Assembly: GCA_002711565.1 (NCBI GenBank)
Contig: PARP01000072.1
Location: forward strand, 1 to 50,560
DNA length: 50,560 nt
DNA from: Bacteroidota bacterium
GTDB taxonomy: Bacteria; Bacteroidota; Bacteroidia; Bacteroidales; GCA-2711565
Reading direction: 5' to 3'
Under the pieces are notes generated by a model, which had not been told where the DNA came from, did not search any database, and was given only the letters and a program-made list of their open reading frames with translations. The translations under genes were made by a program, and so were the position numbers. Of this stretch, positions 1-50,560 are shown in pieces. Position 1 is the stretch's first letter. The number at the start of each line of letters is the position of its first letter.

Positions 1-221
1 ACCATGATCTTCGATTTGGATTCACTTAAATCCAACTTTTGAATTATCTCTTCTGTATCTGCCATTTGAGGAATGGCTTTATGCGATACAAAAGATCCGA
101 TATCGACCGAATCAAAGCCAACTTTAATAAGTTCCTGAATGTATTCGAGTTTTTTATTCGTAGGGATAATTTGCTTTAATCCCTGAAAGGCGTCTCTGGG
201 AGTTTCAATAATTTTGACCAT
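1..221 (-). CDS. Hydroxymethylglutaryl-CoA lyase, N-terminal part (cut by window edge)
   Basis: Reverse-strand reading from the ATG at 221 gives about 73 residues beginning MVKIIETPRDAFQGLKQ, with a later SFVSHKAIPQMAD segment. The RDxxQ catalytic and metal-binding motif and the F-V-S-x-K-x-(I/V)-P-Q-M-A-D block are characteristic of HMG-CoA lyase, which splits HMG-CoA into acetyl-CoA and acetoacetate at the end of leucine breakdown. The rest of the gene lies beyond position 1, so the catalytic cysteine cannot be checked. Its neighbour, the DUF5916 gene, lies 37 bp upstream in the same direction. This is probably the true lyase of the pathway, because the second HMGL-family protein at 3486-4493 lacks the usual cysteine. 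Confidence 0.85.
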   Translation of the reverse strand, partial: MVKIIETPRDAFQGLKQIIPTNKKLEYIQELIKVGFDSVDIGSFVSHKAIPQMADTEEIIQKLDLSESKSKIM

Positions 222-258
222 CACTTCAAATATAATAAATGATGGTCAAAATATCTAG

Positions 259-2709
259 TTAAGATCTACCTTTCAATTTTTGCCAATCGATATAATAGAG
301 CAGCTTTAATGATAAGCTATTCTGTGAAGGCATATCAAAGAGATTTCCGAAGTTTCGTGTAAATGAATGTGTTCTTATGTAGTCCTCTCGTTCATCTACA
401 GCATATTTCCAGATCAATGATAATTCGCTTCCTGGCGCAAATCTCCACGAATAGATCAGGTTAATATTAAATGAATTGTAATTTACATCATGATTTCCTG
501 TATAAGTTGAAGGTAAAACATAACCATCATCCTGTAACTCATAGAATGAATCATATTCTGCTCTTCTCCAATAATGTCTGAGTCTAAAGCTCACTGTCAT
601 ATCCCTAGTAAAGACATAATTGGCGGTCAGTGTATTTACAAAATTGGTAATATCGCCCTGACCAAAATAGATATGCTCAGGATCTGAATTATTTACAACC
701 TTAAAATATGAATCCAGGTCATAGGCAAACTCATGACTCATGAAAAATCTATTGCTAAACCTAATTGTTGGTGTAATTGAGATATAATGACGTTTTTGAT
801 TATAATCAGCATATTCTCTGCTGTTTTTCTCATAAGCCATCACAACTTTTAAGGAAACTTTTTTACTGTTATTTGTTGCAACTGAAAATCTTACGCCTGT
901 CCATGGAGACCATCTGAAGTTTACACCTTCAAGGCCTGTGTGGTAATAATCATTCCAACCATCAGCAGATTTGCTAATTAATAATCCTAAATTCCAAAAA
1001 TTCTTTAAAGTCATATCACTATTCAGCTGAATCAGAATTCCATTATGAGTTCTTGGGTTGTATAAATATGTATGTTCCAGACTTAATTTATTGTACCAGC
1101 TATTAAAGATTCCACGAGGTTTATAGAAATTAAATGATATGTCTCCTTTGAATGAGAATAAGTTATTATGTGCAATGTATCCCATATCATTAGGATCATA
1201 GCTGTCGCTCATTACATTTTGTTCAATACCAAACCTGAAATTTCCATGAATTTTAGAAAACCTCCAGAAATATGAATGTCCTATTTCGTTATCTGTATCT
1301 TTATAATACTTCTGACTAACAATTGCTTTACCATTTATTGCATAGGTGTTTTTGTTATTTGCAAGGCGAAAATCGGCACCAGTTACATTTGCCATATATT
1401 CGCTGTCTTTACTCCACACATTCGTATTGAATATACTCACATAAGAATTATTCTTAAGGGTTTGTTCCAATACGATCATACTATAGTTAGTTAATCCTTC
1501 AGTATTTACCTCTTCTATTTCATTCCTCTGATTCTTAACTTTTGCATATGTTGCACCTGCGATGGCATTAAACACTCCAATACCTAATCCTTTATTTGTT
1601 CTTCCAGAGATTTTTGTAGCATTGATTAGTTTAGCTTCTGCAGGATTCTCCAACACTTCTGTATAGGTTCCTTCATTAAACCTTTGATTGATCTTATTAA
1701 AACCACGAGGGTTTTCACCTATTCTTTTTGAATAGAAAACATTTCCTCTATTAAAGAGCTCTGTTCCTTCTGTAAAGAATGGCCGTTTTTCTTCAAACTG
1801 AGTTTCAAACTGAGATAGGTTTAAAATCTGATCATCTGGTTCAACCTCACTAAAATCAGGTATGAGCATCATATCTAAAGTGAAGCTCTCATTAATTCCA
1901 TACTTCACGTCTAATCCACCACTCAATTTAAATTTATAGCCATCTTCACTTCTGTACTTAATGAATTTTGAAGTAAAATAAGGAGTAAATGAAAGTCTTA
2001 ACGGAGGTTCTATATTGTTAAGACCAGTAAGTATTGCACCTTGTTTAATAGTCCCGTCTATTTCATTATCTACATAAGCGAATGCGTTCCATTCTTTCAA
2101 ACGTCTGATCTGTCTCCAAACATTAAACCCCCATTCTTGTTCTTCAATATCTAAAAATCTTAATTCAGAGAAAGGTATTTCAAATTCAATTGTCCAATAA
2201 TCATCATCAATATGAACTTCTGATTTCCATACTGCATCCCAATTAGTGTTCCAAATAATATGTGAACCTTGATCAGACATTTTACGATCTAATTGTACAC
2301 CAGCAGGACTTACTCCGAATTCATATCCATTGATACCATCATTAAATGGATACAATGCAAGAATTAATAAATCTGTATTTAATTCACTTGAAGGTGCATC
2401 TCTTCTATTCATTCCTTTTACTACATCCGATCTCTTATCATACATTTTAGCCGCAAAATAAATTGCACGATCATCATAAGCGAATTGAATTTCTGTTTCT
2501 GAACTTACCTGACCTCCATTTAAAGGTAAGTTTTGTGTGAAATTTTTACCAATTGGAATAGTCTTCCAAACATCATCATCCAACTTCCCATCAATCTTGG
2601 GAGGATTTTCAATTCTCACAGCTTTCAATTCCGGTTTTATTTGCTGAGCATAGCTGATAGTAAATATACCAAGCAACAATATAAAAGCTAAGAAGATTCC
2701 TTTTTTCAT
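259..2709 (-). CDS. DUF5916 outer-membrane beta-barrel protein with N-terminal CBM9-like domain
   Basis: This is an 816-residue exported protein. A signal peptide covers about residues 1-21 (Lys-rich start, hydrophobic core, then AYAQ). Residues about 28-230 resemble a CBM9-like beta-sandwich, with the typical I-D-G-K-L-D-D-x-x-W entry motif. The remainder, rich in alternating aromatic strands, matches the DUF5916 barrel-like region (motifs D-F-S-x-V-E-P-D and F-E-E-K-R-P-F-F). Such proteins are widespread in Bacteroidota and are thought to sit in the outer membrane; substrates are unknown. It lies between two HMGL-family genes, which may be chance or may mean it is co-transcribed with the lyase 37 bp downstream. 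Function is not established. Confidence 0.85.
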   Translation of the reverse strand: MKKGIFLAFILLLGIFTISYAQQIKPELKAVRIENPPKIDGKLDDDVWKTIPIGKNFTQNLPLNGGQVSSETEIQFAYDDRAIYFAAKMYDKRSDVVKGMNRRDAPSSELNTDLLILALYPFNDGINGYEFGVSPAGVQLDRKMSDQGSHIIWNTNWDAVWKSEVHIDDDYWTIEFEIPFSELRFLDIEEQEWGFNVWRQIRRLKEWNAFAYVDNEIDGTIKQGAILTGLNNIEPPLRLSFTPYFTSKFIKYRSEDGYKFKLSGGLDVKYGINESFTLDMMLIPDFSEVEPDDQILNLSQFETQFEEKRPFFTEGTELFNRGNVFYSKRIGENPRGFNKINQRFNEGTYTEVLENPAEAKLINATKISGRTNKGLGIGVFNAIAGATYAKVKNQRNEIEEVNTEGLTNYSMIVLEQTLKNNSYVSIFNTNVWSKDSEYMANVTGADFRLANNKNTYAINGKAIVSQKYYKDTDNEIGHSYFWRFSKIHGNFRFGIEQNVMSDSYDPNDMGYIAHNNLFSFKGDISFNFYKPRGIFNSWYNKLSLEHTYLYNPRTHNGILIQLNSDMTLKNFWNLGLLISKSADGWNDYYHTGLEGVNFRWSPWTGVRFSVATNNSKKVSLKVVMAYEKNSREYADYNQKRHYISITPTIRFSNRFFMSHEFAYDLDSYFKVVNNSDPEHIYFGQGDITNFVNTLTANYVFTRDMTVSFRLRHYWRRAEYDSFYELQDDGYVLPSTYTGNHDVNYNSFNINLIYSWRFAPGSELSLIWKYAVDEREDYIRTHSFTRNFGNLFDMPSQNSLSLKLLYYIDWQKLKGRS

Positions 2710-2907
2710 TTTTCTTTGGTTAATTAGTTAAAACTTCGATCCATATTCGGAGTTAGTTTTATCTGGTGCATTCGTTCATAGGCAGGCAAGTATAAGGGAG
2801 CCCTCATTGATCTTATGAGACAAAGCTTAGAAGAAACACCATAAAAAAATGTTAAGAAACTGTTAGATTATAAAAATCCTGCATATTTATTGATATATGC
2901 TAATAAA

Positions 2908-2934
2908 AAAGGCCGACTTTTATTAGCCGGCCTT
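2908..2934 (-). terminator. Rho-independent terminator (minus strand)
   Basis: An inverted repeat with arms AAGGCCGAC and GCCGGCCTT (one mismatch) and an 8-nt loop. On the minus strand it is followed by a T-rich run. It sits 24 bp past the stop codon of the HMGL relic at 2958-3120, so it was probably that gene's terminator. Confidence 0.65.
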
Positions 2935-2957
2935 CCAAATATTAATATCACAGAATA

Positions 2958-3120
2958 TTATCTGCCTGTTAATTCTTTAGGTACTCTACCATTTTTTATG
3001 GATTCAGATCTTAATTCTCTACCACAGATGCGTTCAACCATCGCACCAATCTCAAGAACCTTATCAACGTTTAATTGGGTAACAATACCTTCTGGAGGAA
3101 TTATAGTCTGTGCCTGACAG
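2958..3120 (-). pseudogene. Relic 3' end of a duplicate HMGL-like gene
   Basis: The minus strand encodes a tail that reads TQLNVDKVLEIGAMVERICG, then RELRSESIKNGRVPKELTGR and a stop. The last 40 residues match the C-terminus of the intact HMGL-like protein at 3486-4493 at 37 positions (N/D, A/R and V/I differ). Upstream of about 3100 the reading frame no longer resembles the family, and there is no start codon or N-terminal domain. The fragment is therefore the 3' remnant of a second copy, lost by deletion, that still has its own terminator. An ORF on the opposite strand here is only its shadow. Confidence 0.8.
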
Positions 3121-3149
3121 CAAAACCTAAAAAGCTATTTATCATGAAC

Positions 3150-3174
3150 CGAACAATAAAAAGTTCGTTTTTTT
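3150..3174 (+). terminator. Weak hairpin followed by T-run (plus strand)
   Basis: Arms CGAAC and GTTCG flank an A-rich 8-nt loop and are followed directly by seven T residues. The stem is only five base pairs, so this is a weak candidate, and no intact plus-strand gene ends just before it. Confidence 0.3.
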
Positions 3175-3189
3175 GAAGGCCGGTTGTAA

Positions 3190-3372
3190 CCTTACCCCTT
3201 TTCGGACAAAGCTAATTTAGACATTTATCAGTATAACAGTTTGAAAATTATCAAAAAATTTAAAGGCAAAAAACATAAGATTTATACCTCAGGATTATCT
3301 AAAGGAATATACTTAGTTATGGTAATAAATAAAAATGGCAAGTATACAACCAAAGTCATTATCGACAAATAG
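3190..3372 (+). pseudogene. Orphan C-terminal T9SS type A sorting domain fragment
   Basis: After an in-frame TAA at 3187-3189, the plus strand is open to the TAG at 3370-3372. It encodes about 60 residues containing ANLDIYQYNSLKII, then SGLSKGIYLVMV and a terminal KYTTKVIIDK. The L-S-K-G-I-Y-L-V core and the final Lys-rich strand are the hallmark of the type A sorting signal that targets proteins through the type IX secretion system. There is no start codon and no passenger domain, so this is the 3' stub of a lost secreted protein. It shows that the organism or its ancestor used T9SS export. Confidence 0.75.
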
Positions 3373-3393
3373 AATTTACTAGTGATCTAAAAG

Positions 3394-3428
3394 CTAAGGC
3401 TAGTGTCATTTATAGATACTAGCCTTAG
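3394..3428. terminator. Perfect 11-bp inverted repeat between converging genes
   Basis: CTAAGGCTAGT and ACTAGCCTTAG pair perfectly around a 13-nt loop. It lies between the T9SS relic (plus) and the HMGL-like gene (minus), so a bidirectional transcription stop is likely, although no long T-run follows on either strand. Confidence 0.5.
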
Positions 3429-3437
3429 ATATTTGCA

Positions 3438-3460
3438 GTTCTTTACTTTGTAAAAAGAAC
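3438..3460. terminator. Second hairpin downstream of the HMGL-like gene
   Basis: GTTCTTTAC pairs with GTAAAAAGAAC with a two-base bulge and a 3-nt loop. It lies 25 bp past the stop of the HMGL-like gene on the minus strand. It is probably part of the same termination region as the hairpin at 3394-3428. Confidence 0.35.
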
Positions 3461-3485
3461 ATATTAAAACTTTAAGAAATTAAAA

Positions 3486-4493
3486 TTATCTACCCGTTAA
3501 TTCTTTAGGGATTCGTCCATTCTTTATAGATTCTGAACGTAATTCACGACCACAAATGCGTTCCACCATTCTACCTATTTCAAGCACTTTATCTACATCC
3601 AATTGTGTATCAATTCCCATTTCATCCATCATAACAACCATATCTTCCATTGTAACAAGTCCAACCTTGTTTGGATCGTTATAGTAATAAGCTCCTGTTC
3701 CCGATACAGGAACACCGCTGATGAAGTTCGCAGGCTGTCCGCCAAGACCACCCATAGTTGCTTCATAATTTGTCATACCAGCTTGAAGGGATGCTAAAAC
3801 ATTAGCTAATCCCCAACCTCTGGTTTCATGGAAATGCACAATATGCTTCTCAGGATGTGGTATCGCATCTAATAACATTGAATAGTATTTATATACACGG
3901 TCTGGTGATGCTGAACCATCATGATCGGCGTGCTCTACATCATCACAGCCCATATCTAGCCAGCGTTTAGTGAAATCGATGGCAGTTTTCATATCGGTAG
4001 GACCTTCGATCGGGCATCCCCAAATAGTACTTACAGTACCATTTACTTTAATCCCTGCGTCTTTACATTTTGGGATCCATTCTTCACACATTTTGAAATA
4101 CTGTTCAATAGTCAGGCCTGAGTTTTTGAATTGATGAGATTCACTAGTAGAGATCATAACCAAGATGCGATCCGGGCCCCAGCCTTCCAATTTTGCCTTA
4201 ATTGCACGATCGATTGCACGCTCTCTGATCGTTACTGCAGTTACGCTAACATCGTCAAGAAGATGTTTAACTTTTTTGCTGTTTCTGAGACGCTTTAGAA
4301 GGTCATCAGCATCGGCGAATTGAGGCATTCCTTTAGGATTTCCAAGGTTTGTTGCTTCGAAATGTTTGAAGCCTGCGAGAACCAGTTGCTCTAAGACCCA
4401 AAGTTTGGCTTCGGTAGGAATGAATTGTTCTTCATGTTGAAAGCCATCACGAACGGTAATATCTCCAATTGTTACTTTTTTAGGATAATTCAT
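3486..4493 (-). CDS. HMGL-like (DRE-TIM metallolyase) family protein with altered active site
   Basis: This 335-residue TIM-barrel protein keeps the family's metal and substrate motifs: R15-D16-G-F-Q near the N-terminus and H220-x-H222 in a H-F-H-E-T-R-G segment. The loop that in HMG-CoA lyase carries the catalytic cysteine (GGLGGCP) reads GGLGGQP here (Q253), so a classical HMG-CoA lyase reaction is unlikely. It is divergent from the carboxyltransferase gene at 4770, and two copies of a shared palindrome lie between them, so it very probably serves the same leucine-type pathway. Possible roles are another C-C lyase step or handling of the carboxyl donor. A relic second copy lies at 2958-3120. 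The specific reaction is unknown. Confidence 0.75.
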   Translation of the reverse strand: MNYPKKVTIGDITVRDGFQHEEQFIPTEAKLWVLEQLVLAGFKHFEATNLGNPKGMPQFADADDLLKRLRNSKKVKHLLDDVSVTAVTIRERAIDRAIKAKLEGWGPDRILVMISTSESHQFKNSGLTIEQYFKMCEEWIPKCKDAGIKVNGTVSTIWGCPIEGPTDMKTAIDFTKRWLDMGCDDVEHADHDGSASPDRVYKYYSMLLDAIPHPEKHIVHFHETRGWGLANVLASLQAGMTNYEATMGGLGGQPANFISGVPVSGTGAYYYNDPNKVGLVTMEDMVVMMDEMGIDTQLDVDKVLEIGRMVERICGRELRSESIKNGRIPKELTGR

Positions 4494-4516
4494 AATGTGT
4501 AATTTATAATTGATTT

Positions 4517-4528
4517 AATTTATTAGGT
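4517..4528 (-). promoter_or_regulatory. Shared leader motif (minus: ACCTAATAAATT)
   Basis: The minus-strand word ACCTAATAAATT lies 24-35 nt upstream of the HMGL-like start codon. The same word or a close variant occurs before four other catabolic genes (17704, 23514, 28341, 29162). The role is unknown; a transcript 5' end element or translation enhancer is possible. Confidence 0.4.
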
Positions 4529-4610
4529 TTTTCATTCTACTTCCACATTTTTTGAATAACTTACCATCGAAAAAACGAGATAATCACAAACTACAAAAAA
4601 CGTATTTGAC

Positions 4611-4626
4611 TGTTAATCAACTAACA
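4611..4626. promoter_or_regulatory. Operator-like palindrome, copy 1 (TGTTA-N6-TAACA)
   Basis: TGTTA and TAACA flank the 6-bp centre ATCAAC. It is one of four matching palindromes in the window, here in the divergent region between the HMGL-like and carboxyltransferase genes. TetR-type repressors often bind sites of this size; no such regulator is encoded in the window. Confidence 0.55.
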
Positions 4627-4659
4627 ATAACTAGATTTTCAATTTTCACAAAAATTAGT

Positions 4660-4667
4660 TATACTTG
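4660..4667 (+). promoter_or_regulatory. Promoter -7 element for the carboxyltransferase operon
   Basis: TATACTTG matches the Bacteroidota consensus TAnnTTTG at all but one base. The operator palindrome at 4676-4697 begins eight bases later, over the expected transcription start, which would suit repression. Confidence 0.45.
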
Positions 4668-4675
4668 CACTACTG

Positions 4676-4697
4676 AGTTGTTAATCGAGTAACAACT
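4676..4697. promoter_or_regulatory. Operator-like palindrome, copy 2 (AGTTGTTA-N6-TAACAACT)
   Basis: Perfect 8-bp arms AGTTGTTA and TAACAACT around ATCGAG. This is the best copy of the shared motif and lies just after the predicted -7 element of the gene at 4770. Confidence 0.65.
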
Positions 4698-4769
4698 AAA
4701 GTAAAAATACAAAAATTTTGATAGTTTGTTGGAATGCAAACAAAAAAATGTTCATCTAAATAGAAAGCC

Positions 4770-6377
4770 GTGTTTAAATTAGAAACTAAAATCGACCCGA
4801 GTTCTGAGGAGTTTAAAAAGAACAAAGAGGGTTTCCTGAAGATCTTAACAGAATACAGAGAAATCCTGAAACAAGTTACAAAAGGGGGATCGGAAAATGC
4901 GATCGATAAACACAAATCCAGAGGTAAACTACTGGCAAGAGAACGCATCGACAAACTGATAGACCCAAACACTCCATTCCTGGAGCTTTCTTCTCTAGCC
5001 GCTTACAATGTTTTCGATAATGGTCATCCTTCCGCAGGGATCGTTACCGGAATTGGTGTAATTCAAGGTAGAGAAACTATTATTATTGCCAATGATGCTA
5101 CCGTTAAAGGCGGTACCTATATAAAAGAAACCATTAAGAAACATCTTCGTGCTCAGGAAATTGCTATGGAGAATCATTTACCATGTGTTTATATGGTAGA
5201 CTCGGGCGGTGTTTTCTTACCTGAACAAGCAAATGTATTCCCTGACAGAGATCACTTCGGTAGGTTTTTCTACAATCAGGCTCAAATGTCATCAATGGGA
5301 ATCCCACAAATCGCAATTGTAATGGGTTCATGTACTGCTGGTGGTGCTTATGTTCCTGCTATGAGTGATGAAACCATCATTGTTAAGAATCAAGGAACGA
5401 TCTTCCTTGGTGGACCTCCACTTGTAAAGGCTGCAACAGGTGAAGTTGTTACTCCTGAGGAATTGGGAGGAGCTGATGTTCATACCGCAGTTTCAGGCGT
5501 GGCAGATCATTATGCTGAAAATGATATTCATGCAATTCAAATATGTAGAAATATCTTTGAGAATCTGGATAATAGAGCTAAACAAGCTTTAGATCTTGCT
5601 CCAATCGAGGAACCACTTTATGATCCTGAAGAATTATATGGTATTGCTCCTATCGACTTCCGTAAAATGGTTGATCCTAAAGAGGTGATCATGCGTATAG
5701 TTGATGGTAGTAAATTCCATGAATTCAAAGAAAGATATGGTAAGACATTAATTACAGGATTCGCAAGAATTATGGGTTATCCTGTAGGTATTATTGCTAA
5801 TAATGGTGTTTTATTCAACGAATCTGCTGTTAAAGGTGCTCACTTCATCGAGCTTTGTTCAGCTCGTAAGATACCATTGGTTTTCCTTCAAAACATTACA
5901 GGATTTATCGTAGGTAAAGATTTTGAAAGAAAAGGAATTGCTAAGGATGGTGCGAAACTCGTACATGCAGTTGCTACAGCCAATGTTCCTAAATTCACTG
6001 TGATCTTTGGTGGATCATTTGGTGCAGGAAACTATGGTATGGCTGGGAGAGCATATTCTCCACGTTTATTATTCATGTGGCCAAATGCAAAGATCTCAGT
6101 TATGGGCGGAATGCAAGCTGCAAACGTTCTTATCACTGTTAAGCAAGATCAGTATAAAGCTAAAGGCAAGGAAATGCCTAAAGAAGAGATCGAAGCTTTA
6201 CGTGAAAGCATTATTAAGAAATATGACTTTGAAGGATCAGCTTACTACAGTACAGCCAGATTATGGGATGACGGAATTATCGATCCTGTAAATACGCGTC
6301 AGGTATTGGCAATGGGTATTGCTTCTTCATTGAACAAGCATATTGGTGATCCAAAATTCGGAGTATTCAGAATGTAA
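4770..6377 (+). CDS. mccB: Methylcrotonyl-CoA carboxyltransferase (MCC beta / transcarboxylase 12S-like) subunit
   Basis: A 535-residue acyl-CoA carboxyltransferase with both crotonase-fold halves. It carries the MCC-beta hallmarks [16 protein letters not shown] and [14 protein letters not shown] in the N-half, and [18 protein letters not shown] and [11 protein letters not shown] in the C-half. It moves a carboxyl group from biotin to 3-methylcrotonyl-CoA to give 3-methylglutaconyl-CoA. The start used is a GTG at 4770. It leads a tight operon, followed 11 bp later by the hydratase and then by the biotin protein. The usual partner, an MCC alpha subunit with biotin carboxylase, is absent; the partner here is the 723-residue protein at 7195. 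Confidence 0.92.
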
Positions 6378-6388
6378 TTTATTATTTC

Positions 6389-7180
6389 ATGACGAACTAT
6401 CAGCATATAGAATTTGAACTCGACAATAAGATCGGGACTATCTGGATGAACCGTCCGGAGAAGCATAATGCAATGAATGCCGAGATGATCGGCGAGATCA
6501 TTGATTGCTTCGAATCTGTATCTGACCTAAATGATGTTCGTGTAGTTGTTTTAAGAGGTAAAGGAAAATCATTTTGCGCAGGTGCAGATCTGAATTATAT
6601 GAAAGGCATCGCGTCTTTCGGCTTTCAGGAGAATTATGAAGACAGCCTTAAGCTTGCAAAATGTTTCAATGCCATCTACACTTGTAAAAAACCAACAATT
6701 GCTGTTGTACACGGTGCAGCAATTGGCGGTGCAAATGGACTATTAGCAGCATGCGACTTCGTTTATTGTCATGAAGAAACCAAATTCGCTTTTTCCGAAG
6801 TTAAACTTGGAATTGCACCAGCAACCATATCACCTTATGTAGTTAAACGTACAGGTGAATATAATGCTAGAGATCTTATGCTCACTGGTCGTCGTTTCTT
6901 AGGAGGTGAAGCTGAAAAATATGGTTTGGCAAACAAATCCCTCAATGAAACTGAGCTAGAAGAGCAACTTAAATTAACTATCAAATTCTTAATGACAAGC
7001 GGACCTGATGCAATGGCTGCTTGTAAAGAATTATTGTATACCATTTCTAATAAACTAGATTTTGAAAACTCTATTGATTATACGGCAAAACTGATTGCTG
7101 AACTTAGAGCATCAAAAGAAGGTCAGGAAGGAATGGCTTCATTTTTAGAAAAACGTAAACCCAACTGGGTAGAAAACTAG
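6389..7180 (+). CDS. liuC: Methylglutaconyl-CoA hydratase (enoyl-CoA hydratase family)
   Basis: A 263-residue crotonase. The oxyanion-hole segments are visible as K-S-F-C-A-G-A-D-L and G-A-A-I-G-G-A-N-G-L, with the acidic patch in F-A-F-S-E-V-K-L-G-I-A-P-A, and the protein ends FLEKRKPNW. The position between the MCC-type carboxyltransferase and its biotin partner matches liuC in liuBCD clusters, so hydration of 3-methylglutaconyl-CoA to HMG-CoA is the likely reaction. It follows the carboxyltransferase by 11 bp and precedes the biotin protein by 14 bp, so the three are almost certainly one transcript. The assignment among enoyl-CoA hydratases rests on context. Confidence 0.85.
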   Translation: MTNYQHIEFELDNKIGTIWMNRPEKHNAMNAEMIGEIIDCFESVSDLNDVRVVVLRGKGKSFCAGADLNYMKGIASFGFQENYEDSLKLAKCFNAIYTCKKPTIAVVHGAAIGGANGLLAACDFVYCHEETKFAFSEVKLGIAPATISPYVVKRTGEYNARDLMLTGRRFLGGEAEKYGLANKSLNETELEEQLKLTIKFLMTSGPDAMAACKELLYTISNKLDFENSIDYTAKLIAELRASKEGQEGMASFLEKRKPNWVEN

Positions 7181-7194
7181 ATACGATCAGACAG

Positions 7195-9366
7195 ATGAAA
7201 AAAAGAAGAATCAAATTCAGTCTCGTTTACCGCGATATGTGGCAATCTTCAGGGAAATATGTTCCCCGAGTGGATCAATTGAAAAAAGTCGCTCCGGTGA
7301 TTGTCGATATGGGATGTTTCGACCGCGTTGAAACAAATGGTGGTGCTTTTGAACAGGTAAACCTGCTTTATGGTGAGAACCCAAATACAGCAGTTCGTGA
7401 ATGGACTCAACCATTCAATGATGCGGGGATCCAAACGCATATGCTTGAAAGAGCATTGAACGGAATTCGAATGTTCCCGGTACCTGCTGATGTACGTGAA
7501 CTTATGTTTAAAGTGAAGAAAGCACAGGGAACTGATATATCACGTTCATTCTGCGGATTGAATGATCATCGTAATCTTGAAAATTCAATTGTATTTGCTA
7601 AAAAAGCAGGAATGATCTCTCAGGCTTGTCTTTGTATTACTCATTCAAACATTCATACAGTTGATTATTATACAAAACTTGCTGATCAACTTATCGAATA
7701 CGGTGCTGAAGAGATCTGTCTGAAAGATATGGCTGGTATTGGCCGCCCGGATTCTCTAGGTAAACTTGTTAAAGAAATCAAAAACCGTCATCCAAAAACT
7801 ACGGTTCAGTATCATGGACACTCTGGTCCTGGTTTCTCTGTTGCTTCAATGATCGAAGTTGCAAAAGCCGGTGCCGACTATGTTGATGTTGCCATGGAAC
7901 CTCTTTCCTGGGGTATGGTTCACCCGGATGTGATCACCATTCAAGCGATGCTTAAAGATGCAGGATTTGATGTTCCGGAGATCAATATGAATGCTTATAT
8001 GGAATGTCGTGCACTTACTCAAAGCTTTATTGACGAGTGGTTAGGGCACTTCATCAATCCTAGAAACAAATTCTTATCATCATTAATGGTAAGTAGCGGA
8101 CTTCCAGGTGGAATGATGGGAAGTTTGATGGCCGATCTTAAAGGTGTACACGAAGGAATTAACTTCTCATTAAAAGCTGAAGGTCAACCTGAACTTACAG
8201 AAGATGAGTTATTGATCAAACTATTTGATGAAGTTACTTATGTATGGCCAAAACTTGGTTATCCACCACTTGTAACTCCATTCAGTCAGTATGTTAAGAA
8301 TGTTGCACTTCTAAATATTGTTCAATTATCAAAAGGTGAAGAGCGCTATTCGATGATGGATGACAACACCTGGAATATGATTTTAGGTAAAGCCGGAAAT
8401 CTTCCTGGAGAACTTGCACCAGAAATCGTTGAATTAGCAAAATCCAAAGGATTAGAGTTCTACACTGGAACTCCACAAGATGCTTATCCGGATGAGCTGG
8501 ATAAATATCGAAAAGAGATGGAAGAGAATGGATGGGAAACCGGAGAAGATGATGAGGAGCTATTCGAGTTCGCAATGCATGAAACTCAGTATCGTGATTA
8601 TAAATCCGGACTTGCAAAGAAAAGATTTGATGATGAAATTGAAAAATTAAGTGCTGAAGCAGCAACTACAACCGTTAAAACCACAACTGCCGTGAAAGAA
8701 AAACAAAAACCAAATAGAAATAGCTATAGTAAAGATGCCGTAAATTATCCTGAAGCAATGATCGCATATACTTTATATAGCTTAGATAAGGAACTTACTA
8801 AAACAGAACCTTACCTTCTTCCGAAGCATGATATCTGGAATGCAATTGGTTATTGGAGAAATAATATGAGCTTAAAGTTGAATTATAATGAACAAGAATA
8901 TGAAATTGAACTTAAGCAGAATCAGGATAATTATCTGTTTACAATAGAAAACCAGAATTATGAAGTTGAAAAACTATTCATTGATTCTGGAGAGATTGAT
9001 CTAAAAATATTTGACAAATCTTATACTGCTGCGATCGGTAGTGCCGAAGATGCAGCAAAGATCACTATTAATGATGACGAGTTTGTGATGAGTCGCCTCG
9101 ATCTTCTTGAAGGAGAACAATCTGTTGAAGATGATGGCAGTGTTGCAGCTAGTGAAAATCACATCTTATCACCTATTCCGGGTAGAATCTTCAAGATCAA
9201 TGTTCAAGAAGGTGATACCGTAGAAAAAGGTGATGTTGTACTTGTGATCGACGCCATGAAAATGGAGAACAATATTACCAGCAAACGTGAGGGCACGGTA
9301 GAAAAATTATTAGTTGATCTGGATGATATGGTGGAAGCTGGAGCTCCACTACTTGAGATCGTTTAG
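7195..9366 (+). CDS. Fused transcarboxylase 5S-like / BT-like / biotin carrier protein (chimeric MCC alpha replacement)
   Basis: A 723-residue protein with three parts. Residues 1-470 resemble the 5S (oxaloacetate/pyruvate) carboxyltransferase. Metal ligands are kept as D14 (Y-R-D), K177 (L-K-D-M-A-G) and H207/H209 (H-G-H-S-G), followed by L-P-G-G-M and P-P-L-V-T-P blocks. Residues about 500-640 form a Thr/Lys linker and a beta-rich stretch with an I-W-N-A-I-G-Y-W-R-N motif that resembles the BT domain of methylcrotonyl carboxylase alpha. The last 75 residues are a biotinyl domain with A-M-K-M (K689, 34 residues from the end). Known biology: transcarboxylase uses 12S, 5S and 1.3S parts to move CO2 between acyl-CoA and oxaloacetate without ATP. 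Inference: this protein plus the 12S-like subunit carboxylates 3-methylcrotonyl-CoA. The donor is unproven, as several substrate-site residues differ from pyruvate carboxylase. Confidence 0.85.
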   Translation: MKKRRIKFSLVYRDMWQSSGKYVPRVDQLKKVAPVIVDMGCFDRVETNGGAFEQVNLLYGENPNTAVREWTQPFNDAGIQTHMLERALNGIRMFPVPADVRELMFKVKKAQGTDISRSFCGLNDHRNLENSIVFAKKAGMISQACLCITHSNIHTVDYYTKLADQLIEYGAEEICLKDMAGIGRPDSLGKLVKEIKNRHPKTTVQYHGHSGPGFSVASMIEVAKAGADYVDVAMEPLSWGMVHPDVITIQAMLKDAGFDVPEINMNAYMECRALTQSFIDEWLGHFINPRNKFLSSLMVSSGLPGGMMGSLMADLKGVHEGINFSLKAEGQPELTEDELLIKLFDEVTYVWPKLGYPPLVTPFSQYVKNVALLNIVQLSKGEERYSMMDDNTWNMILGKAGNLPGELAPEIVELAKSKGLEFYTGTPQDAYPDELDKYRKEMEENGWETGEDDEELFEFAMHETQYRDYKSGLAKKRFDDEIEKLSAEAATTTVKTTTAVKEKQKPNRNSYSKDAVNYPEAMIAYTLYSLDKELTKTEPYLLPKHDIWNAIGYWRNNMSLKLNYNEQEYEIELKQNQDNYLFTIENQNYEVEKLFIDSGEIDLKIFDKSYTAAIGSAEDAAKITINDDEFVMSRLDLLEGEQSVEDDGSVAASENHILSPIPGRIFKINVQEGDTVEKGDVVLVIDAMKMENNITSKREGTVEKLLVDLDDMVEAGAPLLEIV

Positions 9367-9401
9367 ATTGATTTTTCAGGCCATTTAGGCCGATCTTATA
9401 A

Positions 9402-9481
9402 CCTGATGATACCATAGCGCGATTATCAGGATCACATATTCCGATATTTTGACAAATGCTTTTGTCGTGATTAGCTATGGT
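9402..9481. other. Nested inverted repeats with possible pseudoknot
   Basis: In the 164-bp gap between the biotin protein and the acyl-CoA dehydrogenase, ACCATAGC (9411-9418) pairs with GCTATGGT (9474-9481). ATCAC (9431-9435) pairs with GTGAT (9467-9471), and GACAAA (9451-9456) pairs with TTTGTC (9461-9466). CCTGATGAT (9402-9410) can also pair with ATTATCAGG (9422-9430), whose loop then contains ACCATAGC, giving a pseudoknot. It may be a structured mRNA element or processing site within the operon. It matches no riboswitch class that I recognise. Confidence 0.4.
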
Positions 9482-9530
9482 TGACTTAGTGATGTAGATC
9501 TTTTATTACAATCATTAAAATCGCATACAT

Positions 9531-10676
9531 ATGAATTTTGACTTAAGCGAAGAGCAACTCATGATCAGAGGCGCTGTTCGGGATTTTGCTGAACAAGAAA
9601 TTAAACCTCTGGCTCACGATCTTGATGAGAAAGGGGAATTCTCAATAGAACTAACCAAAAAAATGGGCGAGCTTGGCCTGTTTGGGATGTATCTTCCCGA
9701 ACAATACGGTGGACAAGGTCTCGACACACTTTCATATATTATTGCTGTAGAGGAAATTGCACGAATTGATAGCTCTCAAGCTGCAACTCTAGCTGCACAT
9801 AATTCCCTCGGAATAGGTCCGATTTATTACTATGGCACCGAGGAACAGAAAATGAAATACCTACCACAACTTTGTACAGGTGAAGCTTTATGGGGATTCG
9901 GACTTACAGAACCTGATGCTGGCTCAGATTCCCGAGCCACAAAAACTAAAGCTTTTCTTGAAAATGGTGAATGGAATATCAATGGAACAAAAATCTTCAT
10001 TACAAATGGAGCTTCTGAGATCTCTATTGGTTCAACCGTACAAGCAGTTAGTGATGAGGAAAATGGAAGAAAAGAATTCACATGTATCTTGGTAGACAAA
10101 GGAACTCCCGGATTTACCACCAAAGAAATGCATGGTAAAATGATGTGGCGAGCTTCAGATACTGCAGAGCTATATTTTGATGACTGTAAAGTTCCTGAAT
10201 CTCATCTTCTAGGTAAAGTAGGTGAAGGTTCACATATCATGTTAAGTACGCTTGATAATGGCAGATTATCTATTGCGGCCATGGGATTAGGACTAGCTCA
10301 AGGTGCTTTTGAATTAGCCTTAAAATATGCCAATGAAAGAAAACAATTTGGCCGCCCAATCTCAAAGTTCCAGGCGAATGCATTTAAACTTGCTGATATG
10401 GCAACTAAGATTGAATTGGCAAGAAACCTATTATACAAAGCATGCTGGTTAAAAGACAATGACAAAGCCTTCGCTAAAGAGGCAGCAATGTCTAAACTAT
10501 ATTGCTCAGAAATAGCAAGAGAAGTCGCAGATGAAGCTCTTCAAATTCATGGAGGTTATGGTCTAATGAAAGATTACGACATAGAACGTCACTATCGTGA
10601 TCAAAGACTATTACAAATTGGTGAGGGAACATCTGAGATCCAAAGATTGGTGATCTCTCGCTATATCGGTTGCTAA
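9531..10676 (+). CDS. Acyl-CoA dehydrogenase (isovaleryl/short-chain type)
   Basis: A 381-residue flavoprotein dehydrogenase. Signature motifs include G-F-G-L-T-E-P-D-A-G-S-D (FAD and substrate contacts), E-R-K-Q-F-G-R-P-I and the C-terminal I-G-E-G-T-S-E-I-Q-R with E365 as probable catalytic base. Electrons pass to EtfAB (20019-21754). Context (after methylcrotonyl carboxylation genes and before acetoacetyl-CoA synthetase) suggests isovaleryl-CoA as substrate. Classical isovaleryl-CoA dehydrogenases have a non-acidic residue in that C-terminal position and place the base elsewhere, so a short-branched or straight-chain acyl-CoA substrate is also possible. The 164-bp gap before it holds a structured element. 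Confidence 0.88.
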   Translation: MNFDLSEEQLMIRGAVRDFAEQEIKPLAHDLDEKGEFSIELTKKMGELGLFGMYLPEQYGGQGLDTLSYIIAVEEIARIDSSQAATLAAHNSLGIGPIYYYGTEEQKMKYLPQLCTGEALWGFGLTEPDAGSDSRATKTKAFLENGEWNINGTKIFITNGASEISIGSTVQAVSDEENGRKEFTCILVDKGTPGFTTKEMHGKMMWRASDTAELYFDDCKVPESHLLGKVGEGSHIMLSTLDNGRLSIAAMGLGLAQGAFELALKYANERKQFGRPISKFQANAFKLADMATKIELARNLLYKACWLKDNDKAFAKEAAMSKLYCSEIAREVADEALQIHGGYGLMKDYDIERHYRDQRLLQIGEGTSEIQRLVISRYIGC

Positions 10677-10709
10677 GCAACACTCTTTTACTAACCTAAA
10701 TCATCACAA

Positions 10710-12647
10710 ATGAGTGAACACATTTTGTGGCATCCTAATAAGGAGAAAGCTGAAGCTTCTCAAATGAATGAATTCTTACAATTGATTCATTCGAAATATC
10801 AATTATCTTCTACTAATTATTCAGCACTTCATCAATGGAGTATTGACTTTCCTGATCTTTTCTGGGAAGAATTTTATCATTACTCGAAAATAAAGTACAG
10901 TCAGGATTATACCTCTGTTGTTGATGATTATAAGAAAATGCCTGGTGCTAAATGGTTTGAAGGTTCCCGACTAAACTATGCCGAGAATTTATTGAAACGT
11001 AAAGATGATAAAACAGCGATCATTTTCAGAGGTGAAAACATCGTAAAGCGAAAATTATCTTATAAAGAACTGTATGAGCAAGTAGAAAAAACAGCAGCAG
11101 GATTAAGGAGCTTAGGTGTAGAAAAAGGTGATAGAGTTGCCGGCTTTATGCCAAATATGCCTGAAACTATAATCGCAATGCTAGCTGCATCTTCAATTGG
11201 TGCAATATGGAGTTCATCCTCTCCAGACTTTGGTATCAAAGGCGTTCTGGACAGATTTACCCAAATAGCACCAAAAGTAATTTTTGCCGCCGATGGTTAT
11301 TATTTTAAAGGCAGATCTTTTGATTCACAGGAAAAACTAAAAGGAATTCTGGACCAACTACCTTCCATTGAGAAAGTGGTTTTGGTTAATTATACAGATA
11401 ATGTACAAACTGATCAGTTTGAAAACGCCATCACCTTTGAAGAACTATGCGGCTTAAGCGATGAACAACTCACGTTCGAACAACTTCCTTTTGATCATCC
11501 ACTTTATATAATGTACTCTTCGGGTACAACGGGGTTGCCAAAGAGTATTGTTCATTCTGCCGGAGGAACATTAATTCAACATTTGAAAGAGTTGAAGTTG
11601 CACTGCGATCTTAAAGAAGATGATGTACACTTCTATTTTACGACTTGTGGTTGGATGATGTGGAATTGGTTCGTAAGTTCATTAGCTGTTGGAGCAACAA
11701 TTGTTTGTTATGATGGAAATCCATTTTACCCTGAACCTGACGCATTACTAAAGCTTTCTGATGAGCTGAATTTCAGCATCTTTGGCACTAGCGCTAAATA
11801 CATTGCAATGCTTGAAAGTGAGGGGGTTGTACCAAAAGATATTTCAGACTTCCCGAATCTAAAAGCCATTTTATCTACAGGATCACCTTTAGCAGATGAG
11901 AGCTTTGAATATGTTTATAGAGAATGGAAATCTGATATTCAGTTATCATCCATTGCTGGAGGAACAGATATTATCTCATGTTTTGTTCTTGGCAATCCAA
12001 TGTTACCGGTTTATCGAGGAGAGATCCAATGTAAAGGTTTGGGAATGGATGTGGATTGTTGGGATGAAACAGGAAACAGCATTCTAAATGATAAAGGTGA
12101 ATTGGTTTGCAAGAAAGCATTCCCTTCTATGCCGATCTACTTCTGGAATGATGAAAATGGAGAAAAATACCATGATGCATACTTTGCAGAATATCCTAAT
12201 ATCTGGCATCATGGTGATTATGTTCTGATTTCAGATCATGGTGGTGTAGTAATGCACGGCCGTTCTGATGCAACTTTAAACCCTGGTGGAGTTAGAATTG
12301 GAACGGCTGAGATCTACCGTGTTGTGGAGAACATGGAAGAAATAGCAGATTCGGTAGTAGTTGGACATACAATTGATGATGATGAAAGAGTAATCCTTTT
12401 TGTTAAAATGAATGAGGGTTTAGGTCTGGATGAGGAAATTATAAAAAAGATCAAAACATTGATCAGATCAAATTGTAGTCCGAGACATGTCCCTGAACAA
12501 ATATTACCAACTCCCGACATTCCATATACGATCAATGGGAAAAAAGTGGAAGTTGCTGTCAAGAAGATCATCCATGGACAGGAAGTTAAAAACAAAGACG
12601 CACTTTCCAATCCGGAATCCTTAGATTACTTCCAAAATCGACTTTAA
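10710..12647 (+). CDS. aacS: Acetoacetyl-CoA synthetase
   Basis: A 645-residue adenylate-forming enzyme that activates acetoacetate with ATP and CoA. It shows the acetyl-CoA-synthetase-like N-terminal cap, the ATP loop Y-S-S-G-T-T-G-L-P-K, the T-C-G-W-M-M-W-N-W segment typical of acetoacetyl-CoA synthetases, and the C-terminal catalytic lysine region Y-T-I-N-G-K-K-V-E. Length fits the family (about 650). It follows the dehydrogenase by 33 bp. In the pathway it recovers the acetoacetate made by HMG-CoA lyase, feeding acetoacetyl-CoA to the thiolase at 25714. Its use implies no CoA-transferase is needed for this step. Confidence 0.93.
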   Translation: MSEHILWHPNKEKAEASQMNEFLQLIHSKYQLSSTNYSALHQWSIDFPDLFWEEFYHYSKIKYSQDYTSVVDDYKKMPGAKWFEGSRLNYAENLLKRKDDKTAIIFRGENIVKRKLSYKELYEQVEKTAAGLRSLGVEKGDRVAGFMPNMPETIIAMLAASSIGAIWSSSSPDFGIKGVLDRFTQIAPKVIFAADGYYFKGRSFDSQEKLKGILDQLPSIEKVVLVNYTDNVQTDQFENAITFEELCGLSDEQLTFEQLPFDHPLYIMYSSGTTGLPKSIVHSAGGTLIQHLKELKLHCDLKEDDVHFYFTTCGWMMWNWFVSSLAVGATIVCYDGNPFYPEPDALLKLSDELNFSIFGTSAKYIAMLESEGVVPKDISDFPNLKAILSTGSPLADESFEYVYREWKSDIQLSSIAGGTDIISCFVLGNPMLPVYRGEIQCKGLGMDVDCWDETGNSILNDKGELVCKKAFPSMPIYFWNDENGEKYHDAYFAEYPNIWHHGDYVLISDHGGVVMHGRSDATLNPGGVRIGTAEIYRVVENMEEIADSVVVGHTIDDDERVILFVKMNEGLGLDEEIIKKIKTLIRSNCSPRHVPEQILPTPDIPYTINGKKVEVAVKKIIHGQEVKNKDALSNPESLDYFQNRL

Positions 12648-12650
12648 TAG

Positions 12651-12687
12651 AACACGGATGACACAGATTTAACGGATTTGCACGGAT
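12651..12687 (+). repeat. Left arm of GxxExxY cassette: four GAT-ended units spaced 9-9-10
   Basis: Four degenerate units of the form (A)ACRCNGAT have their GAT trinucleotides at 12657, 12666, 12675 and 12685. The outer edge reads TAGAACAC. An inverted copy of the same design lies at 13134-13173 on the other side of the GxxExxY gene, and a face-to-face pair occurs at 42546-42626. Confidence 0.75.
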
Positions 12688-12744
12688 TTTTATTACAGAA
12701 AAGCTGACGTTTTGCATTTATTGGAATTAATGTAAAAACGAATT

Positions 12745-13118
12745 ATGCAGCATAAAGAGTTAACGGCTAAAATTCTTAAATCATCTATCAGGTATATAAC
12801 AAACTTGGTTATGGTTTTTTAGAGAAAGTATACGAAAACTCTCTTCTTATAGAACTAAGAAAACATGGGTTGAAATGTCAAAAGCAAGCACCAATTGATG
12901 TTTATTACGATGAAGTAAAAGTAGGATTGTATTATGCAGATATAATAGTTGATAATAGGGTTATAATTGAACTCAAAGCAAGTGAGGGTTTATGTGAGGA
13001 ACATGAATTTCAACTAATAAACTACCTAAAAGCTACAGATTATGAAGTAGGATTATTATTAAATTTTGGGAAATCACCTCAATTCAAAAGAAAAATCTTC
13101 ACCAACCCAACAAAGTAG
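12745..13118 (+). pseudogene. Frameshifted GxxExxY family gene (PD-(D/E)XK-like)
   Basis: From the ATG at 12745 the first frame encodes MQHKELTAKILKSSI. Family homology then continues one frame over from 12792 as VYNKLGYGFLEKVYENSLLI and on through GLYYADIIVDNRVIIELKAS, HEFQLINYLKAT and EVGLLLNFG to the stop at 13118. The G-F-L-E-x-V-Y motif gives the family its name; the D-(I/V)-x-x-x-x-V-I-(V/I)-E-L-K core resembles a PD-(D/E)XK nuclease site. A single missing base near 12790 explains the break, unless programmed frameshifting or a sequencing error applies. It sits between converging genes aacS and buk, flanked by inverted 9-9-10 repeat arms. Biological role of the family is unknown. Confidence 0.82.
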
Positions 13119-13133
13119 GCTAATGAAGATCTT

Positions 13134-13173
13134 ATCCGCGAGCATCAGTTTAATCCGCGTTATCTGTGTTCTA
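13134..13173 (-). repeat. Right arm of GxxExxY cassette: inverted 9-9-10 array
   Basis: ATC trinucleotides (GAT on the minus strand) lie at 13134, 13144, 13153 and 13162, so spacing read from the outer edge inward is 9, 9, 10, identical to the left arm. The outer edge reads GTGTTCTA, the inverse of the left TAGAACAC. Confidence 0.75.
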
Positions 13174-13178
13174 TTTTT

Positions 13179-14255
13179 CTATTCGTATTGTTTTACCTGA
13201 ATCTCCTCCTTCATCACTCGCATTCCATTCATTGCGATCGCTTCGAAGTCATTCTTACTTGGATAAAGTGCAATAGGTGCAAACTTATCAACTCGCTTCG
13301 TTACATTATCGAGGAATCTTTCACTATTGAAAATATAACCTGAAAGGATCACGGCATCAACATTGCCTTCAAGAACAGTGAACATTGCACCAATTTCTTT
13401 CGCTACCTGATAAGAACAAGCATAAGAAATAAAGATGGCTTCTTCATCACCTGACATTAATCGTTGATCAATTTCTGTAAGATCACTTGTTTTTAGATAA
13501 GCTGCATAACCACTTTCTCTGGTGATCAAATTGTTCATTTCATCCTCAGTATACTTTCCACTGAAACACATTCTGATCAATTCCCCACTAGGAAGTGAAC
13601 CAGCACGTGTAATACCGAATGGCCCATCACCATCCAATGATTGATTTACATCTACAACTTTACCTTTTTTATGAGCTCCAATTGAGATTCCTTTGGTCCC
13701 AACATATACTACAATAAGGTTCAGTTCATCATATTTCTTACTTACAGATTTTGCATATTTTCTAGCGAAATGCTTATGGCTTAACGCATGAAAGCGAGAT
13801 CTACGAGGCATTTCAGGGTGACCACTTAATCGTGCTACCTCATCAAATTCATCAACAACAATTGGATCAGCCATTAATGCTTTAACACCAATTGAGTCTG
13901 CGATCTGACGAGAGATCAAACCACCAAGATTAATAGGATGGCGACCCATAATATGACTCTTAAGGTCAGCTACCATTGCATCATTAATCTCATAAACTCC
14001 ACTACTTAATGGCTTAATGAAACCTGAACGCGACATTACAAGATTAACTTTATTAATGTCGATATCATTTTCCTTCAGCACCCTTAAGACTTCTTCTCTT
14101 CTGAAATCTAATTGATCGATAATATTTTCAAACTGATCCAACTCTTCATCAGTATGTTTGATATTCTTCAAGAACGACATTTCGGAAGCATGATAGATGG
14201 CAACAAAAGTTGATCTTTCTTCCGGATATACAACGAGGATTTTTTTCGAAAACAT
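13179..14255 (-). CDS. buk: Butyrate kinase (acetate/propionate kinase superfamily)
   Basis: A 358-residue ASKHA-fold kinase that interconverts butyrate or isobutyrate and its acyl phosphate with ATP. Features include the N-terminal V-V-Y-P-E-E-R-S-T-F-V strand, P-I-N-L-G-G-L, the H-A-L-S-H-K segment, V-Y-V-G-T-K-G-I-S-I-G, and D-G-D-G-P-F-G-I-T-R-A-G-S-L-P, all typical of Buk. It lies 61 bp downstream of the IcmF gene, in the same direction, so the two are probably co-expressed. No phosphotransbutyrylase is seen in the window, so the acyl phosphate partner enzyme must be elsewhere if the classic couple operates. Branched-chain fatty acid kinase activity is an equal possibility. Confidence 0.88.
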   Translation of the reverse strand: MFSKKILVVYPEERSTFVAIYHASEMSFLKNIKHTDEELDQFENIIDQLDFRREEVLRVLKENDIDINKVNLVMSRSGFIKPLSSGVYEINDAMVADLKSHIMGRHPINLGGLISRQIADSIGVKALMADPIVVDEFDEVARLSGHPEMPRRSRFHALSHKHFARKYAKSVSKKYDELNLIVVYVGTKGISIGAHKKGKVVDVNQSLDGDGPFGITRAGSLPSGELIRMCFSGKYTEDEMNNLITRESGYAAYLKTSDLTEIDQRLMSGDEEAIFISYACSYQVAKEIGAMFTVLEGNVDAVILSGYIFNSERFLDNVTKRVDKFAPIALYPSKNDFEAIAMNGMRVMKEEIQVKQYE

Positions 14256-14316
14256 AGGCTAGTCTTTAAATTCAACAACAATCTGTAATCTATATTTGGT
14301 CTTGCTTACCTTAAAT

Positions 14317-17300
14317 TTACATATTTCTTCGATACTGTCCACCAACATCAAATAAAGCTTCTGTAATTTGTCCGATCGAACAATACTTGGCAGCTTCCAT
14401 AAGTACCTCAAACACATTTGCATTGTCAACCGATGCTTGTTGCAAATCTTTAAGTAATTTTCTTGATTCTTCAGCATAAGTTTGATGTAATTGATCCAGC
14501 ATTTCTATCTGATACTCCTTTTCTTCTGGTGTAGCACGAATAACTTCACCAGGTAGAACCGTTGGAGAACCTTTAGAAGACAAGAAGGTATTTACGCCCA
14601 TTATTGGGAGCTCACCTGTATGTTTCAAGGTTTCATAATACAATGATTCTTCCTGTATTTTGCTTCTTTGATACATTGTTTCCATTGCACCAAGAACACC
14701 TCCTCTTTCAGTTATTCTATCAAATTCTGCTAGAACAGCTTCTTCAACAAGATCTGTTAATTCTTCTATAATGAAAGCACCTTGCAGAGGATTCTGATTC
14801 TTAGCCAATCCAAGCTCGTGATTAATGATCATTTGAATTGCCATCGCTCTTCTTACAGACTCTTCCGTTGGAGTAGTAATGGCCTCATCATAAGCATTTG
14901 TATGAAGTGAGTTACAATTATCATAGATCGCATATAAAGCCTGAAGTGTAGTTCGAATATCATTGAAATCGATTTCCTGAGCATGCAATGATCTTCCAGA
15001 AGTTTGAATATGATATTTCAGCTTTTGAGACCTACTATCAGCACCATATTTATTCTTCATGGCTTTCGACCAGATCAATCGGGCTACACGACCCAATACA
15101 GAATATTCAGGATCTACACCATTTGAGAAGAAGAACGATAAATTCGGAGCGAACTTATTGATGTCCATTCCTCTGGAAACATAGTATTCAACATAAGTGA
15201 AGCCATTAGCTAAAGTAAATGCCAATTGTGAAATTGGATTTGCTCCGGCTTCAGCAATATGGTATCCTGAAATAGAAACTGAATAGAAGTTTCTCACATT
15301 ATTCTCTATAAAATACTGTTGAATATCTCCCATTAATCTTAAAGAGAAATCTGTTGAGAAGATACAGGTATTCTGAGCCTGATCTTCTTTTAGAATATCT
15401 GCTTGAACGGTACCGCGTACTCGGCAGATCGTTTCCGCTTTGATCTTATTATAAACATCAGCCGGAAGAACTTGCTCTCCTGTAACACCAAGGAGCATTA
15501 GACCTAAACCATCATTTCCTTCAGGCAGATCACCTTGATATTTTGGACGCTTTGTGCCACGAGCTTTGTAAATAGCTTCTATTTTCTTTTCAACTTCTTT
15601 CTCTAAACCATTCTCCTTAATATAGATCTCGCATTCTTGATCGATTGCGGCATTCATAAAATAACCCACCATCGTAGGAGCCGGACCATTAATGGTCATT
15701 GAAACAGAAGTTTTAGGATCTGTCAAATGGAATCCTGAATATAACTTCTTAGCATCATCCAAACAACAAATGGACACACCTGAATTACCGATCTTACCGT
15801 AAATATCAGGTCTTCTATCAGGATCTTCTCCATAAAGTGTTACTGAATCAAAGGCAGTTGATAAACGTTTCGCAGGTAATCCTAAGGACACATAGTGGAA
15901 TCTTCGATTAGTTCTTTCAGGTCCACCTTCACCAGCAAACATTCTTGTTGGATCTTCACCTTCACGTTTAAATGGGAATACACCCGATGCATAAGGAAAT
16001 TCTCCTGGTACATTTTCTTTTAAAACCCATTTAAGAACATCTCCCCAGCCTTCATATTTAGGCATGGAGATCTTAGGAATTTGCAGATGCGATAATGATT
16101 TGGTATGAGTTTCAACAGAAAACTCTCTATCACGAACTGTATACTTGAATACAGGATCACTGAATTTCTTCTTTTTCTCATCCCAGGTCTCAATAATATT
16201 CATATTGCGACCATCCAGTTCCATTTCAATGGATTTATATTTTTCTTCAAGAGCCTCAATTGTAGCTTTATCTTTTTCCTCGTCAAGCTCGGAGATTGAT
16301 TTCTTAAGAGCATATAACTTTTGAGCGATTTTTGCTTGCTCCTCAGACCATTCATTATATGATCTTACCGTGTCAGAGATCTCCGATAAGTATCTAGTTT
16401 TATTAGGAGGGATGATGAAGATCTTTTCAGACATTTCATCCGTTACTTTCATATTGGATTTGAAATCAACTCCGGTTTTCTCCTTGATCTTTTCAATGAG
16501 TGCAGCATAAAGCTGATTTACTCCCGGATCATTGAACTGAGATGCAATGGTTCCATAGACCGGCATAGTATCCACATCCACTTCCCATAAATTATTGTTT
16601 CTGGCATATTGCTTTTTGACATCGCGTAAAGCATCCAATGCACCACGTTTATCAAACTTATTTAATGCTACAACATCAGCAAAGTCAAGCATATCGATCT
16701 TTTCCAGCTGAGTAGCTGCACCGTATTCAGGAGTCATTACATACATTGAAATATCAGAATGGTCCACAATTTCAGTATCCGACTGTCCAATTCCCGAGGT
16801 CTCAAGAATTACAAGATCATAATTTGCTGCTTGCACAATTTGCTCAGCATCTTTCACATATTTCGACATTGCGAGATTGGATTGACGAGTTGCCAATGAT
16901 CTCATATAAACTCTTTCATTAAAAATCGAGTTCATACGTATTCTGTCGCCAAGCAGAGCACCACCTGTTTTACGTTTTGAAGGGTCAACTGAGATAATAG
17001 CTATCGTTTTATCTTCAAAATCGGCTAAATATCTTCTAACTAATTCATCTACAAGTGAAGATTTACCAGCACCCCCTGTACCTGTAATTCCAAGTACCGG
17101 TGCATTATTCTTTTCAGCTCTTTTATGGATTTCCTTAAGTACATCTTGAATATCATCTGGGTTGTTTTCAGCGGATGAGATAAGATGACCGAGAAGTTTT
17201 GCATTGCCTTTCAAATCACCATTTAAATTGATGTCTTTTGCCAGACCTGTAGGGAAATCAGATTTTTCCATCAGATCATTGATCATTCCACGAAGTCCCA

Positions 17301-17688
17301 TCTCACGACCATCATCCGGTGAGTAAATCCTTGTGATTCCGTAGTCGTGAAGTTCTTTGACTTCCTCCGGAAGGATCACTCCTCCTCCACCGCCAAAGAT
17401 CTTGATATGACCGCAGCCCCTTTCCTGAAGCAAGTCATACATATACTTGAAAAACTCAATATGTCCGCCTTGATAAGAAGTAATAGCAATCGCCTGAACA
17501 TCTTCCTGAATCGCACATTCCACGATCTCTTGTACAGATCGGTTATGCCCTAGATGAATCACTTCCGCTCCTGTGGATTGAATGATCCGACGCATGATGT
17601 TAATAGCTGCATCATGTCCATCGAATAATGAAGCGGCAGTGACGATTCTGATGTGATTTATAGGCTTATAAATCTCCGCATTCGTCAT
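14317..17688 (-). CDS. icmF: Fused isobutyryl-CoA mutase IcmF (B12 domain, G-protein chaperone, mutase)
   Basis: A 1123-residue fusion. Residues about 12-140 form the B12-binding domain (L-F-D-G-H-D-A-A with H25 as lower cobalt ligand). Residues about 190-420 are the MeaI-type GTPase chaperone (P-loop G-T-G-G-A-G-K-S at 203-210, N-K-F-D later). A linker follows, then the mutase TIM barrel starting near residue 540 ([17 protein letters not shown], then N-R-R-F-H-Y). This order is diagnostic of IcmF, which interconverts isobutyryl-CoA and n-butyryl-CoA, with weaker isovaleryl/pivalyl-CoA activity in known members. It links valine degradation to butyryl-CoA beta-oxidation by nearby enzymes. It is first gene of an icmF-buk unit. 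Confidence 0.92.
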
Positions 17689-17703
17689 AAAACAGTAAAA
17701 TTT

Positions 17704-17715
17704 AATTTATTAGGT
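17704..17715 (-). promoter_or_regulatory. Shared leader motif upstream of icmF
   Basis: The minus-strand word ACCTAATAAATT lies 16-27 nt upstream of the icmF start codon. It matches exactly those before the HMGL-like and enoyl-CoA hydratase genes. The rest of the 191-bp divergent gap is AT-rich, with a weak -7 candidate TAATATTG near 17832 for the plus-strand gene. Confidence 0.4.
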
Positions 17716-17879
17716 ACTAACAAATATAATGAATTGCATCCAAAAATCCGATGCCAAATTAGAGTCAAGTCCTTATTTATCAGGGCTTCTATTTATTTTA
17801 ATTCTTAATGAAATTATATCTAATATTGCACGGATTTTCATATCTTTAAAACGACTTAAACCCTATAAATGAAGATGTT

Positions 17880-19949
17880 ATGTTAAAACAAATTCTTTTT
17901 GCAATTTCTGTATTGGTAACATTAGGATGTTTTTCATGGACCGCATGGAGAATTTATACCTATTTCAGACTCACAAAACCATATCCGATTGGAGATTTTG
18001 GTAAGCGCTTCTGGTTAATGATGAAAGTAGCGATCGGGCAGACGAAAATCTTCCGTCATCCGGTAATGGGATTACTTCACGCACTCGTATTCTGGGGCTT
18101 TTTAGTAATTCTTGTAGGAAGTATTGAAATGATCATTGATGGTTTCGCTGGAACTGAAAGAGTGCTTGCAGTTTTAGGACCTGTCTATGATGTATTAATG
18201 GCTTCAGGTGATGTATTTGCATTCATCATTGCACTTTCAATTTTAGTATTCTTATGCAGAAGGCTTTGCTTAAAAGTTGCCCGTTTCTACGGACCAGAGA
18301 TGAAGAAAGTATCTAAGCTTGATGCAAATATTGCCTTAACGATCATCTTTGTTTTAATGATCACTCTGCTAGGAATGAATGTATTTTATATTCTTCATGC
18401 AGGTAATGATTTTGTAGGTGTTTATCCTGTAAGTGAATACATCGCCGGATTACTAACAGGAATGAGCCATGAAAGCATTTTCATCTGGCATGAGATAAAC
18501 TGGTGGGGACATATTCTATTGATCTTCTTATTTGCGAATATCCTTCCGTATTCTAAGCACTTCCACGTATTCATGTCAGTTCCAAACGTATTCTTAAGCC
18601 GTTTAGAACCTCTTGGATACTTAACAAATATGCCAAACATCACTAAAGAAGTGAAGTTAATGATGGATCCTAATGCTGCTTTTGATACTCCAGCCGAAGG
18701 TGAGGATGAAGTTGAACGTTTTGGTGTTCTTGATGCAGAAGATACGACCTGGAAAAACTATATGGACTCTTTAACATGTACTGAATGTGGTAGATGTACG
18801 GCAGTTTGTCCGGCAAATATCACTGGTAAGAAATTATCACCTCGTAAGATCGTTATGGACTTACGTGCACGTATGAAAGAAAAAGGGCCAGGTCTTGTTA
18901 AAGATGCTGCTTATTCAGATGATAAAGCATTGATCAGAGATTATATTTCGGAAGAGGAACTTTGGGCATGTACTACGTGTAATGCATGTGCTCAGGAATG
19001 TCCGGTAAACATCAACCATCCGAACTTGATCGTGGACATGCGTCGTTATTTGGTGATGGAAGAGTCTGCTGCTCCTGGTGAACTGAACTCTGTATTTACA
19101 AATATTGAGAATAATGGTGCTCCATGGCAGTTCTCTCCAGAAGACAGAATGAAATGGGCAGAAGATGTAAATCTTGAAGTACCATTGATGGCAAATAAAC
19201 TTGCTGAGGGCAAAACTCCTGAATACTTATTCTGGGTTGGTTCTGCTGGTGCATTTGATGACAGATTTAAGAAAGTAAGTCGTGAGTTCGTTAAGATCTT
19301 AAATCATGTTGGTGTTGATTATGCAGTTTTAGGAACTGAAGAAACTGACAGTGGTGATCTTGCTCGTCGTGCCGGTAATGAGATGTTATTCCAAATGCAG
19401 GCGATGATGAATATCGAGATCCTGAATGGCTATGAAGTGAAGAAGATCATCACTTGTGATCCTCATGATTATAATACTTTCTTAAATGAGTATCCTGAAT
19501 ATGATGGTAAATTCGAAGTGATCCATCACTCTCAATTCCTTGCTCAATTATTGAAAGAAGGTAAGTTATCACTAAATGATACATTCAATGGACAGAATAT
19601 CACTTTCCACGATCCTTGTTATTTAGGTAGAGCGAATGGTGAATATCAAGCTCCACGTGATGTGATTAATGCATTACCAGCTAAGAATGTTGAGATGAAA
19701 CGTTGTAAGAGTTTCGCATTATGTTGTGGTGCAGGTGGTGGACAAATGTTCAAGGAAGCTGAAGAAGGTAACAAGGAAGTATTTATCGAGCGTATCGAAG
19801 ATGCTATTGAAACCAAAGCTGATATTGTTGCTACAGCATGTCCGTTCTGTATGGTAATGATGACGGATGGTATTAAATATAAAAACAAAGAAGAAGAAAT
19901 GAAAAACCTTGACATTGCTGAGTTGATCTCGCAATCGATGGATTTATAA
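17880..19949 (+). CDS. Membrane Fe-S oxidoreductase, ETF:menaquinone oxidoreductase type
   Basis: A 689-residue protein with about five to six N-terminal membrane helices (residues 1-260, heme-b NarI-like), two 4Fe-4S motifs (C300, C303, C306, C310 and C364, C367, C370, C374) and two C-terminal CCG domains (H-D-P-C-Y-L-G-R and A-L-C-C-G-A-G-G-G, then T-A-C-P-F-C). This domain order is that of the FadF/EMO family, which takes electrons from reduced ETF to menaquinone. Its position opposite etfAB and among four acyl-CoA oxidation genes supports that role. It ends at a strong bidirectional terminator shared with etfA. A heterodisulfide-reductase-like role is less likely because HdrA/C partners are missing. 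Confidence 0.87.
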   Translation: MLKQILFAISVLVTLGCFSWTAWRIYTYFRLTKPYPIGDFGKRFWLMMKVAIGQTKIFRHPVMGLLHALVFWGFLVILVGSIEMIIDGFAGTERVLAVLGPVYDVLMASGDVFAFIIALSILVFLCRRLCLKVARFYGPEMKKVSKLDANIALTIIFVLMITLLGMNVFYILHAGNDFVGVYPVSEYIAGLLTGMSHESIFIWHEINWWGHILLIFLFANILPYSKHFHVFMSVPNVFLSRLEPLGYLTNMPNITKEVKLMMDPNAAFDTPAEGEDEVERFGVLDAEDTTWKNYMDSLTCTECGRCTAVCPANITGKKLSPRKIVMDLRARMKEKGPGLVKDAAYSDDKALIRDYISEEELWACTTCNACAQECPVNINHPNLIVDMRRYLVMEESAAPGELNSVFTNIENNGAPWQFSPEDRMKWAEDVNLEVPLMANKLAEGKTPEYLFWVGSAGAFDDRFKKVSREFVKILNHVGVDYAVLGTEETDSGDLARRAGNEMLFQMQAMMNIEILNGYEVKKIITCDPHDYNTFLNEYPEYDGKFEVIHHSQFLAQLLKEGKLSLNDTFNGQNITFHDPCYLGRANGEYQAPRDVINALPAKNVEMKRCKSFALCCGAGGGQMFKEAEEGNKEVFIERIEDAIETKADIVATACPFCMVMMTDGIKYKNKEEEMKNLDIAELISQSMDL

Positions 19950-19969
19950 ATTTCAATCTTAGATATTAA

Positions 19970-20000
19970 AAAAGGGCGCTTCCGATGGAAGCGCCCTTTT
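19970..20000. terminator. Strong bidirectional terminator
   Basis: A perfect 14-bp stem (AAAAGGGCGCTTCC with GGAAGCGCCCTTTT) around a GAT loop, with T-rich flanks in both directions. It separates the converging oxidoreductase and etfA genes. Confidence 0.92.
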
Positions 20001-20018
20001 CTTTTAGTTGTATGTCAA

Positions 20019-20984
20019 TTATTCTGCTTTTGCAGCTTTGATTGCATCGATCAATTCCGGAAGAATTTTTTGAGCATCACCTATGATACCGTAATCTGCA
20101 GCTTCAAAGATAGGAGCATCTTTATCTGTATTTACAGCTACAATAACTTTTGATGAGCTAACTCCACCTAAGTGTTGGATCGCACCTGAGATACCAAATG
20201 CAAAGTAAAGGTTAGGAGCAATGATCTTACCAGTTTGTCCAACGTGCTCGCTATGAGGTCTCCAGTCTTCATCAGAAACCGGACGAGAACATGCAGTTGC
20301 ACCGCCTAATAATTCAGCTAATTCTTCAACCGGACCAAAGTTTTCAGGTCCTTTAAGACCACGACCACCGGCAATAACAACCTCAGCATCATTTAATAAT
20401 ACTTTACCTGTTACTTTATTGGTTTCTTTAACTGCAGTCTTAACATCTTCAACGCTAGCATCGAATGCTTCAACTGCAGCATCTTTAGCATCTTCTACAA
20501 GTCCGAACGAGTTTTGTGCAAGTGTAACGATCTTCACATCTGACTTCACAACTACATTAGCTAAAGCTTTTCCTGTAAAAACTTTTTTCTTTACAGTGAA
20601 AGGATCATAGCTTGATGGTACTTCAGTAGCACCTGCAATAACACCTGCTTTCATTTTAACTGAAAGACGAGGAGCGATCGCTTTACCTGCATTATTATTT
20701 GCTAATAAAACAACTTTAGCAGCTTCTTTAGCAGCAACCTCAGCAATAACACCTGCATAAGGTTGGTTTTCAAGGCTTGCTAATTTATCATCATTAACGC
20801 TAACAACTTTAGCAGCACCGTATGCACCTAAAGATTTTAATTCAACGTCTTCTACATTTCCAATAGAAAGGGCAATTACTTCTGTACCTAATTGTTTTGC
20901 CATTTCATTTGCATAAGAGATCAGTTCAAAACTTAATTTTTTGAATTTACCATCCCAATTTTCGGTATAAACTAATACTGACAT
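20019..20984 (-). CDS. etfA: Electron transfer flavoprotein subunit alpha
   Basis: A 321-residue ETF alpha subunit that binds FAD and carries electrons from acyl-CoA dehydrogenases to the quinone oxidoreductase. The FAD domain is seen as G-G-R-G-L-K-G-P-E-N-F, then S-R-P-V-S-D-E-D-W, H-S-E-H-V-G-Q-T-G-K and Y-F-A-F-G-I-S-G-A-I-Q-H near the C-terminus. These are family signatures, and the length is normal. It follows etfB by 26 bp on the minus strand. No fused or bifurcating-type insertions are apparent, which suits an ordinary respiratory ETF. Confidence 0.95.
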   Translation of the reverse strand: MSVLVYTENWDGKFKKLSFELISYANEMAKQLGTEVIALSIGNVEDVELKSLGAYGAAKVVSVNDDKLASLENQPYAGVIAEVAAKEAAKVVLLANNNAGKAIAPRLSVKMKAGVIAGATEVPSSYDPFTVKKKVFTGKALANVVVKSDVKIVTLAQNSFGLVEDAKDAAVEAFDASVEDVKTAVKETNKVTGKVLLNDAEVVIAGGRGLKGPENFGPVEELAELLGGATACSRPVSDEDWRPHSEHVGQTGKIIAPNLYFAFGISGAIQHLGGVSSSKVIVAVNTDKDAPIFEAADYGIIGDAQKILPELIDAIKAAKAE

Positions 20985-21010
20985 TTCAATGATTTTTTAT
21001 GGTTTAACAA

Positions 21011-21754
21011 TTAAAGCACTTTTGCTTCATTCTTTAATAGACTTACTAATTCGCTTACATTCTCAGCATCAACCATCTTACATGCAGCTTTAGCAGCTGG
21101 TAATTCGTAAGAAACAAATTCTGTTAAAGCTTCAACCTCAGCAGCAGCAACAACGTTCAATGGCTTTTTACGTGCCATCATGATACCACGCATTGCAGGA
21201 ATTCTAGGTTCTTTAGTTATCCCTTTTTGAACGATAGCTACGAATGGAGTAGCAACATTAACGATTTCTGAACCACCATCGATCTCACGAGTAACGTTGA
21301 TATCACCACCTTCTATCTCCATTTTAGAAACTGAAGAAACTGAAGGAACATTCAAGAATTCTGATAACATTCCACCAACTGCAGAGCTGTTATAATCACT
21401 TGATTCGATACCTGTCATAACGATATCAAAATCTTTAGCTACCTCTGCAATTTGAGCAGCTACGTAATAAGCATCTTTAGGTTCAGCATCGATACGAATT
21501 GCATCATCAGCACCAATTGCCAAACCTTTTCTCATTGTAGGTTCAACATCAGCACCACCAACTGTAACAACAGTTACAGAAGTAATTGCTCCACCAGAAG
21601 CTTCTTTTAATTCTAAAGCACGTGTAAGAGCTAACTCATCCCATGGATTGATGATCCACTGAACACCCGCTTTTTCAACAGCAGAATTGTCACCAGCCAA
21701 CTTGATCTTCGTTGTTGTATCTGGAACATTGCTTAAGCAAATCAATATTTTCAT
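21011..21754 (-). CDS. etfB: Electron transfer flavoprotein subunit beta
   Basis: A 247-residue ETF beta subunit. Recognisable features are the N-terminal M-K-I-L-I-C-L-S-N-V-P-D-T-T, N-P-W-D-E-L-A-L-T-R-A, and V-T-R-E-I-D-G-G-S-E near residue 160, followed by P-R-I-P-A-M-R-G-I-M. It is first in the etfBA unit. A perfect TAnnTTTG element at 21793-21800 (minus) predicts transcription starting about 32 nt before the ATG. The partner dehydrogenases are encoded at 9531 and 22354, and the membrane acceptor at 17880. Confidence 0.95.
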   Translation of the reverse strand: MKILICLSNVPDTTTKIKLAGDNSAVEKAGVQWIINPWDELALTRALELKEASGGAITSVTVVTVGGADVEPTMRKGLAIGADDAIRIDAEPKDAYYVAAQIAEVAKDFDIVMTGIESSDYNSSAVGGMLSEFLNVPSVSSVSKMEIEGGDINVTREIDGGSEIVNVATPFVAIVQKGITKEPRIPAMRGIMMARKKPLNVVAAAEVEALTEFVSYELPAAKAACKMVDAENVSELVSLLKNEAKVL

Positions 21755-21792
21755 CTGTTTATAATTTAGTGTTAATCATTTTCAATTTAGCG

Positions 21793-21800
21793 CAAAGATA
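21793..21800 (-). promoter_or_regulatory. Promoter -7 element of etfBA
   Basis: On the minus strand the sequence is TATCTTTG, an exact match to TAnnTTTG, placed about 40 nt before the etfB start codon. A 7-bp inverted repeat AATTGCA-TAGT-TGCAATT lies upstream at 21831-21848 and could be a regulator site. Confidence 0.6.
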
Positions 21801-21830
21801 ACAGAAATTCGAAATCTTGTATTGTTAATT

Positions 21831-21848
21831 AATTGCATAGTTGCAATT
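21831..21848. promoter_or_regulatory. Inverted repeat upstream of etfBA
   Basis: AATTGCA and TGCAATT flank TAGT. It is centred about 40 bp upstream of the -7 element of etfBA. It does not match the TGTTA-N6-TAACA operator seen elsewhere in the catabolic region. Confidence 0.35.
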
Positions 21849-21878
21849 TAGACAATCTTCAAATCTACTGTCTTATTT

Positions 21879-21910
21879 ATTGTTTCATTGTTCTATTGCT
21901 CTATTGTTAT
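21879..21910 (+). repeat. Octamer array, left arm of four-helix-bundle cassette
   Basis: Four contiguous 8-bp units, ATTGTTTC, ATTGTTCT, ATTGCTCT and ATTGTTAT, with the core ATTGYT. The last base overlaps the stop codon of the gene. An inverted array of four units lies at 22295-22326. Confidence 0.8.
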
Positions 21911-22290
21911 TAATCCTTTAGAGACATATTTGTAAACTTAATTAATTGATTTATTTCTAGAGGAATCTTCTTTATCAATATAAATAGTTCATTATACTGC
22001 TCATCATTTAGTAAACCTCTGACCTTTGCTTTCATTAGCCAGTCTTTAAATTCACTTAATGAACCTTTACTGATTTGATAGAATCTAATCTTATCCTTTT
22101 TATTATATCTACCAAACCCCTCTGCTATATTAGCTGATATTGAATCTACTGCTCGAATAAATTGTTTCCCAATCGTATCCTTTTCTAGATAACCCCACTC
22201 TTTTACAAAACTCCAAACTTTATTGCTTAATCTAAATGAAGTCTTATAGCAATCTATTTGATTTAGCTTTAAATATTTTCTTGATTCCAT
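21910..22290 (-). CDS. Four-helix-bundle protein (S23/IVS family)
   Basis: A 126-residue protein starting MESRKYLKLNQIDCYKTSFR, with the family landmarks W-x-F-V-K-E-W-G, I-G-x-Q-F-I-R-A-V-D-S-I-S-A-N-I-A-E-G-F-G-R-Y and F-Y-Q-I-S-K-G-S-L-S-E. These belong to the four-helix-bundle family first found in 23S rRNA intervening sequences. I use the ATG at 22290; an upstream ATG at 22323 would place the first 11 residues inside the octamer repeat. The gene lies between etfB and an acyl-CoA dehydrogenase gene, flanked by inverted 4x8-bp arrays, so it looks like an inserted cassette unrelated to the catabolism around it. Function is unknown. Confidence 0.9.
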   Translation of the reverse strand: MESRKYLKLNQIDCYKTSFRLSNKVWSFVKEWGYLEKDTIGKQFIRAVDSISANIAEGFGRYNKKDKIRFYQISKGSLSEFKDWLMKAKVRGLLNDEQYNELFILIKKIPLEINQLIKFTNMSLKD

Positions 22291-22294
22291 AACT

Positions 22295-22326
22295 AACAAT
22301 TGAGCAATGTAACAATAGAACAATGA
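22295..22326 (-). repeat. Octamer array, right arm of four-helix-bundle cassette
   Basis: Four contiguous units AACAATTG, AGCAATGT, AACAATAG and AACAATGA, inverse in type to the left array. Both arms have exactly four units of exactly 8 bp. A near-identical solo array occurs at 40476-40507. Confidence 0.8.
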
Positions 22327-22353
22327 TTCAACTATTAGTTCCCAAAAATCAAA

Positions 22354-23496
22354 TTAGTCACGCAATAAATCTCGAGAAATAACAATTTTTTGAATTTCGG
22401 ATGTACCCTCGTAAATCTGTGTAAGTTTGGCTTCTCGCATGAGTCGTTCTACATGGTATTCTTTTACATAACCGTAGCCGCCAAAGATCTGAACTGCTTC
22501 GGTGGTTACTTCCATTGCCATGTCGGCTGCATATTGCTTAGCCATAGCTCCTGCAACTCCAAATGGTCGATCATTATCTTTTAACCAGGCAGCTTTGAGT
22601 ACAAAGTTTCTTGCAGCTTCAATCTTGACTTTCATATCAGCGAGTTTGAATGCTATTGCCTGATGATGACCGATAGGTTTGCCGAAAGTCTTACGTTCTT
22701 TTGAATATTGAATAGCCCGATCCAGGGCTCCTGCAGCAATACCGGTTGCCTGCGCAGCAATACCTATACGTCCGGCCTCGAGAGTTTTCATAGCGAATTT
22801 AAATCCGAAGCCATCTTCACCAATTCGGTTTTCTTTAGGAACTTTCACATCAGTAAACATCACTGAATGAGTATCGGAACTTCGCATTCCCATTTTATCC
22901 TCTTTAGGGCCTAAGCTAATTCCCGGGCTGTCTTTTTCGACAATAAAAACGTTTATTCCGTGATGAGTTTTTTCAGCATCGGTTTGCGCAACTACAAGAT
23001 AAATTGAACCGTAATTCGCACTGGTGATCCAGTTTTTAGTACCGTTTAGGAGATAGTGATCATCCATTTCAATGGCTGTTGTACTTTGAGATGTTGCATC
23101 AGATCCTGCCTCCGGTTCTGAAAGAAGGAAAGCTCCAACCTTTTCTCCTCTGGCTAATGGTTTCAGATATTTCTCTTTTTGTTCATCTGTTCCATATTTA
23201 TTAATGCCGTAGCAAACCAATGAATTTTGTACCGACATGATCACACTAACCGCAGCATCAATCTTCGAAAACTCTTCAATAGCCAGTACATAGGAAACTG
23301 TATCCATCCCTCCGCCATCATATTGCTCGTCAACCATCATACCCATAAAACCCAACTCTGCAATATTTTGAATATGTTGTGTTGGATAGATACCTTTTTC
23401 ATCTCTTTCAAGTACATCTTGTATTAATTCTCTTTCTGCATAATCTCTTGCAGCCTGTCGAATCATTATTTGCTCTTCGCTTAAATTAAAATCCAT
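22354..23496 (-). CDS. Acyl-CoA dehydrogenase (short-chain/butyryl type)
   Basis: A 380-residue acyl-CoA dehydrogenase with motifs F-L-L-S-E-P-E-A-G-S-D, W-I-T-S-A, E-R-K-T-F-G-K-P-I and Q-I-Y-E-G-T-S-E-I-Q-K (E363, probable catalytic base). The Y-E-G-T-S-E-I-Q form is standard in short-chain and butyryl-CoA dehydrogenases. It likely oxidises the butyryl-CoA made by IcmF, passing electrons to EtfAB. An operator palindrome at 23553-23574 and the shared leader motif at 23514 precede it, which ties its control to the carboxyltransferase and hydratase genes. Substrate is inferred from motif and context. Confidence 0.9.
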   Translation of the reverse strand: MDFNLSEEQIMIRQAARDYAERELIQDVLERDEKGIYPTQHIQNIAELGFMGMMVDEQYDGGGMDTVSYVLAIEEFSKIDAAVSVIMSVQNSLVCYGINKYGTDEQKEKYLKPLARGEKVGAFLLSEPEAGSDATSQSTTAIEMDDHYLLNGTKNWITSANYGSIYLVVAQTDAEKTHHGINVFIVEKDSPGISLGPKEDKMGMRSSDTHSVMFTDVKVPKENRIGEDGFGFKFAMKTLEAGRIGIAAQATGIAAGALDRAIQYSKERKTFGKPIGHHQAIAFKLADMKVKIEAARNFVLKAAWLKDNDRPFGVAGAMAKQYAADMAMEVTTEAVQIFGGYGYVKEYHVERLMREAKLTQIYEGTSEIQKIVISRDLLRD

Positions 23497-23513
23497 GATC
23501 GAATAATCTTTTA

Positions 23514-23525
23514 TATTTATTAGGT
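23514..23525 (-). promoter_or_regulatory. Shared leader motif upstream of acyl-CoA dehydrogenase
   Basis: The minus-strand word ACCTAATAAATA lies 18-29 nt before the start codon, differing at the last base from the copies at 4517, 17704 and 29162. Confidence 0.4.
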
Positions 23526-23552
23526 TGTTAGTTTTCTAATTTACGAAAAAAT

Positions 23553-23574
23553 ATTTGTTAACCGATTAACAACT
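23553..23574. promoter_or_regulatory. Operator-like palindrome, copy 3
   Basis: ATTTGTTA-ACCGAT-TAACAACT matches the shared operator, with the TGTTA/TAACA core perfect. On the minus strand a TATATTTTG stretch (near match to the -7 element) ends directly at the palindrome edge, so a bound repressor would cover the start point. Confidence 0.6.
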
Positions 23575-23614
23575 CAAAATATAGAGCGGAGTATAAATAC
23601 TCCTATTATTCTAA

Positions 23615-24562
23615 CTATAGTTTAATTGATGTTAATTCTGATTTCGCAATATTAAATTCCTGAATAATCTCGTCCATAATCTCTTTTACAGGCTTAATTT
23701 CATTGATCAATGACGAAATTTGACCGATCTCCAGCTCACCTTCGTGAATATCACCTTCAAACATTCCAAGTTTGGCTCTCCCTCTACCTAAGAGTTCAGC
23801 CAGTTCATGCCTTTGAGCTCCTTTTGCTTCGGCTTCTTCAACTGCGTTTAAGAATTTATTCTTTATCAGTCTTACAGGCACCAAACGTTTTAAAGTTAAC
23901 TTGGTACTTCCATCTTTTGCTGCTATGATTTGTTCCTTAAAATTGTCATGTCCTGATGATTCGACTGATGCAGCAAATCTACTCCCGATCTGAACTCCGT
24001 CGGCACCTAAAGCCATAGCAGCAAGCATTGTTCTACCCGTTCCTATACCTCCTGCAGCTATTAATGGAATATCTATAACTTCTCTTAGGTGAGGAATCAG
24101 TGTCATCGTTGTGGTTTCCTCAAAACCATTATGCCCGCCGGCTTCAAAACCTTCTGCAACAATTGCATCCACTCCTGCTTCCACGCATTTTAGTGCAAAC
24201 TTTTCATTTGCGATGACATGGACAACCCTTATTCCCTTCTCCTTTAAATATGAAGTGTATTTCTTCGGATTTCCAGCTGAAGTAAAAACGATCTTCACTC
24301 CTTCCTCAATAATTATATCAATATGATCATCAACCTGAGGGTATAATAAAGGAACATTTACTCCAAAGGGTTTGTCTGTTGCTGCTTTACATTTTTGAAT
24401 ATGGGTACGAAGAACATCAGGATACATAGAACCAGATCCTATTAGTCCAAGTCCACCAGCATTACTAACTGCTGAAGCAAGCTCCCAGCCGCTACACCAG
24501 ATCATCCCACCTTGGATGATGGGGTATTTGATATTGAAGAGTTCTGTTATTGTGTTCTTCAT
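23615..24562 (-). CDS. Nitronate monooxygenase / FabK-like FMN oxidoreductase
   Basis: A 315-residue FMN-dependent TIM-barrel protein. It shows the start Y-P-I-I-Q-G-G-M-I-W, the A-N-E-K-F-A-L-K-C-V-E-A-G-V-D-A-I-V-A-E-G-F-E-A-G-G-H block and P-L-I-A-A-G-G-I-G-T-G-R-T, typical of the nitronate monooxygenase / enoyl-ACP reductase II family. Its position among acyl-CoA genes suggests work on CoA thioesters or protection from nitronates, but the sequence does not decide. It lies 118 bp upstream of the acyl-CoA dehydrogenase operator, transcribed in the same direction, and downstream of elbB after a hairpin. Confidence 0.85.
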   Translation of the reverse strand: MKNTITELFNIKYPIIQGGMIWCSGWELASAVSNAGGLGLIGSGSMYPDVLRTHIQKCKAATDKPFGVNVPLLYPQVDDHIDIIIEEGVKIVFTSAGNPKKYTSYLKEKGIRVVHVIANEKFALKCVEAGVDAIVAEGFEAGGHNGFEETTTMTLIPHLREVIDIPLIAAGGIGTGRTMLAAMALGADGVQIGSRFAASVESSGHDNFKEQIIAAKDGSTKLTLKRLVPVRLIKNKFLNAVEEAEAKGAQRHELAELLGRGRAKLGMFEGDIHEGELEIGQISSLINEIKPVKEIMDEIIQEFNIAKSELTSIKL

Positions 24563-24606
24563 ACTTTGAATTATAATTAACCCCCTGATTTTTCTTCTAA
24601 AAATCT

Positions 24607-24627
24607 GTCCCCCTTAAAAAGGGGGAC
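24607..24627. terminator. GC-rich hairpin between elbB and the FMN oxidoreductase gene
   Basis: GTCCCCCTT and AAGGGGGAC form a perfect 9-bp stem with a three-base loop. A TTTTT run follows a few bases later on the minus strand, so it may end or attenuate the elbB transcript. Confidence 0.65.
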
Positions 24628-24645
24628 TAATAGGTATTTCTTTAT

Positions 24646-25299
24646 TTAATCCATGAATTTAAGCATTGCCTCTACTGTATTATGGGCGCCGTCATAAATC
24701 TGAGTAATGTCGGCATCCAACATATAACACGGAGTTGTAAAGATCAGCTTCTCATCATCTATAACTACATCACCATGATCGGTAGTCACATGTTGTCCAC
24801 CCATCGCTTCAATAGCCTGAGCAGTTCCTTCATCCTGTCCAATAGTTACCTTAACCTCATCTCCAACAATTTTTGCTATGAAAGCTGGAGAAATACAAAG
24901 TGCCCCTATAGGTTTCTTAGCTTCCATTGTCTGTTTAACTGCATATTCGACATCTGCATTAACCTCAGCATCCGGACCTTTAAATGCGACAGTTGAGAGA
25001 TTTTTTGCAGCACCAAATCCACCCGGGAAAATAAGTGCATCAAAATCAGAAGATTTATAAGCTGTAAGAGGTTTGATAGCTCCTCGAGCAATTCTAGCAG
25101 ATTCAATGAGAACATTACGTGTTTCATCCATTTCTTCACCGGTAATATGGTTTAGAACGTGATATTGGTTCACATCCGGAGCAAAGATCTCATATTCTGA
25201 ACCCAGTTTTTTTATCGCTAACATTGTTAATGTTGCTTCATGAATTTCAGCACCATCAAATACACCACATCCTGAAAGGACTACTGCAAATTTTTTCAT
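24646..25299 (-). CDS. elbB: ElbB family DJ-1/PfpI-like glyoxalase
   Basis: A 217-residue class I amidotransferase-like protein of the ElbB group. The N-terminus V-V-L-S-G-C-G-V-F-D-G-A-E-I-H-E, L-I-F-P-G-G-F-G-A-A-K-N-L-S and G-A-L-C-I-S-P-A (nucleophile-elbow cysteine) are diagnostic. The E. coli homologue has glyoxalase activity on small aldehydes. It lies downstream of the thiolase gene in the same direction, but a 315-bp MITE-like element separates them, so co-transcription is uncertain. Any part in acyl-CoA metabolism is unproven. Confidence 0.88.
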   Translation of the reverse strand: MKKFAVVLSGCGVFDGAEIHEATLTMLAIKKLGSEYEIFAPDVNQYHVLNHITGEEMDETRNVLIESARIARGAIKPLTAYKSSDFDALIFPGGFGAAKNLSTVAFKGPDAEVNADVEYAVKQTMEAKKPIGALCISPAFIAKIVGDEVKVTIGQDEGTAQAIEAMGGQHVTTDHGDVVIDDEKLIFTTPCYMLDADITQIYDGAHNTVEAMLKFMD

Positions 25300-25394
25300 A
25301 TTTATTTTTTTTAATTATTGTCAGGAGTATAAATTTACGACAATAAGGAATATTCTGTCAAAAGAAAGATTGACATTATTCTAATTCTATTTTA

Positions 25395-25709
25395 TATGTT
25401 CATTTTGCCTTGATGCAAAACGAACCAAAAAATCAAGAAAATCAGATCCAAACCTTCCCACATGCCACTCCCTGACATCCCTGATTTTCATGCCAACGCT
25501 ACCTGACCTTTAAATAATCTAACGCTGTTAGATTAATGTTTTCTCGCAGTATAGCAACATTTTTCGTGAAGAATTTTCGAAGCCTTGGAGAAAATTTAGA
25601 AAAATTGTTGTGATTCCTAGGCCAGATTAGGCCTAGGAAATACCTTGAGAAAACTGTCTTTTCTTTTGGTTCGTTTTCTTTGGACAAGCAAAGAAAATGA
25701 ACGAACATA
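25395..25709. mobile_element. MITE-like element with imperfect terminal inverted repeats
   Basis: The ends are inverted versions of each other: the left has TATGTTCATTTTG and, inside, AAACGAACCAAAA; the right has TTTTGGTTCGTTT and, outside, AAAATGAACGAACATA. Inside are a perfect hairpin AATCTAAC-GCT-GTTAGATT (25516-25534) and a 10-bp inverted repeat TTCCTAGGCC/GGCCTAGGAA near 25614-25640. There is no credible coding sequence; a 69-codon ORF within it is composition only. It fills almost the whole gap between thiolase and elbB. Nonautonomous transposition is inferred from structure. Confidence 0.6.
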
Positions 25710-25713
25710 AAGT

Positions 25714-26961
25714 TTATTCAGCCTTTTTATAGACCATTGCAATAACCGTCACATCATCACCACCCATATTGATCGTCATCCCGTATGGGCGATCAGGATT
25801 AATGTTGATCTGAGCAGGTCCAGCTTTACCTGTTAATTGCTCCCAGATAGTTACAGCCTGATGGACTCCTGTAGCACCAGTTGGATGTCCCCAACCGATC
25901 AAACCACCGGTTGTATTGATAGGGATCTTCCCGTCTCTTGCAGTATGGCCATCAGCTACAAACTGAGCTCCTTTACCTTTTTCGGCGAATCCAAGTGCTT
26001 CAACTCCTAATACGCCTGCCATTGAGAAACAATCATGAGTTTCGACTGTTGCCAGATCATCGATAGTTAATCCTGCAGAATCTAGTGCTTCTTTTGCAGC
26101 TTTCTTAATAGTGATCAATTCTGTAGGATCAGGTGGTTCATTAGTGATATTGCGCTCAACCTGAGCCCAACCAACGATTTCGATTGCATCTTTCTTATCA
26201 ATTCCAAGCTTTTCGAGACCTTCTTCCGATGCCATGATCAATGAAGAGGCACCATCAGAAACTTTAGAACAGTCTAGAACAGTAAGATGATCAACGAAAG
26301 TTTCGCCGTTTGTTTTGAACTTATCATAAAGAGCGTACAGATCAGGAACTTTGTTCTCGTATTCTTGCGCCGTTTCGCATAATCGCGCATTTTCAATAGA
26401 ATTCACGAACCATCGCTTCAAACCTTCACGAGTATACTCTTTGCCGTATTTTTCATAGTAAGCCCCTGCTCGATTACTGAATTGGCCAGGGAAGAAGAAT
26501 GCATGTCCTTCTTTACGTTTTTTATACCAACCTGCACCTGCAAGAACATCAGCTCCATACAATGCTTTCATTGTATTTTGTACTTCCACACCGATCACCA
26601 ATACGGAGTCAGCAACCTCAGCTAAAACAGATTTCATTCCACTCATGAGTGCTAATCCTCCGGAACCACAAGCGCCTTCGACACTAATGGCAGGTTTCCA
26701 TTGTAATTTTTCATCTATAAAAGGGATGAAACCCGGCAGGTTTGCCTGTTTATTGAATCGGGCAGCCATAAAATTACCTACCACACCTTCATCGATGTTT
26801 GCAGGGTCATTTATCTGTGCAATAGTTCCTTTACCTGCGGTTTCAAAATAATATTCCAATCCGGGGCGTTCTTTTTTTGGATTGAATTCACTGCGACCGG
26901 TTCCCATGGATACAGTATTAAAACCGGCTGCGATATATACTTTTTTTCTAAGTTTTTTCAT
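25714..26961 (-). CDS. Acetyl-CoA acetyltransferase / thiolase (SCP-x type)
   Basis: A 415-residue thiolase-fold enzyme. The nucleophile is in V-E-G-A-C-G-S-G-G-L, a histidine in E-T-H-D-C-F-S-M-A, and the C-terminal G-G-L-I-G-W-G-H-P-T-G-A-T-G motif carries the second active-site region. The lack of the standard C-x-G terminal cysteine loop places it in the SCP-x / lipid-transfer thiolase group instead of the FadA group. It probably cleaves acetoacetyl-CoA or 3-ketoacyl-CoA. It follows the dehydrogenase gene by 30 bp in a hydratase-dehydrogenase-thiolase operon that encodes the last three steps of beta-oxidation. Confidence 0.88.
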   Translation of the reverse strand: MKKLRKKVYIAAGFNTVSMGTGRSEFNPKKERPGLEYYFETAGKGTIAQINDPANIDEGVVGNFMAARFNKQANLPGFIPFIDEKLQWKPAISVEGACGSGGLALMSGMKSVLAEVADSVLVIGVEVQNTMKALYGADVLAGAGWYKKRKEGHAFFFPGQFSNRAGAYYEKYGKEYTREGLKRWFVNSIENARLCETAQEYENKVPDLYALYDKFKTNGETFVDHLTVLDCSKVSDGASSLIMASEEGLEKLGIDKKDAIEIVGWAQVERNITNEPPDPTELITIKKAAKEALDSAGLTIDDLATVETHDCFSMAGVLGVEALGFAEKGKGAQFVADGHTARDGKIPINTTGGLIGWGHPTGATGVHQAVTIWEQLTGKAGPAQININPDRPYGMTINMGGDDVTVIAMVYKKAE

Positions 26962-26991
26962 TTTTCCTTGTTTTAATTTGTAATCCGATCA

Positions 26992-28332
26992 TTAGTAAAC
27001 AAAGTAATCATTTACCGGTCCATAGGCATGGAAAAATCCGGTAAGCATTACTGTATTCACATCTACTTCATTAAATGCTACTCCATCTGAAACCAGTTTT
27101 CTACCGATTTCATTCGATCGTTTACCATATTCCATTCCTAATCTTGCACCGAAGTCAGGCATGGACTTCATAGTTGCAAAGAATTCTGCGAAAACCTGAT
27201 CTTTATCTCTTCTGCGGATCGTAGGTTTCCAGCTGATCTTAGGATTAGGGTGTTTCCCAAGTACTTCATCACATTTCTCCTGAATATCTGCAATCTCAAT
27301 ATATTTTCCTTTCTCAACATTATAGATCGCAACTGGTCTGCCTTTTTCATATTTCAGGAATCCATCTTTTTGAGCTCCAGATGACATCTGTCCACCTTTC
27401 ACTCCAGCTTCCATCATTTGGTCAAGCAAATCAGAATGTAAATCTTCATCTTTCAGGAATGGATTCATTACATTCATAATGAACTGAACAACATCAACCC
27501 CAACATAATCTATGAGTTGGAAAATTCCCATTGGACGAACTAAATAATCCTGTGCAACTTTATTCACTAGATATATAGACTTGGCTAAACCGTATTCCTT
27601 ACTTAATTCCTGAGCTTTTTTAATTGCGAAGAGAGCATCACGCATAAAATGGCCATTACCAATAAATCCGGCGAAATCGTTTGAAGGAACCACGATCTTT
27701 CCAAGATTCTTAGCGTATAGCTTGGCGAACTCATTAGCTTCAGCATCTACATTGTCCGTAACAATAAGCTCTACAAGCTTTTGTACAGCCGGAGGATTAT
27801 AGAAATGGAAGCCAAGCACTCGTCCACCAAGTTTTGCTTCATTATCGATAATATTGATAGGAACTGATGATGTATTTGTAAAATACCAGGGATTGTTTGG
27901 ATTGTTTTGATCAATTTGAGAGAGGATCTTCACTTTAAGATCTTTATTCTCACTTACAGCTTCAAAGATCAGATTTGATTCATATGCTGCTTCAAGTTTA
28001 GTAACAGGGCGTACTATACTTAAAACATCGAATACATATTGATTCAGGATTTCTTCATTCTCGATAAGATCTGCTCTGTCGGCATACATTTTGCGAAGCC
28101 ATACGATCTTCTTTTCAGCAATTTTCGTGACTTGAACCTTTAGATATCTTAAAAGTCCGGCTAGTCCTTCATGAGAGAGATCCATTGCATTCAGACAAAA
28201 TGGTTTGCCTGCATTCTCTTTTTTTAGACTCAGATCAGCCATCTCAACAGCGGTAAGCAACAGAATTCCGCTACCCATTTTCCCGGCTGCACCTAAGACG
28301 GTCACGTTTCTCAAACGTTCGTCGTAATTCAT
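26992..28332 (-). CDS. 3-hydroxyacyl-CoA dehydrogenase
   Basis: A 446-residue NAD-dependent dehydrogenase. The Rossmann motif is V-T-V-L-G-A-A-G-K-M-G-S-G near the N-terminus. The catalytic region appears as F-E-A-V-S-E, N-T-S-S-V-P and G-F-H-F-Y-N-P-P, with a helical C-terminal domain (G-F-I-G-N-G-H). It converts 3-hydroxyacyl-CoA to 3-ketoacyl-CoA. It is longer than the roughly 280-residue single-domain form, with a second C-terminal region. It lies 46 bp downstream of the hydratase and 30 bp upstream of the thiolase, all on the minus strand. A copy of the shared leader motif at 28341 precedes it. Confidence 0.88.
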   Translation of the reverse strand: MNYDERLRNVTVLGAAGKMGSGILLLTAVEMADLSLKKENAGKPFCLNAMDLSHEGLAGLLRYLKVQVTKIAEKKIVWLRKMYADRADLIENEEILNQYVFDVLSIVRPVTKLEAAYESNLIFEAVSENKDLKVKILSQIDQNNPNNPWYFTNTSSVPINIIDNEAKLGGRVLGFHFYNPPAVQKLVELIVTDNVDAEANEFAKLYAKNLGKIVVPSNDFAGFIGNGHFMRDALFAIKKAQELSKEYGLAKSIYLVNKVAQDYLVRPMGIFQLIDYVGVDVVQFIMNVMNPFLKDEDLHSDLLDQMMEAGVKGGQMSSGAQKDGFLKYEKGRPVAIYNVEKGKYIEIADIQEKCDEVLGKHPNPKISWKPTIRRRDKDQVFAEFFATMKSMPDFGARLGMEYGKRSNEIGRKLVSDGVAFNEVDVNTVMLTGFFHAYGPVNDYFVY

Positions 28333-28340
28333 AAATAATA

Positions 28341-28351
28341 AAATATTAGGT
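28341..28351 (-). promoter_or_regulatory. Variant of shared leader motif before 3-hydroxyacyl-CoA dehydrogenase
   Basis: The minus-strand word ACCTAATATTT lies 9-19 nt before the start codon, inside the hydratase-dehydrogenase gap. Because it is internal to an operon, the motif may act in translation instead of transcription. Confidence 0.35.
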
Positions 28352-28378
28352 TAGTAAAGTAATAGTAATCAATTGTAA

Positions 28379-29149
28379 CTACCAGTTTGGCTTACGCTTC
28401 TCCAGGAAGGCACGCATGCCTTCTTCACCTTCTGCCTTAAACTGGGTTCCGAAATAATCAGCTTCTAACTGACATGCTCTATCGAAGTCCATATCGTATC
28501 CCGTGCGGGTAACGTATTTAACCTTCTTAATGGCCTCTGGACCTTTTGATGCGATCAGTTTTGCGATCTTTTCAGTTTCCTCCATCAATTGTTCAGGTTC
28601 GAAAACTTTTTGGATCAGACCAATTCTCAATGCATCTTCAGAACCAATCATATCTGCTGTTGTCAATAGATAGAGAGCATCCGCTAAACCAACTAGTCGT
28701 GATAATCTTTGTGTGCCTGCATATCCCGGGATCATCCCAAGATTCACTTCAGGTTGTCCGAATTTTGCTTTGGTACTTGCAAGCCTAAAATCACAAGCCA
28801 TTGCAAGTTCCAGTCCACCACCTAATGCAAAACCATTTATGGCAGCAATAACAGGAATCCCTAAAGTTTCCAGACTTTTAAAAGTATTCTGACCTAATCT
28901 CGAGAAATTACTTCCTTCCTCAGGACTCTTATCTACCATTTCGGCAATATCTGCACCAGCTACAAAAGCCTTCCCCTTTCCAGTAATAATGAGCACTTTA
29001 ACACCTTCTTTTTGAGATAGTTCTTCTTTAATGAAATGATCCATTTCATTGAAAAAACGTGTATTGAGGGCATTCAGGGCCTCAGGACGATTGATGCTAA
29101 CCAGCGCCAGGTCATCCTTGTACTCGATGACTAAGTTTTTATACTCCAT
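28379..29149 (-). CDS. Enoyl-CoA hydratase (crotonase)
   Basis: A 256-residue crotonase family enzyme with G-K-A-F-V-A-G-A-D-I and N-G-F-A-L-G-G-G-L-E-L-A-M-A-C-D (oxyanion hole and first catalytic Glu region), then F-G-Q-P-E-V-N-L-G-M-I-P-G-Y-A-G-T-Q-R-L with the second catalytic Glu, and a FLEKRKPNW end. These are the residues of true hydratases. It likely hydrates crotonyl-CoA from butyryl-CoA oxidation. It is first gene of the hydratase-dehydrogenase-thiolase unit. The shared operator (29222-29243) and leader motif (29162) precede it. Confidence 0.92.
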   Translation of the reverse strand: MEYKNLVIEYKDDLALVSINRPEALNALNTRFFNEMDHFIKEELSQKEGVKVLIITGKGKAFVAGADIAEMVDKSPEEGSNFSRLGQNTFKSLETLGIPVIAAINGFALGGGLELAMACDFRLASTKAKFGQPEVNLGMIPGYAGTQRLSRLVGLADALYLLTTADMIGSEDALRIGLIQKVFEPEQLMEETEKIAKLIASKGPEAIKKVKYVTRTGYDMDFDRACQLEADYFGTQFKAEGEEGMRAFLEKRKPNW

Positions 29150-29161
29150 AATGTATGTAAC

Positions 29162-29173
29162 AATTTATTAGGT
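29162..29173 (-). promoter_or_regulatory. Shared leader motif upstream of enoyl-CoA hydratase
   Basis: The minus-strand word ACCTAATAAATT lies 13-24 nt before the start codon and is identical to the copies at 4517 and 17704. Confidence 0.4.
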
Positions 29174-29221
29174 AAGTAAATATATCAAAAAAATATTGAA
29201 ATATGATGGATTGGAGAAATT

Positions 29222-29243
29222 AGTAGTTAACCAATTAACAACT
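29222..29243. promoter_or_regulatory. Operator-like palindrome, copy 4
   Basis: AGTAGTTA-ACCAAT-TAACAACT; one base in the left arm departs from the perfect palindrome. It sits in the divergent gap between the hydratase operon and the ThiF/MoeB-like gene. Confidence 0.55.
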
Positions 29244-29305
29244 GGTGCTATTTAGACCTATGATAAATAATAGCTGTTTTTCTTTTTTAAGCAAGGGCGA
29301 TTTCC

Positions 29306-29313
29306 TAATTTTG
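29306..29313 (+). promoter_or_regulatory. Promoter -7 element of the ThiF/MoeB-hydE operon
   Basis: TAATTTTG exactly matches TAnnTTTG, about 38 nt before the ATG at 29351. Confidence 0.55.
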
Positions 29314-29350
29314 CAGTCTATTTAAGCGATATTAATCAGCGACTTATTGA

Positions 29351-30436
29351 ATGAACAAGCATCAGATCAGCAAAGCAGATTTTGAAAAATACAAACGTCA
29401 GATCGTACTTGATGAAGTAGGAACTGAAGGTCAATTATTATTGGCTAATTCGAAAGTGTTGGTGATCGGTGCCGGTGGCTTGAGCAGTCCTATATTGCAG
29501 GTGTTGGCCGGAGCAGGTGTTGGAACTATAGGTGTAATTGATTTTGATAAGGTTAGTTTAAGTAATATCCACAGGCAATTATTGTATACTACTGAAGAGG
29601 TTGGAATAGCTAAAACTGAAGTTGCTAGTAAAAGATTGAAGCAGATCAATCCGGATTCCACGATTCTACCTTATGAATTCCGTATAGATGAGTCCAATGC
29701 TTTAAAACTGATTGAGAAATATGATCTTGTGGTTGATGGTTCTGATTCATTTGCAACACGTTATCTTGTAAATGATGCATGTGTTATTCTAAATAAGCCA
29801 CTTGTATTTGGTGCAGTTTATAAGTTTATCGGACAAGTTTCTGTTTTTAATTTTGAAGATGGACCTACTTATCGTTGTGCCTTTCCTGAAATCCCTGAAC
29901 AAACTGAGATTCCCGATTGTTCTACTATTGGTGTATTAGGATCTTTAACAGGAATTATTGGAAACTTTATGGCTAACGAAGCCCTGAAGATCATTTTGAA
30001 AAATGAACACGTTCTAAGTGGAAAACTAATGCATATTGACACATTAACATATGCATTCGATTTGATCGATATTGAGAAAGATGATAAAAATTCCAAGATC
30101 ACTGAATTAGGGGCTTATGGTGATGTTAGCTGTGAAATGCCAGAGGTTAAATATCTTACTGCAAATGAGCTTGACCATCTTCTTCAATCAGAAGAAGAGG
30201 TATTGATTTACAATCTTAAATACGCAACACAAGACGATGATCTGGATTATGCGCAATCAGTTAATACAGAAGATCTGCTTTTAGGGAAATTACCTATGCC
30301 TGATGATCGCAAAATCGTTATTATTTGTGATTACGGAATCCAAAGTGAGAGTATCGCTGAATATTTACAGAAGACTTATCAAAAAGAGAATATTTATAGT
30401 TTAAAAGACGGATTACTTGCTTATAAAGCAAAGTAA
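29351..30436 (+). CDS. ThiF/MoeB-family adenylyltransferase with C-terminal rhodanese-like domain
   Basis: A 361-residue E1-like enzyme that would adenylate the C-terminus of a ubiquitin-like sulfur carrier (ThiS or MoaD type). The ATP loop is V-I-G-A-G-G-L-S-S-P near residue 36; D-F-D-K-V-S-L-S-N-I-H-R-Q and D-G-S-D-S-F-A-T-R-Y are also conserved. The paired CxxC zinc motifs usual in MoeB are not evident. Residues about 255-361 resemble a rhodanese domain, with I-I-C-D-Y-G-I-Q-S holding a likely persulfide cysteine. Its stop codon touches the hydE start codon, so the two are translationally linked. Thiamine or molybdopterin sulfur transfer cannot be separated by sequence. Confidence 0.85.
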   Translation: MNKHQISKADFEKYKRQIVLDEVGTEGQLLLANSKVLVIGAGGLSSPILQVLAGAGVGTIGVIDFDKVSLSNIHRQLLYTTEEVGIAKTEVASKRLKQINPDSTILPYEFRIDESNALKLIEKYDLVVDGSDSFATRYLVNDACVILNKPLVFGAVYKFIGQVSVFNFEDGPTYRCAFPEIPEQTEIPDCSTIGVLGSLTGIIGNFMANEALKIILKNEHVLSGKLMHIDTLTYAFDLIDIEKDDKNSKITELGAYGDVSCEMPEVKYLTANELDHLLQSEEEVLIYNLKYATQDDDLDYAQSVNTEDLLLGKLPMPDDRKIVIICDYGIQSESIAEYLQKTYQKENIYSLKDGLLAYKAK

Positions 30437-31537
30437 ATGGAGAGAAGCATGGAAAAGATTGAAGATGTATTGAAGAAGGATTCTTTTAACAAAGAAGATA
30501 TAATTCGTTTATTAAGTTTGGATCAGGATGAAAGTAAAATGCTTTATCTAAGATCCAAAGAGATCAAAGAAAAATATGTAGGTAATAAGGTTTATCTACG
30601 TGGTCTGATCGAATTTTCTAACATTTGTGCTAAAGATTGTTTGTATTGCGGAATACGTAAGAGCAATGATACTTATGATCGCTATAATCTCCAGAACGAA
30701 GATATTCTGGAAGCCGTAAAATTTGCTAAGGAAGCGAAATATGGCTCAGTTGTTTTGCAATCAGGTGAACTTGAGAGCCCTGCATTTACAGAGCGAGTAG
30801 AAACTTTGGTTCAACAGATCTCAGATGCATTCGATCCGAAATTAGGTATCACACTCTCATGCGGAGAACAAAGTGAAGAAACTTACAGAAGATGGAAGAA
30901 TGCCGGTGCTGATCGCTATTTACTTCGCATTGAAACTTCAAATGAAGAGCTTTATTATCGAATACATCCAAGAGATCCAAAACATAGTTTCCAGAACAGA
31001 TTAGCCGCTCTTGAGAGACTCAAAAAACTCGGTTATCAAACCGGTACTGGTATCATGGTTGGATTGCCAACTCAAACAATAGAAGACATTGCCGACGACA
31101 TCCTTTTCATGCAAAAATATGATATGGATATGTGTGGGATCGGACCGTATATCGAAAGTGAGAATACTCCATTGGCACAGGATTTTGAGAATCCAATGAG
31201 CCTAGATGACAGATTCCACCTTGCATTAAAGACAATCTCCATCATAAGAATAATGATGAAAGATGTAAATATTGCAGCTTCTACAGCTTTACAATCTATT
31301 GATAAAGTAGGACGAGAGAAAGCTATCAATGTAGCAGCAAATATCTTTATGCCTAACATCACTCCTACTGAGAACAGGAAAGAATATCTACTATACGACA
31401 ACAAGCCATGTATTGATGAATCTGCCTCTGAATGTCAATCATGTGTTATTGGAAGAATAGCACTTACTGGAAATGAAGTGGCTTATGATGAGTTAGGGAC
31501 TTCAAAACATTATGAGCGCCGAATGGCCAAAAAATAA
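30437..31537 (+). CDS. hydE: [FeFe]-hydrogenase maturase HydE-type radical SAM protein
   Basis: A 366-residue radical SAM enzyme with the C64-x3-C68-x2-C71 motif in S-N-I-C-A-K-D-C-L-Y-C-G-I-R. L-Q-S-G-E, L-S-C-G-E-Q-S-E-E-T-Y and G-I-M-V-G-L-P-T-Q are HydE/PylB-group signatures, and the length fits HydE. HydE helps build the dithiomethylamine ligand of the H-cluster. HydF, HydG and the hydrogenase are not in the window. Pairing with a ThiF-like protein is less usual. A second in-frame ATG at 30449 could be the real start. A different radical SAM role in this pair is possible. Confidence 0.85.
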   Translation: MERSMEKIEDVLKKDSFNKEDIIRLLSLDQDESKMLYLRSKEIKEKYVGNKVYLRGLIEFSNICAKDCLYCGIRKSNDTYDRYNLQNEDILEAVKFAKEAKYGSVVLQSGELESPAFTERVETLVQQISDAFDPKLGITLSCGEQSEETYRRWKNAGADRYLLRIETSNEELYYRIHPRDPKHSFQNRLAALERLKKLGYQTGTGIMVGLPTQTIEDIADDILFMQKYDMDMCGIGPYIESENTPLAQDFENPMSLDDRFHLALKTISIIRIMMKDVNIAASTALQSIDKVGREKAINVAANIFMPNITPTENRKEYLLYDNKPCIDESASECQSCVIGRIALTGNEVAYDELGTSKHYERRMAKK

Positions 31538-31542
31538 AAATC

Positions 31543-32193
31543 ATGAATCAATCAAAACTAATAAGGCTAGCTATTATTCTGGCAATAATTACGGTTGTTT
31601 ATAACCTAATTGAAGGTCTCATCTCCATTTATTATGGAATGGATGATGAAACGCTTGCATTATTTGGTTTCGGTGTTGATAGTTTCGTGGAAGTGATCTC
31701 AGGAGTTGGAATTCTACATCTTGTATTAAGAATGAGAAAGGATCAGGTAATTAAACGAGATCAGTTTGAGCGACAAGCCTTACGCATTACAGGATTTGCA
31801 TTTTATCTTCTGGTTGCAGGATTAATAATAGGATCTGTATTGAACATTATCAATCAAAGCGTTCCTGAAACCACCATTGTTGGTGTTATCGTATCTTCTA
31901 TATCTATAGCAACGATGTACTTTCTGATGAAAGCAAAACTAAATGTTGGACAGAAATTAAATTCGGATGCAATCATAGCAGATGCGAACTGTACCAAAAC
32001 ATGTTTTTATCTTTCATTGATATTACTTGCATCTAGCGGATTATATGAACTAACCGGATTTGCATATCTGGATATTCTGGGATCACTAGGTATCGCATGG
32101 TTTGCCTTTAAGGAAGGGAAAGAAGCTTTTTATAAAGCTAAAAGTGGCAACTTAAGTTGTTGCTGTGAAGATCAATGTAGCTCAGAGAAATAA
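31543..32193 (+). CDS. Cation diffusion facilitator-like membrane protein with Cys-rich tail
   Basis: A 216-residue protein with about five or six membrane helices and a G-V-D-S-F-V-E segment early on that matches the CDF transporter metal site. The second site reads S-D-A-I-I-A-D-A-N-C-T-K-T-C, which replaces the usual H-x3-D site with a Ser/Asp/Cys-rich set. The C-terminus is short and ends L-S-C-C-C-E-D-Q-C-S-S, with no full cytosolic CDF domain. It likely handles a soft metal or a related solute. It follows hydE by 5 bp, so metal supply to the same pathway is possible. Its stop lies 2 bp from the converging tsaB stop. Confidence 0.75.
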   Translation: MNQSKLIRLAIILAIITVVYNLIEGLISIYYGMDDETLALFGFGVDSFVEVISGVGILHLVLRMRKDQVIKRDQFERQALRITGFAFYLLVAGLIIGSVLNIINQSVPETTIVGVIVSSISIATMYFLMKAKLNVGQKLNSDAIIADANCTKTCFYLSLILLASSGLYELTGFAYLDILGSLGIAWFAFKEGKEAFYKAKSGNLSCCCEDQCSSEK

Positions 32194-32195
32194 TA

Positions 32196-32891
32196 CTATT
32201 TAAGCCCTTTAACTTTCGGTTTCCCGGCTATAAAATCTTTTAAATAATAAGGTTCGAAGCAGGCAACATTTTCAAAATCCTTTTCGTTGTACTTCTTAAG
32301 TGCGATCTCGATCATTGAAGATGATGACATTTTAAACTCATCAAGGAAAACTGCATTGCTATGCTGCCCAACAATTTCCTTACACTTCTCAGCACCATCA
32401 CCGGCAAAATAGACTTTGGATTTAGTTAAAAATTCTTGAAATGAATTTTTAACGATAATTTCGGCTTGGATTCCTCTTTCTTCTTTATTCTGAGCATCAA
32501 ACAATGCAGAATAAACCTCCATTCTTCTGGCATCAATCAATGGACAATACAATACATCATCACCTTTAGTTAATGAGCTCATGCCAGCAGCCATACTTTG
32601 AAGAGTACTTATGGAGATCAATGGTTTTTCGAGTGAGAAGCACAGTCCTTTAGCAGCAGAAACACCTATTCTGAGTCCTGTATACGAACCAGGACCCATA
32701 CTTACAGCTATTGCATCCAATTCATTTAAATTGATATCAGATTCCTTAAAGATCTCATCTACAAAGGTTGATAGCAGCTCAGAGTGAGCATTTGGAATAT
32801 TACTTTCTTTGCTAGCAATAATTGTATTATTGTCAGCTAGTGTTACTGAGCAAACTTGAGTTGCGGATTCTATACAAAGTATTTTTGCCAT
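32196..32891 (-). CDS. tsaB: tRNA threonylcarbamoyladenosine biosynthesis protein TsaB
   Basis: A 231-residue ASKHA-fold protein. The start I-L-C-I-E-S-A-T-Q-V-C-S-V, then H-S-E-L-L, A-V-S-M-G-P-G-S-Y-T-G-L-R-I-G and G-L-C-F-S are standard TsaB signatures. TsaB partners TsaD and TsaE in making t6A on ANN-decoding tRNAs. It converges with the CDF-like gene, with two bases between them. A terminator at 32905-32930 separates it from the upstream efflux adaptor gene. Confidence 0.93.
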   Translation of the reverse strand: MAKILCIESATQVCSVTLADNNTIIASKESNIPNAHSELLSTFVDEIFKESDINLNELDAIAVSMGPGSYTGLRIGVSAAKGLCFSLEKPLISISTLQSMAAGMSSLTKGDDVLYCPLIDARRMEVYSALFDAQNKEERGIQAEIIVKNSFQEFLTKSKVYFAGDGAEKCKEIVGQHSNAVFLDEFKMSSSSMIEIALKKYNEKDFENVACFEPYYLKDFIAGKPKVKGLK

Positions 32892-32904
32892 ATCTGAAAT
32901 AAAA

Positions 32905-32930
32905 AAGAGGTATACAAAAGTACACCTCTT
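32905..32930 (-). terminator. Terminator after the efflux adaptor gene
   Basis: AAGAGGTATAC and GTACACCTCTT form an 11-bp stem with one A-C mismatch and an AAAA loop. On the minus strand it runs into TTTTTTATTT, which suits termination of the adaptor transcript before tsaB. Confidence 0.75.
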
Positions 32931-32953
32931 CTGAATATTTTTAAAAGGAATTC

Positions 32954-34279
32954 TTATTTATCTGATTTAAAAAGCTCCTCTTTATCTACTTTATAAACTT
33001 CATCTCCATCTTTCAGTTTTTTGGAAACCGCACGATAAGGAGCTGTGATTACTTCTGTACCTGCAGAAATTCCATTTAAGATCTGGATATATGTATTACC
33101 CCGGATACCGGTTTTAACTTCAGTACGTTTAGCAATTCCATCTTCAAAAACGAATACATATTCTTTAACTTCCTCGTTTTCTACCTTCTGTTCTTCTTCT
33201 CCTCTTTGTCTTCTAGCCGAATCTACGCGAGCAGTTACTGCTTGAATAGGTAGCGTTAAAATGCCAAAAGCTGTCTCTGTTTGAATATCTACAGTTGCGG
33301 ACATACCCGGACGAAATGGAGAATAATTAGCATTATTTTCAGGAATTAACTCTTGGTAAGAGCTTCTTAAAATTCTGATCTTAACTTCAAAATTAGTTAC
33401 CTGATCGGCACTTACTCCTTGAACATTTGCGGAAGTTGCAATTTCTGTAACGATTCCTTTGAATTTCTTTTTAAGATACGCATCAACCTCGATCAAACAA
33501 GTATCTGAAAGAGCTACTCTAACGATATCATTTTCGTTTACCTCAACATTTACTTCCATATTCTGAAGATCTGCAATACGCATGATCTCAGTACCGGCAG
33601 AGAATTGAGATGCACCAGTTACACGCTCACCTTTTTCAACATTAAGTTTGGAAACTGTACCTGCACTTGGAGCATAAATATTTGTACGATCTAAGTTTTC
33701 TTTTGCTTCTCTTAGTGATGCCTCTGAACTATTAACAGAAAATTCTGCAGCGTTCAAACCTTCTTTTGCAGCATCAACCTGTGCTTTAGCAACATCATAA
33801 CTAGATTGTGCCTGATCGAAATCTGCTTTTGAAATAACATTTTGTTTGAACAGAGATTCACTTCTTTCAAAATCCAATCCTGCTTTTACGAATTGAGCTT
33901 CCGCTTGAGTTACTCCTGCTTTTGCATTTGCACGATTTGCTTTCTGTGTATTTAAAGCCGCCTCTAGTCTTTCGTAAGTTGAGATATAGATCTCAGGATC
34001 GATTTTAGCCAATAGCTGTCCATTGCTTACTTCATCACCTTCTTTTACATAAAGTTCAACAACCTCGCCAGAGATATACGGACTGATCATAATATCTACT
34101 TCAGGTTGGATCTTTCCATTTGCAGAAACTGACTCAATTAGAGTTCTGTTTTCTGCTAATTCTGTTGCGATCTTCAGTCCTTGTTTCGACTTGTTTTTAT
34201 TAACTGCCAGTACGATAAGAAGTACTACAACTAATCCACCTAATACTATAAGGGGCGTTTTAAGTTTTTTATTTTTCAT
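32954..34279 (-). CDS. RND/MacA-type efflux periplasmic adaptor subunit
   Basis: A 441-residue membrane-fusion protein. One N-terminal anchor helix covers about residues 9-27. A biotinyl-lipoyl-like half follows (P-Y-I-S-G-E-V-V-E-L-Y-V-K-E-G-D-E-V), then an Ala/Lys/Gln-rich coiled-coil hairpin at about 100-200, and beta-barrel and membrane-proximal domains. This matches HlyD/MacA adaptors, which link an inner-membrane pump to a TolC-type channel. The TolC-like gene lies just upstream, but no ATPase or RND pump is next to it, so the pump is encoded elsewhere or shared. A terminator lies between it and the TolC-like gene. Confidence 0.9.
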   Translation of the reverse strand: MKNKKLKTPLIVLGGLVVVLLIVLAVNKNKSKQGLKIATELAENRTLIESVSANGKIQPEVDIMISPYISGEVVELYVKEGDEVSNGQLLAKIDPEIYISTYERLEAALNTQKANRANAKAGVTQAEAQFVKAGLDFERSESLFKQNVISKADFDQAQSSYDVAKAQVDAAKEGLNAAEFSVNSSEASLREAKENLDRTNIYAPSAGTVSKLNVEKGERVTGASQFSAGTEIMRIADLQNMEVNVEVNENDIVRVALSDTCLIEVDAYLKKKFKGIVTEIATSANVQGVSADQVTNFEVKIRILRSSYQELIPENNANYSPFRPGMSATVDIQTETAFGILTLPIQAVTARVDSARRQRGEEEQKVENEEVKEYVFVFEDGIAKRTEVKTGIRGNTYIQILNGISAGTEVITAPYRAVSKKLKDGDEVYKVDKEELFKSDK

Positions 34280-34354
34280 GTTCTCTTAGTTATTATGTGA
34301 AGAGCTATGTGCTAAAATTACAAAATAAAAGCTTTCAACCTCCTTAAACTAAAG

Positions 34355-34378
34355 AAAACCCTCCGCATGGAGGGTTTT
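34355..34378. terminator. Terminator between TolC-like and adaptor genes
   Basis: AAAACCCTCC and GGAGGGTTTT form a perfect 10-bp stem around a GCAT loop, with T residues at the 3' side of either strand. It would uncouple the adaptor from the TolC-like gene unless read-through occurs. Confidence 0.85.
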
Positions 34379-34413
34379 ACTCATATCAAAAGTTGAAAGT
34401 ATTAAGAATACTC

Positions 34414-35817
34414 TTAATTCTCATTAAGAGTTAGAGGGTTTCCTTGATAGAAATCTAAGATCTTAGTCTTAAATATATAATCATATTTTGCAGAAATCAG
34501 ATCTGACTCTGCTTTCTGTAAATTCACTTTCGCAATATTATAATTCAATGAATTCTCCAATCCTACATTGAATTTTTGTTCCATATATTTAAACGCTTCC
34601 TTTGCTGCATCAACAGCTTTAATGTTCGGATTATAAGTTTTATATGATGCAATCGCGTCTGTATAAGCCTGTTCTATATTCTTTCTAATATTATTCTTTT
34701 CCTGTTCAAGGTCAAGATTAGCAGATTCTGCAAGAATTTTTGACCTGCTAATATTTGAAGAAACTTGATAACTATTAAAAATTGGTATTGATAAATTAAG
34801 CCTCAATGACCAGTTTTGATGATCTCCAAACTGATTAGAAAATGGTATTATATCTCCAACAATTACTGTCTCAGTAACAGGATCAAAATATCGGTCCTTA
34901 ACCTGTGTTGAGTAATATGTATTCCAACCTCCATTTGCAGTTAAAATCGGACTCCTTCCTCCTTTAGCAATAGATATTCCACGCATCGCACTACTAAGTT
35001 TTAGCTCTGCACTCTTAATTTGAGGAAGATGTTCCAATGCAGCATCATAAATTCCTGATATAGAATTGTTAGAGTTTAACGACCCTACATTTAAGCTCGG
35101 TTGCTCAATTTCAAAATCAGTTCCACCATCTAGTTCAAGCAATTGAATCAAATCCAAATAAGCCAAGGCAAGTAAATTCTCTGAATTAATTAACGTTACT
35201 TCTTCTGTTGCTTTCTGAGATAAAATTTCTAATAAGTCTCCTTTCGGAACAGTGCCTGCTGAAACCAATTTTTCGGTATTAAATATTTGTATATGTGTAA
35301 CATCCAGCTGAACTTTATTCTTTTCAACCAATTCGGTATTAAACAAAACATTCAAATAACTTATTGCCACCTGAAGGGCTATATCATCACGTATCTTGTC
35401 GGAGTCATATTTATTTGATAAATAATCTAATTGAGCTTTCTTCAAAGTATTAACTTTCTGTAGTCCATTAAACAGCGTTAAGTTCGCGGAAGCACTGAAA
35501 AAAGCTTGCTCATCTTTGCTGGAAGTAGTTAAACTTGTATTATCAACAGCCAATCCCCAGTTATAGGTATAAGAAGAGTTTCCATTTAAAGATGGTAAAA
35601 AGTCTAACTTACTTTGCAATAAGTCCACTTTTGAAACTTTAGCATTCAAGTCAGATTTCTGTACTTGCAAATTATTCTCAAGCGCATATTCAATACATTC
35701 ACGAAGAGTCCATGCTTTCTGTGCAATCAGTCCTCCAGTCATCATAAACATGATTAAACCCAAGAGGATCACTTTGTTAGCTCGCTGGTTCATATTCAAT
35801 TTTCGATTTAGCTTCAT
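34414..35817 (-). CDS. TolC-like outer membrane efflux protein
   Basis: A 467-residue outer-membrane factor. The N-terminus has basic residues, then a hydrophobic run (about 16-32) ending L-I-A-Q, a signal peptide. W-T-L-R-E-C-I-E-Y-A-L-E-N-N-L is the classic start of the mature Bacteroidota TolC proteins, and two long OEP coiled-coil repeats follow. A second ATG at codon 9 could be the true start. It would form the exit duct for the adaptor at 32954. Upstream lie a palindrome (35885-35904) and a phased TTAAC repeat (36052-36076), which suggests control by a repressor and by an OmpR-type regulator. Confidence 0.9.
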   Translation of the reverse strand: MKLNRKLNMNQRANKVILLGLIMFMMTGGLIAQKAWTLRECIEYALENNLQVQKSDLNAKVSKVDLLQSKLDFLPSLNGNSSYTYNWGLAVDNTSLTTSSKDEQAFFSASANLTLFNGLQKVNTLKKAQLDYLSNKYDSDKIRDDIALQVAISYLNVLFNTELVEKNKVQLDVTHIQIFNTEKLVSAGTVPKGDLLEILSQKATEEVTLINSENLLALAYLDLIQLLELDGGTDFEIEQPSLNVGSLNSNNSISGIYDAALEHLPQIKSAELKLSSAMRGISIAKGGRSPILTANGGWNTYYSTQVKDRYFDPVTETVIVGDIIPFSNQFGDHQNWSLRLNLSIPIFNSYQVSSNISRSKILAESANLDLEQEKNNIRKNIEQAYTDAIASYKTYNPNIKAVDAAKEAFKYMEQKFNVGLENSLNYNIAKVNLQKAESDLISAKYDYIFKTKILDFYQGNPLTLNEN

Positions 35818-35884
35818 TTTGGTTTAGTTTTTTAATGTCGTTCTAAAATAGCTAAAAATATGCCATTATTTATAATTCTGTGGT

Positions 35885-35904
35885 AATCAAACCTTTGTTT
35901 GATT
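35885..35904. promoter_or_regulatory. Palindrome upstream of the TolC-like gene
   Basis: AATCAAAC and GTTTGATT flank CTTT, with perfect 8-bp arms, 68 bp before the start codon. It suits binding by a dimeric repressor. Its AT-rich arms and lack of a T-run on the minus strand make a terminator less likely. Confidence 0.45.
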
Positions 35905-36004
35905 TTGTCACAGCTTTTGACGCTTAGAGTGTACGAATAGTTACAGTAAATGTTCGTAAGTGAACAAAAGTTAAATTTAGTTTTGGTAAGTGACTGCAGC
36001 AGAT

Positions 36005-36012
36005 CAAAAATA
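36005..36012 (-). promoter_or_regulatory. Candidate -7 element upstream of the TolC-like gene
   Basis: The minus strand reads TATTTTTG, an exact TAnnTTTG match, about 190 nt before the start codon. The TTAAC direct repeats at 36052-36076 lie just upstream of it. Confidence 0.4.
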
Positions 36013-36051
36013 CGAAAGTAATCGTCAATATGAAGGATTTCTTTTAATTGC

Positions 36052-36076
36052 TTAACATTTCTTAAAATTCTTTAAC
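36052..36076. promoter_or_regulatory. Direct repeats TTAA(C/A) at 10-bp spacing (three)
   Basis: TTAAC, TTAAA and TTAAC begin at 36052, 36062 and 36072. The same motif with the same spacing occurs four times at 40257-40291 next to the histidine kinase gene. One-turn phasing is typical of OmpR-family response regulator sites. Confidence 0.45.
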
Positions 36077-36092
36077 AAAAGAAGCGATTATC

Positions 36093-36371
36093 TTAAGCTA
36101 CTTGTTTCCAGATCTCCTTATTACCACAGTTTTCACAATGATCATCTCCTTCATGAAAAGGATGATGACACTTCTCACATTCATTGGTTTTAATAAACCT
36201 TGATATTACGATTTTACGTTTAAACAAACCTGTAAACCCAATACCAACCAATGGTGTCATCACCAAACTTACTGCAAAAGAAGACAAGAAACCAATATCT
36301 CTCCTATGTCCTTCAAATCCAACGACCAAAGCGATCAATATATAAATGATGAGTATGTAGTATAATTCCAT
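36093..36371 (-). CDS. Small membrane protein with C-terminal zinc ribbon
   Basis: A 92-residue protein with two predicted membrane helices (residues 3-18 and about 28-50). A C-terminal cytosolic zinc ribbon follows, C-E-K-C-H-H-P-F-H and C-E-N-C-G, spaced as a C-x2-C...C-x2-C site. I do not recognise a named family, though such two-helix zinc-ribbon proteins are common in Bacteroidota. It is a single gene between the efflux operon control region and the divergent DUF302 gene. Confidence 0.75.
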   Translation of the reverse strand: MELYYILIIYILIALVVGFEGHRRDIGFLSSFAVSLVMTPLVGIGFTGLFKRKIVISRFIKTNECEKCHHPFHEGDDHCENCGNKEIWKQVA

Positions 36372-36463
36372 TTTACTTTATTGAAGATGCAATTACAACG
36401 CAAAGGTTGTGCCAAGCCATTTTTTTATTGTAACTTCATGCATCAAACATTAAACTTCATACT

Positions 36464-36850
36464 ATGAATTACTATATCGGCACAAAAGTCACCACTAATT
36501 TTGAAAAAACTATAGAGGTAGTAACTGAAAAGCTACAGGAACAAGGCTTTGGGGTCTTAACAGAAATTGATGTAAAAGCCACCCTCAAAAAGAAAATTGA
36601 TGTAGACTTCAAAAAATACATGATTCTGGGAGCATGTAATCCAAGCTTTGCTCATCAGGCATTAAGTGTTGAAGATAAACTTGGGGCTTTATTACCTTGT
36701 AATGTGATTGTTATAGAGCAGGAAAATGGAGAAGTGGAAGTGTACGCTATCGATGCCCAAACCATGATGCAACAGATCAATAATCCCGATCTTAATCCGA
36801 TCGCCAGTCAGGTAAGTGAGAAATTACAATGGGTACTTGATCAATTATAA
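36464..36850 (+). CDS. DUF302 domain-containing protein
   Basis: A 128-residue cytosolic protein covering a single DUF302 domain. The landmarks are F-E-K-T-I-E-V-V-T-E-K-L-Q-E-Q-G-F-G-V-L-T-E-I-D-V near the start, Y-M-I-L-G-A-C-N-P-S-F-A-H-Q-A-L, and the L-L-P-C-N-V-I-V strand. The two conserved cysteines (in G-A-C-N-P and L-P-C-N) are kept. The biochemical role of the family is not known. There is no signal peptide. It is followed 48 bp later by the serine hydrolase gene on the same strand. Confidence 0.9.
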   Translation: MNYYIGTKVTTNFEKTIEVVTEKLQEQGFGVLTEIDVKATLKKKIDVDFKKYMILGACNPSFAHQALSVEDKLGALLPCNVIVIEQENGEVEVYAIDAQTMMQQINNPDLNPIASQVSEKLQWVLDQL

Positions 36851-36898
36851 TGGATTTTTAAGCACAAATCTAATATCTTCGCGGCTCATTTGTGATCT

Positions 36899-38086
36899 AT
36901 GAAGTTTTTTAAACTGTTTCTATATATAAATAGTATTGTTCTCCTGACAAGTTGTTCTGCCAAGAACCCTGAAAGGGAGGAATTGCCTGTCATTTCACAA
37001 AACATCTTCATTGATCTCGACAAAAAACATCGGGAAGATAAACAAGCTTGGCTGGATGAAGTTTTCAGTCGATTGCATAAGCGACATGGGTTCATCGGAA
37101 CTGTTGCTTATTCTGAACATGGCGAAATATTATATGAGAAGGCTTTCGGGCATGAAGATCTGCGAAGGAAAACACCCTTTACCTTAAACTCATCATTCCA
37201 ACTTGCTTCTGTATCTAAAATGTTTACTGCTACGGCAATCATGATCCTGAAACAGGAAGGCAAATTGGATTATGAAGATGATGTAAGAAAGTTTCTACCT
37301 GATTTCCCTTATGAAGGGATCACTATCAGAATGCTTTTAACGCATCGTTCGGGTTTACCAAGATATATGTCGCTGGCACATGATGAATGGAAACTGAAAT
37401 CCAAACCTCTGACCAATGAGGCCATGTATGATCTTTTTAAGGAACACAAACCCACAACTTATGGCAAACCTGATGAGTATTTCCATTACTGCAATACTAA
37501 TTATGCGTTTTTAGCGAATATTGTAGAAGTGGTTTCTGGTCAACCATTTAATAGCTTTATGCAACAATTCATTTTCGAGCCTTTAGAAATGAATGATTCC
37601 TTTGTTTATCATATGAATAATGATGAAACTGTAAGTGCCTATATTTCTGAAGGTGTTCCGGGATATCGTTATAAAGGATGGCGCCCTTATCGTCAGCGTA
37701 ACGAATATTTGAATGGTGTAATGGGTGATAAGGGTGTATACTCTAGTGTTGCCGACATGATGAAATTTGATCAGGCGTTATATAATGGAACGCTTGTAAA
37801 TGATACAATTTTACGTGAAGCTTTTGTAAAAGGAAGTCCGAAATATAACCGTCGAAAAGATAATTACGGCTTTGGCTGGCGAATTCGAAGAAATCAGGAT
37901 TCAACCGTTTATCATTATGGATGGTGGAAAGGGTTCAGAGCTTTCTATATCCGTGATATGAAGCAAGGCAAAACAATCGTAATGCTAAGCAATCGAGAAA
38001 AAGGACCCGGATCAACAACCTTGTGGAATGTGATCAATAATAAAAACTATCCGATCGGGAAATTCAGTGTTTTAGAAGAGAATTAA
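36899..38086 (+). CDS. Serine hydrolase lipoprotein (beta-lactamase class C family)
   Basis: A 395-residue lipoprotein. The lipobox is L-T-S-C19, so it is probably lipidated and held at a membrane. The penicillin-binding fold motifs are S104-V-S-K107 (nucleophile and base) and Y197-C-N199, and a H-Y-G-W-W-K-G segment takes the place of the K-T-G box. Family members include peptidases, esterases and class C beta-lactamases, and sequence alone does not pick one. Its end overlaps the converging response regulator gene by 4 bp. The divergence from true AmpC makes antibiotic hydrolysis unlikely as main role. Confidence 0.87.
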   Translation: MKFFKLFLYINSIVLLTSCSAKNPEREELPVISQNIFIDLDKKHREDKQAWLDEVFSRLHKRHGFIGTVAYSEHGEILYEKAFGHEDLRRKTPFTLNSSFQLASVSKMFTATAIMILKQEGKLDYEDDVRKFLPDFPYEGITIRMLLTHRSGLPRYMSLAHDEWKLKSKPLTNEAMYDLFKEHKPTTYGKPDEYFHYCNTNYAFLANIVEVVSGQPFNSFMQQFIFEPLEMNDSFVYHMNNDETVSAYISEGVPGYRYKGWRPYRQRNEYLNGVMGDKGVYSSVADMMKFDQALYNGTLVNDTILREAFVKGSPKYNRRKDNYGFGWRIRRNQDSTVYHYGWWKGFRAFYIRDMKQGKTIVMLSNREKGPGSTTLWNVINNKNYPIGKFSVLEEN

Positions 38087-38775
38087 TTCACTACCAGTTT
38101 AAATCCAACACCGTGAACATTCAATAGTTCAACACCATCATCTTCTTTCAGATACTTACGTAATTTGGTAATATAAACATCCATACTTCTGGCGTTGAAA
38201 TAACTATCATCATACCAGATCTTATTCAATGCTTCTGAACGATCCAATACGTCATTCATATGCTCACAAAGCAATCTCAGCAATTCTGCTTCTTTGGATG
38301 TAAGCTTTTGCTCATTATCTTTCATTGTCAACATCTGACGGTTATAATCAAAAGTATATTGACCTAAAGTATAGATATTCGTTTTTGATGGAGACTTGGT
38401 ATCACTATCAACTCTGCGCCAGATCGCTTTCATTCTTACAAGCAATTCTTCCATACTGAATGGCTTTGAAATATAATCATCGGCGCCGATCTCAAATCCT
38501 TTAAGTTTATCTTCTTGTAAAGACTTTGCTGTTAAGAAAAGGATTGGGATCTCTTTATCCTGATTACGGATTTCTTGAGCTAAAGTGAATCCATCTTTAA
38601 TAGGCATCATCACATCCAGGATACACATGTCATAAGTTGCCTCCTGATACTTCTTAAAAGCTTCCTCTCCATTCACACAAAGGTCGGTTTCATAACCTTT
38701 GGCTACTAAATAGGCCTGAAGAATGGTTCCTAAATTCTTATCGTCTTCAGCTAATAATACACGTTTATTTTCCAT
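38083..38775 (-). CDS. OmpR-family response regulator
   Basis: A 230-residue two-domain regulator. The receiver domain has the acidic pair E10-D11-D12, phosphorylation site D54 in C-I-L-D-V-M-M-P, T82 and the D-D-Y-I-S-K-P-F lysine. Residues about 130-230 form a winged-helix DNA-binding domain (L-T-S-K-E-A-E-L-L-R-L-L-C, then R-S-M-D-V-Y-I-T-K-L-R-K-Y-L). It lies 4 bp downstream of its kinase gene. OmpR-type dimers favour direct repeats with about 10-bp phasing, as seen at 40257 and 36052, so those are candidate targets. Confidence 0.94.
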   Translation of the reverse strand: MENKRVLLAEDDKNLGTILQAYLVAKGYETDLCVNGEEAFKKYQEATYDMCILDVMMPIKDGFTLAQEIRNQDKEIPILFLTAKSLQEDKLKGFEIGADDYISKPFSMEELLVRMKAIWRRVDSDTKSPSKTNIYTLGQYTFDYNRQMLTMKDNEQKLTSKEAELLRLLCEHMNDVLDRSEALNKIWYDDSYFNARSMDVYITKLRKYLKEDDGVELLNVHGVGFKLVVN

Positions 38776-38779
38776 GATG

Positions 38780-40216
38780 TTATGATTTTAAATCGCCAAA
38801 TGGCAAAAATATTTCAAATGTTGTTCCTTTATCCAGTTCGCTGCTCACATCGATTCGGCCTTCATGCTTATCGATAATTGCTTTCACATAGTTCAAACCA
38901 AGTCCGAACCCTTTAAAATTATGAACATTTCCGGTAGGAACTCTATATAATTTATCAAAGATCTTCTTTTGATCTGTTTTACTGATCCCGATCCCATTAT
39001 CCTGAATTCTGATCAATGCACCTGCATCAGCTTCTAAAACGGAGATCAAAATTTCTGGTTCTTTGAGATTGTATTTATTAGCATTATCGAGCAAGTTGAG
39101 GACTACATTGGTAAGGTGCATTCTGTCTGCTTTAACCTTCAGACTTTCGATCTGGAAGTCTTTAAAGATCCTTCCGCCTTTACTTTCAACCTGAAGTTTG
39201 ATCTTCTTCACGGCTTGATTCACGATCTCAATCACATCTACCCATTCATTTTTAAGCTTCAATTCTCCTTTCTCAAGTATTGCCGTTTGAAGCACTTTCT
39301 CGGCCATACCTTTCAGGCGTAGGTTTTCTTCATCTATAATTGATATGTAGCTATTATAAATGGTCTCAGTCTTAGAAATGTCTTTATCCTTTAATGCCTC
39401 ACACGCCAACGAAATTGTTGAGATCGGCGTTTTGAACTCATGGGTCATATTATTGATGAAGTCATTCTTTACCTCAGACAATTTCTTTTGACGGAAGATG
39501 GTCGAAACAGAAATATAGAATGAAACAATAATGGTGGCAACAAGAATTAACGAAACAATTAATAATCCATACATCTGACTGAATATGAATTGTTGTTTAT
39601 TCGGGAAATAGATGATCAAATAGTTTTCTCTTCTGGATCTTACATCTCCTGCAAAAAGCAAATAAGTTGAACTTTCCTTTTGATTCAGCAACATATCCGG
39701 ATATGCACCGGTCTTTTGAATGACCATAGAATTTCTGGTGATATTAAAAACTCCGAATTCATATTGAGTTTTGATCCCGTACTTATCTAATTCTATAGCT
39801 ATCAAAGTATCTATTAAAACCTTATTTACACGCTTCTCGATCGGAGTCTCTTTTTTCGTACCCATTATACGATCTATTGCTTGCTGAGTTAGGAATGATT
39901 GGTTAGCGAACTTCTCAAACTCATCGCGTGTATTTAGTTTTGAAAATTCTTTGAGTGACAGTTTATTAATTGAATCAAGCATTTTTAATGAGGAAGGTGA
40001 TTTGGCAACATTTTCCATTTGCTTCTTCAGTCTTTCAGACATCTCAATTTTTTCAATTTTGAAAACAACATTTGAAATAGCCTCATCAACACTAATGGCG
40101 AAATTTGCTTCTTTTACTGTAACCGCATTTCTGATCCAATAAACTTGAATGATCATTAAGCCCATTAAAGCAATGGTCATTGTAATGATAATGGTAATAA
40201 TGAGCTTTTTGTTCAT
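38780..40216 (-). CDS. Sensor histidine kinase
   Basis: A 478-residue membrane kinase. Two membrane helices (about residues 6-26 and 215-238) enclose a periplasmic sensor of about 190 residues with no domain I recognise. The H-box is M-T-H259-E-F-K-T-P-I-S; the ATP-binding domain has N-L-L-D-N-A-N-K-Y, Q-D-N-G-I-G-I and G-F-G-L-G-L-N-Y-V. It is cotranscribed with the regulator at 38083. A TACATTTG promoter element ends five bases before its ATG (40221-40228), so the transcript may be leaderless. The signal sensed is unknown. Confidence 0.93.
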   Translation of the reverse strand: MNKKLIITIIITMTIALMGLMIIQVYWIRNAVTVKEANFAISVDEAISNVVFKIEKIEMSERLKKQMENVAKSPSSLKMLDSINKLSLKEFSKLNTRDEFEKFANQSFLTQQAIDRIMGTKKETPIEKRVNKVLIDTLIAIELDKYGIKTQYEFGVFNITRNSMVIQKTGAYPDMLLNQKESSTYLLFAGDVRSRRENYLIIYFPNKQQFIFSQMYGLLIVSLILVATIIVSFYISVSTIFRQKKLSEVKNDFINNMTHEFKTPISTISLACEALKDKDISKTETIYNSYISIIDEENLRLKGMAEKVLQTAILEKGELKLKNEWVDVIEIVNQAVKKIKLQVESKGGRIFKDFQIESLKVKADRMHLTNVVLNLLDNANKYNLKEPEILISVLEADAGALIRIQDNGIGISKTDQKKIFDKLYRVPTGNVHNFKGFGLGLNYVKAIIDKHEGRIDVSSELDKGTTFEIFLPFGDLKS

Positions 40217-40220
40217 GCTG

Positions 40221-40228
40221 CAAATGTA
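40221..40228 (-). promoter_or_regulatory. -7 element of the kinase-regulator operon
   Basis: The minus strand reads TACATTTG (TAnnTTTG), just upstream of the kinase start codon. A transcript from here would be nearly leaderless, so either the true start codon is further in or translation starts on a leaderless message. Confidence 0.45.
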
Positions 40229-40256
40229 TGGCTGAAAGCCTATGATTTATAGGTTT

Positions 40257-40291
40257 TTAACATTTCTTAACGTTTGTTAAACTCTGTTAAC
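40257..40291. promoter_or_regulatory. Four direct repeats TTAA(C/A) at exact 10-bp spacing
   Basis: Copies begin at 40257, 40267, 40277 and 40287. They lie between the kinase promoter (minus) and the candidate small-RNA promoter (plus). A response-regulator binding array is the simplest reading, with autoregulation on one side and small-RNA control on the other. Confidence 0.55.
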
Positions 40292-40313
40292 ACTTCATCA
40301 ATCTTGACCGTTA

Positions 40314-40440
40314 TATATTTGTAGTGTTGATTAATTATTGATTTGTTATAAACAAAATATATAGCGCATAAAAAAATAATTATTTGATTTGGTTTTTGGT
40401 TTAAATAAGTTTAAAAGCGGCTTGGTTAGCCGCTTTTTTT
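40314..40440 (+). ncRNA. Candidate small RNA (promoter 40314-40321, terminator 40414-40440)
   Basis: The plus strand has an exact -7 element TATATTTG at 40314-40321. About 110 nt later comes a strong terminator, AAAGCGGCT-TGGTT-AGCCGCTTT followed by T residues up to 40440. There is no ATG between the expected start near 40328 and the terminator, and no gene ends upstream on this strand, because the nearest gene is the divergent kinase. The body is AT-rich. The phased TTAAC array directly upstream suggests that the adjacent two-component system controls it. No known RNA family is recognised. Confidence 0.5.
40414..40440 (+). terminator. Terminator of the candidate small RNA
   Basis: A perfect 9-bp stem AAAGCGGCT/AGCCGCTTT with a TGGTT loop and seven or more T residues on the plus strand. 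No plus-strand coding gene precedes it for more than 2 kb. Confidence 0.85.
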
Positions 40441-40475
40441 TATGCCTGATTTTTCCTTCTAAGATCCATCTTTTT

Positions 40476-40507
40476 CACAATATAACAATACAGCAATACA
40501 ACAATAC
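40476..40507 (-). repeat. Solo octamer array (four 8-bp units)
   Basis: CACAATAT, AACAATAC, AGCAATAC and AACAATAC are contiguous and match the right arm of the four-helix-bundle cassette at 22295-22326 in unit count, length and core. No second arm or gene accompanies it. Confidence 0.7.
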
Positions 40508-40519
40508 GATTAATCGTAT
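40504..40519. promoter_or_regulatory. Perfect 16-bp palindrome before pgi
   Basis: ATACGATTAATCGTAT is fully self-complementary and overlaps the last octamer unit by four bases. It ends eight bases before the pgi -7 element, that is, at about the -20 to -35 region, where an operator could act. Confidence 0.45.
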
Positions 40520-40526
40520 GATTCAC

Positions 40527-40534
40527 TATTTTTG
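40527..40534 (+). promoter_or_regulatory. -7 element of pgi
   Basis: TATTTTTG exactly matches TAnnTTTG, about 19 nt before the pgi start region at 40553. Confidence 0.55.
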
Positions 40535-40552
40535 TATTAATCAAAAAACGAA

Positions 40553-41908
40553 ATGATGATACAACTAAAGATCGAAACCAAAAACGCCCTCCCATTTATT
40601 GAAACCTCCGCAATAGAAGCTCAGAAAAAAAGCATGCAGCTTCATCTTAAAGAATTAAAGAATAAATCCGGAAAAGGAAACGATTTTCTGGGTTGGCTAG
40701 ATCTTCCCGATCATACTGAAGCAGGACTGATCCAAAGCATTCAATCAGATGCAGATCGATTTGCAAAACAATCTGAAGTAGTTGTTGTGATCGGAATTGG
40801 AGGTTCCTACCTTGGTGCAAGAGCTATGATCGAAGCTATGAATCATCATTTTGATAATTTCCTGAATGATAAAAAAGCACCACATATTATATATGCTGGA
40901 CAAAACATGAGTGAGGATTATACCTCTGATCTGTTAGAATTATTGGATCAGAAGTCTTACTCACTTATAGTAATTTCTAAATCAGGAACTACAACTGAAC
41001 CTGCAATCGCTTTCAGAATTTTAAAGCAACATATAGAGAATAAGTATGGTAAAGCAAATGCAAAAGATCGCATCATTGCTATTACTGATAAAGAAAGAGG
41101 AGCATTAAAGGAGCTTTCGAATAAAGAAGGATACCCAACTTATATTGTTCCTGATGATGTAGGTGGAAGATATTCGGTATTAAGTCCGGTTGGATTACTG
41201 CCAATCGCCATTGCCGGATACAATATTCAAGCCATGCTTGACGGTGCAAAGAAAATGAAGGATGTTGTTTTTGCAGAAGATTATGATTTCGAAAATAATC
41301 CTGCAGCCTTATATGCAGCCTATAGAAACGCATTATATAATAAGGGAAACACAACTGAGATCATGGTTGGTTACGAACCTCGTATGTATTATATGACTGA
41401 ATGGTGGAAACAACTATATGGTGAGAGTGAAGGAAAAGAAGGCAAAGGTATTTTTCCTGCAGGCGTGAGTTTTACTTGTGATCTGCATTCGATGGGACAA
41501 TACATTCAGGATGGATTGAGAAATATCTTTGAGACTGTGATCTCAATAAAAGCGCCAAATAAAAAGATCAATATTCCTGAAGATGATCTAAATCTTGATA
41601 AACTCAACTATATTTCAGGCAAACGAATTTCAGAAGTTAACTTCAAAGCAGAACAAGGTACAACATTGGCACATGTTGATGGTGGAGTTCCTAACTTAAG
41701 AATTGAAGTCCCATATATTAATGAAAATGTTTTAGGTGAAATGATCTATTTCTTTGAGGTAGCATGTGCTATTTCAGGTTATGAATTAGATGTAAATCCA
41801 TTTGATCAACCGGGAGTTGAAGCTTATAAAAAGAATATGTTTGCTTTATTAGGTAAAGCCGGATTTGAGAAAGAAACTGAAGAATTAACCAAAAGATTAT
41901 CCGAATAA
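40553..41908 (+). CDS. pgi: Glucose-6-phosphate isomerase
   Basis: A 451-residue phosphoglucose isomerase of the shorter bacterial type. V-V-I-G-I-G-G-S-Y-L-G-A-R-A and V-I-S-K-S-G-T-T-T-E-P-A form the sugar-phosphate SIS sites, and G-G-R-Y-S-V-L-S-P-V-G-L-L-P is the family signature. It interconverts glucose-6-phosphate and fructose-6-phosphate. A methionine one codon in (40556) is an alternative start. Its TAA stop overlaps the next ATG (TAATG), so the nitroreductase is probably translated by coupling. Confidence 0.95.
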   Translation: MMIQLKIETKNALPFIETSAIEAQKKSMQLHLKELKNKSGKGNDFLGWLDLPDHTEAGLIQSIQSDADRFAKQSEVVVVIGIGGSYLGARAMIEAMNHHFDNFLNDKKAPHIIYAGQNMSEDYTSDLLELLDQKSYSLIVISKSGTTTEPAIAFRILKQHIENKYGKANAKDRIIAITDKERGALKELSNKEGYPTYIVPDDVGGRYSVLSPVGLLPIAIAGYNIQAMLDGAKKMKDVVFAEDYDFENNPAALYAAYRNALYNKGNTTEIMVGYEPRMYYMTEWWKQLYGESEGKEGKGIFPAGVSFTCDLHSMGQYIQDGLRNIFETVISIKAPNKKINIPEDDLNLDKLNYISGKRISEVNFKAEQGTTLAHVDGGVPNLRIEVPYINENVLGEMIYFFEVACAISGYELDVNPFDQPGVEAYKKNMFALLGKAGFEKETEELTKRLSE

Positions 41909-42453
41909 TGAAATTCTCCGAACTTATAATAGAACGACAGTCGGTAAGAAAGTACATCGACAAAGCAGTTGAGAAAGAAAAGCTGATTCGTTGCCTTGAA
42001 GCTGCAAGATTAGCACCTTCAGCCAGTAATGCACAACCCTGGAAGTTTATTGTTGTAGATGATCCTGAACTGAAAGAGAAAGTTGCAAAAGAAACCTATA
42101 GTATGATCGCAACTTTCAATAAGTTCGTTCATCAGGCTCCGGTAATTATTGTTATTACTTTGGAGAAACCAACATTGGTAAATCGAATTGGTGGTCGTAT
42201 TAAAAAGAAAGAATGGAAGTTAATTGATGTCGGAATAGCAGCTGAACACCTATGTCTTCAAGCTACTGAAGAAGGTCTTTCTACATGTATGTTGGGTTGG
42301 TATAATGAGAAGGAGGCAAAAGAACTTCTCAATATCCCTGAAAAGAAATCTATTGCTTTAATGATAAGCCTGGGTTATGCTCCGGAAGATTATAAGCAGA
42401 GAGAGAAGATTCGCAAATCGATTGACGAAATCGTTTCTTTTAATAGCTATTAG
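41908..42453 (+). CDS. Nitroreductase family protein
   Basis: A 181-residue FMN-binding nitroreductase-fold protein. The N-terminal I-I-E-R-Q-S-V-R-K-Y segment and A-P-S-A-S-N-A-Q-P-W-K-F-I-V-V form the phosphate and flavin contacts, and L-S-T-C-M-L-G-W-Y is the usual C-terminal part. The exact substrate cannot be told from sequence. It starts within the pgi stop codon. The last codons (A-G-C-T-A-T-T-A-G in the DNA) are part of a 7-bp tandem array, so the stop codon may have been shaped by repeat insertion. Confidence 0.88.
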   Translation: MKFSELIIERQSVRKYIDKAVEKEKLIRCLEAARLAPSASNAQPWKFIVVDDPELKEKVAKETYSMIATFNKFVHQAPVIIVITLEKPTLVNRIGGRIKKKEWKLIDVGIAAEHLCLQATEEGLSTCMLGWYNEKEAKELLNIPEKKSIALMISLGYAPEDYKQREKIRKSIDEIVSFNSY

Positions 42454-42479
42454 CTATTGGCTATTGGCCATTGGCTGAT
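42445..42479 (+). repeat. Heptamer array (five 7-bp units)
   Basis: AGCTATT, AGCTATT, GGCTATT, GGCCATT and GGCTGAT are contiguous and overlap the nitroreductase stop codon. Inverted units AATAGCT, AAAGGCT and AAGAGCC follow at 42499-42519 after a 19-bp gap. Confidence 0.7.
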
Positions 42480-42498
42480 AGATAAAATATATTTTACT

Positions 42499-42519
42499 AA
42501 TAGCTAAAGGCTAAGAGCC
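42499..42519 (-). repeat. Inverted heptamer units facing the array at 42445
   Basis: AATAGCT, AAAGGCT and AAGAGCC are inverse forms of the AGCTATT unit. With the left array they form an inverted pair with only 19 bp inside, like a cassette without a gene. Confidence 0.55.
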
Positions 42520-42545
42520 TATACATTTCCTATAATTCCTATTAA

Positions 42546-42626
42546 ATCCGCGTTCATCTGCAAAATCAGCGTTATCCGTGTTCTATTAGAACGCTGATGA
42601 CGCAGATACAGCGGATTATCACAGAT
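42546..42626. repeat. Face-to-face pair of 9-9-10 arrays
   Basis: ATC triplets at 42546, 42556, 42565 and 42574 are mirrored by GAT triplets at 42596, 42605, 42614 and 42624. Each half has spacing 9, 9, 10 counted outward from the centre, GTGTTCTATTAGAACGC. These halves match the arms of the GxxExxY cassette, but joined at what are there the outer ends, with no gene. The last base lies in the purN stop codon. Confidence 0.75.
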
Positions 42627-43192
42627 TAATTAGAAAGATATTCTACAACTATTCTTGGGAAGTGTTCATACTCCAATGCATGCACCTTTTCGGCTATGCT
42701 ATCCGGAGTATCGTTTTCATTTAATGGAGTTTTGGCCTGAAATAAGATCTTACCATCATCATATTTTTCATTTACAAGATGGATCGTAATTCCTGTTTCA
42801 ATTTCTTTTGCTGCATGAACTGCCTCATGAACAAAAGACCCATACATTCCTTTGCCACCATATTTAGGTAATAATGCAGGATGGATGTTGATGATCTTAT
42901 CAGGATAAGCCTTAATGAGACTTTCAGGGATCAACCATAAGAAACCTGCCAAAACGATACAATCAACATCATTTTCCTTTAAAACATCCAGAACTTCCTC
43001 AGATTCATAAAACATTTGTCGGTTAAAAGACATTGAAGGGATCTTCAGATTCTCAGCTCGGGTATGCACATAGGCATTCCTTTTATTAGATAGGATAATT
43101 GAGATCTCGATTTCCGGGAAATCATTTAAATAATGGGCAATATTTTCTGCATTCGACCCGTTTCCTGAAGCTAAGATGGCGATCTTTTTCAT
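42626..43192 (-). CDS. purN: Phosphoribosylglycinamide formyltransferase
   Basis: A 188-residue GAR transformylase that makes FGAR in purine synthesis with 10-formyl-tetrahydrofolate. K-I-A-I-L-A-S-G-N-G-S-N-A-E-N-I forms the phosphate loop; V-L-A-G-F-L-W-L-I-P and N-I-H-P-A-L-L-P-K-Y-G-G-K-G-M-Y-G carry the catalytic N and H, and H-L-V-N-E-K-Y-D-D-G-K-I the catalytic D. Length fits the family. It converges with the nitroreductase gene, and the gap is filled by two different repeat arrays. It is divergent from acpP. Confidence 0.94.
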   Translation of the reverse strand: MKKIAILASGNGSNAENIAHYLNDFPEIEISIILSNKRNAYVHTRAENLKIPSMSFNRQMFYESEEVLDVLKENDVDCIVLAGFLWLIPESLIKAYPDKIINIHPALLPKYGGKGMYGSFVHEAVHAAKEIETGITIHLVNEKYDDGKILFQAKTPLNENDTPDSIAEKVHALEYEHFPRIVVEYLSN

Positions 43193-43410
43193 GCCTCAAA
43201 GGTACGAATAGATTGACAATGGAAAATCAGTTCATTAAATTTATAGAAAAGGTGCAAAGTTAAATCACTATTCGTTCTGAACCGGCTTGTTTATAAGGTC
43301 ATTTAAATAACTCATTATTAAGCTGAAAACTTAAATAGTTTAGATTTTCTTTGTTTATTTTTGATATATTTTATTTCTTTGCACCCTGTTTAACCAAAAT
43401 AATAAAAGAT

Positions 43411-43647
43411 ATGTCTGACACTAAATCTAGAGTAATAGCTATCATCGTTGATAAGCTTGGCGTTGATGAAAGCGAAGTAACTGCAGAAGCAAGTTTCACT
43501 AATGACCTTGGTGCTGATTCACTTGACACAGTTGAGTTAATCATGGAATTCGAAAAAGAATTCAACATGGCAATCCCAGATGATCAAGCCGAAAAAATTG
43601 GGACTGTAGGTGATGCTATTGCATACATTGAAGAAAACGTAAAATAA
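43411..43647 (+). CDS. acpP: Acyl carrier protein
   Basis: A 78-residue acyl carrier protein with the phosphopantetheine site G-A-D-S37-L-D-T-V-E and the usual acidic four-helix pattern. I set the start at 43411 (MSDTKSRV); an earlier in-frame ATG at 43351 would add 20 hydrophobic residues not seen in ACPs and lies in the promoter region. It carries acyl chains for fatty-acid synthesis. It leads the acpP-fabF-rnc operon, a standard arrangement in Bacteroidota. The approximate -7 region is the TTTCTTTG before 43382. Confidence 0.96.
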
Positions 43648-43655
43648 GACATTAC

Positions 43656-44906
43656 ATGGAATTAAAACGTGTAGTAGTTACAGGACTCGGTGCACTTACA
43701 CCAATAGGTAATACAGTTCCAGAATTCTGGGAAAATTTACTTAATGGTGTGAGTGGCGCGGGTGCTATCACTCAATTTGATGCTGAGAAATTCAAAACTC
43801 AAATTGCTTGTGAGGTAAAAGGATTCGACGTAAAAGAGCATTTAGATCGTAAAGAAGCTAGAAAGCACGATCGTTATTCTCAATTCGGCCTTGTAGCTTC
43901 ACAACAAGCAATTGATGACGCTAATTTCGATCTTGAGAAATTAGATGTTGACAGAGTTGGTGTTATCTGGGCTTCAGGTATTGGTGGTCTTAAAACCTTC
44001 CAGGATGAGATCGCTTCATTTACCAAAGGTGATGGTACTCCACGCTTCAATCCATTCTTTATCCCGAAAATGATTCCAGACATCTGTGCTGGTCATATTT
44101 CAATTAGACATGGATTCCGTGGACCTAACTATGCAACTGTGTCTGCATGTGCTTCCTCTGCAAACGCTTTAGCTGATGCTTTTAATCATATCCGATTAGG
44201 CAAAGCTGATGTATTTGTAACTGGAGGTTCTGAAGCAGCCGTTACCGAAGGTGGTATGGGCGGTTTCAACGCATTACATGCGTTATCGACACGTAACGAC
44301 GACCCAACTACGGCTTCTCGTCCATTCGATAAAGATCGTGATGGATTCGTATTAGGCGAAGGGGGATGTGCACTAATTTTTGAAGAATTAGAACATGCCC
44401 TTGCAAGAGGTGCAAAAATATATGCTGAAGTTGTAGGTACTGGTTTATCTGCTGATGCACATCATATGACCGCTCCACATCCTGAAGGATTAGGTGCTCA
44501 CAATTGTATGAAATATGCTATCGAAGAAGCAGGAATCGATATCTCTGAGATTGATCACATCAATACTCATGGTACTTCAACTCCGGTAGGAGACATTGCT
44601 GAACCAAAAGCGATCGTTAGTTTATTTGGAGAACATGCTAAAAACATTAGCATCAACTCAACCAAATCAATGACAGGTCACCTTCTTGGAGCTGCAGGAG
44701 CTATCGAAGCAATTGCAACGATCTTAGCAGTGAAAAATGACGTTATTCCTCCAACAATCAACCACTTCACTGATGATCCTGAAATTCCTGAATTGGATTT
44801 CACTTTCAACGAAGCGAAGAAAAGAGAAGTTAATTACGGTTTAAGTAATACTTTCGGTTTCGGTGGACATAATGCATCTATTGTCTTCAAAAAATACAAA
44901 GGATAA
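43656..44906 (+). CDS. fabF: 3-oxoacyl-[acyl-carrier-protein] synthase II
   Basis: A 416-residue KAS II condensing enzyme. The nucleophile is in V-S-A-C-A-S-S-A-N-A, the two histidines in N-T-H-G-T-S-T-P-V-G-D and K-S-M-T-G-H-L-L-G-A-A-G, and the phenylalanine gate in N-T-F-G-F-G-G-H-N. It extends acyl-ACP with malonyl-ACP in fatty-acid elongation. It starts 8 bp after acpP and ends 3 bp before rnc. Length and motifs are ordinary. Confidence 0.96.
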   Translation: MELKRVVVTGLGALTPIGNTVPEFWENLLNGVSGAGAITQFDAEKFKTQIACEVKGFDVKEHLDRKEARKHDRYSQFGLVASQQAIDDANFDLEKLDVDRVGVIWASGIGGLKTFQDEIASFTKGDGTPRFNPFFIPKMIPDICAGHISIRHGFRGPNYATVSACASSANALADAFNHIRLGKADVFVTGGSEAAVTEGGMGGFNALHALSTRNDDPTTASRPFDKDRDGFVLGEGGCALIFEELEHALARGAKIYAEVVGTGLSADAHHMTAPHPEGLGAHNCMKYAIEEAGIDISEIDHINTHGTSTPVGDIAEPKAIVSLFGEHAKNISINSTKSMTGHLLGAAGAIEAIATILAVKNDVIPPTINHFTDDPEIPELDFTFNEAKKREVNYGLSNTFGFGGHNASIVFKKYKG

Positions 44907-44909
44907 CAT

Positions 44910-45629
44910 TTGAATATTTTCAGATATATATCCATTCTTTTTTCAAGAAACAAACATTTGTATCTATACATTAAAAATATTTTCGGGTTTCTACCCGGAA
45001 ATATTTTTTTATATAAGCTTGCCCTAAGACATAAATCCGCAGCCAAAGTTGTAGCTAACGGAATTAAAGTTAGTAACGAACGACTTGAATATTTAGGAGA
45101 TGCTGTTCTCGGCACCATCGTTGCAGATTTTATGTTCAAAAAATTTCCTTATAAAGATGAAGGCTTCTTAACAGAGATGAGATCTAAGGTTGTTAAAAGA
45201 TCTCAATTAAATAGTCTCGCACAAAAATTGGGAATCGATAAACTGATCAACTCAACTTCCGAATCCAGAAGTTTATGCAAATCCATCAATGGTGATGCCT
45301 TTGAAGCTTTTATCGGAGCCATGTACTTGGATAAAGGTTATGAGTTCACCAAAAAAGTCGTGATCAACAGAATTATCAATGTTCATCTTGACATTGATAC
45401 TCTAGAGAAGCAGAACCTCAACTATAAGAGTCGCTTAATTGAATGGTCACAGAAAGAACGCAAAACTGTTGAATATAAAGTGATCGAAGAGATCGGCGAT
45501 GGCTATAAGAAGCAATATCTTGTAGAAGTTGAAGTTGATGGCAAAGCTATGGGACGTGCTCAGGATCATTCCATAAAGGGTGCCGAACAGTTGGCATCAG
45601 AAAAAGCCGTTCAACAATTAAAGATCTAA
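44910..45629 (+). CDS. rnc: Ribonuclease III
   Basis: A 239-residue RNase III. The nuclease signature N-E-R-L-E-Y-L-G-D-A-V-L is intact, with the second acidic set in N-G-D-A-F-E-A-F-I-G-A. A double-stranded RNA-binding domain occupies about residues 165-238 (Y-K-S-R-L-I-E-W-S-Q-K, then K-G-A-E-Q-L-A-S-E-K-A). It starts at a TTG (44910), three bases after fabF, so translation is likely coupled. It processes rRNA precursors and structured RNAs. Confidence 0.94.
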   Translation: MNIFRYISILFSRNKHLYLYIKNIFGFLPGNIFLYKLALRHKSAAKVVANGIKVSNERLEYLGDAVLGTIVADFMFKKFPYKDEGFLTEMRSKVVKRSQLNSLAQKLGIDKLINSTSESRSLCKSINGDAFEAFIGAMYLDKGYEFTKKVVINRIINVHLDIDTLEKQNLNYKSRLIEWSQKERKTVEYKVIEEIGDGYKKQYLVEVEVDGKAMGRAQDHSIKGAEQLASEKAVQQLKI

Positions 45630-45688
45630 TCCAATTCCACTCCTGAATCAGCTTTTTAATTTCTTAACTTTACCATTCAAGCAATTCG

Positions 45689-46177
45689 TTGATCATGGTA
45701 AAGAAATTATCCTTAAGTATTGATTATACCAGTGAATATGATTTCATTGGAATCGCCTGTCATTTAAAGGATTATAGACTTTGCTTTCATTTAAACAAAG
45801 AGTTGGAATTTCATTTTAGAAAGATGGATGACTTTGTACTTGAAGACGAACGAAAGCAAGAACATCCATATTCTGTTTATTACTATCTCTGCAACGACAC
45901 TCATTCTGATTTCTGTTTACTTTCAAATCATCATGCAGAAATGAAGCTTATACCTGGCTTACGACAATTCGATTATTTCCTGATCCTGCAAAGTCATTTA
46001 AGTAATTCGCAAAAATCCTCACTGATCCAAAAGATCAAAAAAGTGCCGAATATGATCATGGCCTATCAAATCGATTATGGGAAGATGAAAGAGATCAATC
46101 ACCTCATTTCGGATTTGGAGTTACAATTGATGGAAAATTTGAAAGAAAATGGTAAAAAGATCGCTACGCGATCGTAA
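45689..46177 (+). CDS. IPExxxVDY-like family protein
   Basis: A 162-residue protein, rich in aromatic and acidic residues, without signal peptide or membrane segment. A C-terminal V-P-N-M-I-M-A-Y-Q-I-D-Y stretch resembles the motif that names the IPExxxVDY family, which commonly follows rnc in Bacteroidota. The match is by position and partial motif and is not exact. A second ATG at codon 3 is an equally good start. Function is unknown; the conserved place next to fatty-acid and RNA-processing genes hints at a house-keeping role. Confidence 0.65.
   Translation: MIMVKKLSLSIDYTSEYDFIGIACHLKDYRLCFHLNKELEFHFRKMDDFVLEDERKQEHPYSVYYYLCNDTHSDFCLLSNHHAEMKLIPGLRQFDYFLILQSHLSNSQKSSLIQKIKKVPNMIMAYQIDYGKMKEINHLISDLELQLMENLKENGKKIATRS
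46159..46173. repeat. Hairpin at the end of the IPExxxVDY-like gene
   Basis: GATCGC-TAC-GCGATC lies in the last codons of the gene. A second nested structure follows: TAGTAATT (46183-46190) pairs with AATTACTA (46225-46232) around the hairpin ACTTGC-GAA-GCAAGT (46209-46223). Confidence 0.4.
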
Positions 46178-46241
46178 TATAGTAGTAATTAATATTTCTT
46201 AAAATTACACTTGCGAAGCAAGTAAATTACTATTAATAACG

Positions 46242-46295
46242 AAAAAGGATGACATCCACACTTCGACAAGCTCAGTGACCGATATCATCCTTTTT
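46242..46295. terminator. Bidirectional terminator between converging genes
   Basis: AAAAAGGATGA and TCATCCTTTTT pair over 11 bp, with A- and T-runs at the ends for both strands. The loop holds CACTTCGACAAGCTCAGTG, itself with CACT/AGTG ends. Confidence 0.75.
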
Positions 46296-46335
46296 CCCGT
46301 TTTACCGTCTAAACGTTTTACCGTTTATCCGTTAA
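46296..46335 (+). repeat. Octamer array abutting pheS (five 8-bp units)
   Basis: CCCGTTTT, ACCGTCTA, AACGTTTT, ACCGTTTA and TCCGTTAA are contiguous, each with CGT at positions 3-5. The array runs over the pheS stop codon at 46332-46334. Its core differs from the ATTG arrays at 21879 and 40476. Confidence 0.6.
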
Positions 46336-47354
46336 AGCGCTGACTCAAACTGCTTCAAGAATCTCTGATCATTCTCGAAAAATAATCGAATATCATCAAT
46401 TTGGTACTTCAGCATCGTGATTCTTTCGATTCCCATACCAAATGCAAAACCAGTGTACTCTTTGCTGTCGATACCGCAGTTTTCCAATACGTTTGGATCT
46501 ACCATACCGCAACCTAAGATCTCAACCCAACCTGTATATTTACAGATATTACAACCTTTACCACCGCAAATATTACATGAGATATCCATCTCTGCTGATG
46601 GCTCTGTAAATGGGAAATAAGAAGGTCTTAAACGGATCTTGGTTTCTTTTCCGAATAACTCCTGAGCGAAGTATAATAGGGTTTGCTTTAAGTCAGCAAA
46701 AGAAACATCTTTATCAATATACAATCCTTCAACCTGGTGGAAAATACAATGCGCACGAGCAGAAATAGCTTCATTTCTAAAAACTCTACCCGGAGAGATC
46801 GTACGGATCGGAGGTTTTGAATTCTCCATAACCCTAACCTGTACAGATGAAGTATGTGTACGTAATGCAAGATCAGGATTCTTTTCAATAAAGAAAGTAT
46901 CCTGCATATCTCTTGCCGGATGTTCTTCAGGGAAGTTTAATGCTGTGAAATTATGGAAATCATCTTCGATTTCTGGTCCTTCAGAAACGGTATAACCAAT
47001 TCTAGCAAAGATCTCTATGATCTTATTTCTAACTATTGATAAAGGATGACGACTTCCTAGCTCTGAAAAATCAACAGGTAAAGTAAGATCTACGTCAGTT
47101 TCAGTAACGTCTTCTTTATTCTCCAATTGCTCCTGGATCGCATTGAATTTATCCTGTGCAGAATTCTTTAGAGAATTCAAGGCTTGTCCCATTTCTTTTC
47201 TCATTTCAGGAGTTACAGTTTTGAACTCTCCGAAAAGTGAAGGAATGATACCTTTTTTGCTTAAGTATTTAATACGAAATTGATCAAGTTCTTCTTTACT
47301 TTCAGTTGTAAAAGCATTGATCTCGTTTAATATAGCTTCTATTTTCTCTTTCAT
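46332..47354 (-). CDS. pheS: Phenylalanyl-tRNA synthetase alpha subunit
   Basis: A 340-residue class II synthetase alpha subunit. The N-terminal coiled coil spans about residues 1-90, and the catalytic core has G-S-R-H-P-L-S, T-S-S-V-Q-V-R, I-S-P-G-R-V-F-R-N-E (motif 2), F-P-F-T-E-P-S-A-E-M-D and G-M-G-I-E-R (motif 3). Length fits. A C-x2-C-x3-G-C-x2-C cluster (I-S-C-N-I-C-G-G-K-G-C-N-I-C) within the core is a possible zinc site found in some PheS proteins. pheT is not in the window. It is followed 10 bp upstream by the peptidyl-prolyl isomerase gene. Confidence 0.96.
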   Translation of the reverse strand: MKEKIEAILNEINAFTTESKEELDQFRIKYLSKKGIIPSLFGEFKTVTPEMRKEMGQALNSLKNSAQDKFNAIQEQLENKEDVTETDVDLTLPVDFSELGSRHPLSIVRNKIIEIFARIGYTVSEGPEIEDDFHNFTALNFPEEHPARDMQDTFFIEKNPDLALRTHTSSVQVRVMENSKPPIRTISPGRVFRNEAISARAHCIFHQVEGLYIDKDVSFADLKQTLLYFAQELFGKETKIRLRPSYFPFTEPSAEMDISCNICGGKGCNICKYTGWVEILGCGMVDPNVLENCGIDSKEYTGFAFGMGIERITMLKYQIDDIRLFFENDQRFLKQFESAL

Positions 47355-47364
47355 CTGATTCTAA

Positions 47365-48003
47365 TTAGTCAATGATTCTAATTGACATTCTAACATCTCT
47401 TAAAGGACGATCTGCCATGTTTGTTTCTACTGCTGCAATAAGATCAACAACTTCTAGTCCGCTGATCACTTCACCAAAAACAGTATATCCACCATCAAGG
47501 TGAGGTGTTCCTCCTAGTGTTTTGTAAACCTCTTTATGTTCTTCCGGGAAAATGTGTCCTGTACGTGCTTCGAACAAGATCAACTCATTTTCTGCAAAAG
47601 TTCTTCCCTGAACAATATAAAACTGACATGCAGATGACTCTTTTAGAGGATTCACATTATCACCCATTCTCGCAGCTGCTAGCGCTCCTTTCTTATGGAA
47701 AAGCTCAGGAACAATTTCTGCATCAATTAAATAATCTTTATCATCAGGTCCATCAGCACTTCCACCACCCTGGATCATGAATTCATTGATAACTCTGTGA
47801 AATGGAGATCCTTCATACCATCCTTCTTCAATCAATGCGATAAAATTATCTCTGTGTTTTGGTGTTTCATTATACAGTACCAGAACGATGTTTCCAAATT
47901 CTGTGGAGATCTCAACTTTTGTTTCATTCGTCTGTGTATCACTTCCACAAGAATACATTCCGAGACATAAAGCGGCAATAAAAAGGATAATTAGTTTACG
48001 CAT
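47365..48003 (-). CDS. Cyclophilin-type peptidyl-prolyl isomerase, lipoprotein
   Basis: A 212-residue cyclophilin. The N-terminus is a lipoprotein-like signal (hydrophobic run, then M-Y-S-C19-G), so it likely acts in the periplasm. The core has N-F-I-A-L-I-E-E-G-W-Y-E-G-S-P-F-H-R-V-I, F-M-I-Q-G-G and G-G-Y-T-V-F-G-E-V-I-S-G, the cyclophilin signatures. It helps proline isomerisation during folding. It is close to pheS (10 bp), so they share a transcript. Confidence 0.92.
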   Translation of the reverse strand: MRKLIILFIAALCLGMYSCGSDTQTNETKVEISTEFGNIVLVLYNETPKHRDNFIALIEEGWYEGSPFHRVINEFMIQGGGSADGPDDKDYLIDAEIVPELFHKKGALAAARMGDNVNPLKESSACQFYIVQGRTFAENELILFEARTGHIFPEEHKEVYKTLGGTPHLDGGYTVFGEVISGLEVVDLIAAVETNMADRPLRDVRMSIRIID

Positions 48004-48078
48004 CTTTTGAATATTGATTTAAGGATGCAATATTACTAAATAATAGGCAATTATGGAAGTTTGAAAGACAGGAGATTG

Positions 48079-48657
48079 CTAGGCTTTTTGTTTTTCGGTA
48101 TAACAGCTACGGCATAATGGCTGATAACTTTCCTTCTCACCGAGCACAACTATTGATTCATCTTTGATAAAACGATGAGAATACTGAGCAAGAGATCCAC
48201 ACTGAATACAGATTGCGTGTACTTTGGTAACATATTCTGCTGAAGCCATTAAACCGGGCATTGGGCCGAAAGGTACACCTCGGAAATCCATGTCCAAACC
48301 TGCAGCAACCACACGATAGCCTCTGTTAGCCAATTCATTGCAAACATGAATTAATTCCATATCAAAGAATTGTGCTTCATCGATCGCAACAACATCTGCT
48401 TCGATATCATAAAGTAAAATTTGGGAGGCTGTTTGAACAGGAGTACATTTGATGCTGTTCTCATCATGAGAGACAACTTCCTCATCACCGTATCTGGTAT
48501 CAACTTCCGGTTTGAAGATCTCAACCCTTTGCTTCGCGATCTTTGCACGATTCAATCTACGGATCAATTCTTCTGTCTTACCGGAGAACATGGAACCACA
48601 AATTACTTCGATCCATCCGGTACGTTTAGCTTCGTTGCTGGTTTTTTCGAGAAACAT
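48079..48657 (-). CDS. tdk: Thymidine kinase
   Basis: A 192-residue type II thymidine kinase. The P-loop [18 protein letters not shown] and the lasso region have the usual pattern, and a four-cysteine zinc site is formed by C-I-Q-C-G and C-R-S-C. It makes dTMP from thymidine in the salvage route. Length is normal. It is a single gene next to the prolyl isomerase, with 75 bp between. Confidence 0.95.
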
Positions 48658-48724
48658 TAAAAGTTTGGGCTATTCTTTTTTATCTTTATCAAAGTTAAAT
48701 CTGAAACGACAAAAAAATCTAAAA

Positions 48725-48749
48725 GTGTAAAAATCAAAGCATTTTACAC
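48725..48749. promoter_or_regulatory. Palindrome in the tdk divergent region
   Basis: GTGTAAAA and TTTTACAC are perfect arms around a 9-nt centre, between tdk and the coiled-coil protein gene. It may be an operator for either gene; no T-run makes it look like a terminator. Confidence 0.35.
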
Positions 48750-48838
48750 AAGAAATTATATCGATTCAACGTTACTAAATTACTAATTTTCGAAAGGAAA
48801 ATTGAGCTAAGTATTCACAATTAATAAACAATTTTCGA

Positions 48839-49681
48839 ATGGATTCTAAAGCAAATAAACTGAGGAATTTAGCAGAGCTGATTCAGGAACAGGTTGACAT
48901 AATCCTTCAACAAAAGGATGAAGTTCCACAATTATATCTTGATATTGTTAAGGAAAAGCTGATCAAATTATATGAAGAGATCCATCGGATAGAAAAAAGT
49001 AAAGAGGTAAATCAACAGCCGGAATCAAAAATTGAATTAGAAGTTGAAAAGAAAGAAAAAAAGACTCCTGTAAGTGAACCTATATTATCAGAGCCTAAGC
49101 TTGAATCATTAACTGAACCGGAATTAGAAATTAAACAGGAATCAGCACCAGAACCTGAGCCTGAGCCTGAGCTTAAAGAAGATACTCCAATTCAGGAAGT
49201 TGAATTTCAGATCAGTGATCCTATAAACTTTGACGATGTAAACATCGAAGACGAAAAGGTAGAAGAACCTAAAGAAGAAACTGAACAAATTGTTGAAGCT
49301 GAGGTCAAGTCTGAGCCTGAGCTTAAAAAAGAAATAGAAACTCCTAAGATCACTCAAACATCAAATGATTTATTTGGTGCCCCGATAAGCATAGGTGAAA
49401 AACTACAGGCACAACAAGATCCGGTAGTTCTGGATAAGTTTCAGGATAAACAGATCAGTACGTTGAAAGAAGCTATTGGGATCAATGAGAAGTTCCTTTT
49501 CATCAATGAATTATTTGAAGGCAATATGCAGAAGTACAATCAGAGTATCGATCGTATAGATATGGCTCCATCAAAAGAGAAAGCAGAATCCATCATAAAT
49601 GAGTTAGCTTTCGAATTAAAGTGGAAAATAGAAAGCGAAGCTCAGAAACAATTGATTAATTTCGTGGAAAGAAAATTCTAA
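48839..49681 (+). CDS. Acidic coiled-coil protein with conserved C-terminal domain
   Basis: A 280-residue protein of unknown function. Residues 1-55 form a helical region (N-L-A-E-L-I-Q-E-Q-V-D-I-I). Residues about 60-190 are low-complexity, rich in E, K and P, with P-E-P-E-P-E-P-E-L-K and a second S-E-P-E-L-K-K block that repeat at the DNA level. Residues about 200-280 (T-L-K-E-A-I-G-I-N-E-K-F-L-F-I-N-E-L-F) look like the conserved domain of a Bacteroidota family usually found beside rsmI. There is no signal peptide. It is 1 bp upstream of rsmI, so co-translation is likely. Confidence 0.75.
   Translation: MDSKANKLRNLAELIQEQVDIILQQKDEVPQLYLDIVKEKLIKLYEEIHRIEKSKEVNQQPESKIELEVEKKEKKTPVSEPILSEPKLESLTEPELEIKQESAPEPEPEPELKEDTPIQEVEFQISDPINFDDVNIEDEKVEEPKEETEQIVEAEVKSEPELKKEIETPKITQTSNDLFGAPISIGEKLQAQQDPVVLDKFQDKQISTLKEAIGINEKFLFINELFEGNMQKYNQSIDRIDMAPSKEKAESIINELAFELKWKIESEAQKQLINFVERKF
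49150..49176 (+). repeat. GAGCCT hexamer repeat in coding DNA
   Basis: Tandem (C/G)AGCCT-type hexamers encode P-E-P-E-P-E and are followed by GAGCTTAAA. The same GAGCCTGAGCTTAAA run recurs near 49314, which suggests slippage or a local duplication. Confidence 0.4.
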
Positions 49682-49682
49682 T

Positions 49683-50378
49683 ATGCTATATCTCGTACCA
49701 ACACCCATAGGTAATTTAGAAGACATCACTCTCAGAGCGATCAGGATCCTGAAAGAAGCTGATGTGATCCTCGCTGAAGATACGCGAAAGACTGGCATAT
49801 TATTGAAACATTATGATATTGATAATAAACTGCAATCATATCATCAATTCAACGAACACAAAACAGCAGAAACATTAGTCCAAAGAATTGCCGGTGGTGA
49901 AACCATGGCCTTAGTTACAGATGCCGGTACACCGGGAATATCTGATCCGGGATTTTACTTGATCAGGGCATGTTTGGAATCTGATGTAAAAGTTGAGTGT
50001 TTGCCGGGAGCAACAGCATTTGTTCCTGCAATGGTAAATTCTGGATTACCATCCGATCACTTTGTTTTTGAAGGATTCTTACCTCCAAAGAAAGGCAGAC
50101 AAACTAAACTTAATGCACTTTCAGAACAGGATTATACGATGGTGTTTTATGAATCACCACACCGACTTCTTAAAACACTTCAGCAATTCTCAGAGGTCTT
50201 TGGTGCAGACAGAAAAGCCTGTGTGTCAAGAGAATTGACAAAAATCTACGAAGAAAATACAAGGGGAACATTAGAAGAGATCATTGCCTATTATAAGGAT
50301 AAAAAAGTAAAAGGCGAGATCGTAATTATTGTTTCCGGAAAGCCTTCAAAAAAAGATCTGGAAAAAGCCAAAAATTAG
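49683..50378 (+). CDS. rsmI: 16S rRNA 2'-O-ribose C1402 methyltransferase RsmI
   Basis: A 231-residue SAM-dependent methyltransferase of the tetrapyrrole methylase fold. L-V-P-T-P-I-G-N-L-E-D-I-T-L-R, A-E-D-T-R-K-T-G, L-V-T-D-A-G-T-P-G-I-S-D-P-G and L-P-G-A-T-A-F are family signatures. It methylates the ribose of C1402 in 16S rRNA. The length is slightly short of the E. coli protein (about 286), as it lacks the extra C-terminal domain. It starts right after the coiled-coil gene. Confidence 0.95.
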   Translation: MLYLVPTPIGNLEDITLRAIRILKEADVILAEDTRKTGILLKHYDIDNKLQSYHQFNEHKTAETLVQRIAGGETMALVTDAGTPGISDPGFYLIRACLESDVKVECLPGATAFVPAMVNSGLPSDHFVFEGFLPPKKGRQTKLNALSEQDYTMVFYESPHRLLKTLQQFSEVFGADRKACVSRELTKIYEENTRGTLEEIIAYYKDKKVKGEIVIIVSGKPSKKDLEKAKN

Positions 50379-50425
50379 GTGTACGTTGTACGCCACTGTA
50401 CACCGGACATTGGGAAAACGTACAC
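50379..50425. terminator. Inverted repeat after rsmI
   Basis: GTGTACG (50379-50385) pairs with CGTACAC (50419-50425), with a second GTAC pair inside (50388 and 50398 regions), followed by TTTTC. It begins at the base after the stop codon and may end the rsmI transcript. Confidence 0.45.
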
Positions 50426-50478
50426 TTTTCGAAAAAATCTAACACTCGCACACTCTGACCCTCAACCATTTACAACTT

Positions 50479-50494
50479 TGGCACGATATTAGCC
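50479..50494 (+). promoter_or_regulatory. Candidate sigma-54 promoter
   Basis: TGGCACG-ATAT-TAGC has a perfect -24 box and a -12 box with one mismatch (TTGC expected), with exactly 10 bases between the GG and GC pairs. The driven gene would lie past the window end. The rest of 50426-50560 is AT-rich and shows no gene. Confidence 0.4.
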
Positions 50495-50560
50495 ATATAA
50501 ATAGCAAGTGTATATAAAAAAATAACGCTAGGCAATTCGTTCTTAATAATACTATTATCG

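Follow-up and report, generated by a model that had tools for sequence, protein, structure and literature searches.

The methylmalonyl-CoA carboxytransferase (transcarboxylase; EC 2.1.3.1) of Propionibacterium consists of 12S, 5S and 1.3S parts and moves CO2 between acyl-CoA and oxaloacetate. The 5S-type domains shift the carboxyl group between oxaloacetate and biotin, and the beta subunit of 3-methylcrotonyl-CoA carboxylase (MCC; EC 6.4.1.4) shifts it from biotin to 3-methylcrotonyl-CoA. To our knowledge, few acyl-CoA acceptors have a known transcarboxylase, and MCC is regarded as always ATP-dependent. No description of a methylcrotonyl-CoA transcarboxylase was found in the open-licence literature, which agrees with the original prediction, in which no described enzyme of this type was known; the transcarboxylase kind is known, but an MCC-type acceptor module for it is new, in the sense that the searchable open-licence literature does not describe one.

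We analyzed a stretch of 50,560 nucleotides (hereafter, the window) from the forward strand of contig PARP01000072.1 in assembly GCA_002711565.1 of a Bacteroidota bacterium (Bacteria; Bacteroidota; Bacteroidia; Bacteroidales; GCA-2711565). Like MCC, the window combines an MCC-beta, a BT domain, a biotinyl domain, a liu-type cluster and an alpha-type partner in the third slot; unlike MCC, this partner, a 723-residue fusion protein, lacks the biotin carboxylase (BC) domain that uses ATP and bicarbonate and has a 5S domain instead. The best explanation, to which we assign a probability of roughly 75 %, is that MCC-beta and the fusion form an ATP-independent, biotin-dependent 3-methylcrotonyl-CoA:oxaloacetate carboxyltransferase, an activity that is inferred, there being no activity, expression or complex data. 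The genes of the cluster and the predicted domains of the fusion are the following:

3486-4493, minus strand: HMG-CoA lyase-like protein, 335 aa (HMGL-like, 112 bits; PRK05692, 195.8 bits, below the cutoff of 246)
4770-6377, plus strand: MCC-beta, 535 aa, the acyl-CoA carboxyltransferase half (PF01039, 505 bits)
6389-7180, plus strand: methylglutaconyl-CoA hydratase-like protein, 263 aa (ECH_1, 185 bits)
7195-9366, plus strand: 5S-BT-biotinyl fusion protein, 723 aa (open reading frame, Pfam, PDB sequence search, AlphaFold2 model)
7195-8664, plus strand: within the fusion, transcarboxylase 5S/OadA-type carboxyltransferase domain, residues 1-490 (1rqb, Foldseek match 1rqh, invariant residues)
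8743-9114, plus strand: within the fusion, BT domain, residues 517-640, with a helix, a hook containing W548 and W554, and an eight-stranded barrel (AlphaFold2, Foldseek, similarity to MCC-alpha)
9154-9363, plus strand: within the fusion, biotinyl domain, residues 654-723, with lysine K689 in AMKM (PF00364, E=1e-17)
9531-10676, plus strand: acyl-CoA dehydrogenase, presumably for isovaleryl-CoA (profile searches and synteny)
10710-12647, plus strand: acetoacetyl-CoA synthetase (TIGR01217, 925 bits, above cutoff)

The order MCC-beta, hydratase, 723-residue protein, as originally read, was confirmed together with the open reading frame at 7195-9366, and the gene order of the window is kept in about 20 other named contigs. 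Most of the MCC-alpha loci of relatives that were opened have the order MCC-beta, hydratase, MCC-alpha and then often acyl-CoA dehydrogenase; because MCC-alpha is third there, the fusion demonstrably holds the MCC-alpha slot, and the claim that this slot normally encodes MCC-alpha holds for the Bacteroidales relatives. The top NCBIfam model for the hydratase is gamma-carboxygeranoyl-CoA hydratase, with a score under the cutoff of that model. The HMG-CoA lyase-like gene is kept beside the operon in relatives, many of which have an extra lyase-like gene of about 282 aa close by; none was seen in the window. Adjoining the cluster on the minus strand (14317-17688) is a 1123-aa fusion of B12-binding, MeaB GTPase and acyl-CoA mutase parts (isobutyryl-CoA mutase type), and at 17880-21754 a 689-aa Fe-S oxidoreductase adjoins two electron-transfer flavoprotein subunit-like genes, a set through which the electrons of the acyl-CoA dehydrogenase are likely to pass.

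The domain make-up of the fusion could be established from sequence and modeling. Pfam detects HMGL-like (132-234), PYC_OADA (345-488) and Biotin_lipoyl (657-722) domains and no BC domain in the 723 residues. By PDB sequence search, the closest solved relative is the Propionibacterium transcarboxylase 5S subunit (1rqb, E=4e-40, query residues 35-460). The AlphaFold2 model (mean pLDDT 83) has a TIM barrel and a helical part up to about residue 490, followed by a disordered linker and a long helix (518-535). Foldseek matched the N-terminal part to 1rqh, the 5S subunit in complex with pyruvate, at TMt 0.84 and rmsd 3.2, and the whole model to 5ks8 as the top hit. Residues R13, D14, Q17, R86, K177, H207, H209 and T361, which include the four metal ligands named in the original prediction (D14, K177, H207, H209), are identical in all 35 distinct fusion sequences; T361 lies in an LVTP motif and corresponds, we presume, to the catalytic threonine of pyruvate carboxylase (T908/T882 in PDB titles). 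The predicted 5S active site thus appears intact and under full constraint, without decay, and the 5S-type carboxyltransferase expected of a transcarboxylase is present in the fusion, complete with its metal ligands and its pyruvate site. As in two-subunit pyruvate carboxylase B and the alpha subunit of oxaloacetate decarboxylase, the 5S-type domain precedes a biotinyl domain; the whole-model match to 5ks8 is a further likeness, and NCBIfam ranks its model of pyruvate carboxylase subunit B first. The protein could accordingly be read as one of these two subunits, placed in a liu cluster by chance and independent of MCC-beta. However, that NCBIfam match reaches 295 bits, far short of the 402 required, which leaves the protein without a fitting curated name, there is no adjoining BC partner, and neither an OadB-type membrane beta subunit nor a Na+ pump gene was found in the window operon by open reading frame and Pfam analysis. 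Both labels, pyruvate carboxylase subunit B and OadA, were rejected on these scores and the lack of partner genes.

A further difference from those subunits is the MCC-type BT domain between the two domains of the fusion. The BT domain is a helix within an eight-stranded barrel (PMC4673880), and the AlphaFold2 models contain, after helix 518-535, eight antiparallel strands (558-634). Residues 505-723, modeled on their own (pLDDT 85.6), retrieved MCC and PCC alpha-subunits first in Foldseek (E ~1e-11), in accord with the BT-like region noted originally; the low TM-scores (~0.4) are expected if the placement of the BT domain relative to the biotinyl domain differs between this model and MCC/PCC alpha. 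The BT segment of the fusion from the window aligned with 10 of 15 MCC-alphas of relatives at z=10-24, weakly with the most divergent ones, and with the tails of six 5S paralogues at z of at most 2.0. The hook residue W548 is present in 34 of 35 fusions and 14 of 15 MCC-alphas, and W554 in 35 of 35 and 13 of 15, respectively. Searched alone against PDB by sequence, the BT region gave no real match, and its identity therefore rests on the alignment with relatives, the model and the fold comparison. The quick BT-biotinyl tree has long branches and is not evidence for branching order. The predicted biotinyl lysine also stood: K689 is invariant in all 35 fusions, within AMKM (32) or SMKM (3). The fusion hence has both the BT and biotinyl domains of an MCC alpha-type partner and the biotinyl carrier with a target lysine of a transcarboxylase. 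With the Propionibacterium enzyme the system shares a biotinyl carrier, an acyl-CoA carboxyltransferase, the lack of BC and a 5S-type domain whose metal and pyruvate ligands are the same; unlike in that enzyme, an MCC-type BT domain links 5S and carrier into one chain, and MCC-beta takes the place of the 12S subunit as the acyl-CoA half.

The nearest solved chains to the window MCC-beta are the MCC-betas 9tps/9tqc (the 9tqc title names L. pneumophila MCC), 8j4z and 3u9r. It scores 713-755 bits with MCC-betas, 478 with geranyl-CoA carboxylase and 265 with transcarboxylase 12S; with an MCC-beta in place of a 12S-type subunit, the system does not qualify as a methylmalonyl-CoA carboxytransferase. 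Phe191 of MCC-beta (human numbering) distinguishes MCC from geranyl-CoA carboxylase (PMC4673880). The aligned residue in the window protein is F163, and this MCC-type active-site Phe, expected of an MCC, is conserved in all 33 fusion-linked MCC-betas. Donor and acceptor lack assays, and genomes without BC have further carboxylation needs, which leaves a slim chance that the enzyme is a transcarboxylase with another acyl-CoA acceptor or carboxyl donor. The bit scores and the conserved Phe, nevertheless, point away from another acceptor, and the full conservation of the oxaloacetate/pyruvate site residues away from another donor. Our own assignment of 3-methylcrotonyl-CoA and oxaloacetate is an inference that rests on the protein family, the gene cluster and a single specificity residue. 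Two other MCC-beta positions differ with the partner: residue 423 (window 6036-6038) is Gly in 33 of 33 fusion-linked and Ala in 18 of 18 MCC-alpha-linked proteins, and Glu448 (6111-6113), present in 16 of 18 MCC-alpha-linked ones, is lost in the fusion-linked ones. These changes might be an adaptation to the new partner.

Among 60 relatives (G000-G059), the full fusion is present in eight, all with MCC-beta at 77-86 % identity, and 19 others with a close MCC-beta have MCC-alpha with BC (in G048, cut by the contig end); none of the 60 has a close MCC-beta with both. This mutual exclusion is demonstrable in the genomes sampled; its chance under independent labels, about 1 in 2.2 million, is merely descriptive because the genomes share ancestry. 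An order-wide sample contained the fusion in 30 of 393 genomes, every one with the close MCC-beta that supplies the acyl-CoA carboxyltransferase partner of a transcarboxylase, and MCC-alpha was found in none of the 30. Under the reading of the fusion as a pyruvate carboxylase or oxaloacetate decarboxylase subunit, MCC-beta would consequently be left without a partner, and residues 505-723 resemble MCC-alpha; we regard that reading as barely tenable. Outside the order, a phylum-wide sample of 394 genomes yielded only 5S paralogues and no fusion. The lineage is one of uncultured Bacteroidales, and all carriers seen are metagenome assemblies.

The original prediction stated that BC is absent from both the protein and the window, and a search of the window's own assembly likewise found none; with a completeness of only 72 % for this assembly, the argument has to rest on the relatives. 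In 26 of the 30 fusion genomes there is a single BC, in an open frame of 437-539 aa, the size of stand-alone AccC; all above-cutoff BC matches in the 30 genomes fall in such frames, and no genome has more than one. G017 (99 % complete), G038 (95 %), G093 (98 %) and G146 (96 %) yielded no BC and keep MCC-beta and the fusion; these four span three families, and G038 and G146 are the two sampled members of one family, so that the absence repeats within it. Queried with an AccC protein, G093 gave no match and the other three genomes only weak ATP-grasp-type ones (18-30 bits); AccC itself was recovered from G002 and G005 at E < 1e-236. Although metagenome assemblies can be incomplete, chance loss of BC from four near-complete ones that kept both genes is unlikely. 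A BC co-occurring with the pair would have refuted the original prediction, which survived this check. The BC domain expected of an MCC is missing from the fusion, from the locus and from four whole genomes. AccC could in principle charge the biotin in the 26 genomes that have it, which counts against our proposal and leaves the possibility that the enzyme, charged in trans, is still an ATP-dependent MCC whose 5S domain is a relic or side activity. We consider this unlikely given the four genomes without BC and the full constraint on the 5S active site; furthermore, no AccC lies within the 22 fusion loci checked, and each of the four AccC loci opened is an operon of AccC, a biotin carrier of its own (168-170 aa) and another carboxyltransferase. 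As the sole charger, AccC is rejected for the genomes without BC.

In the proposed carboxyltransferase, the 5S domain would transfer the carboxyl group of oxaloacetate to biotin at K689, with release of pyruvate. The biotinyl arm would then move to MCC-beta, where 3-methylcrotonyl-CoA would become 3-methylglutaconyl-CoA, the next step in leucine breakdown, with neither ATP nor bicarbonate consumed; the BT domain, which has stayed of the MCC type, may anchor the fusion on the beta hexamer. Complex formation is inferred, and how the dimeric 5S fold would pack on an MCC-type hexamer remains unexplained, which also weighs against the proposal. The suggestion that leucine breakdown is ATP-free, with carboxyl from oxaloacetate, is supported only as far as it can be inferred from the domain family, the conserved residues and the gene content of the genomes. 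Oxaloacetate is likely to come from PEP carboxykinase, which is encoded in 28 of the 30 fusion genomes, and can therefore form while conserving ATP; a point against the proposal is that no clear ATP-type PEP carboxykinase was found in G017, one of the genomes without BC. Transcarboxylases are reversible, as the proposed reaction should be, and the Propionibacterium enzyme serves oxaloacetate formation. The pair might thus run in reverse, passing the carboxyl of 3-methylglutaconyl-CoA to pyruvate to give oxaloacetate and 3-methylcrotonyl-CoA for anaplerosis or isovaleryl-CoA synthesis, but this seems quite improbable, as the acyl-CoA dehydrogenase, HMG-CoA lyase-like protein and acetoacetyl-CoA synthetase of the cluster and the electron-transfer flavoprotein-like genes nearby form a leucine oxidation pattern. 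The forward direction is inferred because the cluster is oxidative. We think it likely, if a shade less firmly than the activity itself, that this is a natural single-domain-swap enzyme that lets a group of Bacteroidales, including species without BC, oxidize leucine with no ATP spent at the carboxylation step. If so, the BC energy source would be exchangeable as a module, with docking domain and acceptor half retained; one ATP equivalent would be saved per leucine in organisms living on little energy; the standard annotation as pyruvate carboxylase subunit B would mislead for fusion genomes; and the enzyme would offer a template for engineering ATP-free carboxylases.

In the MCC-beta tree (51 rows), the 33 fusion-linked rows clearly form one clade (support 100/100), which midpoint rooting nests among the 18 MCC-alpha-linked rows, and the swap therefore looks like a single event. 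In the 5S tree, computed with a quick method, the 35 fusions group together (SH-aLRT 93) next to Bacteroidales 5S proteins of about 593 aa, the closest relatives of the fusion N-terminal domain (63-75 % identity), which differ from the fusion in having no BT domain. Judging by sequences alone, the simplest history would be one swap of the MCC-alpha BC domain for the 5S domain of a resident Bacteroidales transcarboxylase. Among these paralogues (L010-L020, L051-L110), 63 of 69 sampled carry a biotinyl domain that has degenerated and lost the MK motif of the biotin lysine (e.g., CYIQTYYG); the remaining six have MKT/MKV. The paralogues would need a separate biotin carrier. In G093, whose fusion matches that of GWF2_35_48, L248:1783-5954 encodes a 589-aa 5S protein without the biotin lysine, a 519-aa carboxyltransferase and a 143-aa biotin carrier with EAMKM, a predicted classical three-part transcarboxylase set. 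BC is missing in 25 of the 60 relatives (22 of the 50 near-complete ones), and the malonyl-CoA supply of such relatives might also depend on transcarboxylation. Finally, one relative (G054, L232:1507-4359) encodes hydratase and MCC-alpha in a single 951-aa frame, which either is a fusion of the two or reflects the loss of a stop codon.
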